Both the position numbers and the translations under genes were made by a program. Shown here piece by piece: positions 1 through 64,000 of a DNA stretch of 64,000 bases (the first letter of the stretch is position 1; each line of letters starts with the position of its first letter). Source of the DNA: Cytophagaceae bacterium ABcell3 (GTDB lineage Bacteria; Bacteroidota; Bacteroidia; Cytophagales; Cytophagaceae); the NCBI GenBank assembly GCA_030913385.1, contig CP133159.1:2130584-2194583 (forward strand). The letters run 5' to 3'. A model generated the notes under the pieces. It did no database searches and was not told the DNA's origin. It saw only the letters and a list, made by a program, of their open reading frames with translations.

Positions 1-1931
1 TTGTAATAGAGGGTGTTATTATCTGGTTGATTGTAGAAACATCTTTCCTTTAATCCTGTATATCCTTTCATCCTGCGAATCCCGGTTCAGACAGTATAAT
101 ACTAGACCTGACGATGAGATTGCATCGTTGACTTATTAAATAACCGCATCATCAATATATCTTTAATAAACTTAATGAGCTAAAGTCACCTAAAGCTCAA
201 TCTCCACTTTTTCTTACCTTTTTTGCTTGTCCAAAAAAGGTAACCAAAAAAAGACACTATGGCTGAAAGGCATATTGCCACGCACTAAACGCACAGTCCC
301 TCCCTGCCAGAAAAATGCCTTAACTGACGATTCATTGTCAAAGGCAGTGTTGTATGGCGGCATTTTTAAAAATCCGGCAGCCCACAAGCCGCAATATGCC
401 CACACCAGCCATAGAGTCCCCGCCCGCCCTTAGTAGCTACCGGACTGCTGATTATTGAGTTGTTCTTTTTGTCTACTTTTCGGCTCTTACCAGTTTGGAG
501 GTTATCGCTGTCTTTAGTTGTTAGTTTTTGAGCTCAATTAATAAAACTTTAGTAAGGTAGTTTTAAGCTCTAAAAATAAACACTATAGCTGTCTCCCCGC
601 ACCTGTTGCGGGGTCTGTTTGGGTATGGTAGGATGTAACTTGCCAAATATTATACGGTGCCAGTAAGCAGTGTAGGTTGATTGTTAGGGTGTCAAATACC
701 AGACCTAACGACTAGATTGCTTCGTCGTTCCTCCTCGCAATGACGTTGGGGTAATTTGGTGATTGTGGGGGTGTTATTATCTTATAGGTTGTAATAACAT
801 CTATCCCTTAATCCTGTCTATCCTTTCATCCTGCGAATCCCGGTTCAGACAGTTTAGTGCCAGTGCCTAACAGATTCCTCCTGCGTCGGAATGACAGGTT
901 ATATATCATTGCATCATCATATCATCCTTAAGTTTCCTATGAAAAAATGCCGCGGCAATCTGTTGGTGGTAAGCTGTGTTGGTTGATATGTTTGTGGGGG
1001 AATAATACCAAACCTGACGATGAGATTGCTTCGTCGTGCCTCCTCACAATGACGTGGAGGGGTGAGTTGTAATAGAGGGTGTTATTATCTGGTTGATTGT
1101 AGAAACATCTTTCCTTTAATCCTGTATATCCTTTCATCCTGCGAATCCCGGTTCAGACAGTATAATACTAGACCTGACGATGAGATTGCATCGTTGACTT
1201 ATTAAATAACCGCATCATCAATATATCTTTAATAAACTTAATGAGCTAAAGTCACCTAAAGCTCAATCTCCACTTTTTCTTACCTTTTTTGCTTGTCCAA
1301 AAAAGGTAACCAAAAAAAGACACTATGGCTGAAAGGCATATTGCCACGCACTAAACGCACAGTCCCTCCCTGCCAGAAAAATGCCTTAACTGACGATTCA
1401 TTGTCAAAGGCAGTGTTGTATGGCGGCATTTTTAAAAATCCGGCAGCCCACAAGCCACAATATGCCCACACCAGCCATAGAGTCCCCGCCCGCCCTTAGT
1501 AGCTATCGGACTGCTGATTATGGAATTATTCTTTTTGTCTACTTTTCGGCTCTTACCAGTTTGGAGGTTATCGCTGTCTTTAGTTGTTAGTTTTTGAGCT
1601 CAATTAATAAAACTTTAGTAAGGTAGTTTTAAGCTCTAAAAATAAACACTATAGCTGTCTCCCCGCACCTGTTGCGGGGTCTGTTTGGGTATGGTAGGAT
1701 GTAACTTGCCAAATATTATACGGTGCCAGTAAGCAGTGTAGGTTGATTGTTAGGGTGTCAAATACCAGACCTAACGACTAGATTGCTTCGTCGTTCCTCC
1801 TCGCAATGACGTTGGGGTAATTTGGTGATTGTGGGGGTGTTATTATCTTATAGGTTGTAATAACATCTATCCCTTAATCCTGTCTATCCTTTCATCCTGC
1901 GAATCCCGGTTCAGACAGTTTAGTGCCAGTG
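1..1931. repeat. 1066-bp tandem duplication of mixed A/B repeat DNA
   Basis: Bases 1-865 recur at 1067-1931 at a constant offset of 1066 with only a few differences (for example around 455-465). Each copy carries the A-family hairpin (214-243 and 1280-1309), the CCCCGCA/TGCGGGG hairpin, B-family right ends ending in GCAATGACG, and a module reading AATCCTGTCTATCC followed by CCCGGTTCAGACAGT. No credible gene is present. The short open frames shared by both copies recur in every A repeat of the window and are broken by indels in some copies. Confidence 0.85.
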
Positions 1932-2005
1932 TCTGACATATCCCTCGTGCCTCGGAATGACAGGTTATTATGAAGGTTGTAATTAGCAGATAACCAAAAA
2001 TTAAC

Positions 2006-2189
2006 CGTCATTGCGAGGCACAAGGTAATGGTTGATAAAGATCTATGGATTGAAGTTATAAGCCATTAGTTTTCTTATGAAAAAATGCCGCGGCAATCTG
2101 TTTGGGGTAATTTGTGTTGGTTGATTGTTCGGTGGAATGATACTAAACCTGACGATGAGATTGCTTACTCGTTCCTCTTCGCAATGACG
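2006..2189. repeat. B-family MITE-like repeat unit
   Basis: This is one complete B unit of 184 bp. It starts with CGTCATTGCGAGG and ends with the imperfect inverted copy TTCGCAATGACG. Inside are the palindrome TGCCGCGGCA (2086-2095) and an inner GCAATCT/AGATTGC inverted pair. The GCCGATAAAAAATCGGC-type mini-hairpin follows before the terminator of icd. Complete units elsewhere measure 178-187 bp. Confidence 0.75.
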
Positions 2190-2283
2190 TGGTGGGTAGT
2201 AGGCTTGCCGAAAGGAAATCGGCTTTACATTTAAAACTTTCTTTAGCCGATAAAAAATCGGCTTTACATGATCATATAATAAC

Positions 2284-2317
2284 AAAAAAGGCCACCTGAA
2301 ACTGATGGCCTTTTTTT
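2284..2317 (-). terminator. Intrinsic terminator of icd
   Basis: An 11-bp stem (2284-2294 with 2306-2316) is followed, read on the minus strand, by a U-rich tract. It lies 20 bp past the icd stop codon. The A/T runs on both sides could let it work in both directions. Confidence 0.8.
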
Positions 2318-2336
2318 ATATTTGATGCGTTTATGA

Positions 2337-4865
<2,529 letters not shown>

Positions 4866-7800
4866 AGTGAAAGGTAGGAGTTGTTAATTTGATCACCTTA
4901 TTAATAAAACTTAATGAGCTAATGTCACCTAAAGCTCAATCTCCACTTTTTCTTACCTTTTTTGCTTGTCCAAAAAAGGTAACCAAAAAAAGACACTATG
5001 GCTGAAAGGCATATTGCCACGCACTAAACGCACAGTCCCTCCCTGCCAAAAAAATGCCTTAACTGACGATTCATTGTCAAATGCAGTATTTTATGGCTGC
5101 ATTTTTAAAAATCCGGCACCCCACAAGCCGCAATATGCCCACACCAGCCATAGAGTCCCCGCCCGCCCTTAGTAGCTACCGGACTGCTGATTATGGAGTT
5201 ATTCTTTTAGTCTACTTTTCGGGTCTTACCAGATTGGAGGTTACCGCTGGCTTTGGATCTAAATTTTTAGGATGGTGTTTTAACGCTAAAAGCAAACACT
5301 ATAGCTGTACCCCCGCACCTGTTGCGGGGTCTGTTTGGGTAAAGCAGGAATGTGAATTGCAAAATATTAGGCAGGTGCCAGCGTCTGACATTAAGGTTCT
5401 AATTAGCAGAAAACCAAAATTTAACCGTCACTACGAGGCGCAAGGTAATGGTGGATAAAGATCTTTGGATTGAATTTTAAGCCTTTAGTTTCTTATGAAA
5501 CAATGCCGCGGCAATCTTTTTGCGGTAAGCGGTGTAGGTTGATTGTTTGTGGGGAATGATATTAGACCTTACGATTAGATTGTTTCGTCGTTCCTCCTCG
5601 CAATGACGTTGGTGTAGTGAGTTGTAGTAGTGGAGGTTATATACCAGACCTGACGATTAGAGCATCATCAAATCATTAAATTGATCCTTTATTAATAAAC
5701 CTAATGAGCTAATGTTACCTAAGGCTCATTCTCCATTTCTTCTTACCTTTTTTGCTTGTCCAAAAAAGGTAACCAAAAAAAGACACTATGGCTGAAAGGC
5801 ATATTGCCACGCACTAAACGCACAGTCCCTCCCTGCCAGAAAAATGCCTTAACTGACGATTCATAGTCAAAGGCAGTATTTTATGGCGGCATTTTTAAAA
5901 GTCCGGCACCCCGCAAGCCGCAATATGCCCACACCAGCCATAGAGTCCCCGCCCGCCCTTAGTAGCTACCGGACTGCTGATTATGGAGTTATTCTTTTAG
6001 TCTACTTTTCGGCTCTTACCAGATTGGGGGTTACCGCTGGCTTTGGGTGTAGCTTTTGGGGATGGTGTTTTTAAGCTTTAAAATCAACACTATAGCTGTC
6101 TCCCCGCACCTGTTGCGGGGGCTGTTGGGGTAAAGCAGGAATGTGAATTGCTAAATATTAGGCAGGTGCCAGCGTCTAACATTAAGGTTTTAATTAGCAG
6201 AAAATCAAAACTTAACCGTCATTGCGAGGCGCAAGATAGTGGTGGGTAAAGTTCTATGGATTGAAGTTATAAGCCATTAGTTTTCTTATGAAAAAATGCC
6301 GCGGCAATCTGTTTGGGGTAATTTGTGTTGGTTGATATGTTTGTGGGGGAATAATACCAAACCTGACGATGAGATTGCTTCGTCGTGCCTCCTCACAATG
6401 ACGTGGAGGGGTGAGTTGTAATAGTGGGTGTTATTATCTGGTTGATTGTAGAAACATCTTTCCTTTAATCCTGTCTATCCTTTCATCCTGCGAATCCCGG
6501 TTCAGACAGTATAATACCAGACCTGACGATTAGTGTATTATCAAATCATTACATTGATCGCCTTATTAATAAACTTAATGAGCTAATGTTACCTAAAGCT
6601 CATTCTCCATTTTTTCTTACCTTTTTTGCTTGTCCAAAAAAGGTAACCAAAAAAAGACACTATGGCTGAAAGGCATATTGCCACGCGCTAAACGCACAAT
6701 CCCTCCCTGCCAAAAAAATGCCTTAACTGACGATTCATTGTCAAAGGCAGTATTTTATGGCGGCATTTTTAAAAGTCCGGCACCCCACAAGCCGCAATAT
6801 GCCCACACCAGCCATAGAGTCCCCGCCCGCCCTTAGTAGCTACCGGACTGCTGATTATGGAGTTATTCTTTTAGTCTACTTTTCGGCTCTTACCAGATTG
6901 GGGGTTACCGCTGGCTTTGGGTGTAGCTTTTGGGGATGGTGTTTTTAAGCTTTAAAATCAACACTATAGCTGTCTCCCCGCACCTGTTGCGGGGGCTGTT
7001 GGGGTAAAGCAGGAATGTGAATTGCCAAATATTAGGCAGGTGCCAGCGTCTAACATTAAGGTTCTAATTAGCAGAAAACCAAAATTTAACCGTCACTACG
7101 AGGCGCAAGGTAATGGTGGATAAAGATCTTTGGATTGAATTTTAAGCCTTTAGTTTCTTATGAAACAATGCCGCGGCAATCTTTTTGAGATAAGCAGTGT
7201 AGGTTGATTGTTTGTGGGGGAGTGATACCAGACCTGACGATTAGAGCATCATCAAATCATTAAATTGATCCTTTATTAATAAACCTAATGAGCTAATGTT
7301 ACCTAAGGCTCATTCTCCATTTCTTCTTACCTTTTTTGCTTGTCCAAAAAAGGTAACCAAAAAAAGACACTATGGCTGAAAGGCATATTGCCACGCACTA
7401 AACGCACAGTCCCTCCCTGCCAGAAAAATGCCTTAACTGACGATTCATTGTCAAGGGCAGTATTTTATGGCGGCATTTTTAAAAATCCGGCACCCCACAA
7501 GCCGCAATATGCCCACACCAGCCATAGAGTCCCTGCCCGCCCTTAGTAGCTACCGGACTGCTGATTATTGAGTTGTTCTTTTTGTCTACTTTTCGGCTCT
7601 TACCAGTTTGGAGGTTACCGCTTGTTTTAGCTGTTAATTTTAGGGATGGTGTTTTAAACTCTAAAAGTAAACACTATAGCTGTCTCCCCGCACCTGTTGC
7701 GGGGTCTGTTTGGGTATGGTAGGATGTATTTCTTCGAATTATCAAATCATTAAGTTGATCACCTTGTTAATAAACTTAATGAGCTAATGTCTCCTAAAGC

Positions 7801-8352
7801 TCATTGTCCATTTTTTCTTACCTTTTTTGCTTGTCCAAAAAAGGTAACCAAAAAAAGACACTATGGCTGAAAGGCATATTGCCACGCACTAAACGCACAA
7901 CCCTCCCTGCCAGAAAAATGCCTTAACTGACGATTCATTGTCAAAGGCAGTATTTTATGGCGGCATTTTTAAAAATCCGGCACCCCACAAGCCGCAATAT
8001 GCCCACACCAGCCATAGAGTCCCCGCCCGCCCTTAGTAGCTACCGGACTGCTGATTATTGAGTTGTTCTTTTTGTCTACTTTTCGGCTCTTACCAGTTTG
8101 GAGGTTATCGCAGGTTTTGGTTGTTATTTTTTGGGGTGGTGTTTAAGACTCAAAAACAAACACTATAGCTGTCTCCCCGCACCTGTTGCGGGGTCTGTTT
8201 GGGTATGGTAGGATGTATTTCTTCGAATTATCAAATCATTACATTGATCGCTTTATTATAAACCTAATGAGCTAATGTTACCTAAAGCTCATTGTCCATT
8301 TTTTCTTACCTTTTTTGCTTGTCCAAAAAAGGTAACCAAAAAAAGACACTAT
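4866..8352. repeat. A/B repeat array, left part
   Basis: This is a head-to-tail array of A modules. The hairpins TTACCTTTTTT-N8-AAAAAAGGTAA lie at 4953-4982, 5743-5772, 6617-6646, 7327-7356, 7818-7847 and 8306-8335. Each A copy has the same order: an AATGAGCTAATGT...AAAGCTCATT inverted pair, the hairpin, about 200 bp of conserved sequence rich in GCCC/CCGC blocks, and a CCCCGCACCTGTTGCGGGG hairpin. Complete B units lie between them at 5426-5608 and 6217-6403. A copies are joined on their left to a B right half cut at the same place, just after GACCTGACGATTAG. The open frames of about 68 and 63 codons in A are not credible genes (see rejected items). Confidence 0.9.
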
Positions 8353-8427
8353 TGGAATTGCAACAAAAAACCGTACAAATAATTAAGCCCTTTTTTTGAT
8401 TAATTAATGCCTGCCGCAGGGCTCCTC

Positions 8428-8468
8428 AAATCCTCCTATGATTTAGAAGAAAAATCATAGGAGGATTT
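8428..8468 (-). terminator. Strong hairpin downstream of the IS3 transposase
   Basis: Perfect 17-bp arms (8428-8444 and 8452-8468) enclose a 7-nt loop, 18 bp past the orfB stop codon. It may be a terminator for the transposase mRNA or a block to outside transcription. There is no long U tract directly after the stem, so termination is an inference. Confidence 0.6.
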
Positions 8469-8485
8469 CGAGGTTTATGCTTCTT

Positions 8486-9340
8486 TTACGCAGCACTTTT
8501 TCTATGAATATTATAAAATTCTTCAGGAGAAAGATATCCAAGAGAGGAATGTCTTCTGGTCCTGTTGTACCATATCTCAATGTATTCAAACAATCCCTTT
8601 TTTGCCTGCTTTATTGATTCATATTTCCGGTAACCAGTTTCAGATTTCAGGGTTTTGAAGAAGCTTTCAGCCACTGCATTGTCCCAGCAATTCCCTTTTC
8701 TGCTCATGCTCTGAGTAACATTTAGCTTACCAAGCTCATCCCTGAACTCTTTGCATGCATACTGCACGCCTCTGTCTGAATGAAAAACCAGCTCTTGAAA
8801 AACAGGTCTGTTTATCAGTGCCATCCTCCATGCAGGCACTACTGTTTCATATGCATGCATCGAAGTGGACATAGACCATCCTATTATTTTCCTATCATAT
8901 AAGTCCATAATCATGGTCAGGTATAACCATGCCTCATTTGTCCGGATATAAGTTATGTCTGATACCCATGATTTTGAAGGGCTTTCAGGTTTAAAAGATC
9001 TATCAAGAACGTTAGGACTGATGCTAAATCCATGGTTTGAATCAGTTGTGCAGACTTTAAATTTTTTACTTACAACACTCCTGATTCCGTGGTCTTTCAT
9101 GATCCTGGCAACCCTTGGCCTGGATACTGCAAAACCCTTTTTTCTAAGATCTAATGTAATTCTAGGACTTCCATAGGTACCATTGCTTAACTCATGCACT
9201 GTTTTGATTTCCTTTAGCAATATCGCTCTTTGTTGAGCCAGTTTGAGTTGTTTCTCCTTCTTCCACTCATAAAAGCTGTTCCTGGCAACATTAAATGTCC
9301 TACACATCTTTTCAACAGCATACTCTTTTCTATGATCCAT
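8486..9340 (-). CDS. IS3-family transposase OrfB (DDE integrase)
   Basis: This is the catalytic half of the IS3 transposase (284 residues). The order is an HTH_21-like N-terminal segment (YGSPRI near 56-61) and then an rve integrase core. The catalytic triad is visible as D128 (WVSDITY), D189 (HSDRG) and E225 (DNAVAESF). The ATG overlaps the orfA stop by one base (TAATG). In this family the active protein is normally the OrfAB fusion made by -1 frameshifting, and the upstream frame here is open through to the slippery site. OrfB alone could also be made by coupled re-initiation. Confidence 0.95.
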   Translation of the reverse strand: MDHRKEYAVEKMCRTFNVARNSFYEWKKEKQLKLAQQRAILLKEIKTVHELSNGTYGSPRITLDLRKKGFAVSRPRVARIMKDHGIRSVVSKKFKVCTTDSNHGFSISPNVLDRSFKPESPSKSWVSDITYIRTNEAWLYLTMIMDLYDRKIIGWSMSTSMHAYETVVPAWRMALINRPVFQELVFHSDRGVQYACKEFRDELGKLNVTQSMSRKGNCWDNAVAESFFKTLKSETGYRKYESIKQAKKGLFEYIEIWYNRTRRHSSLGYLSPEEFYNIHRKSAA

Positions 9341-9657
9341 TATGAATTGGTATATTTGCTGTCTCCCCTGGAAAAGATGCTTACCGCCTTTTTTAGGATT
9401 TCCCTTTCAAGCTCAGATTCCTTTAAGGCTTTCCTCAAGGCATGAATTTCTTTTTGTTCTTCTGAAAGGTTCTGTTTCCCATTTCCTGGAAAACTGGCAG
9501 CGCCATTCGTCTTCATTTCACGTGACCATCTCCTTACTAAATCAGGACCAATGCCTAATTCTTTCCCAACAGCGGTACTGGTCTTCCCGCTTAAATGCAG
9601 CTCTACAGCCATTGTTTTAAATTCGTGGTCATATGACCTTCTTTCTCTTTTACTCAT
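9340..9657 (-). CDS. IS3-family OrfA (HTH DNA-binding protein)
   Basis: The 105-residue protein has a transposase_8-type helix-turn-helix (KTSTAVGKELGIGPDLVRRW, near residues 25-44), followed by a leucine-zipper-like coiled coil (LRKALKESELEREILKKA, near 74-91). In IS3 elements this region binds the terminal repeats and mediates dimerisation. The slippery heptamer A AAA AAG is at 9394-9388, in the KKA codons near the end. A -1 shift leads through an open stretch (KGGKHLFQ...YQFIM) straight into orfB. Confidence 0.93.
   Translation of the reverse strand: MSKRERRSYDHEFKTMAVELHLSGKTSTAVGKELGIGPDLVRRWSREMKTNGAASFPGNGKQNLSEEQKEIHALRKALKESELEREILKKAVSIFSRGDSKYTNS
9388..9394 (-). promoter_or_regulatory. 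Programmed -1 frameshift site A AAA AAG in IS3 orfA
   Basis: The heptamer is in the phase required for tandem slippage (CTA AAA AAG). The -1 frame has no stop codon between this site and the orfB ATG at 9340. This is the canonical arrangement for OrfAB fusion in IS150-group elements. Confidence 0.85.
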
Positions 9658-12600
9658 CGTTCCAAATTTAAGAAAAAGAGCTTAACTTACTGTCCTATCA
9701 AATATATACATTCCATATGGCTGAAAGGTATATTGCCACGCGCTAAACGCACAACCCTCCCTGCCAGAAAAATGCCTTAACTGACGATTCATTGTCAAGG
9801 GCAGTATTTTATGGCGGCATTTTTAAAAATCCGGCACCCCACAAGCCGCAATATGCCCACACCAGCCATAGAGTCCCCGCCCGCCCTTAGTAGCTACCGG
9901 ACTGCTGATTATTGAGTTGTTCTTTTTGTCTACTTTTCGGCTCTTACCAGTTTGGAGGTTATCGCAGGTTTTGGTTGTTATTTTTTGGGGTGGTGTTTAA
10001 GACTCAAAAACAAACACTATAGCTGTCTCCCCGCACCTGTTGCGGGGTCTGTTTGGGTATGGTAGGATGTATTTCTTCGAATTATCAAATCATTACATTG
10101 ATCGCTTTATTATAAACCTAATGAGCTAATGTTACCTAAAGCTCATTGTCCATTTTTTCTTACCTTTTTTGCTTGTCCAAAAAAGGTAACCAAAAAAAGA
10201 CACTATGGCTGAAAGGCATATTGCCACGCACTAAACGCACAGTCCCTCCCTGCCAGAAAAATGCCTTAACTGACGATTCATTGTCAAAGGCAGTTCTTAA
10301 TGGCGGCATTTTTAAAAATCCGGCACCCCACAAGCCGCAATATGCCCACGCCAGCCATAGAGTCCCCACCCGCCCTTAGTAGCTACCGGGTTGCTGATTA
10401 TGGAGTTATTCTTTTAGTCTACTTTTCGGGTCTTACCAGATTGGGGGTTACCGCTGGCTTTGGGTGTAGCTTTTGGGGATGGTGTTTTTAAGCTTTAAAA
10501 TCAACACTATAGCTGTCTCCCCGCACCTGTTGCGGGGGCTGTTGGGGTAAAGCAGGAATGTGAATTGCTAAATATTAGGCAGGTGCCAGCGTCTAACATT
10601 AAGGTTTTAATTAGCAGAAAATCAAAACTTAACCGTCATTGCGAGGCGCAAGATAGTGGTGGGTAAAGTTCTATGGATTGAAGTTATAAGCCATTAGTTT
10701 TCTTATGAAAAAATGCCGCGGCAATCTGTTTGGGGTAATTTGTGTTGGTTGATATGTTTGTGGGGGAATAATACCAAACCTGACGATGAGATTGCTTCGT
10801 CGTGCCTCCTCACAATGACGTGGAGGGGTGAGTTGTAATAGTGGGTGTTATTATCTGGTTGATTGTAGAAACATCTTTCCTTTAATCCTGTCTATCCTTT
10901 CATCCTGCGAATCCCGGTTCAGACAGTATAATACCAGACCTGACGATTATAGCATTATCAAATCATTAAGGTGATCACCTTGTTAATAAACCTAATGAGC
11001 TAATGTCACCTAAAGCCCATTCTCCATTTTTTCTTACCTTTTTTGCTTGTCCAAAAAAGGTAACCAAAAAAAGACACTATGGCTGAAAGGCATATTGCCA
11101 CGCACTAAACGCACAGTCCCTCCCTGCCAGAAAAATGCCTTAACTGACGATTCATTGTCAAGGGCAGTATTTTATGGCGGCATTTTTAAAAATCCGGCAC
11201 CCCACAAGCCGCAATATGCCCACACCAGCCATAGAGTCCCCGCCCGCCCTTAGTAGCTACCGGACTGCTGATTATGGAGTTATTCTTTTAGTCTACTTTT
11301 CGGCTCTTACCAGTTTGGGGGTTATCGCAGGTTTTGGTTGTTATTTTTTGGGGTGGTGTTTAAGACTCAAAAACAAACACTATAGCTGTCTCCCCGCACC
11401 TGTTGCGGGGGGCTGTTGGGGTAAAGCAGGAATGTGAATTGCCAAATATTAGGCAGGTGCCAGCGTCTAACATTAAGGTTCTAATTAGCAGAAAACCAGA
11501 ATTTAACCGTCACTACGAGGCGCAAGGTAATGGTGGATAAAGATCTTTGGATTGAATTTTAAGCCTTTAGTTTCTTATGAAACAATGCCGCGGCAATCTT
11601 TTTGAGATAAGCAGTGTTGGTTGATTGTTAGGGTGTCAAATACCAGACCTGACGATTAGTGTATTATCAAATCATTACATTGATCGCCTTATTAATAAAC
11701 TTAATGAGCTAATGTTACCTAAAGCTCATTCTCCATTTTTTCTTACCTTTTTTGCTTGTCCAAAAAAGGTAACCAAAAAAAGACACTATGGCTGAAAGGC
11801 ATATTGCCACGCGCTAAACGCACAATCCCTCCCTGCCAAAAAAATGCCTTAACTGACGATTCATTGTCAAAGGCAGTATTTTATGGCGGCATTTTTAAAA
11901 GTCCGGCACCCCACAAGCCGCAATATGCCCACACCAGCCATAGAGTCCCCGCCCGCCCTTAGTAGCTACCGGACTGCTGATTATGGAGTTATTCTTTTAG
12001 TCTACTTTTCGGCTCTTACCAGATTGGGGGTTACCGCTGGCTTTGGGTGTAGCTTTTGGGGATGGTGTTTTTAAGCTTTAAAATCAACACTATAGCTGTC
12101 TCCCCGCACCTGTTGCGGGGGCTGTTGGGGTAAAGCAGGAATGTGAATTGCTAAATATTAGGCAGGTGCCAGCGTCTAACATTAAGGTTTTAATTAGCAG
12201 AAAATCAAAACTTAACCGTCATTGCGAGGCGCAAGATAGTGGTGGGTAAAGTTCTATGGATTGAAGTTATAAGCCATTAGTTTTCTTATGAAAAAATGCC
12301 GCGGCAATCTGTTTGGGGTAATTTGTGTTGGTTGATATGTTTGTGGGGGAATAATACCAAACCTGACGATGAGATTGCTTCGTCGTGCCTCCTCACAATG
12401 ACGTGGAGGGGTGAGTTGTAATAGTGGGTGTTATTATCTGGTTGATTGTAGAAACATCTTTCCTTTAATCCTGTCTATCCTTTCATCCTGCGAATCCCGG
12501 TTCAGACAGTATAATACCAGACCTGACGATTAGAGCATCATCAAATCATTAAATTGATTCTTTATTAATAAACCTAATGAGCTAATGTTGCCTAAGGCTC

Positions 12601-13482
12601 ATTCTCCATTTCTTCTTACCTTTTTTGCTTGTCCAAAAAAGGTAACCAAAAAAAGACACTATGGCTGAAAGGCATATTGCCACGCACTAAACGCACAGTC
12701 CCTCCCTGCCAGAAAAATGCCTTAACTGACGATTCATTGTCAAAGGCAGTTTTTAATGGCGGCATTTTTAAAAATCCGGCACCCCACAAGCCGCAATATG
12801 CCCACACCAGCCATAGAGTCCCCGCCCGCCCTTAGTAGCTACCGGGTTGCTGATTATGGAGTTATTCTTTTAGTCTACTTTTCGGGTCTTACCAGATTGG
12901 AGGTTACCGCTGGCTTTGGGTGTAGCTTTTGGGGATGGTGTTTTTAAGCTTTAAAATCAACACTATAGCTGTCTCCCCGCACCTGTTGCGGGGGCTGTTG
13001 GGGTAAAGCAGGAATGTGAATTGCTAAATATTAGGCAGGTGCCAGCGTCTAACATTAAGGTTTTAATTAGCAGAAAATCAAAACTTAACCGTCATTGCGA
13101 GGCGCAAGATAGTGGTGGGTAAAGTTCTATGGATTGAAGTTATAAGCCATTAGTTTTCTTATGAAAAAATGCCGCGGCAATCTGTTTGGGGTAATTTGTG
13201 TTGGTTGATATGTTTGTGGGGGAATAATACCAAACCTGACGATGAGATTGCTTCGTCGTGCCTCCTCACAATGACGTGGAGGGGTGAGTTGTAATAGTGG
13301 GTGTTATTATCTGGTTGATTGTAGAAACATCTTTCCTTTAATCCTGTCTATCCTTTCATCCTGCGAATCCCGGTTCAGACAGTATAATACCAGACCTGAC
13401 GATTATAGCATTATCAAATCATTAAGGTGATCACCTTGTTAATAAACCTAATGAGCTAATGTCACCTAAAGCCCATTCTCCA

Positions 13483-13526
13483 TTTTTGGTTACCTTTTTT
13501 GCTTGTCCAAAAAAGGTAACCAAAAA
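13483..13526. repeat. A-family hairpin with perfect 18-bp stem
   Basis: The left arm TTTTTGGTTACCTTTTTT (13483-13500), an 8-nt loop GCTTGTCC and the right arm 13509-13526 pair perfectly. Most A copies instead read TTTTCTTACC on the left, which limits the stem to 11 bp. Here the left arm matches the right arm fully. Confidence 0.85.
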
Positions 13527-14764
13527 AAGACACTATGGCTGAAAGGCATATTGCCACGCACTAAACGCACAGTCCCTCCCTGCCAAAAAAATGCCTTAAC
13601 TGACGATTCATTGTCAAGGGCAGTATTTTATGGCGGCATTTTTAAAAATCCGGCACCCCACAAGCCGCAATATGCCCACACCAGCCATAGAGTCCCTGCC
13701 CGCCCTTAGTAGCTACCGGACTGCTGATTATTGAGTTGTTCTTTTTGTCTACTTTTCGGCTCTTACCAGTTTGGAGGTTACCGCTTGTTTTAGCTGTTAA
13801 TTTTAGGGATGGTGTTTTAAACTCTAAAAGTAAACACTATAGCTGTCTCCCCGCACCTGTTGCGGGGGCTGTTGGGGTAAAGCAGGAATGTGAATTGCTA
13901 AATATTAGGCAGGTGCCAGCGTCTAACATTAAGGTTTTAATTAGCAGAAAATCAAAACTTAACCGTCATTGCGAGGCGCAAGATAGTGGTGGGTAAAGTT
14001 CTATGGATTGAAGTTATAAGCCATTAGTTTTCTTATGAAAAAATGCCGCGGCAATCTGTTTGGGGTAAGCGGTGTAGGTTGATTGTTTGTGGGGAATGAT
14101 ATTAGACCTTACGATTAGATTGCTTCGTCGTTCCTCCTCGCAATGACGTTGGTGTAGTGAGTTGTAGTAGTGGAGGTTATATACCAGACCTGACGATTAG
14201 AGCATCATCAAATCATTAAATTGATCCTTTATTAATAAACCTAATGAGCTAATGTCTCCTAAAGCTCATTGTCCATTTTTTCTTACCTTTTTTGCTTGTC
14301 CAAAAAAGGTAACCAAAAAAAGACACTATGGCTGAAAGGCATATTGCCACGCACTAAACGCACAGTCCCTCCCTGCCAGAAAAATGCCTTAACTGACGAT
14401 TCATTGTCAAGGGCAGTATTTTATGGCGGCATTTTTAAAAATCCGGCACCCCACAAGCCGCAATATGCCCACACCAGCCATAGAGTCCCCGCCCGCCCTT
14501 AGTAGCTACCGGACTGCTGATTATTGAGTTGTTCTTTTTGTCTACTTTTCGGCTCTTACCAGTTTGGAGGTTATCGCAGGTTTTGGTTGTTATTTTTTGG
14601 GGTGGTGTTTAAGACTCAAAAACAAACACTATAGCTGTCTCCCCGCACCTGTTGCGGGGTCTGTTTGGGTATGGTAGGATGTATTTCTTCGAATTATCAA
14701 ATCATTACATTGATCGCTTTATTATAAACCTAATGAGCTAATGTCACCTAAAGCCCATTCTCCA

Positions 14765-14808
14765 TTTTTGGTTACCTTTTTTGCTTGTCCAAAAAAGGTA
14801 ACCAAAAA
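14765..14808. repeat. Second A-family hairpin with perfect 18-bp stem
   Basis: It has the same extended stem as the copy at 13483 (arms 14765-14782 and 14791-14808). It may be a duplicate of that copy or an independent restoration of pairing. Confidence 0.85.
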
Positions 14809-15240
14809 AAGACACTATGGCTGAAAGGCATATTGCCACGCACTAAACGCACAACCCTCCCTGCCAAAAAAATGCCTTAACTGACGATTCATTGTCAAGG
14901 GCAGTATTTTATGGCGGCATTTTTAAAAATCCGGCACCCCACAAGCCGCAATATGCCCACACCAGCCATAGAGTCCCCGCCCGCCCTTAGTAGCTACCGG
15001 ACTGCTGATTATGGAGTTATTCTTTTAGTCTACTTTTCGGGTCTTACCAGATTGGAGGTTACCGCTGGCTTTGGGTGTTGGTTTTTTGATAGGTTGTAAT
15101 AACATCTATCCTTAAATCCTGTCTATCCTTTCATCCTGCGAATCCCGGTTCAGACAGTATAATACTAAACCTGACGATGAGATTGCTTCGTCGTCCTCCT
15201 CGCAATGACGGAGAGAGCTATAGTGTTGGTATATAGATTG

Positions 15241-15452
15241 TTTACCTGTCAGCGTCCTTTGGTCCTGACAGCGTAAGTGTTAAACAACCTGACGATGAGA
15301 TTTATTTTGTCGTTCCGCCTGCTGATGACGTGGTGGGGATGTAGTCATGCCGATAAAAAATCGGCTCTACATATATATGAGGTGACTGGTTATTACTAAT
15401 TGTAGTAATGATAAACAATGCTTTATCGCCCTCTGTCCGTTTGGGGATAAAC
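15241..15452. repeat. Mini-hairpin repeats (CTGTCAG/CTGACAG and GCCGAT/ATCGGC types)
   Basis: A CTGTCAG...CTGACAG inverted pair sits near 15246-15270 and GCCGATAAAAAATCGGC near 15350. A B-type right-end fragment lies between them. The same small modules recur near 23810-23870, 32960, 62420, 62885 and 63005. Confidence 0.7.
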
Positions 15453-15481
15453 AAAAAAAGCCTGCTAATGTTAGCAAGCTT
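15453..15481 (-). terminator. Intrinsic terminator of ssrA
   Basis: Read on the minus strand, the two arms (AAGC and TGCTAA paired with TTAGCA and GCTT) are followed directly by a run of seven T. It lies 77 bp beyond the tmRNA 3' end. Confidence 0.8.
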
Positions 15482-15557
15482 GATCTAATAGGTAAGTTTA
15501 AGTCTTTTAACCTGGATTATGCATTAGATTTTGCCTCGCATATTTCAGGTTTAATTG

Positions 15558-15921
15558 TGGAGCCGCAGGGAGTCGAACCCTGGTCCAGGCAAGGAAATCA
15601 TTAAGCTTTCTACATGCTTAGTTACCAATTAATTGTCGGGAAGGAACTGGCTGGTAACAAACCGTATTCCTACCTTAGGTACTTAATCTCACTGTACTGT
15701 CATACCAAGCAGCACAGCCAGCTTTGCGGTCGATGTTCCGAGTTGCAAACCCGGCAAAGCAAAGGGTTCGCGGAACACATGCTACAAAATTACTTTAATT
15801 AAGCAGCAAGGGCGTAGTTTTCTTCGCCATTTATTGGTTTGAAAGTTTGTTATCAGGTAATACTTACAACACCCGGCATGCTTACTTACGACTACTCATG
15901 CTGTCAAAACCAGTCGGCCCC
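15558..15921 (-). ncRNA. ssrA: Transfer-messenger RNA (tmRNA)
   Basis: tmRNA rescues stalled ribosomes and tags the incomplete protein for proteolysis. The 364-nt gene has a tRNA-like end: the 5' GGGGCCG pairs with the 3' CGGCTCC as a 7-bp acceptor stem (one G-U), and the GGTTCGACTCC T-arm is near the 3' end. The CCA tail is not encoded (CAA follows the discriminator A). The tag frame is at 15828-15799: GGC GAA GAA AAC TAC GCC CTT GCT GCT TAA, giving GEENYALAA, like other Bacteroidota tags that begin with Gly. The 5' and 3' ends are inferred from the acceptor stem. Confidence 0.96.
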
Positions 15922-15950
15922 ATATGTGAAAGAACTTGTATAAGTTACTG

Positions 15951-15981
15951 CAAATTTACATTTAATTTCCTTATACTCCAA
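15951..15981 (-). promoter_or_regulatory. Bacteroidota-type promoter of ssrA
   Basis: On the minus strand TTG (15981-15979) is followed by 20 bp and then TAAATTTG (15958-15951), an exact match to the TAnnTTTG -7 consensus. The mature tmRNA 5' end lies about 30 nt downstream, leaving a short leader for RNase P removal. Confidence 0.75.
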
Positions 15982-16123
15982 TTATAACTGTAAAACAATG
16001 CTTGAAGTTCATTCTTTAGCATGCAAAGAATGTTCGAAAATCATTTTTCCTGTTTTTAGCAATGTAGTTTGAAAAATCTTCGTTAACTTTAGCGACAGAT
16101 CAGAATCAATTATAGCTGCACTG

Positions 16124-17835
16124 ATGGATAATTTTGTTGTTTCAGCACGTAAATACAGACCCGCAACCTTTGATACCGTTGTAGGACAGTCACATATTAC
16201 TACTACGCTTAAAAATGCCATAAAAAACAATCATTTGGCACAGGCTTTCCTCTTTTGTGGCCCAAGAGGGGTAGGAAAGACTACCAATGCCAGGATTTTG
16301 GCTAAAACCATCAACTGTCAAAACATTACGGAAGATGTAGAAGCGTGTAATGAATGTGAATCATGTACCAGCTTTAACAAAAGCGCCTCGTTTAATATCC
16401 ATGAGCTTGACGCAGCTTCAAACAACTCTGTAGACGATATCAGAAACTTGGTTGACCAGGTGCGTTACCCGCCTCACTCAGGAAAATATAAAATATATAT
16501 TATAGATGAGGTGCACATGCTGTCAAATGCAGCTTTTAATGCATTCCTGAAAACATTGGAAGAACCGCCTTCTTATGCCATTTTTATTCTGGCTACTACA
16601 GAAAAGCATAAAATTATCCCTACCATCCTGTCAAGGTGTCAAATTTTTGACTTTAACAGGATTCAGGTAAAAGATATTTCTGGACACCTCGAAAAAATTG
16701 CTGAAAAAGAAGGTATCAAAGCCGAACCGGAAGCATTGCACCTGATAGCACAAAAAGCTGATGGCGCCTTAAGAGATGCGCTTTCTATCTTTGACCTTAT
16801 TGTTACTTTTTCTTCTGATAGGAATGTTACCTACCAAACTACCATAGAAAACCTGCATATTCTGGACTATGACTACTATTTCAAAATGGTAGACTTAATG
16901 CATAGTGGCGATACAGCCAATATCCTTTTGACCTATGATGAAATTATTAGGGCAGGGTTCGATGGTCATAATTTTATTGTTGGGCTTGCAGGGCATTTAC
17001 GTAACCTGATGGTCTGTAAAGATCCTGCCACCGTTAAGCTTCTCGAGGTTTCGGAAGAAGTACAAAGGAAATATGCTGGGCAGGCCTCCTCCCTGCCAGT
17101 TTCATGGCTTATGTCTTGTTTGAGCATTGCCTCTGCATGTGATATGCAATATAAAGGGAGCAAAAATCAACGCCTTCATGTTGAACTGGCACTGATGAAG
17201 ATGGCTTATCTCGATTCAGCGCTTCAAATGGCTTCTCAGTCTTTGATCAATGGAGATGTAAAAAAAAAAATGACGACCTAAGCGAAAATGATGGAAAGGC
17301 TGCCATTTCGCCTTCGGTCAAGCAAAGGCCTGCTACAAGTGGCCTTAAAAGTACTTTAAAAATACCCTCTTTAAAGGATTTAAAAAAGGGGGTGCCCGCT
17401 CCAGTTACTGCTCAAGCTGAAGAAGAGCCGAAAGAACTTCCTGTAAACCCTTACCAACAGGAGAGTAAAGCTTTTTCTTTTGAGGATGTTAAGCGCCTTT
17501 GGGAACAGTATACCCAAGATTTCCGAAAAAAGGGAATGAAGAATGAAATAGTGGTGATGGACAGGGAATTCCGACTTGAAGAAACAAAAATAATCCTCCG
17601 ATTAGATAATGTGCTTCAGCAGGATATTCTAAACAGCTTTAGAAGTGAGCTACTAGATTTCCTACGTAAAAATCTGTGCAACAGCAGTATTATGCTGGAA
17701 CATTATATTGAACTTCCTCCTGAGAATGAGAAAAATATGCTGTATACCGATAAAGATAAATATCGGTATCTGGTTGAAAAATACCCTTTGCTGGATGAAA
17801 TGAGGGTGAGGTTGGGACTGGATGTACAATTTTAA
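16124..17835 (+). CDS. dnaX: DNA polymerase III subunits gamma and tau (A11 slippage)
   Basis: This is the clamp-loader ATPase. The N-terminal frame (385 residues, ending TAA at 17279-17281) has Walker A GPRGVGKT (46-53), a zinc cluster C65/C75/C78/C81, Walker B IIDEVH (126-131) and the SRC arginine finger (170-172). An A11 run at 17260-17270 precedes the stop by 8 nt. In the -1 frame reading stays open from the A run to the stop at 17835, giving a tau-like protein of about 570 residues. Its C-terminus (KDKYRYLVEKYP...RLGLDVQ) is typical of Bacteroidota DnaX. The zero frame gives a gamma-like short form ending VKKKMTT. Transcriptional or ribosomal slippage at the A run would make both, as known for Thermus dnaX. 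A sequencing indel cannot be excluded. The gene is divergent from ssrA. Confidence 0.93.
17260..17270 (+). promoter_or_regulatory. A11 slippery run in dnaX
   Basis: Eleven consecutive A (GTA AAA AAA AAA ATG in the zero frame) sit at the junction between the gamma frame and the tau tail frame. Gain of one A in the mRNA, or a -1 ribosomal slip, joins the two. GGAG lies 5 nt upstream of the run, and an AAGGC/GCCTT stem is possible at about 17296-17314. Confidence 0.75.
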
Positions 17836-17912
17836 AGTTGTATTTGAGGATTGATCGGTAATAAATATTTTTAACAGAAGGTACTTTTTTGCGTTGTTAA
17901 CAGAGGATCAAA

Positions 17913-18875
17913 ATGCGTAAAGCTTTGGTATACATTATATCAGTATTCCTGCTTGCAGACTTTTTTATAGTCAATTACATTGTTAGCCCGGTATATTCTT
18001 TACCTGAAAGGTCTTTAGATGTACCTGTCGATATTGAGCGGATAAAAAATGATGTATATCTATTGACCAATACGCCTGAGCCTAGAAATTCTTTTAATAT
18101 TCAATCATTAAACTTGGCAGCAGATTATATTAAGCAAGAGTTTTCGAATATTTCTGATCGGGTTGAAGAACAAGTTTATCAGGTAGAAAACAATGACTTC
18201 AGAAATATAATTTGCTCATTTGGACCAGAAGAGGGTGAACGTGTTATCGTGGGCGCACATTACGATGTATGCCATGAACAACCTGGTGCTGATGATAACG
18301 CCAGTGGGGTGGCTGGATTGCTTGAACTTGCACGGATACTGAAAGTAAGAAGTCCAGAACACAGAATAGATTTAGTTGCTTACTCTCTTGAAGAACCACC
18401 TTTCTTCAAAACGCCACATATGGGAAGTTATGTGCATGCAAAATATTTAAAGGATAATGAGATACCTGTAAAGGCAATGATTTCTCTTGAAATGATTGGG
18501 TATTTTTCAGAGGAAGAGGACTCCCAAGACTTCCCTTTCTCCCTGATGAAATTACTGTACCCGACTAAGGGGAATTTTATTGCAGTGGTTGGCAAAGTAG
18601 GGCAGAGGAGTCTGACGAAAAAAGTAAAGACTAGCATGATAAGTGCTTCAGCCATTCCTGTTAAATCTATTAATGCTCCAAAATTTGTTCAGGGAATTGA
18701 TTTTTCAGACCACCTGAATTATTGGATTTTTGGATACCCTGCGATAATGATTACGAACACATCGTTCTACCGCAACAAAAATTACCACGAAAAAACTGAC
18801 ACGCCTGAAACCTTGGATTACGAAAAAATGGCAGAGGTTATTAAAGGCTGCTATAGGGCAATTGTTGAACTTTGA
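17913..18875 (+). CDS. M28-family zinc peptidase (membrane-anchored or exported)
   Basis: The 320-residue protein has an N-terminal hydrophobic segment (about residues 4-29) that is either a signal peptide or an anchor, followed by an M28 aminopeptidase-like domain. Zinc-site signatures are present: GAHYDV near 112 (His ligand), GADDNASG near 125 (bridging Asp), SLEEPPFF near 155 (Glu), SLEMIGYF near 190, and a C-terminal NYHEKTDTPETLD (His ligand). The likely role is exo-peptidase activity on peptides in the periplasm or at the surface; the substrate is unknown. It follows dnaX by 77 bp on the same strand, but co-transcription is not shown. Confidence 0.88.
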   Translation: MRKALVYIISVFLLADFFIVNYIVSPVYSLPERSLDVPVDIERIKNDVYLLTNTPEPRNSFNIQSLNLAADYIKQEFSNISDRVEEQVYQVENNDFRNIICSFGPEEGERVIVGAHYDVCHEQPGADDNASGVAGLLELARILKVRSPEHRIDLVAYSLEEPPFFKTPHMGSYVHAKYLKDNEIPVKAMISLEMIGYFSEEEDSQDFPFSLMKLLYPTKGNFIAVVGKVGQRSLTKKVKTSMISASAIPVKSINAPKFVQGIDFSDHLNYWIFGYPAIMITNTSFYRNKNYHEKTDTPETLDYEKMAEVIKGCYRAIVEL

Positions 18876-19180
18876 AGTAGTTTAAGCATTTATTACCGGG
18901 AACAGATTCCCTCCATTCACAGTTAAACCTGAATTATGCGATAGATTTGTCATGGGGCAAAATAACAATAAATCAGTGCATTTATGCGATCAAGCGGCTA
19001 ATTTGAAGTTGTTTTGCTACTTAGTAAAAAAGTTCTAATGCATATTTTAGATTTAAGGATCATTGTTTCATATTTGTTGCTATCGTAAAATTTGACCTTT
19101 TTAGAAATCTTTTGGAATAATTTTTGGTTTCTCTGATGAAGTCAATCAAATTTGTTTTAAATCACAATAGTTTTCATTTC

Positions 19181-22144
19181 ATGAAGCATCGCATATTTAT
19201 TTTTATTCTTTTACTGGTTGGGGTATCCAGCACGCAGGTTTGGTCTCAAGAAGGAAAAAGTGCTAAGACTACAAGCCATACAGAAGATGGTTATACTTAT
19301 GAAACAGTAGAGGACGACCCACTGAACGCTCGTATTTACACCTTGGACAATGGGCTGGAGGTTTATTTGTCAGATTATAAAGAAAGCCCCCGGATACAGA
19401 CATATATTGCCGTGAGGGCTGGTAGTAAAAATGACCCGGCCGACGCTACTGGACTTGCCCATTATTTAGAGCACATTTTGTTCAAAGGTACGTCCAAGAT
19501 TGGTACTATTAACTGGGGCGCTGAAAAGCCTGAACTCGATAAGATTGAGCAGCTTTTTGAAACCTATCGCCGGACTACTGATGAAGAAGCTCGTGCTGAT
19601 ATATACCATCAGATAGACAGTATATCGCTGGTGGCCGCATCTCATGCCATTGCCAATGAGTATGACAAAATGTTGAGCAACATCGGCGCTACGGGAACCA
19701 ATGCCTATACTTTTGTTGAGCAAACGGTATATGTAAACAATATTCCGGCCAACCAAATTGAGAAGTGGGCTGAAATTGAGGGGGAAAGGTTCAGTGAAGT
19801 TGTCCCTAGGCTTTTCCATACAGAATTGGAAGCTGTGTATGAGGAGAAAAACAAAGGTCTTGACAATGATAGAAGGAAAACCTGGGAAGCTATGCTTTCT
19901 GGTTTGTTTAAAAACCACACTTATGGTACCCAAACTACGATTGGAACGGTAGAGCATTTGAAAAACCCTTCTATTACAGAAATTAAAAAGTATTTCGATG
20001 CTTACTATGTGCCTAACAATATAGCTATATGTATTAGTGGTGATATTGACTATACTGAGACTATTAAAACCATAGAGAAGAGTTTTGGGCATTTACAAGC
20101 CAAAGAGGTGCCAGAGTTTGAACCGGGAGTTGAAGAGGAAATCACGGAGCCGATAGTGAAAACGGTTTATGGACCAGATGCTGAAAACATAGCTTTGGCT
20201 TTCCGTTTTGGAGGTGTAAGCAATGATTATGGTAATGATGTTCCAGATCCAGCTTATGTCAAACTCATTTCTATGTTACTGTCTAATGGTCAGGCGGGAC
20301 TGATTGACCTGAACCTGAACCAACAGCAAAAAATAATAGGTGGTTATTCTTACGAATTGACACTTAATGATTACTCTGCTCATATTTTGGGCGGAAGACC
20401 AAGAGACGGACAATCGCTGGAAGAAGTGCAGGAACATCTGCTAACCCAAATTGAAATGATCAAAGGGGGAGAGTTTGATGAATGGCTTATGGAAGCGGTA
20501 ATCAATGACTATAAGATTACAAGAATGAAGCAGTTCGAAAGCAACAAGTCAAGGGCTGATGCTTTTGTTGATGCTTTCATTTCTAACCGTTCATGGGAGG
20601 CGTATTTGAAAGAAATAGAGACGCTTGAATCTATTGAAAAAGAAGACTTGATGGCATTTGCCAATGAACGCTATGGAGACAACTTTGTTTCCGTGCTTAA
20701 GAAAACCGGTAGGGACACGACCATACAAAAAGTGCCGAAGCCTAAAATAACTCCTGTGCCTGTAAATCGTGACACCTCATCTGTCTTTTACAGAGAGGTT
20801 ATGGCCAAACCATCTGTTGCCATTGAGCCTGTTTTTCTTGACTATGATAAGGATATCAAAAAGTTAAAAACAAAGAATAAGATACCGGTAAACTATGTGC
20901 ACAATGAGGAAAACGATCTGTTTACCCTGCATATGAAGTGGAATACTGGTAAAGACGCAGACCCTGCACTTTCAGTAGCGGCTGGTTTTATGAATTACTT
21001 GGGCACCTCGGAAAAGAGTGCGGAGGATATAAAGAAGGAGTTCTTTAAACTCGGTTGTTCTTACAATTTCTCTGTGTCTGACGATGAATTTCATATAGTC
21101 CTAAGTGGGCTTAACGAAAATTTTGGGGAAGCGCTAAAGCTACTTGATGAAATTGTCTCTGATGCAAAGCCGGACCAAGATGTTTTGAACAATAAAATTG
21201 CGGACATATTGAAGTCCAGAAGAGACAAGAAGCTTTCTAAAGATGCTATTTTAAGAAGTGCTATGCCTAGCTATGCTAAATATGGAACAGAGTCATCTTT
21301 TAAAAATGTGCTTTCTCAGGAAGAACTTATGGAGCTGAAGCCTGAAGAGCTTACCGAAAGGATCAGTAAGATGAAAGGGTATGACCATAAGGTGCTTTAC
21401 TATGGGCCAAAGAAGCCTAAAAAACTAACTAAGTCCTTGGCGAAAAACTTTAAGTTGAAGTCCAAGCTTGAAGAACCACCTTCTGTAGAGCGTTTTGCTC
21501 ATAAGCCTATAGATGAGAATGTGGTTTATTGGGTAGACTATGATATGGTACAAGCGGAAGTGCTGATGCTGTCAAAATGTGTACCATTTGATATCGAGCT
21601 GGTTCCTGTAAGTGCATTGTTCAATGAGTATTTCGGTGGAAGCATGGGATCGCTGGTGTTCCAGGAAATGAGGGAGTCAAAAGCGTTGGCCTATTCTGTA
21701 AGGTCTAGATATGAAAATGCTTCCCGTAAAGGCGAACCTAATTATATCGTTTCTTATATAGGAACCCAAGCAGATAAAATAGAAGAAGCTATTACTGGAC
21801 TTGAAGATCTGCTGGACAATATGCCACATTCAAAATCTCACTTTAAGAATGCCAGACAGTCTTTAAGGGAAAGTATCACCTCTTCCAGAATTACCAAGGC
21901 TAGCAAGCTGTACAATTATGAAAGTGCGTTAAAACTAGGTTTGGAGCATGATGTTAGAAAGGACATGTTTAAAGCTATCGACAACTTGTCTTTAGAGGAA
22001 ATAGGAGCTTTCCAAGAAAAGTATGTGAAAGGGCAACCTAAAGCAATATTGATAGTAGGTTCGAAAAATCATATTGACTTTGACGCACTCGATAAGTTTG
22101 GTAAAGTGCAACAACTTCAGTTAGATGATATTTTCGGGTATTAA
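19181..22144 (+). CDS. M16-family (insulinase/pitrilysin-like) zinc metallopeptidase
   Basis: The product is a periplasmic or exported peptidase with two M16 halves. I chose the ATG at 19181 because a clear signal peptide begins there (MKHR, hydrophobic core, then WSQ); the frame extends upstream to a TTG at 19124. With this start (987 residues) the inverted zinc motif HYLEH is at H94/E97/H98, and the downstream Glu ligand is in the EAVYEEKN region. The C-terminal half (from about residue 550) has the degenerate inactive M16 fold, including a GGSMGSLVFQEMRESKALAYS segment of the M16_C type. Such proteins degrade short exported peptides. A terminator follows. An alternative start is the ATG at 19136. 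Confidence 0.93.
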   Translation: MKHRIFIFILLLVGVSSTQVWSQEGKSAKTTSHTEDGYTYETVEDDPLNARIYTLDNGLEVYLSDYKESPRIQTYIAVRAGSKNDPADATGLAHYLEHILFKGTSKIGTINWGAEKPELDKIEQLFETYRRTTDEEARADIYHQIDSISLVAASHAIANEYDKMLSNIGATGTNAYTFVEQTVYVNNIPANQIEKWAEIEGERFSEVVPRLFHTELEAVYEEKNKGLDNDRRKTWEAMLSGLFKNHTYGTQTTIGTVEHLKNPSITEIKKYFDAYYVPNNIAICISGDIDYTETIKTIEKSFGHLQAKEVPEFEPGVEEEITEPIVKTVYGPDAENIALAFRFGGVSNDYGNDVPDPAYVKLISMLLSNGQAGLIDLNLNQQQKIIGGYSYELTLNDYSAHILGGRPRDGQSLEEVQEHLLTQIEMIKGGEFDEWLMEAVINDYKITRMKQFESNKSRADAFVDAFISNRSWEAYLKEIETLESIEKEDLMAFANERYGDNFVSVLKKTGRDTTIQKVPKPKITPVPVNRDTSSVFYREVMAKPSVAIEPVFLDYDKDIKKLKTKNKIPVNYVHNEENDLFTLHMKWNTGKDADPALSVAAGFMNYLGTSEKSAEDIKKEFFKLGCSYNFSVSDDEFHIVLSGLNENFGEALKLLDEIVSDAKPDQDVLNNKIADILKSRRDKKLSKDAILRSAMPSYAKYGTESSFKNVLSQEELMELKPEELTERISKMKGYDHKVLYYGPKKPKKLTKSLAKNFKLKSKLEEPPSVERFAHKPIDENVVYWVDYDMVQAEVLMLSKCVPFDIELVPVSALFNEYFGGSMGSLVFQEMRESKALAYSVRSRYENASRKGEPNYIVSYIGTQADKIEEAITGLEDLLDNMPHSKSHFKNARQSLRESITSSRITKASKLYNYESALKLGLEHDVRKDMFKAIDNLSLEEIGAFQEKYVKGQPKAILIVGSKNHIDFDALDKFGKVQQLQLDDIFGY

Positions 22145-22168
22145 TTGATAATAAGTTGATTTAGCAAG

Positions 22169-22201
22169 ACAGGCTGGGGGATATCCTTCAGCCTGTTTTT
22201 G
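22169..22201 (+). terminator. Intrinsic terminator after the M16 peptidase
   Basis: Stem ACAGGCTG/CAGCCTGT (22169-22176 and 22189-22196) with a 12-nt loop and a following T run, 25 bp after the stop codon. Confidence 0.85.
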
Positions 22202-22229
22202 TTTATAGGTTGATAAGGATAAGTTGCGC

Positions 22230-24420
22230 ATTATCTTATAACCGAAAGTTGTAAATAGCAGAAAAACAGAATTTAACCGTCATTGCGAGGCGCAAGATAG
22301 TGGTGGGTAAAGTTCTATGGATTGAAGTTATAAGCCATTAGTTTTCTTATGAAAAAATGCCGCGGCAATCTGTTTGAGATAAGCAGTATAGGTTGATTGT
22401 TTGTGGGGTAATGAATATTAGACCTGACGATGAGATTGCTTCGTCGTTTCTCCTCGCAATGACGTTGGGGTGAGTTGTAATTGAGGGTGTTATGTACCAG
22501 ACCTGACGATTAGAGCATCATCAAATCATTAAATTGGTCGCCTTATTAATACACCTAATGAGCTAATGTTACCTAAAGCTCATTCTCCATTTCTTCTTAC
22601 CTTTTTTGCTTGTCCAAAAAAGGTAACCAAAAAAAGACACTATGGCTGAAAGGCATATTGCCACGCACTAAACGCACAGCCCCTCCCTGCCAGAAAAATG
22701 CCTTAACTGACGATTCATTGTCAAAGGCAGTATTTTATGGCGGCATTTTTAAAAATCCGGCACCCCACAAGCCGCAATATGCCCACACCAGCCATAGAGT
22801 CCCTGCCCGCCCTTAGTAGCTACCGGGTTGCTGATTATAAAGTTATTCTTTTAGTCTACTTTTCGGCTCTTACCAGTTTGGAGTTATCGCTGGCTTTAGT
22901 TGTTAGTTTTTTGATAGGTGGTAATAACATCTATTGTCCTTAAATCCTGTCTATCCTTTCATCCTGCGAATCCCGGTTCAGACAGTATAATACTAGACCT
23001 GACGATGAGATTGCTTCGTCGTTTCTCCTCGCAATGACGTTGGGGTGAGTTGTAATTGAGGGTGTTATGTACCAGACCTGACGATTAGAGCATCATCAAA
23101 TCATTAAATTGGTCGCCTTATTAATACACCTAATGAGCTAATGTTACCTAAAGCTCATTCTCCATTTCTTCTTACCTTTTTTGCTTGTCCAAAAAAGGTA
23201 ACCAAAAAAAGACACTATGGCTGAAAGGCATATTGCCACGCACTAAACGCACAGCCCCTCCCTGCCAGAAAAATGCCTTAACTGACGATTCATTGTCAAA
23301 GGCAGTATTTTATGGCGGCATTTTTAAAAATCCGGCACCCCACAAGCCGCAATATGCCCACACCAGCCATAGAGTCCCTGCCCGCCCTTAGTAGCTACCG
23401 GGTTGCTGATTATAAAGTTATTCTTTTAGTCTACTTTTCGGCTCTTACCAGTTTGGAGTTATCGCTGGCTTTAGTTGTTAGTTTTTTGATAGGTGGTAAT
23501 AACATCTATTGTCCTTAAATCCTGTCTATCCTTTCATCCTGCGAATCCCGGTTCAGACAGTATAATACCCGACCTGACGATTAGATTGCTTCGCCGTTCC
23601 TCCTCGCAATGACGTTGGGGGTAATTTGGTGATTGTGGGGGTGTTATTATCTTATAGGTTGTAATAACATCTATCCCTTAATCCTGTCTATCCTTTCATC
23701 CTGCGAATCCCGGTTCAGACAGTATAATACCAAACCTGGCGACTAGATTGCTTCGTCGTTCCTCCTCGCAATGACGGTTGAGTGGGATGATATGTTGGTT
23801 AGCTGTCAGCGTCCCTTGTACCTGACAGCGTTAGAGGTAACAAGCTGTGCCGATAAAAAATCGGCACTACATTTCTCGTTCCTCGGGATGACAGGTTATT
23901 TTTAAGGTTTTAATTAGCAGAAAATTAAAAAAAAACTAACCGTCATTGCGAGGCATTAGGTAGTAGAGGCTAAAGCTCCTGGTTTGAAGTTTTAAGTCTT
24001 TAATTTCTTATGAAACAATGCCGCGGCAATCTGTTTGAGATAAGCTGTATAGGTTGATTTTTGTGGGTAATGATACTAAACCTGACGATGAGATTGCTTC
24101 GTCGTTCCTCCTCGCAATGGCGTTGGGGGTGCGTTGTAATAGGGGATGTTGTTATCTGGTAGATTGTAATAACGTCTTTCCTTTAATCCTGTCTATCCTT
24201 TCATCCTGCGAATCCCGGTTCAGACAGTATAATACTAAACCTGACGTTTAGATTGCTTCGTCGTTTCTCCTCGCAATGACGTGGTGGGGTGATGTAGTCT
24301 TTCCGATAAAAAATCGGCTTTACATTCATATCATCGCATCATTAAATCATCAATTCCTGGTTTGCCGGTAAAAACGGGCTTATAAGTACCTTTTTTCGTA
24401 TGCCTAGAAGAACTGCCTAC
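22230..24420. repeat. A/B repeat array with a 575-bp tandem duplication
   Basis: A complete B unit lies at 22278-22464. An A-containing block with a hairpin at 22597-22626 is repeated at offset 575 (hairpin 23172-23201), with apparently identical sequence over the shared frames. Further B right ends, AATCCTGTCTATCC modules and GCCGAT/ATCGGC mini-hairpins run to 23880. Another B unit spans 23941-24123. No credible gene is present. Confidence 0.88.
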
Positions 24421-24488
24421 ATTTAACTTATGTTTCTCTTATAAAATCGCGCATTTTTTTGTATATTCGTTATCTAAACTGCATAGTT

Positions 24489-24683
24489 ATGAAAAGTCCA
24501 AGTCTGAAAGAGCTGCAAAACAGGATAAAACAGTCCAAACGAAAAGCCTTGGCACACCACTCTAAACTTAACCTTCCCATCGTTACCAGAGATCCTCAGG
24601 GTCAAATGATTTATGAATGGGCCAATGGTAAAACGGCGATTGTGGCTCAAACAAATATTGAAAGTATTTGTTTGAATACATAA
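24489..24683 (+). CDS. Small protein, putative antitoxin of a zeta-type module
   Basis: The 64-residue protein has a basic N-terminal half (LKELQNRIKQSKRKALAHHS), predicted helical, followed by LPIVTRDPQGQMIYEWANGK. I do not recognise a named antitoxin family and it is not the classical epsilon antitoxin. Its job is inferred from position: it precedes and overlaps the zeta-like kinase gene by 16 bp, suggesting translational coupling. ATG 24489 is preferred over an in-frame TTG at 24459. A near-consensus -7 box (TATATTCG) lies about 20 bp upstream. Confidence 0.7.
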   Translation: MKSPSLKELQNRIKQSKRKALAHHSKLNLPIVTRDPQGQMIYEWANGKTAIVAQTNIESICLNT

Positions 24684-25285
24684 AGCACATTAGTGAATTG
24701 AAACCTAAATTGATTCTCATCGCTGGCCCTAATGGTGCGGGAAAATCCTTTAACGCCCCTGATATAGTTCCTGAACTAGATCATTTTGACTTTGACGAGT
24801 TGAAACAGGCTTTTTATAAAGCTGATAAAGATCACGAATTTAGGGAGCAGTTTGCGCATGCCAAAGCTCAGAAGGCTTTTGAAGCAGCTAAAGAGAATGC
24901 CTTGAATAAAAAGGACTCCTTTGCATACGAAACAAATTTTTTCACTGAGACCTGCATGGATACGCCCAGACGATTTAAAAATGCAGGGTATGATATAGAT
25001 CTTTATTTTGTTTATTTGCAAGATGTGGAGATATCCAAAGAGCGAGTAAACATACGTGTAAAGCTCGGAGGACACTACGTACCGGCTGAAGAGATAGAGC
25101 ATAGGTTCAAGAATGGCCTTTGTAACGTAAAAAATAGCTATTCTGAGTTCGATAATTTTTACCTGATTGATGGCGAGACCTCCAAAGCAGTCCTTTGTTG
25201 CCAGAAAGGCCAGTTGGTCGAAAGCCCAGAAATATTGCCCGATTTTGTGAAAAATAACTTTGACTTGTCAGACCCTGTATCTTGA
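24668..25285 (+). CDS. Zeta-toxin-family P-loop kinase
   Basis: The 205-residue protein has a Walker A motif GPNGAGKS (20-27), a FDFDELKQ segment after it, AYETNFF near residue 95, and the signature RVKLGGHYVPAEEIEHRF near 127-145 carrying the conserved Gly-Gly-His and Arg. Zeta toxins phosphorylate UDP-N-acetylglucosamine or other nucleotide sugars, and related chromosomal kinases are often annotated this way; the substrate here is unknown. No ATG exists between the in-frame stop at 24659 and the P-loop, so the start must be non-canonical. The TTG at 24668 overlaps the upstream small gene. Together they look like a toxin-antitoxin pair. Confidence 0.85.
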   Translation: MFEYIKHISELKPKLILIAGPNGAGKSFNAPDIVPELDHFDFDELKQAFYKADKDHEFREQFAHAKAQKAFEAAKENALNKKDSFAYETNFFTETCMDTPRRFKNAGYDIDLYFVYLQDVEISKERVNIRVKLGGHYVPAEEIEHRFKNGLCNVKNSYSEFDNFYLIDGETSKAVLCCQKGQLVESPEILPDFVKNNFDLSDPVS

Positions 25286-25533
25286 TGTGTAAGGGGTTTA
25301 CTTGTTGGTGAAAACACCAACAAGGGGGAAGGTTGTAATAACATCTATCCTTAAATCCTGCCTATCCTTCCATCCTGCGAATCCCGGTTCAGACAATATC
25401 ATACCAAACCTGACGATTAGATCCTTCGTCGTTCCTCCTCGCAATGGCGCGGTGGGGTGATGTAGTTTGGCCGATAAAAAATCGGCTCTACATTTTAACG
25501 TCGTATAATCGCATCCTCAAATCATTAGATTTA
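25286..25533. repeat. Fragments of the B-type repeats
   Basis: The stretch holds an AATCCTG...CAGACA module, a B right end ending near 25450, and a GCCGATAAAAAATCGGC mini-hairpin at about 25470. A GGTGAAAACACC-type inverted pair near 25303-25318 could terminate the zeta gene. Confidence 0.65.
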
Positions 25534-27141
25534 TTAATAATACGTAATCCTACACTTTGGGTGGTTTTTCTTGAATTTTTGAATTTCGTTTTTGTCGATT
25601 TTGGTATAGTAAACCTTTATTTCCTGTAAGGTATCGAACTTATGCAGCGGCCCTAAAGAGGCAAGAGGTGAGTTGTTGGCAATGAATGAACGGAGGTATT
25701 CAAAGTTTTTTATATCGGAAAGGTCTGTAATCGATGTTCCTGAAATGATCAGATCAGTAATAAACACATGGTTTTTGATAGGTTCTAGCGATGTTATTTT
25801 ATTATGGCCGCAGTCAAGGTACATTAGTTTACGGTGGTTGCGGATTGGCTCAAGTGTTTCTATACCTGAATTAAAACAGTCTAAATAAACCAAATTGGTA
25901 AGGTTTCTTATTGGTTCTAAAGTTTTTATTTCAAGTTTTCGCATATCGAGCTTTTCCAGATTGGTCAAACCGGAAACTGGCTCTATATCTTTTAAAGAGT
26001 AATTAAGGGAAATATTTAATTTGAGAAGGTTTTTCAGACCCCTTAAAGCTTCAATGTCTTCAAGCTCATTTTCGGAAGCGTCCAGTTCGATAAGGTTTGT
26101 TAGTCTCTTTAAAGGGGCTAGACTGGTAAGTTTTTGTCCTTTGCAGATAAGTTCTTCAAGGTTTGTTAATGACTCGATGCCAGAGAGATCATTGATTTTC
26201 GTTTTGCTCATATCTAGCACTTTTAGGCTACTCATGCCCTTAATGTCCTCTAAGGTGGCAATAGAAGATCCTGTCAAGGTCAATTTCTTTACATTGTTGA
26301 AATGGCTCAAGCCACTAAAGTTCTTGAATTGGGCATCAGATAGATCTAGTTCGTATGTTCCGGTCACTTTTTGTATTTCATGGATAGCTGGAAATTCAGG
26401 GAGTCCTTGAGTTTTTCTAATGTAACTTTTCCATTCAGGGTCCATTTCAAGCCACCAGGTTTGCAAGCGGTGTAGTGGGTCTAGAGACGGTTCCCCGTCG
26501 GGATGGGTAATCGCCAATAGTTTAAACTCGCTGGAAGCATGTTCGGTTTTGACAAAGCGAATATAGAAAACAAGCGGAACGGTGATTGTATGGGTGACAT
26601 TTTCCCTGGCAGGCATCAATATTCTTTGGGGAGCAAAATCTGCGGAGTCTCCACCGTCGGCAGTAAAGAACTCAGGTGCGTCCCAAACCTCTTGGAGCGT
26701 GTCTTTTAACTCTTTCCACTCAATGGTCTTAGTGGTTGTTATTTCCAAAAAGTGGTAATTTCTTAATTGATCATATTTGACAGGACTTAATTTAATGTTC
26801 TCTTTATCGGTGTTTACTTTAGCTTTTGGGTGCCAAGCATCTTTTAGCTGCATGGTATACGAAAAGAACCTTATATTGTCATCAGGAGCGGCAGAAGTGT
26901 CAATGTCGTTGTAAACTAACGTATTGGTGTGAACCATATATTTTTTCAAGAACTCCTGCGATATTTTCTTCCTTAGCGCTTCATTGTCTGTACGCATGAC
27001 ATTGGTCAATGCATTATAAGCGCCAACAATATGTAAGGCACCCTTTTTTTCTTCTGGGGTAGGTGCTGACAAGGTTTTGATTTGTCCAAAAGATGGTTGA
27101 AGGATCAGAAAAAGCGAAAAACTTAGCAAAAAACGGATCAT
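25534..27141 (-). CDS. Exported leucine-rich-repeat protein
   Basis: The 535-residue protein has a signal peptide (MIRFLLSFSLFLILQPSFGQ) and an N-terminal region of about 230 residues that I do not recognise. From about residue 250 to 520 it has roughly 11-12 leucine-rich repeats of 21-23 residues with the pattern LxxLxxLxLxxNxIxDLxxIxx (for example LKRLTNLIELDASENELEDI), resembling the internalin-type LRR_4 class. Such repeats bind proteins or other ligands. No sortase signal or T9SS C-terminal domain is evident. It is convergent with the zeta module across a repeat-filled gap. The molecular target is unknown. Confidence 0.88.
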   Translation of the reverse strand: MIRFLLSFSLFLILQPSFGQIKTLSAPTPEEKKGALHIVGAYNALTNVMRTDNEALRKKISQEFLKKYMVHTNTLVYNDIDTSAAPDDNIRFFSYTMQLKDAWHPKAKVNTDKENIKLSPVKYDQLRNYHFLEITTTKTIEWKELKDTLQEVWDAPEFFTADGGDSADFAPQRILMPARENVTHTITVPLVFYIRFVKTEHASSEFKLLAITHPDGEPSLDPLHRLQTWWLEMDPEWKSYIRKTQGLPEFPAIHEIQKVTGTYELDLSDAQFKNFSGLSHFNNVKKLTLTGSSIATLEDIKGMSSLKVLDMSKTKINDLSGIESLTNLEELICKGQKLTSLAPLKRLTNLIELDASENELEDIEALRGLKNLLKLNISLNYSLKDIEPVSGLTNLEKLDMRKLEIKTLEPIRNLTNLVYLDCFNSGIETLEPIRNHRKLMYLDCGHNKITSLEPIKNHVFITDLIISGTSITDLSDIKNFEYLRSFIANNSPLASLGPLHKFDTLQEIKVYYTKIDKNEIQKFKKNHPKCRITYY

Positions 27142-28165
27142 AAACGGTAGTTAGACTTTTACAAGATTAAATATAATAAATTTTGTCATATCATATGAGA
27201 ATTAATGAAAAATCTATTTGTTGTACCCTGCGAGAGCGTCATAGTTACTTGGGGAAGTACGCCGTCAGGTCTTATGGACGCTGACGGGTAACCCCCGCCC
27301 GCCCTTAGTAGCTACCGGACTGCTGATTATTGAGTTGTTCTTTTTGTCTACTTTTCGGCTCTTGCCAGTTTGAAGTTATCGCTGTCTTTAGTTGTTAATT
27401 TTTGAGACTCTGCTTTTCTCAATTTGTAGCCAATGCCGTATTACCCTCTGCCCTTGACACTTCTTCTTGTCATCCTGACGCAGGAAGGATCTGTTTGGTT
27501 AAAGGACTTGTGTTTGTTAATTGATCTATGTTCGCCTTTTGCTCTTTTATTGCCTTAGTGCCAGTGTCTGACATATCCCTCGTGCCTCGGAATGACAGGT
27601 TATTATGAAGGTTGTAATTAGCAGAAAATCAAAAATTAACCGTCATTGCGAGGCATTAGGTAGTAGTGGGTAAAGTTCTTGGTTGGAAATTTAAAGCCTT
27701 TAGTTTCTTATGAAACAATGCCGCGGCAATCTGTTAGCGGTGAGATGTATAGGTTGATTGTGGCGGATTAATACCAAACCTGACGATTAGATTGCTTCGT
27801 CGTTTCCTCCTCGCATTTATGTGGGGGGGAGTTGTAATCCTGTCTATCCTTTCATCCTGCAAATCCCAGTTCAGACAGTATCATACCAAACCTGACGACT
27901 AGATTGCTTCGTCGTTCCTCCTCGCAGACGTGGTGGGGTAATGTAGCTGTGCCGATAAAAAATCGGCTCTACATTTAAATCATCACATCATCATATCATG
28001 ACACTTGTAATTGTTATATGTTTTATGATTTTTTTTATAATATAATTTGAGGGAAAATGTTTTGAATACTTTTATTTTTTCTTTAATAACCCTTGTGTAT
28101 TCCATAGGAATAGGTTTTTGTTCTTGAAGGGAGGGTTTGTGTGGTATAGAATGAGGTTTGTTGTA
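27142..28165. repeat. Repeat fragments between the LRR gene and the lipoprotein gene
   Basis: 27260-27440 holds a truncated A copy (its CCGCCCGCCCTTAGTAGC segment onward, without the hairpin) preceded by a CCGTCAG...CTGACGG inverted pair. A B left half starts at 27641 and its right end is degenerate near 27825. Another B right end and a GCCGAT/ATCGGC mini-hairpin follow to 27975. From 28000 the DNA is unique and A+T-rich. No gene seen. Confidence 0.75.
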
Positions 28166-28194
28166 TTGTACTTTAGAAAAAAAAACTATATTTG
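28166..28194 (+). promoter_or_regulatory. Bacteroidota promoter of the lipoprotein/OMP operon
   Basis: TTG (28166-28168), an 18-bp spacer and TATATTTG (28187-28194) match the TTG-N17/23-TAnnTTTG consensus. The ATG lies 47 bp downstream. Confidence 0.8.
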
Positions 28195-28240
28195 CATTTA
28201 GATAAAAATGTTACTTGTTTAAACTTTAATTTAAAACTCG

Positions 28241-28717
28241 ATGAAAAGATTACATTTCGGTCAGTTTGCTGCGGTTATTTTCGCTGCGTTTTTTGCATTA
28301 ACTTCTTGTAAAAAAGAAGAGGAAACAAGCCCTTCTAGCTCTATCGGTACTGCTACCATTAATGGAACAGCTAAAATTGATGATGAAGACGCCAATATTT
28401 CAGAACTTGATGGTGCAAAAATATTTGCTGTAGTGGATAACTCTCAATTAATAGATGGAGACCTTGATGGTCGCCCGGCAGAAAGACTAATTGAAGGTAG
28501 GATCGATGCTGCTGGTAACTTTAGCTTTAGTGTACCTGCAAGAGCTTCTGGTAATACAATTTCTTTCAGGTTTGAGGAGCACCGTGCTGGAAACTATAGA
28601 TATACTAAAACTTCCGGAGATAGTGGTGCCAGTGTATTTAGCGGGTCTACTGAGTATGTAGAAGTTACATATAGCAAAGCAGCTATCAATCCTGAAGATG
28701 AAGAAGATGACGCTTAA
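28241..28717 (+). CDS. Small outer-membrane-type lipoprotein, unknown function
   Basis: The 158-residue protein has a lipobox ending LTSC (Cys23) after a hydrophobic signal, then KKEEE and a Ser-rich linker. The mature part has a beta-rich pattern resembling the small carboxypeptidase-like or Ig-like domains of Bacteroidota lipoproteins (GTATINGTAKID..., then GNFSFSVPA), and an acidic tail. The function is not recognised. It is the first gene of a likely two-gene operon with the outer-membrane barrel protein 45 bp downstream. Confidence 0.85.
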   Translation: MKRLHFGQFAAVIFAAFFALTSCKKEEETSPSSSIGTATINGTAKIDDEDANISELDGAKIFAVVDNSQLIDGDLDGRPAERLIEGRIDAAGNFSFSVPARASGNTISFRFEEHRAGNYRYTKTSGDSGASVFSGSTEYVEVTYSKAAINPEDEEDDA

Positions 28718-28762
28718 TACTACTTTTACTTTCTTTGATTTAAGAACCAAAATACATTTAAA

Positions 28763-29647
28763 ATGAAGTTGAAATTTTTCCTATCAATATTTTTATTGAC
28801 TTTTTGCGCACCTTTGATTTCTAGTGCGCAAGAGTTTGAGGAGCCAGGCGAGGACAGGGGACAATGGGTATCTAAAAGAGGTGTCTATATCTTCCCTGAA
28901 GCTGGTGATTTTTCACTGGGTTTCTCTGCTAACCCTTTTCTTAACTATGTGGGTGGCTTCTTTAGTCTTGCCGGTGCCAATGCTCCTGTGATTGACGCAC
29001 CTGCTGGGCTAGAAACAAGGCCATTGGGAAATATCCCGGCTGCCATTATGTTTAAATACATGCTCTCTGATGATGTTGCTTTTAGAGGTAGATTACAGTT
29101 AGATTTCTATAGGGAGTCAGAAGTTGACTTAGTTGCTGATCAAACGGTAGAGTTTCCTGACCCATTACAGCCTCAAATGGTTGAAAATGTTGAAACTGTA
29201 GGGTTTTCTAATGCGCTTCTTGCCGGTGGTTTAGAATTCAGAAGAGGGCAAGGCAGAGTAAAAGGTGTTTATGGAGGTGAGCTTCTTGTTGGTATGGCTT
29301 CTCAGTCTATTTCAAGAGACTTTGGAAACCCTTTGACGCCTGAAAGTCCAGGACCTAGAACTGTAGAAGAAAACCTTGGCATGAACTGGTTCTTCGGAGC
29401 TAGAGGTTTTGCTGGTATAGAATACTTCTTTGCCCCTAAAATTTCTTTAGGTGGTGAATTAGGTTATACTTTGGGCATGAGAACTGCCGGGACTCAGGTT
29501 AACACTATTGAGGCTTTCGATCCTAACACGAACGATGTTATTTCTTATGACGTGGAGTCTACTGCTAATGATGGTAGAAACTTTAGGTTTTTAGGTGCTG
29601 GATTAGACCAGATCAATGCTAATATTAACTTGTTCTTCTACTTTTAA
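28763..29647 (+). CDS. Outer-membrane beta-barrel protein, unknown function
   Basis: The 294-residue protein has a signal peptide (cleavage likely after SSAQ, near residue 22). It then shows alternating hydrophobic strands with glycine-rich turns and ends with an aromatic residue (NLFFYF), as barrels recognised by BamA do. Recognisable strands include YIFPEAGDFSLGFSANPF and GARGFAGIEYFFAPKISLGG. It belongs to the broad OmpW/porin-like group of small Bacteroidota barrels. It is co-transcribed with the upstream lipoprotein and followed by a terminator. Its cargo is unknown. Confidence 0.85.
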   Translation: MKLKFFLSIFLLTFCAPLISSAQEFEEPGEDRGQWVSKRGVYIFPEAGDFSLGFSANPFLNYVGGFFSLAGANAPVIDAPAGLETRPLGNIPAAIMFKYMLSDDVAFRGRLQLDFYRESEVDLVADQTVEFPDPLQPQMVENVETVGFSNALLAGGLEFRRGQGRVKGVYGGELLVGMASQSISRDFGNPLTPESPGPRTVEENLGMNWFFGARGFAGIEYFFAPKISLGGELGYTLGMRTAGTQVNTIEAFDPNTNDVISYDVESTANDGRNFRFLGAGLDQINANINLFFYF

Positions 29648-29711
29648 TTTGAATTACGTAATAGAAAATTCTATTGCATATTTCAGGTTTATTTAAGTTT
29701 AATTTTTTTTG

Positions 29712-29747
29712 AAAATGCTCCTTCGTTCTCGTTGGAGCATTTTTTTA
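29712..29747 (+). terminator. Intrinsic terminator of the lipoprotein/OMP operon
   Basis: Stem AATGCTCC/GGAGCATT (29714-29721 and 29734-29741) followed by a T run, 65 bp after the stop codon. Confidence 0.88.
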
Positions 29748-29842
29748 TGCCATTAAACGAGGTGTAATTAGGATAAATTTTAAAGCATTGCCCTGGTAAT
29801 CTGATAATGAAAAGAACGTAAGCCATACCACAAAAAACTTTT

Positions 29843-30990
29843 TATAACGCCCCTTCAGGACTTGGTTTAATAATTCAACCAAATAACTATAATCATTTCA
29901 CCTCGTCGGGATTCTTAGGTTTGCCCGTTCCCGGAACATATATTCTTTCGTCTTCCATCTAAATTTTGGAGCCTTAAATCATGCTACAAAATTATATTCT
30001 GGTTGCTAACCGTCAGGTTTCAAGGATACCTCAAAGACCCGAAAGGGGCGATATGACTATAGGGTAATTAATTCATTACCAATGAGTCCCGAAGGGGTGG
30101 CATAAAAAGTACCTAACCATATCATGGAACCCTATAACGCCCCTTCAGGGCTTGGTTTAATAATTCAACCAAATAACTGTAATCATTTCACCTCGTCGGG
30201 ATTCTTAGGTTTGCCCGTTCCCGGAACATATATTCTTTCGTCTTCCATCTAAATTTTGGAGCCTTAAATCATGCTACAAAATTATATTCTGGTTGCTAAC
30301 CGTCAGGTTTCAAGGATACCTCAAAGACCCGAAAGGGGCGATATGACTATAGGGTAATTAATTCATTACCAATGAGTCCCGAAGGGGTGGCATAAAAAGT
30401 ACCTAACCATATCATGGAACCCTATAACGCCCCTTCAGGGCTTGGTTTAATAATTCAACCAAATAACTATAATCATTTCATCCCGTCGGGATTCTTAGGT
30501 TTGCCCGTTCCCGGAACATATATTCTTTCGTCTTCCATCTAAATTTTGGAGCCTTAAATCATGCTACAAAATTATATTCTGGTTGCTAACCGTCAGGTTT
30601 CAAGGATACCTCAAAGACCCGAAAGGGGCGATATGACTATAGGGTAATTAATTCATTACCAATGAGTCCCGAAGGGGTGGCATAAAAAGTACCTAACCAT
30701 ATCATGGAACCCTATAACGCCCCTTCAGGGCTTGGTTTAATAATTCAACCAAATAACTGTAATCATTTCACCTCGTCGGGGTTCTTAGGATTGCCCACTC
30801 CGCAACATATCTTCTTTCGACCCCCATCTGCGCTTTGAGACCTTTTATCATCCTATAAAACAAAACATTTGGTTGCTAACCTTCAGATTTCAGGGATACG
30901 CCAAAGCCCCGAAAGGGGCGATATGATTATAGAACAAACATTTCAATACCGATGAACCCCGAAGGGGTGACATAAAAAAGATGTAACCAT
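29843..30990. repeat. 290-bp tandem repeat, three close copies and a degenerate fourth
   Basis: The unit starts TATAACGCCCCTTCAGG at 29843, 30133, 30423 and 30713, exactly 290 bp apart. The first three copies differ at only a few positions; the fourth diverges after about 70 bp, and a fragment continues to about 31040. Each unit contains CGCCCCTTCAGGG and, about 190 bp on, the near-inverted CCCGAAAGGGGCG, plus CCCGAAGGGGTG. This family is distinct from A and B and appears nowhere else in the window. Confidence 0.92.
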
Positions 30991-31044
30991 AAAAAATACA
31001 ATCATTTCATTGGAATTATTAGGGTTGCCCACTCCGCAGCGTAC

Positions 31045-31317
31045 CTATTGATCATCAGATGAAGTGAAAGAAAGTATAAACAATATCAGCCCTGGAATAA
31101 ACATTACTGCTCCTATGACTAATAGTATGGTTGCCAGTAGCCAATGTGCATCCCAATGTTGTGTGGCATAATAAAGCCCTACGCCCAAAAAAGGCAGACT
31201 GATGACAATCATAAAAATCCCCGACGTTTTTAGAAACTTCTTTTCCGCTTTGGATACCTCAGGGAATAACTTTTTTATTATAGAATATACCAACCCATAT
31301 TTTGATAATTTAGTCAT
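31045..31317 (-). CDS. Small two-helix membrane protein (paralogue of the neighbour)
   Basis: The 90-residue protein has two hydrophobic segments (about 34-55 and 62-86) separated by a short loop with the shape YYATQHWDAHWLLATILLV. It is similar to the upstream gene product, which has YNIIEHWPENWLLVTSLFI, so the two are tandem paralogues. The N-terminus is basic and probably cytoplasmic. The family and function are not recognised. It follows its paralogue by 5 bp in one operon. Confidence 0.75.
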   Translation of the reverse strand: MTKLSKYGLVYSIIKKLFPEVSKAEKKFLKTSGIFMIVISLPFLGVGLYYATQHWDAHWLLATILLVIGAVMFIPGLILFILSFTSSDDQ

Positions 31318-31322
31318 TGCTG

Positions 31323-31562
31323 TTATAGTTTATTTTTAAATGGCCACACTAGTAATACAATAGCAGGGACAAGAAAAACCAGTCCTATTATAAATAAAGA
31401 GGTGACAAGCAGCCAGTTTTCAGGCCAATGTTCTATTATGTTATAGATCCCGTATGCAAAAAATGGGGCACTGAGCAAGAACAATAATACCGCCAGCACA
31501 ACCCTGACAGTCTTTTCTGTCCTTTTAAGACGCTTTCTTTTCTTGCCTTTGTCGTAATCCAT
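31323..31562 (-). CDS. Small two-helix membrane protein
   Basis: The 79-residue protein has a strongly basic N-terminus (KGKKRKRLKRTEK) and two hydrophobic segments (about 20-42 and 50-73). The HWPENWLL loop between the helices is shared with the downstream paralogue. It is the first gene of a two-gene unit. The function is unknown. Confidence 0.72.
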   Translation of the reverse strand: MDYDKGKKRKRLKRTEKTVRVVLAVLLFLLSAPFFAYGIYNIIEHWPENWLLVTSLFIIGLVFLVPAIVLLVWPFKNKL

Positions 31563-33130
31563 TGTTTGCTATTTGTTTAATTCCAACCCTTCTCATAAAT
31601 GAACCAGTTTTTGGCATAGTCGCCCTTGTATACTAAGCAGAAGAAGTGTGGATTTGTTAAGAAATGTAAGGTGTTAATGGGGGAGGGGAGACTTCACCCC
31701 TCCAAGGGTTGTAACCACTTGGAGGGGCAGCGCTTACCGATTGTTTTAGTTGTTAGTTTTTGAGACTCTGCTTTTCTCTATTAATAAAACTATAGTATGG
31801 TAGTTTTAAGCTCTAAAAATAAACACTATAGCTGCCTCCCCGCACCTGTTGCGGGGTCTGTTTGGGTATGGTAGGATGGTTGTGTTCGATTGATTCGTTA
31901 TTTGCCTTTACAGGCTACAGTGAGCAGGGATAGCTTGGAAATTTTGTTATATCTTGAAATTATAATTAGCAGAAAGCCAGAATTTAACCGTCATGCGAGG
32001 CATGAGGTAATGATTGAAAAAGTTCTTTGGATTGAATTTTAAGTCTTTAGTTTCTTATGAAACAATGCCGCGGCAATCTGATTGCGATAAGCTGTACTGG
32101 TTGTTGGGAATGATACTAAACTTGACGATGAGATTGCTTCGTCGTTTCCTCCTCGCAATGATGTTAAGTGTGAGTTGTAATAGAGGGTGTTATGTACCAG
32201 ACCTGACGATTAGTGTATTATCAAATCATTACATTGATCGCCTTATTAATAAACTTAATGAGCTAATGTTACCTAAAGCTCATTCTCCATTTTTTCTTAC
32301 CTTTTTTGCTTGTCCAAAAAAGGTAACCAAAAAAAGACACTATGGCTGAAAGGCATATTGCCACGCGCTAAACGCACAATCCCTCCCTGCCAAAAAAATG
32401 CCTTAACTGACGATTCATTGTCAAAGGCAGTATTTTATGGCGGCATTTTTAAAAATCCGGCACCCCACAAGCCGCAATATGCCCACACCAGCCATAGAGC
32501 CCCCGCCCGCCCTTAGCAGCTACCGGACTGCTGATTATTGAGTTGTTCTTTTGTCTACTTTTCGGCTCTTACCAGTTTGGAGGTTATCGCAGGTTTTGGT
32601 TGTTATTTTTTGGGGTGGTGTTTAAGACTCAAAAACAAACACTATAGCTGCCTCCCCGCACCTGTTGCGGGGTCTGTTTGGGTATGGTAGGATGGTTGTG
32701 TTCGATTGATTCGTTATTTGCCTTTACAGGCTACAGTGAGCAGGGATAGCTTGGAAATTTTGTTATATCTTGAAATTATAATTAGCAGAAAGCCAGAATT
32801 TAACCGTCATGCGAGGCATGAGGTAATGATTGAAAAAGTTCTTTGGATTGAATTTTAAGTCTTTAGTTTCTTATGAAACAATGCCGCGGCAATCTGTTTG
32901 CGGTAAGCTGTGTTGGTTGATTGTTTATGAGTGCGTATTAAATACCCAAGTAGACTCTACCTGTCAGCGTCCTTTGTTCCTGACAGCGTAAGTATTAAAA
33001 CAACCTGACGATGAGATTGCTTCGTCGTTGCCTCCTCGCAATGACGGCGAGGGGTGAATTGTAACCCTATCTATCCTTCCATCCTGCGAATCCCGGTTCA
33101 GACAGTAAAATACCTTACCTGACGATTAGA
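31563..33130. repeat. A/B repeat array with an 816-bp spaced duplication
   Basis: A segment beginning at the CCCCGCACCTGTTGCGGGG hairpin near 31838 and running through a B left half recurs 816 bp further on (TTTGCCTTTACAGGCTACAG at 31901 and 32717). A nearly complete but degenerate B unit starts at 31989, where its left end lacks one T. One A hairpin lies at 32297-32326. The block ends near 33130, where unique DNA upstream of the polysaccharide locus begins. No credible gene. Confidence 0.85.
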
Positions 33131-33310
33131 GCACCACCCCTCCATTCCCAAATATAACTATTTGAATATGAAAATGTATCTAAACTGTCTTAGAGTGAGT
33201 TTGTTTAAAAAAATATGGAATTTTTTTCCACATATTAAAATTTCCTTTGTTCCCTTCCGTTAAAATTGCATAAATTGTCGTTTTAAACTGTAGCAAATAC
33301 ACCATTCCAA

Positions 33311-34063
33311 ATGCTAAGAAAAGTTTTCCCTTATTTATTGTTAGGGATTTTGATTTACTCCTGTGTCCCGCACAGAAACATCGTCTACTTACAGGACGGT
33401 GAACCTCCTAGGGATACCTTAGAACGGCAAAAGTTTGAATATAGGGTTCAGCCTGGCGATGTATTGTATATCAGTGTCAGCAGTTACAACAGCCAACTGA
33501 CGGATTTCTTCAACGTAACGGCCGAACGCAATAGCTCCACGGCTTTCTTTTATACAGGCTATACCATTGACAACAACGGCTATATCCATGTGCCGGTGCT
33601 GGACAGCCTTCATGTGGCGGGCATGAGCGTGCAGAACATACAAAAAAAACTGCGGGACGAGATTGGGGAGTATGTGACGGGTCCTAATGTCATTGTGAAA
33701 CTGGTAAACTTTAAAGTAACCATCCTTGGGGAGGTGCGTAGACCCGGACTGTATCCGGTGGAGGCCAATGAATATACCATCTTGGAGGCCATTGCTGATG
33801 CCGGGGATGTCATGGAGCTTGGGGATCGGCAGAATGTGCGCCTGGTGCGTAAGGAGGGTAGCAGGACTAGGATTGTGAACCTGGACCTGACCGACCGTGC
33901 GCTTATTGCCTCGCCCTACTTCTACCTGCAGCCCAATGATGTTCTTTATGTAGAGCCCCTGAAGCAGAAGTCTAAACGGGAAAATATCTCTGCAGTGGCC
34001 AGAGTGGTTGGTATTCTTTCTGGACTAGCAATTGTGGCCAGACTTGTGATACAAACATTTTAA
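33311..34063 (+). CDS. Polysaccharide export outer-membrane lipoprotein (Wza-like)
   Basis: The product forms or contributes to the outer-membrane channel for capsule/EPS export. The 250 residues carry a lipobox ending IYSC (Cys18), a Poly_export (PES) domain (about 45-135, QPGDVLYISVSSYN...) and an SLBB domain (about 138-215, VTILGEVRRPGLYPVE). A C-terminal hydrophobic helix (VGILSGLAIVARLVIQTF) resembles the barrel helix of Wza. It is the first gene of the polysaccharide locus and is followed by the kinase gene after 9 bp. Base composition is visibly richer in G+C than in the glycosyltransferase genes. Confidence 0.93.
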   Translation: MLRKVFPYLLLGILIYSCVPHRNIVYLQDGEPPRDTLERQKFEYRVQPGDVLYISVSSYNSQLTDFFNVTAERNSSTAFFYTGYTIDNNGYIHVPVLDSLHVAGMSVQNIQKKLRDEIGEYVTGPNVIVKLVNFKVTILGEVRRPGLYPVEANEYTILEAIADAGDVMELGDRQNVRLVRKEGSRTRIVNLDLTDRALIASPYFYLQPNDVLYVEPLKQKSKRENISAVARVVGILSGLAIVARLVIQTF

Positions 34064-34072
34064 AAGGATAAG

Positions 34073-36487
34073 GTGAAAAAGCATAGCAACAACATACAGG
34101 AAGGAACCATTGACTATAAGCAATTGGGCATGCGCTTTGCCAGCCGCTGGTATGTGTTCGTGATTTCCCTGGCCATCTCCTATGGGCTTTGTGAACTGTA
34201 CCTGCGCTATCAGGAAAATGTTTACCAGGTCAATTCCAAATTGCTGATCAAGGACGATGGCAAAAATATGCGGGGACTGGGCGGTCTGGACATGTTCGGG
34301 GACCAAAAAAACCTGCACAATGAAATAGGCATCATACGGTCCTTTGACATGATGTACCGGGTCATGTCCGAACTGGATTTTGATATTTCTTATTACCATG
34401 AGGGCAAGATCTTGACCAATGAGCTCTACAAGGACGCCCCTTTCCGGGTGGTGCCGGACAGCGGCAGCCCACAGATCATCCAAGTACCTTTTTACATTAC
34501 CATTCTTTCGGCCAATACTTTTGTCCTGGAGGCGGAAGCCCCCAATGGGGCCAGCCTCCACAACCTGGAAACCCAACAAAGCGAGGGACGCCTGGAGCCC
34601 TTTACCCTTAAAAAGAAGTGCACCTTTGGAGAGCCGGTATCCCTGGAAAATACCTCTTTTACGGTGTACTTGAAAAACCCCTATTACCAACAGGGCGACG
34701 GTAAGAACTATTTTTACATCAATGACCGCAACCGCTTGGCCCACCAATACAAAAACCGCCTACAGGTGGGGCCGGCCAGTAAGGAGTCTTCCATCATCAA
34801 CCTTGCGGTCAGTGGCCCGGCCCTGAAAAAGGAGATCGATTTTGTGAACAAGGTGGCGGAGGTCTACCTGCAGAGCGGTTACGATGAAAAGGTGCAAATA
34901 GCAAGCAGTACCATCAGTTTTATAGACGACCAGATTACCCAGGTATCTGCAGCCCTGAAAAACGCCGAAGGGGAAATGGAGGATTTCCGGGCCAGCCATA
35001 GGGTCATGAACCTGGGGGCTACCGCCGAGGAGGCCTATGCCAAGCTGGAGCGTTTTGAAAATGAAAAATCCAATGTGCTCCTGGAGCTGAAGTACTATGA
35101 TTACATACAGGACTATGTGCGCAGCAACAAGGACATGCGGGAGGTGGTGGTGCCCTCGGCCATAGGCATTGCCGATCCGGTGCTGAACAAGCTCATCGGG
35201 GAGCTGATACAATATAAAGCAGAAAGGACGCAGCTGGAAGAAACCTCCACGGAAAAAAACCCCTATCTGAGGGCCCTGGACCGTAAGATTGACTATACCA
35301 TGAAGTCCTTGGAGGAAAGCATCAAAAACGTGATCAATGGCACCAGGGTCACCCTGAAAGATTTGAATACCCGGATTACCAGCATAGAGAGGACTGTGAA
35401 CAGCTTGCCCAAGACGGAGCGCATGCTCTTGGACATTCAGCGTAGGTTTAACCTCAACGACCACCTCTACAATTTTCTCCTGGAGCGCAAGGCGGAGGCA
35501 GGCATTACCAAGGCCTCTACCCAAATAGACCATAAAATCCTGGAAAAGGCCAGCCTCCTCAATTCCTTTAAGATTGCCCCCAAGGAGGATTCCATTAAGA
35601 TCGCCTTTTTCAGTCTGGCCTTTCTCCTTCCCATTATAGGCATTTTCCTGCGGGATTTCCTGAACGATAAGATACAGAGCCGGGAAGATATAGAAAACAA
35701 TACGGAAATTCCCGTGCTGGGCACCGTGGGCCACAGCCGCAAGGACAGCCAATTGGTGGTGCATGAGCAGCCCAAGTCTGCCATTGCGGAAGCCTTCCGG
35801 TCCATACGGGTGAACATGCAGTACCTGGGCAAGGGCCAAAAGGTCATAGCCATTACTTCTACCATTTCCGGGGAGGGCAAAACCTTTACCTCCATGAACC
35901 TGGCCTCGGTCTTTGCCATTTCCGGAAAGAAGACGGTGCTGATCGGGGGGGACCTGAGGAAGCCTAGAATACACCAGGATTTCAAGCTTTCCAACGATAT
36001 CGGGCTGAGCACCTTTTTGGCCGGAAAGGCAGCCTTGGAGGAAATTATACACCCTACCGGGGTGGATTGCCTGGACATTATCTGTTCCGGCCCTGTGCCG
36101 CCCAACCCTGGGGACCTGCTCCAGGTGCCGAGGATGGAGGGGCTGATAGAAGCTTTGAAAAAATCTTATGACCACATCATCATTGACACGCCCCCCGTGG
36201 GACTCGTGGCGGATGCCCTTCTACTGATGCGGTATTCGGATGTGAACCTATACATTGTCCGCCATAAATATACCGCCAAGAAAATGCTGGAAAAGGTCGA
36301 TACCCTCCATGCGGAAGGCAAGCTGGACAATGTCAGCATCATCATCAACGATTTATGTGAGCGGGATGCCCGATATGGGTATGGGTATTCCTATGGGTAT
36401 TATACGAACTATGGATATGATGCATCCGAAGAAAAGAAAAAGTTACGATTGAAAAAGCTCTTTCGCCGGAATAAAACACAAGTATAA
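34073..36487 (+). CDS. Polysaccharide co-polymerase / BY tyrosine autokinase (Wzc-like)
   Basis: The 804-residue inner-membrane protein controls chain length and export. It has a Wzz domain with a first transmembrane segment near 27-45, a long coiled-coil periplasmic part (about 260-460), a second transmembrane segment near 506-526, and a C-terminal BY-kinase. The Walker A motif SGEGKT is near 598, the A' motif is VLIGGDLRKP (Gly in place of the first Asp of the usual IDxD), and Walker B IIIDTPP is near 702. The tail at 767-783 is a tyrosine cluster (YGYGYSYGYYTNYGYD), the presumed autophosphorylation site. The start is GTG. Long antisense frames here reflect G+C-rich codon use. Confidence 0.95.
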   Translation: MKKHSNNIQEGTIDYKQLGMRFASRWYVFVISLAISYGLCELYLRYQENVYQVNSKLLIKDDGKNMRGLGGLDMFGDQKNLHNEIGIIRSFDMMYRVMSELDFDISYYHEGKILTNELYKDAPFRVVPDSGSPQIIQVPFYITILSANTFVLEAEAPNGASLHNLETQQSEGRLEPFTLKKKCTFGEPVSLENTSFTVYLKNPYYQQGDGKNYFYINDRNRLAHQYKNRLQVGPASKESSIINLAVSGPALKKEIDFVNKVAEVYLQSGYDEKVQIASSTISFIDDQITQVSAALKNAEGEMEDFRASHRVMNLGATAEEAYAKLERFENEKSNVLLELKYYDYIQDYVRSNKDMREVVVPSAIGIADPVLNKLIGELIQYKAERTQLEETSTEKNPYLRALDRKIDYTMKSLEESIKNVINGTRVTLKDLNTRITSIERTVNSLPKTERMLLDIQRRFNLNDHLYNFLLERKAEAGITKASTQIDHKILEKASLLNSFKIAPKEDSIKIAFFSLAFLLPIIGIFLRDFLNDKIQSREDIENNTEIPVLGTVGHSRKDSQLVVHEQPKSAIAEAFRSIRVNMQYLGKGQKVIAITSTISGEGKTFTSMNLASVFAISGKKTVLIGGDLRKPRIHQDFKLSNDIGLSTFLAGKAALEEIIHPTGVDCLDIICSGPVPPNPGDLLQVPRMEGLIEALKKSYDHIIIDTPPVGLVADALLLMRYSDVNLYIVRHKYTAKKMLEKVDTLHAEGKLDNVSIIINDLCERDARYGYGYSYGYYTNYGYDASEEKKKLRLKKLFRRNKTQV

Positions 36488-36657
36488 ACCTTTATTTTAT
36501 GAAGTTTAGAGCGCAAGTGAAGTGGAAATGATAAATTTTTTGCTTGTCTAATAATAGCTAATTCTCCCTGTTATGCTTCTTTTAAAACAATTTTAGAGGG
36601 AACATCATAGCGTTTTAAGGTGAAGGTTGGGAAAAAGATATATCTATAAATACTAAC

Positions 36658-38049
36658 ATGTTATTGTTAAGAACCAAGTTTAAAAATGCGCTTGCCCCAA
36701 TTTTAAAAAAAGGCTCTTTTGCACAAAATGTGACATTCACATTTTCAGGAGGTTTTTTTACAGCACTACTTAGTTTATTGCTAAGCCCTGTTATTACAAG
36801 ATTGTATGCGCCTGATGCTTATGGAGTCTTTTCTCTTTTCTCTGCAATTGTCCTGAACCTTAGTATGCTGGGTACATTAAGATACACCCAAGCTTTTGTT
36901 TTGCCTAAAAACACTAAACAGTTTCGGCCACTTTTTCAACTGACAATTTTACTTGGACTGATTTATATCCTCTTGATTGGTTTTTCTTTATATAGCTTCA
37001 AAGCTTTAATTACAAAGACTTTTGGTCTGGAAGCTTTGGGAGGATGGTATTTTGTAATCCCTTTTGTAGTGTTATTGGTCATTACCAATGAGATTGTTAA
37101 AGCGTACTGTCTTAGAAAAAAATTGTTTAAGCTTAATGCAGGAGTAGAAGTATTTAGTAGCTTAAATGCAAAAGCAATTTCTGTTTTTTTTGGGTATTTT
37201 TTAGCTGGTAATTCATTTGGATTAATATTTAGTGATATTTTTTCCCGTACCACATTTTTTATTGCACGATTTTCCCTTTTTACATCTAATCGTTTTAAGC
37301 GACTTTTTAGGTCTTTTTCTTTAAAAAAGATAAAAAGCACTTTCTTTGAATACAGTTCGTACCCAAAGTATGTTTTGCCTGGTAATTATATCAACCTATT
37401 TTCCGAACAGTTGCCACTTTTTGTTTTAGGAGCGTATTTCTCTACTGCTTTTACCGGTGCTTATGGATTTGGGGGGGCTATGCTATCTATGCCTATGAGT
37501 TTATTGGCAAGATCATTTTCATCTGTTTTTTTACAGAAAGGAGCCGAGGTTTATCATTCTAACCCTGACCAATTGGCTGGTCTTACCCTAAAGCTTCATA
37601 ATAGAATTTTTTATTTAGGATTGCTTCCAATAAGTTTTTTAATTGTGAATGCCGATTGGTTGTTTTCATTTGTTTTTAGTACGAACTGGGAATATGCAGG
37701 AGTTTTTGTTCAGCTTATGGCCGTTGTATCCTTGTTTAAGCTTTCTTCTACTTCCATTATTTCCGTTAGAAGGCTTTATGGAAAAGAACAGCATACTCTT
37801 TATATAAGCATTGTCTTAGTTGTTTTAAGAACTACTGGTTTAGCTGTAGGTGTATACATGAACGATCCTGTTTTAGTTGTTGCTGGATATTGTACAGGTA
37901 ATTTAATTGGTTATTTGATTAATAATTATTTAATATTAAATTTATTAAAATTGAAAGCACTTTCTATAATTTTTAAGAAAGTGCTTTTGCTCGGAGCTGC
38001 CTGTAGCCTATTTTATGTGGTTAAAAACTTAATATCCCTGATGTTTTAA
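36658..38049 (+). CDS. Polysaccharide flippase (Wzx-like)
   Basis: The 463-residue polytopic protein has about 12 hydrophobic segments and belongs to the MOP/Wzx-type polysaccharide transporter group; the N-terminal pattern FSGGFFTALLSLLLSPVITR and RLYAPDAYGVFSLFSA is typical. It would flip undecaprenyl-linked repeat units across the inner membrane. A 170-bp gap separates it from the kinase gene, and base composition drops sharply in G+C here. Its end overlaps the convergent pyruvyltransferase gene by 4 bp. Confidence 0.9.
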   Translation: MLLLRTKFKNALAPILKKGSFAQNVTFTFSGGFFTALLSLLLSPVITRLYAPDAYGVFSLFSAIVLNLSMLGTLRYTQAFVLPKNTKQFRPLFQLTILLGLIYILLIGFSLYSFKALITKTFGLEALGGWYFVIPFVVLLVITNEIVKAYCLRKKLFKLNAGVEVFSSLNAKAISVFFGYFLAGNSFGLIFSDIFSRTTFFIARFSLFTSNRFKRLFRSFSLKKIKSTFFEYSSYPKYVLPGNYINLFSEQLPLFVLGAYFSTAFTGAYGFGGAMLSMPMSLLARSFSSVFLQKGAEVYHSNPDQLAGLTLKLHNRIFYLGLLPISFLIVNADWLFSFVFSTNWEYAGVFVQLMAVVSLFKLSSTSIISVRRLYGKEQHTLYISIVLVVLRTTGLAVGVYMNDPVLVVAGYCTGNLIGYLINNYLILNLLKLKALSIIFKKVLLLGAACSLFYVVKNLISLMF

Positions 38050-39194
38050 ACAACACCAAGAACATTAAATACATCTTGCCACATTTTTCTTGTCAATTCT
38101 TTTTGTTCGTTTGACTTTTGTTTTAATTTTTTGATCAACATTTCTCGATGGTCTTTATCTGTTATTAAATCAATTTTTTCTTTAATGTTTTGTTCAGACG
38201 AAGATGGCGTTAGAATAAGTTCTTCACAGTCGTAATCTTTAAAGAGCATGTTGTATTTATGACTCCATCCAGAAGCTATTGCAGGTACTCCTTGGGATAA
38301 GGCGGCAACTAAACCATGAAACCTTGAACCAATTACGGCATCACAATTTTGTATAATTCCTTTTATATGTATAGGATTACTTTCTTTGACAATTTCAACT
38401 TCTAACTTTACAGCATTCTTGATTTTTTCTGCTAAAGCAAGGTCGGTACTAGTTTCATGAACTAGAAAGAATGGATTGTACCCTTTGGAAATGGTCAACT
38501 CTATACAAGTTGAAATAAATTTAATATAATTCTTACTTTCTTCTTTACTTGTTTTGTCCAACATTCTTTGGTTGGGTACGATGCATATGCTTTTTGTCTG
38601 TATATTGAAGTTTTCAGGAAGTAACCCTTCTGTTAGATTTGTAAAATCGGGTGCTATTTTGACTTTGCTTTGTTCCCCAGTAAGTTCTATGATGTTGTTA
38701 TAAGATACTATATCTCTTGCAAATACTAAATCAGATGAATCGACTAGTATTTTAAGGTGTTTTTTCGTTTCCTGTTTTGTAAAAGGGCCAAAGGCCTGAG
38801 GTAAAAGGATAACTTTCTTTCCGGCTTTTTTTTCTTTTTGGTATTTTAATGCAAAGTTTTTAGTGAAAGATTCGGGAAATTGATCCGTATAGGCAAAACC
38901 GGAGGCATCTAAATAAGCAGATATTAATTTATCAGTTGTTAACCCTTGCTTTAGTAAAAAATTTTCCGGTACTAAATTTAAAATATTAAGCCAATTATTC
39001 CTAAAGCGTTTATAGACAGCTTTACTGTAAAGTTTGAGATCTGCTTTTTGTTCATAGGAGCCTTGGTATCCATGAACAGCTAACCGAACTTGGTCATGTA
39101 ATGGCTGAAAAGTTTTAACAACAGATTGAAGCATAAGCTCCGCTCCTTTGTTATGAAAATTTGTTCCAGTAATTTCTATAGTTTTTTTATCCAT
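38046..39194 (-). CDS. Polysaccharide pyruvyl transferase family protein
   Basis: The 382-residue protein matches the PS_pyruv_trans family, which adds ketal-linked pyruvate from phosphoenolpyruvate to sugar units. Seen motifs are GTNFHNKGAELMLQSV at the N-terminus (about 10-25) and VIGSRFHGLVAALSQGVPAIA (about 285-305), with the conserved Arg-Phe-His. It is the only gene of the locus on the minus strand, convergent with wzx and divergent from the GT2 gene, so it may have been inserted separately. Members of this family sometimes act on other acceptors. Confidence 0.87.
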   Translation of the reverse strand: MDKKTIEITGTNFHNKGAELMLQSVVKTFQPLHDQVRLAVHGYQGSYEQKADLKLYSKAVYKRFRNNWLNILNLVPENFLLKQGLTTDKLISAYLDASGFAYTDQFPESFTKNFALKYQKEKKAGKKVILLPQAFGPFTKQETKKHLKILVDSSDLVFARDIVSYNNIIELTGEQSKVKIAPDFTNLTEGLLPENFNIQTKSICIVPNQRMLDKTSKEESKNYIKFISTCIELTISKGYNPFFLVHETSTDLALAEKIKNAVKLEVEIVKESNPIHIKGIIQNCDAVIGSRFHGLVAALSQGVPAIASGWSHKYNMLFKDYDCEELILTPSSSEQNIKEKIDLITDKDHREMLIKKLKQKSNEQKELTRKMWQDVFNVLGVV

Positions 39195-39268
39195 TATTAT
39201 GTTTATTTTTGTGAGACTAGCAATATATTATTATTTTTATACGTTTTTGCAATGTTAAATTTTTCCTT

Positions 39269-40255
39269 ATGTCTAAAGATAAAGACTTAGTTTCAATTAT
39301 TATTCCTTGTTACAATTGTGAAGCCTTTATAGAAGAAGCTGTTTTGTCATGCATTAAACAATCTTATGATAATATTGAAATTATATGCGTAGATAATAAT
39401 TCTAAAGATAATACAAAATATAAAATAAAAGAACTGCAGTTAAGATATCCAAGTAAAGTTACTACTGCATTTGAGTCTAAAAACGGTGCCCCTGCTGCAA
39501 GGAACAAGGGGATAGAGTTGGCAAAAGGTGATTTTGTCCATTTTTTAGATTCTGATGATGCTTTATTTGAAGGTGCTATAGAAACGCTTGTTAATAATAT
39601 TGGTGATTTTGATGGTGTATGTGGTAATGAATATTATTATCAAAATGATTTTTTGAATAAACCTTTTAAAGTAAAAAAACCAAACATTAATACAAGTGAT
39701 CGTTTTGTTGGGATTTTGGATAATCACCCAAATACTAGTGCTGTTTTATTAAGAGCCGAGGTGTTCAATACTATTAGGTGGGAAATTGATTTAAAGTCTG
39801 GGCAGGAAAAATTTCTTTGGTTCTGCATTATATTGAACCAGTTTAAATTTCTCTATGTGGATGAAGATGTTTGCAAGATTAGGGTTCATTCTAGTGCGTT
39901 TAGAATTAGTAATCAAGGGAAAAAACAATTAGTTCAGAACACATTTGTAATGCTAGAGAAGGTAGATGAAATGTATAGTAAAAATCTTTTGTTGAGTAAG
40001 TCACGTAGATTAGCACTACATAAACATTATTTAATACAGTCCTATAAAGCAATTTGTGTTAGAAATTTTAAATATTCAAACATGTTTTATGAAAAAGTTG
40101 ATAAGGGTTTAATACGTACAGATAGTGAGTTTTCTTATGTAAGTAGAGAAGGGGTTTCAATTATATTCAACCCTTACATAAGCTATTTTATCTTTAAAGT
40201 TAAGGAGTATGTTGTCTTATTAAAACATAGAATGTTCGGCTACTTAAAACTTTAG
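39269..40255 (+). CDS. Glycosyltransferase family 2
   Basis: The 328-residue protein has a GT-A fold: VSIIIPCYNCEAFIEEAV at the N-terminus, IICVDNNSKDNT near 38-49, and the metal/nucleotide motif DSDD at 94-97. It adds a sugar from a nucleotide donor to the growing lipid-linked repeat unit; the sugar is unknown. The gene is strongly A+T-rich, like the following genes. Confidence 0.93.
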   Translation: MSKDKDLVSIIIPCYNCEAFIEEAVLSCIKQSYDNIEIICVDNNSKDNTKYKIKELQLRYPSKVTTAFESKNGAPAARNKGIELAKGDFVHFLDSDDALFEGAIETLVNNIGDFDGVCGNEYYYQNDFLNKPFKVKKPNINTSDRFVGILDNHPNTSAVLLRAEVFNTIRWEIDLKSGQEKFLWFCIILNQFKFLYVDEDVCKIRVHSSAFRISNQGKKQLVQNTFVMLEKVDEMYSKNLLLSKSRRLALHKHYLIQSYKAICVRNFKYSNMFYEKVDKGLIRTDSEFSYVSREGVSIIFNPYISYFIFKVKEYVVLLKHRMFGYLKL

Positions 40256-40353
40256 GGTGTCAAACACTATTTTATGTCAAAAAAAAATTCTATTTATAAT
40301 AGTTATAATTACTTTTTTTCAACTTTATAAAATATTTAAAAACTAACTTAATA

Positions 40354-41070
40354 ATGAAAAATATCTTTATTTTTACTCATATACCTAAGACTGCAGGAAC
40401 ATCATTTATAAATTCTATTCTATATAATAATTTTGATAAAATTAATTTATATAAGTATCAAGGGTTTAAAAATTTACTGTTAAAAGATAAAAAGAAAATC
40501 GATGTTTTTATGGGACACTTCCCTTATGGAGGACATCATTTTTTTCCAGGTAGTCCTAAATATTTTACATTTTTACGAGAACCCATTCAAAGAGCAATAT
40601 CACACTATTATTGGGTTAAACAAACTAAGAGTAATAACTATGAACACCCTGAATGGAAGTTTTATGACAGCACGCCGTTAGTTGACTTGTTTTCTAAAAC
40701 TAAAAAATCTTCATTTTATTTTTTTCCTCTAAAAGATAATTTGCAAACTCGATATTTAGCAGGATTAAGACATGGGTTTTGGCTAACTAATAAGGATCAA
40801 ATGCTTGATGTTGCCAAAAAGAATTTAGAGAAATACCAGCTTTTGGGAATTCAAGAATATTATCAAGATTCCATAAATTTATTTGAGACTTATTTCGGTT
40901 GGTCGTTTGCGCCTACCCAAAGAGAAAAAAGCACTAGTAGTAAGCCTGTAAGTTTCGATAAGTCAGTTGTGCAAGTTCTAGAAGAAAACCATAGCTTAGA
41001 TCAGGAGATTTATAAAATGGGTGTTGAAATATTTAATGATAAATTAAGTAGAAAGCCTTGTCTAAATTAA
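40354..41070 (+). CDS. Sulfotransferase family protein (polysaccharide sulfation)
   Basis: The 238-residue protein begins with the 5'-phosphosulfate-binding loop FTHIPKTAGTSF (7-18). The 3'-phosphate-binding motif is FLREPIQRAISHYYW with R75 and S83. This is the Sulfotransfer_2 type, related to carbohydrate sulfotransferases that use PAPS. In this context it probably sulfates a sugar of the exported polymer or of its precursor. Very A+T-rich. Confidence 0.87.
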   Translation: MKNIFIFTHIPKTAGTSFINSILYNNFDKINLYKYQGFKNLLLKDKKKIDVFMGHFPYGGHHFFPGSPKYFTFLREPIQRAISHYYWVKQTKSNNYEHPEWKFYDSTPLVDLFSKTKKSSFYFFPLKDNLQTRYLAGLRHGFWLTNKDQMLDVAKKNLEKYQLLGIQEYYQDSINLFETYFGWSFAPTQREKSTSSKPVSFDKSVVQVLEENHSLDQEIYKMGVEIFNDKLSRKPCLN

Positions 41071-41161
41071 ATATTGAGTAGAATTTATACCTTTAGCCAA
41101 CTTTAATAAGGTGTTTTGACTTTTTTATTTAATGTTGAATTGACTACTTTGTGATATTTAT

Positions 41162-42280
41162 ATGAAAATTATATTCATATGCGGTTCTTTAGAACCAGGA
41201 AAAGATGGGGTGGGGGATTATACAAGAAGGCTGGCAGGAGAACTTGTTGATAATGGGATTGGTATAAGCATCCTTTCTATAAATGATAAAAATGTTGAAG
41301 GTATACTGTACGATGTCCAAGATATCAATAATGTCAAATTGAATGTGGTCAGGTTATCTTCTAATTTGAAATATAGTGATAAATTTAAAATAGCTAAACA
41401 ATATATTGATGAATATAAACCTTCGTGGGTAAGTATTCAATTTGTTCCTTACTCTTTTCAAAGAAGGGGATTGCCTTTTTCCTTTATAAAAGAGCTAACT
41501 AAAGTTCGGGGTAGTCAAAAGTGGCACATTATGTTTCATGAACTTTGGTTAGGTATACATGGAAAAATTTCTTTTAAGGAATTGCTTATAGCTTATTTGC
41601 AGAAAAAAGCTATTTTTCAACTAGTTAAAAATACTTCTCCTAAATTAATAACCACTACTACAGAAATTTATAAAAGGAAACTTAGATGTGAGGGGGTTAA
41701 AATTCTTCCTCTTTTTGGAAATATACCTATAAGTGAAAGTAATAAAAGTTTTTGTGATAATAATCTAATTACAGCAGTTTATTTTGGTACTTTTTCAAAT
41801 GATATCAAAGGTTTTGAAAGTCAAATTAAATTTATAAATCATATTTCTGAAGTACAAGGTAAAAAGTTTCACCTCATTGTAATAGGAAGGGGCGGGACTT
41901 ATAAATATCAATCTTTAGAAGTCGTTGAAGAAATTGTTGGTAAAGGGTGTATAACAGATATGGGCGAACTATCACCATCAGATATTTCAAGGGCTCTGTT
42001 GAAGTCGGATATTGGAATTTCAAGAGCTGACGCTATTTTGTTTACTAAGAGTGGTACAACTACTGCTATGCTTGAACATGGCCTACCTGTAATTCTTAGA
42101 GGTAAGCGGCCTAATAATAGTGCTCTTTGTAATTCTTTTAGAAGTCAGATCTTATTTTATAATGATCTTATTACTTCATTGCCACAAAAAAATAAACCTA
42201 TGGCTGGTGTCAATAAGTTTAGTCAAAAATTTTTAGATTTTTTACATGAAGTTTCTTTAACCACTGGGACTTCCCATTAA
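41162..42280 (+). CDS. Glycosyltransferase (GT4-like, GT-B fold)
   Basis: The 372-residue protein has the N-terminal Rossmann motif KIIFICGSLEPGKDGVGDYTRRLAGEL typical of GT-B enzymes (split here by the glycine-rich GKDGVGDY loop) and a C-terminal donor half with LIVIGRGG near 240 and SGTTTAMLEHGLPVILRG near 300-317. The canonical GT4 EX7E motif is not obvious, so family assignment within GT-B is uncertain. It lies 8 bp from the next gene. Confidence 0.82.
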   Translation: MKIIFICGSLEPGKDGVGDYTRRLAGELVDNGIGISILSINDKNVEGILYDVQDINNVKLNVVRLSSNLKYSDKFKIAKQYIDEYKPSWVSIQFVPYSFQRRGLPFSFIKELTKVRGSQKWHIMFHELWLGIHGKISFKELLIAYLQKKAIFQLVKNTSPKLITTTTEIYKRKLRCEGVKILPLFGNIPISESNKSFCDNNLITAVYFGTFSNDIKGFESQIKFINHISEVQGKKFHLIVIGRGGTYKYQSLEVVEEIVGKGCITDMGELSPSDISRALLKSDIGISRADAILFTKSGTTTAMLEHGLPVILRGKRPNNSALCNSFRSQILFYNDLITSLPQKNKPMAGVNKFSQKFLDFLHEVSLTTGTSH

Positions 42281-42288
42281 TCAGTGTT

Positions 42289-43290
42289 ATGAATTATTAT
42301 TATCAAATAGAAGGGCATTTAAGAAACAATATTGGTGATGTTCTACAAGGAATGGTAGCTAAAAGATTTCTCCCTGGTAATGCACGTGTGGCTGATCGTG
42401 AGGCTTTGGCTGATCTTAATGATAAAGGTAAGCTGTTACTAATTGCTAATGGGTGGTATATGCATTCCTTTGACAAGTTCCCTCCTCCAGAGAATGTTTC
42501 TCCAGTTTATGCCTCTGTGCATATTGCTAACTCTGCTCTTCTTTTAAGTACTGAAGTGCGCGCACATTTTAAAAAACATAGTCCCATAGGATGCCGGGAT
42601 AAAAAGACTTTAAAGCTTTTTTTAGGTTGGGGTATTCCTGCTTATTATTCAGGTTGCTTAACTACAACTTGTGTGCCTCGGACTTCAGTGATACCTACCA
42701 CTGGGGATGTTTTACTTGTGGACAATGTTGATCATCCTATTCCTGAGGATGTTAGGATAAAGCTTGAAAGGCTTGCAGGTAAACCATTAACTAGTATTTC
42801 ACACAATCCGCCTGATATATCAGGCACTATAGAAGAGTATGCGCAAAAAAGTGAACAGCATATGGAATCACTACTTACCAAATACTGTAATGCTGAACTG
42901 TTGATTACTACCAAAATTCATTGTGCCTTACCTTGTCTTGGTATGGGAGTTAAGGTATTATTTATTCACCCTAACCCTTTAGAGGAAAGGTTGGAGCCTC
43001 TTTCTCAATTTATAGAAATAATTTCTTATGAAGACGTTAAAAAGATGGACTCTTTAGAGGTTCCGGTAGTAAATCAGGATGTTTTAAATAGAAGGAAAAA
43101 ATTTCTTTCTGATTTTGTTTCTAAAGCAATTGAAGTTGGGTATAATCCTTTGGCTAAACCTGATAGCTTTTCTTATGCTTTTATTAATTTAAAAAGCAGG
43201 GTTTTAGCTTTTTTATTCAGAAAAGGTGTTCTTTTTTTACAGATGTTTGGCATTGCCAACTCTAAAATTAATAGAGTTTTTAATAATTAG
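42289..43290 (+). CDS. Polysaccharide pyruvyl transferase family protein, second copy
   Basis: The 333-residue protein shows NNIGDVLQGMVAKRFL at 13-28, SPIGCRDKKTLKLF near 98-111 and LITTKIHCALPCLGMGVKVLFI near 205-226. These are the conserved elements of the PS_pyruv_trans family, with Lys-Ile-His replacing the usual Arg-Phe-His. It is only distantly similar to the protein at 38046. A role in decorating the polymer with pyruvate ketals is inferred. It sits between two glycosyltransferase genes, 8 bp after the first. Confidence 0.8.
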   Translation: MNYYYQIEGHLRNNIGDVLQGMVAKRFLPGNARVADREALADLNDKGKLLLIANGWYMHSFDKFPPPENVSPVYASVHIANSALLLSTEVRAHFKKHSPIGCRDKKTLKLFLGWGIPAYYSGCLTTTCVPRTSVIPTTGDVLLVDNVDHPIPEDVRIKLERLAGKPLTSISHNPPDISGTIEEYAQKSEQHMESLLTKYCNAELLITTKIHCALPCLGMGVKVLFIHPNPLEERLEPLSQFIEIISYEDVKKMDSLEVPVVNQDVLNRRKKFLSDFVSKAIEVGYNPLAKPDSFSYAFINLKSRVLAFLFRKGVLFLQMFGIANSKINRVFNN

Positions 43291-43326
43291 GATGCATTAT
43301 CTGTTTTTAAACATAAATATTATTAA

Positions 43327-44394
43327 GTGTCAAAAGTTTTAGTGTTTACCACTCAGATTATGGAAACAGGAGGTATAGAGAGCCACCTGAACGAGTTTTG
43401 TTTGCATTTTTCTAAAGCTGGTTCATCCATCGATCTTGTAGTGTTAAATTCATGTATGTCCTTAGAAACAGAAAGTTTTCTGAGAAAAAGATGTCGAAAG
43501 GTATATGTTTGTAAAATTGGGAAGTCACATTTAAGAATTGCCTGGCTTTTTTTACTTGGCTTAAGACTTTTCTTTAATAAGTACAATGCTTTATACACTA
43601 ATGGGCAAGGTAGTAGTATTGAATTAATTGCCTCTATGATTAGAAGGAGTGTTTGGGTTCATCACCACCATACATCAGGAGATGAAGCTGATCAGAATAC
43701 TTGGTCATCAAGTTATAAAAGGTCATTGTTACGTGCCGATACAGTAGTTGCTTGTTCTAAAATTAATGCTACTGATATAACACTTGCTCTTGCACGGAAT
43801 GTTAAAGTAGTTACCTGCTTTTCAAGAAAAGTAATAGTAGAAAAACCTTTAGTAACAAAATCCTCAAATATAGTTCGTTTTGGTTATTATGGAAGATTAA
43901 TTCCTGAGAAAGGTATTTCTACTTTGTGCCAGTTAAGTTTAGAACCAGAGTTGGAAAATACTGAGTTCCATATTTGGGGGGCTGGTCCTGCATACCCTCC
44001 ATCATATTTTCTAAATTACCCATCCGTCGGTTACCATGGAAGTTTTTACGGTTTGGAAGGCCTGCAAACTGTCGTGTCCTCAATAGATGCTTTTCTGTTG
44101 TTGTCGGTTCACCCTGAAGGCCTCCCTATTTGTCTGTTGGAGGCTATGAGTGCCGGGCTTCCCTGGCTTGCTACCAATAAAGGTGGTATTTCTGATATAG
44201 CATTTGACCCTATGGCAACAAGGGTTGTTGATGCTACAGCCGATTATCAAGAACTTAAGGAATATGTTGTTGACTTTGCAAATGATATTCGTGCTGGAAA
44301 GATGAACAAGCAATCGCAGGTGAATATGTATGATCTTCATTTTTCCTCAGATGCTTTAGTTAAGCAATGGAAACAAGTGTTGACTTTATCATAA
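43327..44394 (+). CDS. Glycosyltransferase family 4
   Basis: The 355-residue GT-B enzyme has N-terminal TQIMETGGIESHLNEFCLHF (acceptor side), and FGYYGRLIPEKGISTL near 186-201 and SVHPEGLPICLLEAMSAGLPWLA near 259-281 with the EGLPxxxxEAMxxGxP donor motif. The start is a GTG at 43327. The gene is A+T-rich. Confidence 0.92.
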   Translation: MSKVLVFTTQIMETGGIESHLNEFCLHFSKAGSSIDLVVLNSCMSLETESFLRKRCRKVYVCKIGKSHLRIAWLFLLGLRLFFNKYNALYTNGQGSSIELIASMIRRSVWVHHHHTSGDEADQNTWSSSYKRSLLRADTVVACSKINATDITLALARNVKVVTCFSRKVIVEKPLVTKSSNIVRFGYYGRLIPEKGISTLCQLSLEPELENTEFHIWGAGPAYPPSYFLNYPSVGYHGSFYGLEGLQTVVSSIDAFLLLSVHPEGLPICLLEAMSAGLPWLATNKGGISDIAFDPMATRVVDATADYQELKEYVVDFANDIRAGKMNKQSQVNMYDLHFSSDALVKQWKQVLTLS

Positions 44395-44410
44395 ATATAG
44401 AAAACATAAA

Positions 44411-45658
44411 ATGATAGCTTTATCCCATCCCACAGGAAATGCCAATGTCAGAAACGCCGTAAATGGGTTGAAGGATGCAGATATGCTGTCGGACTTCTAT
44501 ACCTGCATAGCCGCTGTGCCAGGCAGTGTTCTCTATACTCTTGGTCATATAAAACCCCTTAAAGAAATACACCGTCGAAAATATGATGAAAGTTTAAAAC
44601 CTTTTATCCGTATGTGGCCATGGGTTGAAATTGGCAGGATGATGGCTAATAAACTAGGAATGAAGGGGCTGGTTGAACATGAGCGGGGTGTTTTTAGTGT
44701 CGATGCCGTTTACCAGAATTTTGATGCGCGGGTGGCAAAGAAAATAGATAAAACAACTCAAAGCCCGATAGCTGGGATTTATGCTTATGAAGACGGTGCT
44801 TTGGCATCCTTTCAAGCAGCCAAAACCAAGAGTATACAATGTTTGTATGATCTTCCTATAGGGTATTGGCGGGCCATGCGTAAAATGCTGGAAGCCGAAA
44901 AGGAACGCTGGCCGGATTGGGCCTCCACCTTAGGAGGGTTTAGGGACTCAGAGGAAAAACTTGCTAGGAAAGAGGGTGAATTGCGTCTCGCCGATAAAAT
45001 TTTTGTGGCCAGCAGTTTTACGGCCAAAACCTTAGAGGATTTTCCTGGGACACTTGCACCCATTGACATTATCCCTTATGGCTTTCCTCCTGTCGCCAAG
45101 GACAGAACTTATACCCCTTTAAGGGACAAAGGCCCCTTAAAGCTTCTCTTTGTTGGAGGCTTATCGCAGCGTAAAGGCATCGCCGATGTGTTTTCCGTAG
45201 CGGAGTCCTTGGGGGATGCGGTCACCTTGACGGTGGTGGGCCAGGGGAACATGGATTGTATCCCTTTGAGAAAAGCATTGGCCAAACATACCTATATCCC
45301 TTCCTTGCCGCACCAGGAGGTTTTAACACTCATGCGAAACCATGATGTTTTGTTATTTCCTTCGCTTTTCGAAGGTTTTGGCCTGGTCATTACCGAAGCC
45401 ATGTCCCAGGGCACACCCGTCATTACCACAGATCGTACGGCGGGGCCAGATTTGATTACCCATGGGAAAGATGGGTGGTTGATAAGGGCCGGATCTACTG
45501 CAGCCTTGCTAGAAAGTATTGAGAATATTTTGCATAATCCTGGACTTGTCGCGAAAACTGGACAGGCAGCTATGGAAACAGCCAGAAAGCGGCCGTGGAA
45601 AGTTTATGGTATAGAGCTGTCGGAAGCAATTATCAGACAGTTAAACACGTTCAAGTAA
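44411..45658 (+). CDS. Glycosyltransferase family 4
   Basis: The 415-residue enzyme has FVGGLSQRKGIADVF near 238-252 and PSLFEGFGLVITEAMSQGTPVI near 317-338, the classic GT4 EX7E motif (E322, E330). The N-terminal part lacks the usual glycine-rich loop and starts MIALSHPTGNANVRNAV. Base composition is more G+C-rich than that of the preceding five genes. Confidence 0.92.
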   Translation: MIALSHPTGNANVRNAVNGLKDADMLSDFYTCIAAVPGSVLYTLGHIKPLKEIHRRKYDESLKPFIRMWPWVEIGRMMANKLGMKGLVEHERGVFSVDAVYQNFDARVAKKIDKTTQSPIAGIYAYEDGALASFQAAKTKSIQCLYDLPIGYWRAMRKMLEAEKERWPDWASTLGGFRDSEEKLARKEGELRLADKIFVASSFTAKTLEDFPGTLAPIDIIPYGFPPVAKDRTYTPLRDKGPLKLLFVGGLSQRKGIADVFSVAESLGDAVTLTVVGQGNMDCIPLRKALAKHTYIPSLPHQEVLTLMRNHDVLLFPSLFEGFGLVITEAMSQGTPVITTDRTAGPDLITHGKDGWLIRAGSTAALLESIENILHNPGLVAKTGQAAMETARKRPWKVYGIELSEAIIRQLNTFK

Positions 45659-45696
45659 ATAATTAATTTTAAAAATTTTTACATCTGTAGTAATTG

Positions 45697-46623
45697 ATGT
45701 TCAAAAAGTATAACATATATATATTACTTTTAACAGTTGTTAGCCTCCTTGCTGTAGGTCTTGAAGTGTTGCTAAGAGCCCAGTATGGACTTGGTAAGAC
45801 ATTGCTTTTTACCGATAGTAAAGAATATGAGTATATTGCGGCACCTAATCAGGATCTTGTTAGGTTTGGCAACAAGGTTTTGGTTAATGAATATGGAATG
45901 AGAAGTTTGAAGATAGAACCCTCTGATACTACGGTAATTCTTCTTATTGGTGATTCAGTTATTAATGGTGGTGTATTAACAGATCATGATAGTTTGGCTA
46001 CTACTATTCTTGAAAAGGAATTGTCGCAAGAGTCTCAAAGAGAAGTAAGGGTATTAAATATTTCAGCAGGTTCATGGGGGCCTGATAACTGTTATGCATA
46101 TTTGGAAAAACACGGTGTTTTTAATGCAGATATGGTTGTTTTAGTCGCTTCCTCTCATGATGCTCATGATAATATGGAATTTAAAAATATTGTTGGGGTT
46201 CATGCTTCTTATCCCACCGAACAGCCTATGAGTGCGGTTTCAGAATTTTTTAGCCGATATGTCTGGAGTAGATATGTTAAAAAAAATCGAAATAATGCTG
46301 GTCAAGGACAAACAATGATCAACAAGGAGGGCAAGAGTTTTAATACTGGTTTTGGAGACCTTAAACGCTTAACAGATAGCTTGAATATTCCATTTACGAT
46401 ATATCTCCATCCTGAAAGGAAAGAAGTTAAGAATGGAGCTTATAACCAACAAGGCAATGAGATTGTGTCTTTTGCTCATAGTAATAATATTCAAGTTTTA
46501 GAGGCTTTATCTTTTTGGAATGAACAGTATTACAGGGATCAGATACACCCAAATTGTCAAGGGCAGAGGCAAATAGCTGACTTACTTAAACCCCTTATAC
46601 TGGAGAAACTTAATGAGTACTAG
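45697..46623 (+). CDS. SGNH/GDSL-like hydrolase or acyl-transfer protein, membrane-anchored
   Basis: The protein (308 residues from ATG 45697) has an N-terminal transmembrane segment (about 5-24). Block I is VILLIGDSVINGG with the catalytic Ser in GDS (near 89). A block III-like segment is NISAGSWGPDNCY near 120-132, and the C-terminal block V DQIHPN supplies Asp and His. The fold removes or adds acyl (often O-acetyl) groups in polysaccharide loci. An in-frame TTG just before the ATG is an alternative start. It overlaps the polymerase gene by 11 bp. Confidence 0.8.
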   Translation: MFKKYNIYILLLTVVSLLAVGLEVLLRAQYGLGKTLLFTDSKEYEYIAAPNQDLVRFGNKVLVNEYGMRSLKIEPSDTTVILLIGDSVINGGVLTDHDSLATTILEKELSQESQREVRVLNISAGSWGPDNCYAYLEKHGVFNADMVVLVASSHDAHDNMEFKNIVGVHASYPTEQPMSAVSEFFSRYVWSRYVKKNRNNAGQGQTMINKEGKSFNTGFGDLKRLTDSLNIPFTIYLHPERKEVKNGAYNQQGNEIVSFAHSNNIQVLEALSFWNEQYYRDQIHPNCQGQRQIADLLKPLILEKLNEY

Positions 46624-47959
46624 ACTTCAAACAACGGCTCTTATATCAGATGACATGCAACAACAAATGGTCGATGAGTGTGCTACTATTAAGTTGTTAA
46701 AACGAGGTGTCTGGTTATATTTTTTCCTATTGATTTTGGAGGGTGCGCTTCGAAAATGGTTTCTACCAGGCTTGGCTAATCCATTGTTGATTGTAAGGGA
46801 TCCTGTTGCGTTAGTATTGATAGGGATAAGTATTCATCGTAAAATTTTAGTTTTAAACCCTTATTTATTGTCAGCATTTTTTATAACCTTAATTGGTTTT
46901 TATACTGCTTTATTATTTGGGCATGGAAGTGTTGGAGTTGCTTTATATGGAGCGCGTATTTTTTTAATCCATTTTCCTGTTATGTTTATTATAGGCACAG
47001 TTTTTACACGAAGTGATGTTCAGAAAGTGGGAAACGTGGTTTTGTTTATGGCTATTCCGATGGCTATCTTAATTGCTTTACAGTTTACCAGCCCTCAGAA
47101 TGCTTGGGTGAACCTTGGTGTAGGAGGGGATGAAGCCGGAGCTGGGTTTCCTGGAGCGTTAGGGTATTACCGCCCTTCCGGTACTTTTTCTTTTACAGAT
47201 GGGAATACCTTGTTTTTTGCTTTTGTTGCATGCTTTGTAGGATATTTTTGGTTAAATCAAAAGGAATGTAATTTGCCAGTACTATGTTTAGCGTCTCTTT
47301 CCTTAATGATAGCTATTCCGCTTGCTATAAGCCGTTCTTTGTTGTTTCATACTGGAGTGAGCCTTATTTTTGCGTCATTAACAGTTTTGGGTAACCATAA
47401 AACTTTTGCAAAACTACTAAAATTTGCTTTTGTTGGTTTTATATTACTATTGGTGTTGGCTAGTACCCCTATTTTTCAAATAGGTATTGAAGTTTTTAGT
47501 CACCGTTTTGATTCAGCAAATAGAATTGAGGGTGGCATGGAGGGGGTTTTACTTGACCGTTATTTTGGCGGGATGATTAAAGCTTTATTTGGTTCTGCCG
47601 ATACTCCTTTTTGGGGGCATGGTATGGGCATGGGGACAAATGTGGGTAGTATGTTGTTGTCAGGTGAAAGGAAGTTTTTAATTTCTGAAGGAGAGTGGGG
47701 GCGTCTTATAGGAGAAATGGGACCTATATTGGGTATTTTGCTTATTATCCTTCGCTTGTCCTTTAGTTTTAATGTAGCTAATAAAGGCTTTGTTAAAATG
47801 CTAAAAGGTGATACTTTACCATGGATGCTCTTAAGTTTTGGCCTTTTAGTAATACCTCAAAGCCAATGGGCAAAACCTACAGTTTTGGGCTTTAGTACCT
47901 TAATAGGAGGATTAATATTGGCATCTTTCAATGAACCACAAAAGAAAAGCAATAAATAG
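46613..47959 (+). CDS. O-antigen/EPS polymerase (Wzy-like), polytopic
   Basis: The 448-residue protein has about 10-12 hydrophobic helices and a large periplasmic loop near 290-360 (RIEGGMEGVLLDRYFGG, then WGHGMGMGTNVG), like Wzy/WaaL-type proteins. Sequence conservation in this group is low and the assignment rests on topology and position. It would join flipped repeat units on the periplasmic side. Translational overlap with the SGNH gene suggests coupling. Confidence 0.8.
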   Translation: MSTRLQTTALISDDMQQQMVDECATIKLLKRGVWLYFFLLILEGALRKWFLPGLANPLLIVRDPVALVLIGISIHRKILVLNPYLLSAFFITLIGFYTALLFGHGSVGVALYGARIFLIHFPVMFIIGTVFTRSDVQKVGNVVLFMAIPMAILIALQFTSPQNAWVNLGVGGDEAGAGFPGALGYYRPSGTFSFTDGNTLFFAFVACFVGYFWLNQKECNLPVLCLASLSLMIAIPLAISRSLLFHTGVSLIFASLTVLGNHKTFAKLLKFAFVGFILLLVLASTPIFQIGIEVFSHRFDSANRIEGGMEGVLLDRYFGGMIKALFGSADTPFWGHGMGMGTNVGSMLLSGERKFLISEGEWGRLIGEMGPILGILLIILRLSFSFNVANKGFVKMLKGDTLPWMLLSFGLLVIPQSQWAKPTVLGFSTLIGGLILASFNEPQKKSNK

Positions 47960-47961
47960 CC

Positions 47962-49119
47962 TTGAATATTATTTTTTTTGCTCATCCTTCATTTATGACA
48001 TCCCAAAGCATGCCACGTTTTGCAGCCATGTTGTTGGAAGGGATGCGGGCAAAGGGACATAAAGTAGAGGTCTGGGCGCCGGAGCCGAAATTTTATAAGC
48101 TTCCCTTTCCTAAGATATTTAAAAAGTGGCTTGGCTATATAGATCAATATGTTATTTTTCCTGAATGGGTAAAAAAACAGGTAAAGAAACTGCCTGTAGA
48201 TACACTTTTTGTATTTACAGATCATGCCCAGGGGCCTTGGGTGCCACTTGTAAGTAACCGACCTCATGTAATTCACTGCCACGACTTTCTGGCACAGCGT
48301 TCTGCCCTTGGAGAAATTCCTGAGAATCCTACAAGTTTTACAGGGCGTCTCTATCAGAAATTTATACGTAAGGGCTATTCAAAAGGCAAGAATTTTATTT
48401 CCGTTTCGGAAAAGACCCAGGAAGATCTGCACCGGTTTCTGAAGAGCAAAGTCTATGTGTCAGAAGTGGTGTATAATGGCTTGAACAGAAATTTTTATCC
48501 TCAAAATAGTGATGAAGCCCGTGAAGCTTTTGGAAAAGCGATAGCTAAGGATTTAAGCAAGGGGTATATTTTGCATGTAGGCGGTAATCAGTGGTATAAG
48601 CATCGGGCTGGTGTAATACAGATTTACGACTGTTGGAGAAATAATTTTGGAGGAGAAATACCACTTTTGCTCATAGGTGCTGAACCTACAGAGAAGTTGA
48701 GGCAAATAAGAGAAGGTTCCGCTTTCAAAAGGGATATTCACTTCCTGTCCGGAATAAGTGATGCACTGATCAACAGTGCGTATGCTGGGGCAAGTGTTTT
48801 TCTTTTCCCATCATTGGCAGAAGGTTTTGGCTGGCCCATTGCAGAGGCTATGGCCTGTGGTTGTCCTGTAATTACTACTGGAGAGGCACCTATGACCGAA
48901 GTGACGGGTGAGGCTGCTTTTTTTATTAAGAAAACTGTAGAAAACAGTGCCAAAACTCGTAATGCTGCTAATGTGCTTAATTCTGTAATTGCTTTACCTT
49001 TAGATGAAAGAGAAAAGTTAATCCAAAGGGGGATCAAAAATTCTAGACGTTTTGACAGTGAGGAGGCATTAAGTAAAATAGAAGAAATTTATAAGGTAAT
49101 CCTGATTAGGTACAAATAA
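47962..49119 (+). CDS. Glycosyltransferase family 4
   Basis: The 385-residue GT-B enzyme has ILHVGGNQWYKHRAGVIQIY near 199-218 and PSLAEGFGWPIAEAMACGCPVI near 283-304 (EX7E motif). The only suitable start is TTG at 47962, 2 bp after the polymerase stop codon, which implies coupled translation. Confidence 0.92.
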   Translation: MNIIFFAHPSFMTSQSMPRFAAMLLEGMRAKGHKVEVWAPEPKFYKLPFPKIFKKWLGYIDQYVIFPEWVKKQVKKLPVDTLFVFTDHAQGPWVPLVSNRPHVIHCHDFLAQRSALGEIPENPTSFTGRLYQKFIRKGYSKGKNFISVSEKTQEDLHRFLKSKVYVSEVVYNGLNRNFYPQNSDEAREAFGKAIAKDLSKGYILHVGGNQWYKHRAGVIQIYDCWRNNFGGEIPLLLIGAEPTEKLRQIREGSAFKRDIHFLSGISDALINSAYAGASVFLFPSLAEGFGWPIAEAMACGCPVITTGEAPMTEVTGEAAFFIKKTVENSAKTRNAANVLNSVIALPLDEREKLIQRGIKNSRRFDSEEALSKIEEIYKVILIRYK

Positions 49120-49131
49120 AAATATCTGGTA

Positions 49132-50058
49132 ATGAATTTAGATAAAATACGTCATGTTAATATTGCCGTATGTGCAGACTTGAATATGGAAATAGGTCTT
49201 CATGTGGCATTATATTCCTGTTTGAAGTACATTAACCAAAATGCTTTTGTGATTTTCAATCTTTTTCTTAAGGATTATACCTCTCTTCATATTAACTCTT
49301 TACATACGTCTCTAAAGCCATTTTGTGACAGGTACAAGTTTAATGTTTTTGACGCCGATCAGATTGAAACTGGAAATGGAATAGGCCTTCATGGGAATAA
49401 GATGCCTTATTTAATAATAAATGTTCCTCACTATGTAGAATCCGATAAGGTTCTCTGTATAGATGCGGATATGGTGGTGAAAACTGACTTGTCTACTTTA
49501 TTTGAGGAAGATTTAGAAAACTCAGTAGCCGGAGTTGTTCATGGAACAAAAGTTAATAGTTGCTGGAACAAAGAAAAGAACTTCCTTTTAAGTTTAGGTT
49601 TGTCGGGTGAGTCTGTTTATTTTAATACAGGTGTTGTGCTTATTAATATCAATGAGTGGAAAAAGAGGAGTGTTACAGAACGTTGCCTTAAACTGGCGTC
49701 GGAGTATCCAAATGATTTACATACAGCAGACCAGACCTTGCTTAATGCTGTAATCAATAATGAGGTTAAAATTATTTCATCTCATTATAATATTCATTGT
49801 TATCCATTGGGTAAAGCGCTAGAAACTGAGGCTGCTCCGGGTGTATATCATTTTTTGGGTAGTCCTAAACCATGGGAGATGGGTAGTGAATTTTTGCATC
49901 CTAATTATCAGTGGTTTAAGTCTTTTTTGGATCAGACTAGTAAGAAAGGGTATAAGTCATGGCATACACTTTCTTATCAAAAGTTAAAAAGGTTGTATAA
50001 AATTAAAGGGTCTTATTTTCGGATGGTTAAATCAAGATTTAAAACTAATAGAAGTTAA
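49132..50058 (+). CDS. Glycosyltransferase family 8 (LPS galactosyl/glucosyltransferase-like)
   Basis: The 308-residue GT-A retaining enzyme has the DxD motif DKVLCIDADMVV (D111/D113). SVYFNTGVVLINI near 162-174 and HTADQTLLNAVI near 198-209 are also characteristic of GT8, and VYHFLGSPKPW near 245 provides the second metal/donor element. It is the only GT8 enzyme in the locus. Confidence 0.93.
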   Translation: MNLDKIRHVNIAVCADLNMEIGLHVALYSCLKYINQNAFVIFNLFLKDYTSLHINSLHTSLKPFCDRYKFNVFDADQIETGNGIGLHGNKMPYLIINVPHYVESDKVLCIDADMVVKTDLSTLFEEDLENSVAGVVHGTKVNSCWNKEKNFLLSLGLSGESVYFNTGVVLININEWKKRSVTERCLKLASEYPNDLHTADQTLLNAVINNEVKIISSHYNIHCYPLGKALETEAAPGVYHFLGSPKPWEMGSEFLHPNYQWFKSFLDQTSKKGYKSWHTLSYQKLKRLYKIKGSYFRMVKSRFKTNRS

Positions 50059-50064
50059 TTCTGA

Positions 50065-51249
50065 ATGAAACTACTTCGGGTTATAGCCAGTATGGATCCT
50101 GTCAGCGGAGGGCCTTGCCAGGGCATCAGAAATTCCATTCCTGAACAGGAGAAGTTGGGAGTTCATAACGAAGTGCTTTGTCTTGATGGTCCTTCTGCCT
50201 CTTATTTGGGTAAGGATAATTTTCCCATCCAGACCCTAGGGCCTGCGGAAAATCCCTGGAGGTACACTAAAGAATTTGTCCCTTGGCTGGTAAACAATCT
50301 TGCTCAGTATGATGCGGTTATTGTTCATGGGCTCTGGCTGTTTCATGGCTTTGCAGTTCTAAAAGCCTTGAAAATTTTAAGAAAAAAGTCGCCCAATAAG
50401 CTCCCCAGGTTTTTTGTTATGCCTCACGGCATGCTGGATCCATATTTTCAAAAAGCAGAAGGCCGGAAGCTAAAGGCGCTTAGAAATGTACTGTATTGGA
50501 AGTTTATAGAAAGTGAAGTCGTCAATGGTGCTGATGGGGTTTTGTTTACCTGCGAACAGGAACTGCTCCTGGCCAGGAAGCCTTTTAAGCCTTATCGACC
50601 TAAAAGGGAATTAAATATCGGTTATGGCGTCCCTGCGCCACCGGGAAAATCCGAAGCGCAAATAAAAGCTTTTCAAAATATTTGTCCAGGATTAAATGGG
50701 GCTTCATATATACTATTCCTCAGTAGAGTGCATGAGAAAAAAGGTGTGGATTTTCTAATCCAGGCTTATTTAAATACTAAAGCTCAGCATCCGGATTTGC
50801 CAATTCCAAAGCTGGTTGTTGCCGGCCCAGGCATGGATACGGAATATGGGGGGCAGTTAGAAAAAGTTGCTGCTGGGGATCCTGACATACTTTTTCCTGG
50901 GATGTTGAGTGGTGATGCGAAATGGGGCGCATTTTATGGCTGTGAGGCCTTTGTTTTGCCCAGTCACCAGGAGAATTTTGGCATTGCCGTGGCGGAGGCC
51001 CTGGCCTGTGGCAAGCCGGTGCTTATTTCGGACCAGGTGAATATTTGGCGGGAGATCAAAGAGGGTGGCGGTGGTATGGTAGCGCCGGATACTTTGGAGG
51101 GTACGGAACGTTTGTTGATGGCGTGGTTTGAAATGGAAGCGGAGGGTAAAAAGGATATGGGTTTAAATGCGCGGAAGGTTTTTGAGGGGAAGTTTTCGAT
51201 AGGGCCTGCGGCGCAGAGGATGGTGGAGGTGATTGGTGATGTTATTTAA
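50065..51249 (+). CDS. Glycosyltransferase family 4
   Basis: The 394-residue enzyme has the N-terminal loop MDPVSGGPCQGIRN, FLSRVHEKKGVDFLIQAY near 222-239, and LPSHQENFGIAVAEALACGKPV near 301-322 (EX7E). It ends the main uninterrupted gene run; the repeat DNA starts about 50 bp after its stop codon. The last 200 bp use visibly more G in third positions than the rest. Confidence 0.93.
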   Translation: MKLLRVIASMDPVSGGPCQGIRNSIPEQEKLGVHNEVLCLDGPSASYLGKDNFPIQTLGPAENPWRYTKEFVPWLVNNLAQYDAVIVHGLWLFHGFAVLKALKILRKKSPNKLPRFFVMPHGMLDPYFQKAEGRKLKALRNVLYWKFIESEVVNGADGVLFTCEQELLLARKPFKPYRPKRELNIGYGVPAPPGKSEAQIKAFQNICPGLNGASYILFLSRVHEKKGVDFLIQAYLNTKAQHPDLPIPKLVVAGPGMDTEYGGQLEKVAAGDPDILFPGMLSGDAKWGAFYGCEAFVLPSHQENFGIAVAEALACGKPVLISDQVNIWREIKEGGGGMVAPDTLEGTERLLMAWFEMEAEGKKDMGLNARKVFEGKFSIGPAAQRMVEVIGDVI

Positions 51250-51289
51250 GTTGTTTGTTAGGTTCAGTGACGGTTGGTTATTGGAGATA

Positions 51290-51850
51290 TTTATGTTAGA
51301 CCTGACGATTAGATTGCTTCGTCGTTCCTCCTCGCAATGACGGTGGGGGACTGCGCAGTGACGGCTTTAACAACGTACGTCATTGCGAGGCACGAGATGG
51401 TTATAAGGTAAGCGGTGAAGGTGGTAATTATAGCAGTTGGTGCGCTAAAGTAATGCCGCGGCAATCTGTTTGTTAAGGCAGTGACGGTTGATTAATGGGG
51501 ATATTGTGTTAGACCTGATGATTAGATTGCTTCGTCGTTCCTCCTCGCAATGACGGTGGGGGGCTGCGCAGTGACGGCTTTAACAACGTACGTCATTGCG
51601 AGGCACGAGATGGTTATAAGGTAAGGGGTGAAGTGATAGATTATAGCAGTTGGTGCGTTAAAGTAATGCCGCGGCAATCTGTTTGTTAGGTGCCGTGACG
51701 GTTGGTTAATGGGGGTATTTATGTTAGACCTGACGATTAGATTGCTTCGTCGTTCCTCCTCGCAATGACGTTGGGGGTGAGGTTGTTAATTGTGGGTAAT
51801 GATATTAGACCTGACGGTGAGATTGCCTTTGCCGTCCCTCCTGGCAATGA
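51290..51850. repeat. Two tandem B units and fragments, 213-bp period
   Basis: B units (for example 51378-51555) are arranged head to tail. The palindromic spacer ACTGCGCAGT recurs at offset 213 (51350 and 51563), followed by a conserved GACGGCTTTAACAACGTACG linker. Further B right ends continue to about 51850. The remaining DNA to 51994 is A+T-rich and unique. No gene. Confidence 0.85.
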
Positions 51851-51994
51851 CCTTTGTTAGTGCTTCATCTTTGTAAGAGCGTGGTTGATGAATAGTATGA
51901 AATATAAATTAACAAATCTACAGATCTTTTCAAGCAATTTTATAATTTCGTGCTTGTTTTACCGTATTTAAAAGGTGTAAAGAATTAGTTACTA

Positions 51995-52567
51995 ATGCAT
52001 AATCAAAATACCCATACGGGGCCATCATTCTCTTTGAAAAACCGTTTGATGCGTGTGGTATGGGGAATTGTCTATATCTTGTTTTTTCGCTTTTCCCCAA
52101 GGCCTTTACATGCTTGGCGGGCTTTTTTGCTTAGCTTGTTCGGGGCGAAGGTGGGGAAGGGGGTGCATGTGTACCCTGGTGTAAACATTTGGGCGCCATG
52201 GAATTTGGAATTAGGGGATCATTGCGGTATTGCCAGTGATACAACATTGTATTCCCAGGGCAAAATCAGTATCGGCGCTTATGCTGTCATATCTCAGGGG
52301 GCGCATTTGTGTGCTGGTACCCATGATTATAACCAGCCAGGGTTTCCTTTGGTAACGAAACCCATTCATATTGGCGCTCATGCTTGGATAGCCGCAGAGG
52401 CTTTTGTCCATCCTGGGGTTACGGTCGGAGAAGGATGTGTGGTAGGTGCCAGGTCGGTGGTGACCAAAGACATGCCAGAATGGATGGTTTGTGCAGGGTT
52501 TGCCTGTAAGCCTTTGAAGGAAAGAGAATATATACTAAAAGATAACAAACCTGCTGTAGATGCTTGA
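51995..52567 (+). CDS. WcaF-like polysaccharide O-acetyltransferase (LbH family)
   Basis: The 190-residue left-handed beta-helix acyltransferase has hexapeptide repeats from about residue 50 (VGKGVHVYPGVNIW...) to 175 (VTVGEGCVVGARSVVTKDMP) and the catalytic-type His in AGTHDYNQPGFPL near 110. The ending CKPLKER is typical of the colanic-acid WcaF-like group. It likely O-acetylates a sugar of the polymer using acetyl-CoA. It overlaps the next glycosyltransferase gene by 8 bp. Confidence 0.92.
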   Translation: MHNQNTHTGPSFSLKNRLMRVVWGIVYILFFRFSPRPLHAWRAFLLSLFGAKVGKGVHVYPGVNIWAPWNLELGDHCGIASDTTLYSQGKISIGAYAVISQGAHLCAGTHDYNQPGFPLVTKPIHIGAHAWIAAEAFVHPGVTVGEGCVVGARSVVTKDMPEWMVCAGFACKPLKEREYILKDNKPAVDA

Positions 52568-53375
52568 CCTTACCATTGCCATACCTGTAAAAAATGAAGA
52601 AAAACTTTTGCCGGGTTGTCTAGCGTCCATTGGGAAAGATTTTGTAAAAAAAATTGTAGTCATCGATTCTGGCAGCACAGACAAAACTTGTCAGATTGCC
52701 TGTACGTATGGGGTAGAGGTAGTTGATTTCAAATGGAATGGAAAGTTTCCTAAAAAACGGAATTGGTATTTGAGAAACCACACACCTGATACCACGTGGG
52801 TTTTGTTTTTGGATGCTGACGAATATTTAACAGACAGTTTTAAGCAAGAATTAAAAACAGCTTTGTCTGAGAAACATAAAGTTGGATTCTGGCTGAGTTA
52901 TACTATTTACTTTCTTGGTAAGGAACTGAAGGGAGGATATCCTTTGCGCAAACTGGCTTTGTTTAAGGTCGGAGCTGGTGAATATGAAAAGATAGAAGAG
53001 GATAACTGGAGCAGGTTGGATATGGAGATTCACGAGCACCCGGTATTGAATGGAGAAGTCGGGACGATTAAGAGCAAGATTGACCATAGGGACTTCAGGG
53101 ATATTTCACATTATATTGCAAAGCATAATGATTATTCAGACTGGGAGGCGTTTCGTTTCATAAAAAGTGCGGTAAACAAGTCTGGCTGGACTTGGAAACA
53201 ACGTGTGAAATACCGTTTGATGAATAGTCCTTTTATTGGCCCTGCATATTTCTTTGGTAGTTTCTTTTTGATGGGGGGATTTAAAGATGGGGCACGTGGT
53301 CTGGCGTTTGCTATTATGAAGATGGCGTATTTTACGCAGATTTATTGTAAGATTAAGGAGAAGGTTGTACGATGA
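52560..53375 (+). CDS. Glycosyltransferase family 2 (KdtX/WaaE-like)
   Basis: The 271-residue GT-A enzyme has LTIAIPVKNEEKLLPGCLAS at the N-terminus, VIDSGSTDKT near 34-43, FLDADEYL near 83-90 (DxD), and a C-terminal region with HRDFRDISHYIAKHNDYSDW and a hydrophobic end as in WaaE/KdtX-like proteins. It forms an overlapping pair with the acetyltransferase, separated from the main locus by about 745 bp of repeats. Confidence 0.93.
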   Translation: MLDLTIAIPVKNEEKLLPGCLASIGKDFVKKIVVIDSGSTDKTCQIACTYGVEVVDFKWNGKFPKKRNWYLRNHTPDTTWVLFLDADEYLTDSFKQELKTALSEKHKVGFWLSYTIYFLGKELKGGYPLRKLALFKVGAGEYEKIEEDNWSRLDMEIHEHPVLNGEVGTIKSKIDHRDFRDISHYIAKHNDYSDWEAFRFIKSAVNKSGWTWKQRVKYRLMNSPFIGPAYFFGSFFLMGGFKDGARGLAFAIMKMAYFTQIYCKIKEKVVR

Positions 53376-54065
53376 TATGATGATGTGATGATGCGATTGT
53401 GGGGTGTGGGGTAATGATACTAGACCTGACGGTGAGATTGCTTCGTCGTCACCTCCTCGCAATGACGTTGGGGGTGATGATGTGAATAATGTTTACGGTG
53501 GGTTTTTATTATACTAGTCAAATATTTTAACTTGCAGGAAGCCAGAATTTAACCGTCATTGCGAGGCATTAGGTAGCGGTGGATAAAGTACTTGGTTTGT
53601 GATTTATAGCCTTTAGTTGCTTATGGAACAATGCCGCGGCAATCTGTTTGTGGTAAGCTGTGTTGGTTGATTGTTTGGGGGGTTGATATTAGACCTGACG
53701 ATGAGATTGCTTCGTCGTTTCCTCCTCGCAATGACGTGGAGGGTAATGAGATTGTTCGTTGTTGGTTTGACGTTTATTATGTTTCGTTGTGGGTCTTCGT
53801 TAATATTAACCGTCATTGCGAGGCGTAAGATAGCGTAGGATAAAGTGCTTGGTTTGAAATTTTGGGCTTTTAGTTTCTTATGAAATAATGCCGCGGCAAT
53901 CTGTTTGAGGTAAGCTGTGTTGGTTGATTGTTTGGGGGTTTGATACTAGACCTGACGATTAGATTGCTTCTTCGCATCTCTTCGCAGTGACGTGGAGGGT
54001 AAAGAGATTGCTTCTTCGCATCCCTTCTCAATGACGGTTGGGGGTGTTATTAATATTTTTTTAGC
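53376..54065. repeat. B repeat units upstream of the GIY-YIG gene
   Basis: Complete B units at 53554-53736 and 53811-53992, plus B right ends at about 53430-53470 and 54005-54036. An ATGTTTACGG motif at 53489 is a diverged copy of the start of the tandem units at 54781 and beyond. No other gene. Confidence 0.85.
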
Positions 54066-54365
54066 ATGGAAAAAGGTGGTTCTGTTTATATTCTGACGAA
54101 TAAAAGCCGTACTACGCTGTATATAGGTGTTACAGCAGATTTAGTTGCGAGAGTACAAGAGCATAGATATAAACTGTATCCAAATAGTTTTACTGCCCGT
54201 TATAATCTTACTGTACTTGTTTATTATGAAAATTTTCACAGTATAGAAGAGGCTATTGCAAGGGAGAAGCAGTTGAAAGGTGGGTCAAGGAAGAAGAAGG
54301 TTGAATTAATTGATAAGTTTAATCCTGAATGGAAGGACTTATATGAGGATGTTATGGATTGGTAA
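54066..54365 (+). CDS. GIY-YIG nuclease family protein (single domain)
   Basis: The 99-residue protein consists of a GIY-YIG domain alone: VYILTN at 7-12, YIGVT at 19-23, catalytic-type Arg in LVARVQEHR near 26-34, metal-binding Glu in AIAREKQLKG near 63-72, and the C-terminal NPEWKDLY. This is the UvrC-like/YhbQ-type group common in Bacteroidota; biological roles are largely unknown. It is surrounded on both sides by B repeats with no other gene nearby. Codon use and composition do not obviously differ from ordinary genes here. Confidence 0.92.
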   Translation: MEKGGSVYILTNKSRTTLYIGVTADLVARVQEHRYKLYPNSFTARYNLTVLVYYENFHSIEEAIAREKQLKGGSRKKKVELIDKFNPEWKDLYEDVMDW

Positions 54366-57300
54366 ATGGCAGGATACTAGACCTGACGATGGATTGCTTC
54401 GTCGTTGCCTCCTCGCAATGACGTTGGGGTGGGGGTTATTAATTGTAGGTAATAATATTAGACCTGACGATGAGATTGCTTCGTCATTCTTCCTCGCAAT
54501 GACGTTTGGGGGTGGGTGGTTGTTAATTGTGGGTAATGATATTAGACCTGACAATTAGATTGCTTCGTCGTTGCCTCCTCGCAATGACGTGGAGGTAGGT
54601 GGTTGTTGATTGTGGGGTATGATACTAGACCTGACGATGAGATTGCTTCGTCGTTCCTCCTCGCAATGACGTAGGGGTGGGTGTTTGTTAATTGTGGGTA
54701 ATGATACTAGACCTGACGGTTAGATTGCTTCGTCGTACCTCCTCGCAATAACGTTGGGGGGGGTAATGATGTGATGAATAATGTTTACGGTGGGTTTTTA
54801 TTATACTAGTCAAAGATTTTAATTTGCAGGAAGCCAGAATTTAACCGTCATTGCGAGGCGAGAGGTAGCGGTGGATAAAGTGCTTGGTTTGAAATTTAAA
54901 GGCTTTTAGTTTCTTATGAAAGAATGCCGCGGCAATCTGTTTGGGGTAAGCTGTGTCGGTTGATTGTTTGGGGGTAATACTAAACCTGACGGTGAGATTG
55001 CTTCGTCGTTGCCTCCTCGCAATGACGTGGAGGTAGGTGGTTGTTGATTGTGGGGTATGATACTAGACCTGACGATGAGATTGCTTCGTCGTTCCTCCTC
55101 GCAATGACGTAGGGGTGGGTGTTTGTTAATTGTGGGTAATGATACTAGACCTGACGGTTAGATTGCTTCGTCGTACCTCCTCGCAATAACGTTGGGGGGG
55201 GTAATGATGTGATGAATAATGTTTACGGTGGGTTTTTATTATACTAGTCAAAGATTTTAATTTGCAGGAAGCCAGAATTTAACCGTCATTGCGAGGCGAG
55301 AGGTAGCGGTGGATAAAGTGCTTGGTTTGAAATTTAAAGGCTTTTAGTTTCTTATGAAAGAATGCCGCGGCAATCTGTTTGGGGTAAGCTGTGTCGGTTG
55401 ATTGTTTGGGGGTAATACTAAACCTGACGGTGAGATTGCTTCGTCGTTGCCTCCTCGCAATGACGTGGAGGTAGGTGGTTGTTGATTGTGGGGTATGATA
55501 CTAGACCTGACGATGAGATTGCTTCGTCGTTCCTCCTCGCAATGACGTAGGGGTGGGTGTTTGTTAATTGTGGGTAATGATACTAGACCTGACGGTTAGA
55601 TTGCTTCGTCGTACCTCCTCGCAATGACGTGGGGGTAGGTGGTTGTTAATTGTGGGGTATGATACTAGACCTGACGATAGATTGCTTCGTCGTTCCTCCT
55701 CGCAATGACGTTGTTGGTTTGACGTTTATTTTGTTTCGTTGTTCTTCTTCGTTATTTATTAACCGTCATTGCGAGGCATTAGGTAGCGGTGGATAAAGTG
55801 CTTAGTTTGAAATTTAGGGCTTTTAGTTTCTTATGAAACAATGCCGCGGCAATCTGTTTGGTCTTTGTCGTTTCGGTGCTTATTTGTGGAGTTTAATATT
55901 AGACCTGACGATTAGATTGTTTCGTCGTCACCTCCTCGCAATGACGTTTGGGGTAATGTGATGAATAATGTTTACGGTGGGTTTTTATTATACTAGTCAA
56001 AGATTTTAATTTGCAGGAATCCAGAATTTAACCGTCATTGCGAGGCGAGAGGTAGCGGTGGATAAAGTGCTTGGTTTGAAATTTAAAGGCTTTTAGTTTC
56101 TTATGAAAGAATGCCGCGGCAATCTGTTTGGGGTAAGCTGTGTCGGTTGATTGTTTGGGGGTAATACTAAACCTGACGGTGAGATTGCTTCGTCGTTGCC
56201 TCCTCGCAATGACGTGGAGGTAGGTGGTTGTTGATTGTGGGGTATGATACTAGACCTGACGATGAGATTGCTTCGTCGTTCCTCCTCGCAATGACGTAGG
56301 GGTGGGTGTTTGTTAATTGTGGGTAATGATACTAGACCTGACGGTTAGATTGCTTCGTCGTACCTCCTCGCAATGACGTGGGGGTAGGTGGTTGTTAATT
56401 GTGGGGTATGATACTAGACCTGACGATAGATTGCTTCGTCGTTCCTCCTCGCAATGACGTTGTTGGTTTGACGTTTATTTTGTTTCGTTGTTCTTCTTCG
56501 TTATTTATTAACCGTCATTGCGAGGCATTAGGTAGCGGTGGATAAAGTGCTTAGTTTGAAATTTAGGGCTTTTAGTTTCTTATGAAACAATGCCGCGGCA
56601 ATCTGTTTGGTCTTTGTCGTTTCGGTGCTTATTTGTGGAGTTTAATATTAGACCTGACGATTAGATTGTTTCGTCGTCACCTCCTCGCAATGACGTTTGG
56701 GGTAATGTGATGAATAATGTTTACGGTGGGTTTTTATTATACTAGTCAAAGATTTTAATTTGCAGGAATCCAGAATTTAACCGTCATTGCGAGGCGAGAG
56801 GTAGCGGTGGATAAAGTGCTTGGTTTGAAATTTAAAGGCTTTTAGTTTCTTATGAAAGAATGCCGCGGCAATCTGTTTGGGGTAAGCTGTGTCGGTTGAT
56901 TGTTTGGGGGTAATACTAAACCTGACGGTGAGATTGCTTCGTCGTTGCCTCCTCGCAATGACGTGGAGGTAGGTGGTTGTTGATTGTGGGGTATGATACT
57001 AGACCTGACGATGAGATTGCTTCGTCGTTCCTCCTCGCAATGACGTAGGGGTGGGTGTTTGTTAATTGTGGGTAATGATACTAGACCTGACGGTTAGATT
57101 GCTTCGTCGTACCTCCTCGCAATGACGTGGGGGTAGGTGGTTGTTAATTGTGGGGTATGATACTAGACCTGACGATTAGATTGCTTCGTCGTTGCCTCCT
57201 CGCAATGACGTTGAGGGGTGACGGTTAGGTTGTTCGTTGTTGGTTTGACGTTTATTTTGTTTCGTTGTTCCTCTTCGTTATTTATTAACCGTCATTGCGA

Positions 57301-57735
57301 GGCGCGAGGTTTTGATGGATTAAGGGGGGAAGTTTTTAGTTTTTAGCAGGTGGTGGGTTAAGTAATGCCGCGGCAATCTGTGTGGGTAAGCAGTGTCGGT
57401 TGATTGTTTGGGGGGTTGATATTAGACCTGACGATAGATTGCTTCGTCGTTTCCTCCTCGCAATGACGTTGGGGTGGGTGGTTGTTAATAGTGGGGTATG
57501 ATACTAGACCTGACGATAGATTGCTTCGTCGTTCCTCCTCGCAATGACGTTTGGGGGTAATGAGATTGCTTCGTCGTTTCCTCCTCGCAATGACGTTGGG
57601 GTGGGTGGTTGTTAATTGTGGGGTAATGATACTAGACCTGACGATAGATTGCTTCGTCGTTACCTCCTCGCAATGACGTTTGGGGGATGAGATTGCTTCG
57701 TCGTTGCCTCCTCGCAATGACGGTTATTGATGATT
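54366..57735. repeat. Dense B repeat array with 438-bp and 749-bp tandem units
   Basis: The motif ATGTTTACGG starts units at 54781, 55219, 55968 and 56717, so the periods are 438, 749 and 749 bp. Neighbouring copies look nearly identical (for example a single G-to-T difference near 55270/56019). Each unit contains a complete B element (54846-55027 in the first, 182 bp) and extra B right ends. From about 57180 to 57720 the array is mostly B right ends spaced 50-100 bp. No credible gene: the longest frame in this zone (119 codons, minus strand) is made of B-repeat translation (RHCEE). Confidence 0.9.
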
Positions 57736-57811
57736 CGATGATGTGATTAGGTAGCTTGGATTGTCGACTTTGGTGGTTAATTTATATTATAATTTATATT
57801 CCTGAGATACT

Positions 57812-59407
57812 GTGTATCGCATACTGATTTTACTTCTTTTATTTTCTTCATCAGGTTTGGCTCAGCCCTTCAATGTTCCTTTGAACCGGCATGTACACCA
57901 GGCGTATGAACCTTTTATTCACCAGGATGGGGAGATAAAGATGCATACTTCTATGCGGCCTTTTTTGCAGCCGCAGGCTGATACTGTTTTACAAGAAGAT
58001 CCTTTATATGATTTTAAGCCTTATAAGATCAGTAGAAAAAGGTTTTTCGGACGGGCGCTTGATAATTTCTTGAACCATCATTTCATCAAAGTAGACACGG
58101 GAGATTTTTACCTAACCATAGATCCTTTGTTTGACTTTCAAAGGGGGATGGATATCAATAGGCGTCAACATACTTGGGTAAATACTCGCGGCGTTTGGGT
58201 AAGGGGGGCGATAGGCAAAAACTTTTCCTTTGAGTCTTCTTTTTATGAAAATCAGGCGGCTTTCCCCCACTATTTGGATTCATGGGTGCGGGAATATGAC
58301 GTGGTACCTGGGCAAGGGCAACAGAAACCTTTTAAAGGACAGTTTTTTGACTACAATATGGCCATGGGGCATATTTCGTGGACGCCTTCCAAATACTTTA
58401 ATGTCCGTGCAGGACATGGAAAACATTTTATAGGAGACGGTTACCGCTCGCTTTTGTTGTCAGACAATGCATTTGCTTATCCTTATATACAGTTGACCAC
58501 CACCATCTGGAAGTTTCAATATACCAATATGTTTACCGAATTCTTGAACCTTGCCGAGGACAGGAATGTCACACACCCCAAAAAGTATTCCGCTTTTCAC
58601 TACCTCAGTACCACCATTGGTAAACGGCTACAGGTCGGTTTGTTTGAAAATGTGATGTGGCATAGTGGCGATTCCATATCCAGAGGTTTTGATGTCAATT
58701 ACCTGAACCCGGTCATTATGTACCGTCCCTTGGAGTTTGCACTCGGTTCAGAAGACAGGGCATTGATAGGGATTAACCTCAAATACCTTATTGGAGATAG
58801 GTTTTGGGTCTATGGACAAGGGGTAATAGATGATTTGAGACTTTCTGAGTTTAGAAACCCCACACATTACCGCCAAAAGTGGGGCTTTCAGACAGGTTTT
58901 GTATGGTTGGACGCCTTCAAGGTGGAAAACCTGAGGCTGCAAAGCGAATATAATCAAGTAAGTCCTTATACCTATACCCATCGTCTAGCCTCACAGACCT
59001 ATACCCACTACAATCAGGCATTGGCGCATCCTTTAGGAGCTAATTTTAGAGAGAATGTGAATTTTATTAGCTATCGCTATAAGCGTTTTTTTATAGAAGG
59101 CAGATATTCTTATGCAATGTTTGGTGCTGATACGGGGAATGTTGCTTGGGGACAGAATGTTCTTTTAACAGAATCAGACATTAATATTCGTTCTAACCAG
59201 ATTCCAGGAGAGATCGGCCAAGGTGTCACTACCCATCTGCACTGGTTCGGGTGTTTGTTTGCCTACATTATAAATCCGCATACCAATATGCGTTTTGAGG
59301 TAAACTTCATGCGCCGCTATCAACATTCTGAACTGGGACAGCAGGGAATGAATTTTGTTTCCGTAGGCTTAAGCACGAATCTACGAAACAAGTATTATGA
59401 TTTTTAG
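57812..59407 (+). CDS. RemB/Wzi-like outer-membrane beta-barrel protein
   Basis: The 531-residue exported protein has a GTG start and a signal peptide (cleaved near LAQ at 16-18). It then shows a large beta-barrel pattern. The stretch RAGHGKHFIGDGYRSLLLSD (near 203-222) and LNPVIMYRPLEFALGS are characteristic of the Bacteroidota RemB gliding/Wzi capsule-assembly group. In Flavobacterium RemB is linked to gliding motility; Wzi anchors capsule to the outer membrane. Near an EPS locus the second role is attractive, but this is inference. Confidence 0.82.
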   Translation: MYRILILLLLFSSSGLAQPFNVPLNRHVHQAYEPFIHQDGEIKMHTSMRPFLQPQADTVLQEDPLYDFKPYKISRKRFFGRALDNFLNHHFIKVDTGDFYLTIDPLFDFQRGMDINRRQHTWVNTRGVWVRGAIGKNFSFESSFYENQAAFPHYLDSWVREYDVVPGQGQQKPFKGQFFDYNMAMGHISWTPSKYFNVRAGHGKHFIGDGYRSLLLSDNAFAYPYIQLTTTIWKFQYTNMFTEFLNLAEDRNVTHPKKYSAFHYLSTTIGKRLQVGLFENVMWHSGDSISRGFDVNYLNPVIMYRPLEFALGSEDRALIGINLKYLIGDRFWVYGQGVIDDLRLSEFRNPTHYRQKWGFQTGFVWLDAFKVENLRLQSEYNQVSPYTYTHRLASQTYTHYNQALAHPLGANFRENVNFISYRYKRFFIEGRYSYAMFGADTGNVAWGQNVLLTESDINIRSNQIPGEIGQGVTTHLHWFGCLFAYIINPHTNMRFEVNFMRRYQHSELGQQGMNFVSVGLSTNLRNKYYDF

Positions 59408-59435
59408 TCAAAGTTCTTTTTCGGTTAAAGAAATT

Positions 59436-59471
59436 TTGTAGTAAGAAAGAAAAATATTTTTATTAAATTTG
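59436..59471 (+). promoter_or_regulatory. Possible promoter of the PorT-like gene
   Basis: TAAATTTG at 59464-59471 is an exact TAnnTTTG box 66 bp upstream of the ATG. The best upstream TTG (59436-59438) is 25 bp away, longer than usual, so this is tentative. Confidence 0.35.
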
Positions 59472-59537
59472 ATGCTGAGGTACAAACAGTTCGGGTGTAA
59501 CTTGGGTTGTACAAAGGTTTCTTATATTTTTACAGCT

Positions 59538-60149
59538 ATGCGCAATATTCTACTATCTACTCTTGTACTATTTTTGTCGTTTCAGGCAAGCAGCCAAACT
59601 TTTATAGGGTTGCGGTCAGAGCCTGGGTTTGCCAACTTGCTTTTCTGGGACAAGCCTTCTTGGGGCTTTCAGTCGGAGTATCAGGAAATCCGTTCTAGGT
59701 TTGCCCATTCCGGTGGGGTAGAGTTTACCCACTACTTTAAAGAAGGAATCGGTATCCGTACAGGTTTGTTTTTGCTTAGCAACGGCTACAAAACCTACTA
59801 CTCCAGGCAGCCTAATAATTACCCGGTGAGGGCAGATAGGATGTATTGTTATTACCTGTCCCTACCTGCGGAGATGATTATTTCCCAGGGCAACTTTTAC
59901 CTTGCTTTTGGTCCTAATGTAAACTATCTCATTGCCAATCGTAGAACTTTCTCAGACGGACAAGCTGATTTTGAGTATAATGATATCCCCGCCCTTGCAT
60001 TTGGATTAAAAATTGAGCCAGGTGTTCAGTTTTACATAGCCGACAAAATCCGCGGTTTCGCTGGTGTTTTTCTTCGTACTATGTATAATGCAAAAGGGAA
60101 TATTAACTATGGTTTTACCGGAGGTGTTGCCTATCGTTTAGCTAGGTGA
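59538..60149 (+). CDS. PorT-like outer-membrane beta-barrel protein
   Basis: The protein has 203 residues from ATG 59538, chosen because the signal peptide (MRNILLSTLVLFLSFQASSQ) begins there; the frame extends upstream to 59469, which would overlap a likely promoter box. The mature part alternates strands and turns, with EFTHYFKEGIGIRTGLFLL and ALAFGLKIEPGVQFYIAD. It matches the Outer membrane protein beta-barrel 2 (PorT-like) type. The function is unknown. Confidence 0.8.
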   Translation: MRNILLSTLVLFLSFQASSQTFIGLRSEPGFANLLFWDKPSWGFQSEYQEIRSRFAHSGGVEFTHYFKEGIGIRTGLFLLSNGYKTYYSRQPNNYPVRADRMYCYYLSLPAEMIISQGNFYLAFGPNVNYLIANRRTFSDGQADFEYNDIPALAFGLKIEPGVQFYIADKIRGFAGVFLRTMYNAKGNINYGFTGGVAYRLAR

Positions 60150-60459
60150 TGTAGGTTTGTTAAAACAAACAATATAGCTGGCTTCCCGCACCTGTTGCGG
60201 GGGCTGTTTGGGGTTAAGGCAGGATGTATTCTTTTGAAATCATTAAATTGATCGCCTTATTAATAAACCTAATGAGCTAATGTCACCTAAAGCTCATTGT
60301 CCATTTTTCTTACCTTTTTTGCTTGTCCAAAAAAGGTAACCAAAAAAGGACACTATGGCTGAAAGGCATATTGCCACGCACTAAACGCACAACCTTTTCT
60401 TGACAGTGTAAGTGTTTAATACTAAACCTGACGATGAGATTGCTTCGTCGTTTCCTCCT
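60150..60459. repeat. A/B chimeric repeat, left part, interrupted by IS110
   Basis: It holds a CCCGCACCTGTTGCGGG hairpin, the A hairpin at 60310-60339, and a B segment replacing the middle of A. It is a paralogue of the uninterrupted copy at 63694-63990. The sequence breaks at CCTCCT (60459), where the IS110 element starts, and resumes at 62041 with CGCAATGACG. Confidence 0.9.
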
Positions 60460-60475
60460 ACCGATGACGTATCTT

Positions 60476-61798
60476 TCAAACTTCCTCACAAACAGTAAGT
60501 TGGTATCCTAGGTTCTTTGCCGTTTTCATCAACCACTTTTCTCGCTGAATTTTCATTAGTTCTTCATATTTCTTTATTCCCCTTTCTGTATAGTCAAGCC
60601 CTTTAACCATTAACCGCCAATATAGAACAGCAAGTTTTCTAGCTGTTGCTTTCACAGCTACGCCAGGGCCTCGTTTGGCTTTTATTCTTCTGCCAAATGC
60701 GCCTAGTGCAATTTTTTTGCTCTCAATCAAACTTTGTGCAATCTGCCTGAAAATTTGCCCTGCTTTTGGCCTAAATTTCTTTTTTGCATTTTTTTTCATT
60801 TTCCCGGAATCATTCTGTCCGGGGGACAACCCTAGCCAAGATGTAAACTGTTTTTCCGAAGGCCACTTTTCTAGATCATACCCTACTTCAGCATAGAGTT
60901 GTAGCCATGTATAGTCCGTTATGCCAGGTAGGTCTGTAGCGTCTCTACCTGTAAATATTTTAATTAAATGGCCTCCCAGGTTATCTACCTGAGGTTTGTT
61001 GTGCCTGATCGGCTTACGGCCTTTTACTGACTCTATTTCGTCTTTGGCGTCTTTGTCCTGGTGGTACCTGTTACTTCTTTCCATCGCTTGCTGTATTTTT
61101 TTATCGCATTGGGAGATTTGCCCTTGGTAAAAAAGATACGCTTCGTAAGCTTGCTGTAAAGCAAATAGCCCAGCTTCTGTATAATGTCCCTCTAAAGCCT
61201 TCAATACCAAGTCCCCTTTTTTTTCCTTGATACTTTTATGGCAAAGGCTTAATAGTTTGTGCTTGTCCCTTTCTCCTTCTATGATTGCTTCTATGACTCT
61301 CAGGCCACTCGCTCCCTGTATTTGGTTTATAACCTCTTTGAGGCGGATATTCATTTCGGTTAAAGCTTTTTGCATATGGTTGATGTGCATCGATGCTGTT
61401 CTGATATGGTCCTCCCGCAACCTCTGATATCTCCTGATTTCTTTAACTTGCTCATCAGGCACAAAACACCGGTTCAACAGTCCGTAACTATGCAACTGCT
61501 GTATCCACTGACAGTCTTTAACATCTGTTTTTCGGCCGGGAACCTGTCTGGTCTGTCTTCCATCCACCAACCATACATCTAAACCGGCCTTTTCTAGTAT
61601 CTCATATAAGATAACCCAGTAAACACCGGTAGCTTCCATCGCTACCGATTCGACGCCCTTTGACACCAGGTAATCACAGGCCAAACGAAATTCTTCTGTA
61701 AATGTACCAAAGGAGCGCACTTGCTCTCCTCCAACTGAGACAAAGATCTTCTTTGCCCCAATGTCTACTCCAGCAGCATTAGCTCTTAATTTTTCCAT
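60476..61798 (-). CDS. IS110-family transposase (DEDD recombinase)
   Basis: The 440-residue protein has an N-terminal DEDD_Tnp_IS110 (RuvC-like) domain with D12 (GVDIGAKK), E55 (MEATGVYW), D92 and D95 (GRKTDVKD), a coiled-coil middle (about 110-270), and a C-terminal Transposase_20 domain (about 285-370) with LPGITDYTW and the catalytic serine S331 in GLSPGQNDSGKMKK. IS110 recombinases are guided by an RNA from the element's non-coding end. The frame is intact. The start is ATG 61798, 242 bp from the element end. Confidence 0.96.
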   Translation of the reverse strand: MEKLRANAAGVDIGAKKIFVSVGGEQVRSFGTFTEEFRLACDYLVSKGVESVAMEATGVYWVILYEILEKAGLDVWLVDGRQTRQVPGRKTDVKDCQWIQQLHSYGLLNRCFVPDEQVKEIRRYQRLREDHIRTASMHINHMQKALTEMNIRLKEVINQIQGASGLRVIEAIIEGERDKHKLLSLCHKSIKEKKGDLVLKALEGHYTEAGLFALQQAYEAYLFYQGQISQCDKKIQQAMERSNRYHQDKDAKDEIESVKGRKPIRHNKPQVDNLGGHLIKIFTGRDATDLPGITDYTWLQLYAEVGYDLEKWPSEKQFTSWLGLSPGQNDSGKMKKNAKKKFRPKAGQIFRQIAQSLIESKKIALGAFGRRIKAKRGPGVAVKATARKLAVLYWRLMVKGLDYTERGIKKYEELMKIQREKWLMKTAKNLGYQLTVCEEV

Positions 61799-62038
61799 CG
61801 ATCATATTAACTTTTAGTGATAAAATCCTGTACAGGAAGGAGATATCGCATGAAAGACTACCGAACGGACATTTCCAATTAAAAGAAAGTACCAAAATTT
61901 GTGACTCCATCCTTCCCAACCATACTCGCAAGCAGGCAATAGCACTAAATGTAACGCGGCCATGGGTACAGGTTCTACAAAAATAAAAATAATACACGTC
62001 ATCTTATTTTGTGTGTTTGGCAGAGCCAAAAATTAGGT
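61799..62038 (-). ncRNA. Candidate bridge RNA in the IS110 left end
   Basis: The 240-bp non-coding region 5' of the transposase gene is where the IS110 subgroup encodes its bridge RNA. On the transposase strand TTGCGAG (61931-61925) equals the left target half plus core (ATTGCGAG at the insertion site). TCGGTAG (61864-61858) equals the element's right end plus core (ATCGGTAG at 60465-60458). The order, target guide before donor guide about 67 nt apart, fits the known architecture. A 12-nt palindrome TCCTGTACAGGA lies at 61826-61837. I could not identify convincing right-hand guides. RNA ends are unknown. Confidence 0.55.
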
Positions 62039-62040
62039 CT

Positions 62041-64000
62041 CGCAATGACGTTGGGGTAATGGGGTAATGTAAATGAATAGTGGGGCGGCATTTTTAAAAA
62101 TCCGGCACCCCACAAGCCGCAATATGCCCACGCCAGCCATAGAGTCCCCGCCCGCCCTTAGTAGCTACCGGTCTGCTGATTATGAAGTTGTTTTTTTGGT
62201 CTACTTTTTGGCTCTTACCAGTTTGGAGGTTACCGCTGGCTTTGGGTGCTAGTTTTTTTAATAGATTGTAAAAACATCTTTTCCCTTTAATCCTGTCTAT
62301 CCTTTCATCCTGAAAATCCCGGTTCAGACAGTATATTACTAGACCTGACGGTGAGATTGCTTCGTCGTTCCTCCTCGCAATGACGTTGGGGTAAAAGGTC
62401 TAAAACAAACAATATAGTTCATGCCGATAAAAAATCGGCACTACATTCAAATCTTTACACCATCAAAGCAAATGCCAGCGTCTGACAGATCCTTCTTGCC
62501 TCCATACGCCGTCAGGTCTTTGGACGCTGACGGGTAAGCCCACCCGCCCTTAGTAGCTACCGGACTGCTGATTATTGTGTTAATCTATTTGTCTACTTTT
62601 CGGCCCTTGCCAGTTTGGAGGTTATTACAAGCTTCGGGTGTTAGTTTTTTTGATAGATTGTAAAAACATCTTCCCTTTAATCCTGTCTATCCTTTCATCC
62701 TGAAAATCCCGGTTCAGACAGTTGTTTTAAACGCTAAAAATAAACAATATAGCTGTCTCCCCGCACCTGTTGCGGGGTCTGTTGGGGTAAGGTAGGATGT
62801 GACTTTCCAAATATTAAACTATGTCAATAAGCTGTGTTGGTTGATTGTTTGCGGGAGCGTATTAAATACCCAAGTTGATTACTACCTGTCAGCGTCCTTT
62901 GGTCCTGACAGCGTAAGTGTTAAACAACCTGACGATGAGATTGCTTCGTCGTTCCTCCTCGCAATGACGTTGGGGTAAAAGGTCTAAAACAAACAATATA
63001 GTTCATGCCGATAAAAAATCGGCACTACATTCAAATCTTTACACCATCAAAGCAAATGCCAGCGTCTGACAGATCCTTCTTGCCTCCATACGCCGTCAGG
63101 TCTTTGGACGCTGACGGGTAAGCCCACCCGCCCTTAGTAGCTACCGGACTGCTGATTATTGTGTTAATCTATTTGTCTACTTTTCGGCCCTTGCCAGTTT
63201 GGAGGTTATTACAAGCTTCGGGTGTTAGTTTTTTTGATAGATTGTAAAAACATCTTCCCTTTAATCCTGTCTATCCTTTAATCCTGAAAATCCCGGTTCA
63301 GACAGTTGTTTTAAACGCTAAAAATAAACAATATAGCTGTCTCCCCGCACCTGTTGCGGGGTCTGTTTGGGTTAAGGACTTGTGGTTGTTTAATTGATCA
63401 GTAACGATACCAATTATGAGTGAAGGTTTTAATTAGCAGAAAAACCAGAATGTAACCGTCATTGCGAGGCACGAGGTAATAGTGGGTAAAGTTCTTTGGG
63501 TTGAATTTTAAGTCTTTAAGTTTCTTATGAAAAAATGCCGCGGCAATCTGTTTGCGGTAAGCTGTGCTGGTTGATTCTTTGTGGGGAATAGTACTAGACC
63601 TGACGATTATAGCATTATCAAATTATTAAGGTGATCACCTTGTTAATAAACCTAATGAGCTAATGTTACCTAAAGCTCATTCTCCATTTTTTCTTACCTT
63701 TTTTGCTTGTCCAAAAAAGGTAACCAAAAAAGGACACTATGGCTGAAAGGCATATTGCCACGCACTAAACGCACAACCTTTTCTTGACAGTGTAAGTGTT
63801 TAATACTAAACCTGACGATGAGATTGCTTCGTCGTTTCCTCCTCGCAATGACGTTGGGGTAATGGGGTAATGTAAATGAATAGTGGGGCGGCATTTTTAA
63901 AAATCCGGCACCCCACAAGCCGCAATATGCCCACGCCAGCCATAGAATCCCCACCCGCCCTTAGTAGCTACCGGACTGCTGATTATTGTGTTAATCTATT
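62041..64000. repeat. A/B repeat array with a 584-bp tandem duplication
   Basis: It begins with the B/A segment continuing across the IS110 insertion. The block beginning near 62391 recurs at 62975 (offset 584); each copy includes a GCCGATAAAAAATCGGC mini-hairpin, a CCGTCAG...CTGACGG pair and the CCCCGCA/TGCGGGG hairpin. A B left half starts at 63457 and is cut at GACCTGACGATTA before the A copy with its hairpin at 63694-63723. That A copy carries the intact version of the IS110 target site at about 63832-63851. No credible gene; the array runs off the window end. Confidence 0.9.

Follow-up and report, generated by a model that had tools for sequence, protein, structure and literature searches.

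The dnaX gene of Cytophagaceae bacterium ABcell3 is split, as written in its assembly, by a run of 11 adenines into two reading frames. The question raised by this locus is whether the run is a programmed slippage site, through which one gene would provide both a short DnaX protein (gamma) and a long one (tau), or whether it reflects a sequencing error or a gene that has lost its tau product. The gene lies in the window, the whole stretch of 64,000 nucleotides that was analysed (contig CP133159.1, positions 2,130,584 to 2,194,583), and positions below refer to this stretch. An earlier note on the window had proposed a gamma/tau recoding site, probably acting by transcriptional slippage, and this proposal is strongly supported by the conservation, phases, and stops of the run in related genes.

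The A11 run and the two frames of dnaX

The elements of the locus, all of them on the + strand, are the following:

16124..17281, + strand: zero frame of dnaX, with clamp-loader domains I–III and a gamma-like product of 385 aa (ORF, Pfam, NCBIfam)
17260..17270, + strand: A11 slippery run (exact count; A9–A11 at the equivalent place in 254/297 loci)
17269..17835, + strand: C-terminal extension specific to tau, in the −1 frame (reached from mRNA with 12 or 9 A, or by a −1 ribosomal shift)
17271..17273, + strand: TGA that closes the +1 frame immediately past the run, for mRNA of 10 or 13 A
17279..17281, + strand: TAA ending the zero frame, reached from the as-written mRNA of 11 A and giving gamma

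The splitting of dnaX by A11 into a gamma-like frame and a −1 tau frame is confirmed. From 17258 to 17281 the zero frame reads GTA AAA AAA AAA ATG ACG ACC TAA and ends 8 nt past the run, as the earlier note had it, so that the gamma-like product finishes in GDVKKKMTT. Inside the run, in-phase A_AAA_AAA heptamers start at 17260 and 17263. The zero frame matches the Pfam families DNA_pol3_delta2, DNAX_ATPase_lid, and DNA_pol3_gamma3 (residues 248–366), and the end of domain III at residue 366 bears out the claim that the run stands just after the clamp-loader domains. In NCBIfam, the 385 aa ORF covers model positions 1–371 of the 614 of PRK14971 (E 5.5e-220) and also matches TIGR02397 dnaX_nterm. 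A further gamma/tau model, PRK14955 (397 positions), is matched at positions 3–392 by the gamma half, with a score below the model cut-off, and as-written gamma products may have been the basis of this model.

The −1 frame, also said to be open as far as a DnaX C-terminus, indeed contains 188 open codons between the run and the TAA stop at 17833–17835. Its part past the run (17272–17832) matches positions 453–614 of PRK14971 (E 9.2e-23, 81 bits), below the whole-protein cut-off of 685 because this part is a fragment, as expected; a Pfam search of the same part gave no match. In the comparison with relatives, the tau C-terminus matched 202 loci, and all of the alignments checked (183/183) fall in the tau frame assigned to each locus. 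The window gene, therefore, combines a two-ORF split with a −1 frame transition and poly-A at the transition, and, beyond domain III, it has nine or more consecutive A followed closely by stops in both non-tau frames.

The number of A in the mRNA determines the product: with 11 A translation stops after three further codons and with 10 A at the immediate TGA, both giving gamma, whereas 12 A gives tau. Thus, the earlier expectation that a genomic run of 10 or 12 A would restore a single frame holds for A12, and also for A9, but fails for A10, which leads to the immediate TGA. The length in the window is the value of the assembly, supported by comparison with relatives. Peptides spanning the junction, which had been put forward as a check, would not discriminate between the mechanisms, since V-K-K-K-N-D-D results equally from one extra A in the mRNA and from a −1 shift of the ribosome.

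The genome consists of one contig of 5.115 Mb. Considering either strand, it harbors five sites with at least 11 A, only the dnaX site lying within a frame of at least 80 codons, and 14 sites with exactly A10, several of them in long frames. A DnaX search of the genome found no second full dnaX; its other matches were one weak partial match and a frame of 378 codons with 40% identity, which is probably delta'. Elsewhere in this genome, a T10 run is located at G000:C1:1573692-1573703 (L378, around 1501–1512), where one + frame (416-aa ORF from 394) ends 43 codons past the run and another frame stays open for at least 499 codons; it is possibly a second homopolymer frame transition or an assembly error, and the encoded protein seems to be a secreted one with repeats. 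Just upstream of dnaX, a tmRNA gene with the tag GEENYALAA occupies 15557–15921 on the opposite (−) strand, and upstream of it lies a cluster of repeated DNA (13000–15212) containing a 300-nt unit in three copies (13436, 14229, 14717), a 210-nt unit in two copies, and inverted repeats of 44–50 nt.

Conservation, closing stops, and written product in the phylum

The comparison with related genomes that the earlier note had called for was made on 297 distinct dnaX loci, comprising the window, 80 named loci, and 216 loci from family, order, class, and phylum searches. The starting set of 320 loci and the window gave 307 matches at E 1e-20, and removal of matches below 200 bits (paralogues, fragments) and of duplicates left the 297. 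This is a non-random sample: the 80 loci are best matches, the larger searches contributed the best 30 plus hand-picked genera, and the order of the window is over-represented. A run was defined as at least 8 A within codons 340–450.

A run of A9–A11 is present at the junction in 254 of these 297 loci from the phylum of the window (A10 in 209, A9 in 29, A11 in 16); one A8 brings the total to 255, and no run of 12 A or longer occurs at the junction in any of the 297. A9–A11 is found in 73 of the 80 named loci, and among the 41 loci outside the class of the window (L240, L281–L320) the run is present in 27 and absent in 14. Runs of at least 9 A start at a median codon of 378, and the length is exactly A10 in 11 of the 17 loci with 60–70% GC. 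The run begins in phase 0, 1, or 2 in different loci, with 37 phase changes on the tree; thus, it is the nucleotide run itself that is kept, and not one fixed reading of it. As controls, the N-terminal coding part of the same genes contains two runs of A9 or longer in 300,732 bases, and the flanks contain 20 such runs of A and 13 of T in 733,476 bases. Elsewhere in the same genes, only 3 of 34 Lys-Lys-Lys triplets are pure AAA; these are the control counts of a codon-choice test on the junction Lys-Lys-Lys, of which nothing else was used, since the test is confounded by runs that can end within an AAG codon (53 loci counted "with AAG" only, largely for this reason). The site is not indispensable, because 42 of the 297 loci have no run of at least 8 A and the presence of the A9+ run changes 24 times on the tree of the 297 loci.

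Both non-tau frames are closed within 8 codons in 231 of 253 loci (138/152 with tau as written, 88/96 with tau in the −1 frame, 5/5 with tau in the +1 frame). The corresponding figure at control points in tau-as-written genes is 1027 of 5250 (20%). Frame by frame, the tau-as-written set is closed within this distance in the −1 frame in 148/152 loci and in the +1 frame in 139/152 (controls 41–47%), and the set of the window's type in the zero frame in 96/96 and in the +1 frame in 88/96 (controls 44–51%). This closure persists after thinning at 85% identity, in 98 and 91 of 100 loci and in 63 and 57 of 63, respectively. A −1 ribosomal shift needs only one other frame to be stopped, whereas mixed mRNA lengths require stops in two, and the closure of both non-tau frames therefore favours mixed mRNA lengths. 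The double stops and the narrow peak of lengths at 10 jointly provide the main argument, of a comparative kind, that mixed mRNA lengths would be at work rather than a one-way ribosomal shift. The peak is near the 9–10 bp given for the RNA–DNA hybrid in passages of PMC5009743.

The product encoded by the gene as written varies. It is tau in 152 loci (Dyadobacter, Pedobacter, Hymenobacter, and Rufibacter, among others), gamma with tau in the −1 frame in 96, including the window, and gamma with tau in the +1 frame in 5, Algoriphagus, Echinicola, and Flammeovirga being examples with gamma as written. Apart from the 42 loci without the run, one locus leaves its contig (L200, counted as "none") and another (L186, counted as "stopbefore") has a stop codon that includes the initial A of the run, which means that slippage would give no rescue. 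In a tree built with FastTree from the N-terminal part, polarity changes 38 times among 253 loci, compared with 68–88 times with shuffled labels; this count is tree-dependent and becomes 39–52 when weak branches are collapsed. Single-A differences are seen between close relatives, such as L309 (A9) and L310 (A10), or L153 (A9) and L050 (A10), and in these two pairs as well as in L087/L088 the single A swaps the as-written product between very close relatives. Such differences could be real flips or homopolymer assembly errors, and errors may be behind some of them.

The nearest relatives of the window on the tree are four loci of one genus (g10, which holds the Sporocytophaga assembly L007/L088; branch support 88). 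Three of them have tau as written with A10 (L087, L089, L090), and L088 has A11. The other 13 loci of the family (L091–L103) exhibit the frame layout of the window with A10. In 12 of these 13, the tenth A is followed by G-T and then AA, AG, or GA, compared with A-T-G-A in the window; thus, the 11th A of the window can be a substitution.

Probable slippage of RNA polymerase and its alternatives

We consider it probable that the A11 run acts as a programmed site of slippage, mainly by RNA polymerase, through which one gene would yield two DnaX proteins. While copying the run, the polymerase would slip and release mRNAs with varied numbers of A. Transcripts with 11 A, as written, or with 10 A would run into a stop no more than three codons on and so yield gamma, with the clamp-loader domains only, and those with 12 A, carrying one inserted A, would be translated in the −1 frame into tau, including its C-terminal extension. 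Slipping of the ribosome by −1 on the same adenines may also contribute. For the window organism, we infer the occurrence of slippage, its mainly transcriptional nature, the product ratio, and the roles of gamma and tau.

Tau could also be made from a uniform mRNA by programmed −1 ribosomal frameshifting on A_AAA_AAA, as in Escherichia coli dnaX. Runs of at least 9 A contain in-phase heptamers of this kind, the −1 direction is favoured (96 loci against 5 that take the +1 route), and tRNA-Lys(UUU) is the only typed tRNA-Lys of the window genome (UUU twice, CUU none; 3 of 43 Infernal tRNA hits were left untyped by ARAGORN), E. coli likewise being said in passages of PMC5009743 to have tRNA-Lys(UUU) only. 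The preference for −1 fits this alternative equally well; the idea that it speaks against transcriptional slippage was dropped, since a −1 shift equals one inserted A, the type of slip reported for Thermus. However, the heptamer needs just 6–7 A and the lengths peak at 10, the +1 frame is closed beside the run too, and a −1 shift cannot give tau in the five loci that require +1 (these include L088, whose sequence comes from a metagenome assembly and has A11 against A10 in its three congeners, and which is a homopolymer-error suspect). Moreover, no common stimulator was found. Folding after the run is near chance among the 96 window-type loci (mean z −0.25), and no common downstream RNA structure was found for this type; in the window z is +0.4, −0.6, and −1.9 for 40, 60, and 80 nt. 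Folding is a little stronger in the 152 tau-as-written loci (mean z −0.52, with 15% at z < −2), which counts against the polymerase reading. Shine–Dalgarno (SD)-like cores 6–14 nt upstream show no excess (7/96 against 5.8 expected, 10/152 against 10.0 expected), and the nearest core in the window, GGAG at 17252–17255, is 4 nt from the run rather than about 10 nt upstream. Taken together, ribosomal frameshifting seems an unlikely main source of tau at this site, though it deserves more weight than any error or gene decay.

The sequence preceding the run has features of its own. The last 60 nt show slightly stronger folding than shuffled sequences (mean z −0.61 and −0.68 in the two sets; controls −0.17 to 0.08), which also counts against the polymerase reading, and GGAG, GAGG, or AGGA cores are enriched 0–5 nt before the run (47/152 and 29/96 against 6.8 and 3.8). 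An SD-like or G-rich stimulator directly upstream was nevertheless rejected, because splitting by phase places the G peaks at first codon positions, after a stretch in which Glu, Ala, Asp, and Gly codons abound; in our reading, the G-rich stretch is an acidic linker rather than an SD signal. Usage of GAG relative to GAA is higher in this stretch than elsewhere (0.49 vs. 0.37, p 0.001), so that some nucleotide-level selection may also be at work.

The loci without the junction run also lend support to ribosomal frameshifting, since 14 of the 42 carry an in-phase A_AAA_AAA or A_AAA_AAG near the junction and three of them have z values of −3 or below. These 14 are six named Pontibacter loci and L136, with a common A7 layout, together with L151, L181, L185, L187, L210, L263, and L226. 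Past the heptamer, the −1 frame meets a stop within 5 codons in 13 of the 14 and is open for 219 in L181. The strongest folding after the heptamer is that of L151 (−5.5), L031 (−3.6), and L181 (−3.0), the other Pontibacter-type loci ranging from −1.7 to 0.1, and GGAGG stands 10 nt upstream of the heptamer in L181 and L185. Some run-less loci, thus, look like ribosomal cassettes of the E. coli type. L043, a metagenome assembly, has no A run and reads GGC GGG GGA AAG TAG at the junction (G_GGA_AAG), with the −1 frame open. L151, L181, and L185 have A_AAA_AAG at that place, L151 and L181 with strong hairpins downstream, and in these three loci and L043 ribosomal slippage may have replaced the transcriptional kind within the group. 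On the side of polymerase slippage, two further run-less loci have a displaced A10 in the later tau linker, at codon 458 in L196 and codon 575 in L127, with close stops in both other frames.

The break in the frame could instead come from a homopolymer error in sequencing or assembly, the true run being 12 A long with tau in one frame. Homopolymers are error-prone, and the nearest genus has tau as written with A10 in L087, L089, and L090, its A11 member L088 being suspect itself. Against this, A12 or longer is absent from the 297 loci, the frame pattern of the window (gamma written, −1 frame open, immediate +1 stop) is that of the 13 family loci L091–L103, and the 11th A is explicable as a substitution, 12 of these 13 loci having G-T where the window has A-T. 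An error is, therefore, very improbable, and even then the slippage site would stay, with tau as written. A real two-product switch of a known kind is much more likely than a sequencing error, because nine to eleven adenines are found at the equivalent place in most relatives examined. The broken frame would also be expected of a pseudogene, or of a true loss of tau with gamma alone being made, but 188 codons of the −1 frame are open and align with the tau C-terminus of related loci in the frame that gives tau there, the layout is repeated in 96 loci including the window, and the DnaX search of the genome brought up no other complete dnaX; we give this explanation hardly any credence.

Returning to slippage by RNA polymerase, we are somewhat inclined, with less assurance than for the window site itself, to a joint reading of the whole group. 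The switch would be old and phylum-wide, with a length near A10 under selection, a written frame almost free to drift (~38 swaps), and a site mobile along the linker; some lineages would have an E. coli-like ribosomal cassette, and a product ratio near parity would be kept instead of a default product.

Relation to known slippage and frameshifting systems

That the site has been retained in 254/297 loci through ~38 polarity changes argues strongly, on comparative grounds, for the importance of both products in this group as well; in E. coli, the importance of gamma was long debated and is called settled in passages of PMC5009743. The loci also offer a natural series for measuring slippage, spanning run lengths of 9, 10, and 11 A, every phase, and GC of about 30 to 67%, and they carry a warning for annotation, as 101 of the 297 genes seem truncated as written. 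In a literature search covering titles and the starts of abstracts, with few subscription journals, preprints, and supplements, none of the papers listed dealt with phylum-wide conservation or polarity switching, nor with E. coli-like heptamers in run-less lineages.

The systems compared here are taken as described in passages of the papers cited. Transcriptional slippage in dnaX was demonstrated experimentally in Thermus thermophilus (Larsen et al. 2000, as described in PMC1088944, PMC5009743, and PMC3711429). The window gene has in common with it a late A run, close stops in both other frames, and gamma and tau assigned to one gene; however, Thermus has A9 with tau as written and gamma by a slip, whereas the window has A11 with gamma as written. 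The −1 frameshift of E. coli dnaX (PMC5009743, PMC3711429) concerns the same gene, the same two products, and a slippery site of Lys codons, but the site is A_AAA_AAG, with an upstream SD and a downstream stem-loop, and tau is written. The reversed layout, with gamma written and a slip leading to tau, is unlike both and was already described in 2013 by Antonov et al. (PMC3711429), who report 17 two-ORF dnaX genes, propose transcriptional realignment for nine species with 10 A, and name three Chlorobi species with shorter runs. The window shares the zero-frame gamma stop, the −1 tau, and poly-A at the junction with these genes and differs in having 11 A against 10 A in the nine species; nothing on polarity switching was seen in the passages of that paper. 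A parallel in an unrelated secretion gene is tssM1 of Citrobacter rodentium (PMC4256274), in which A11 gives mRNAs with 10–15 A and 20–25% frameshifting, with slippage shown in cDNA; here too the short product is written and an inserted A restores the long one, and a Yersinia relative has the opposite polarity. The window site is real and, by comparison with relatives, functional, and it probably acts by transcriptional slippage, with the long product arising from the slip. The making of tau by recoding with poly-A in dnaX is already known, and the broader pattern across the phylum is the part worth following.
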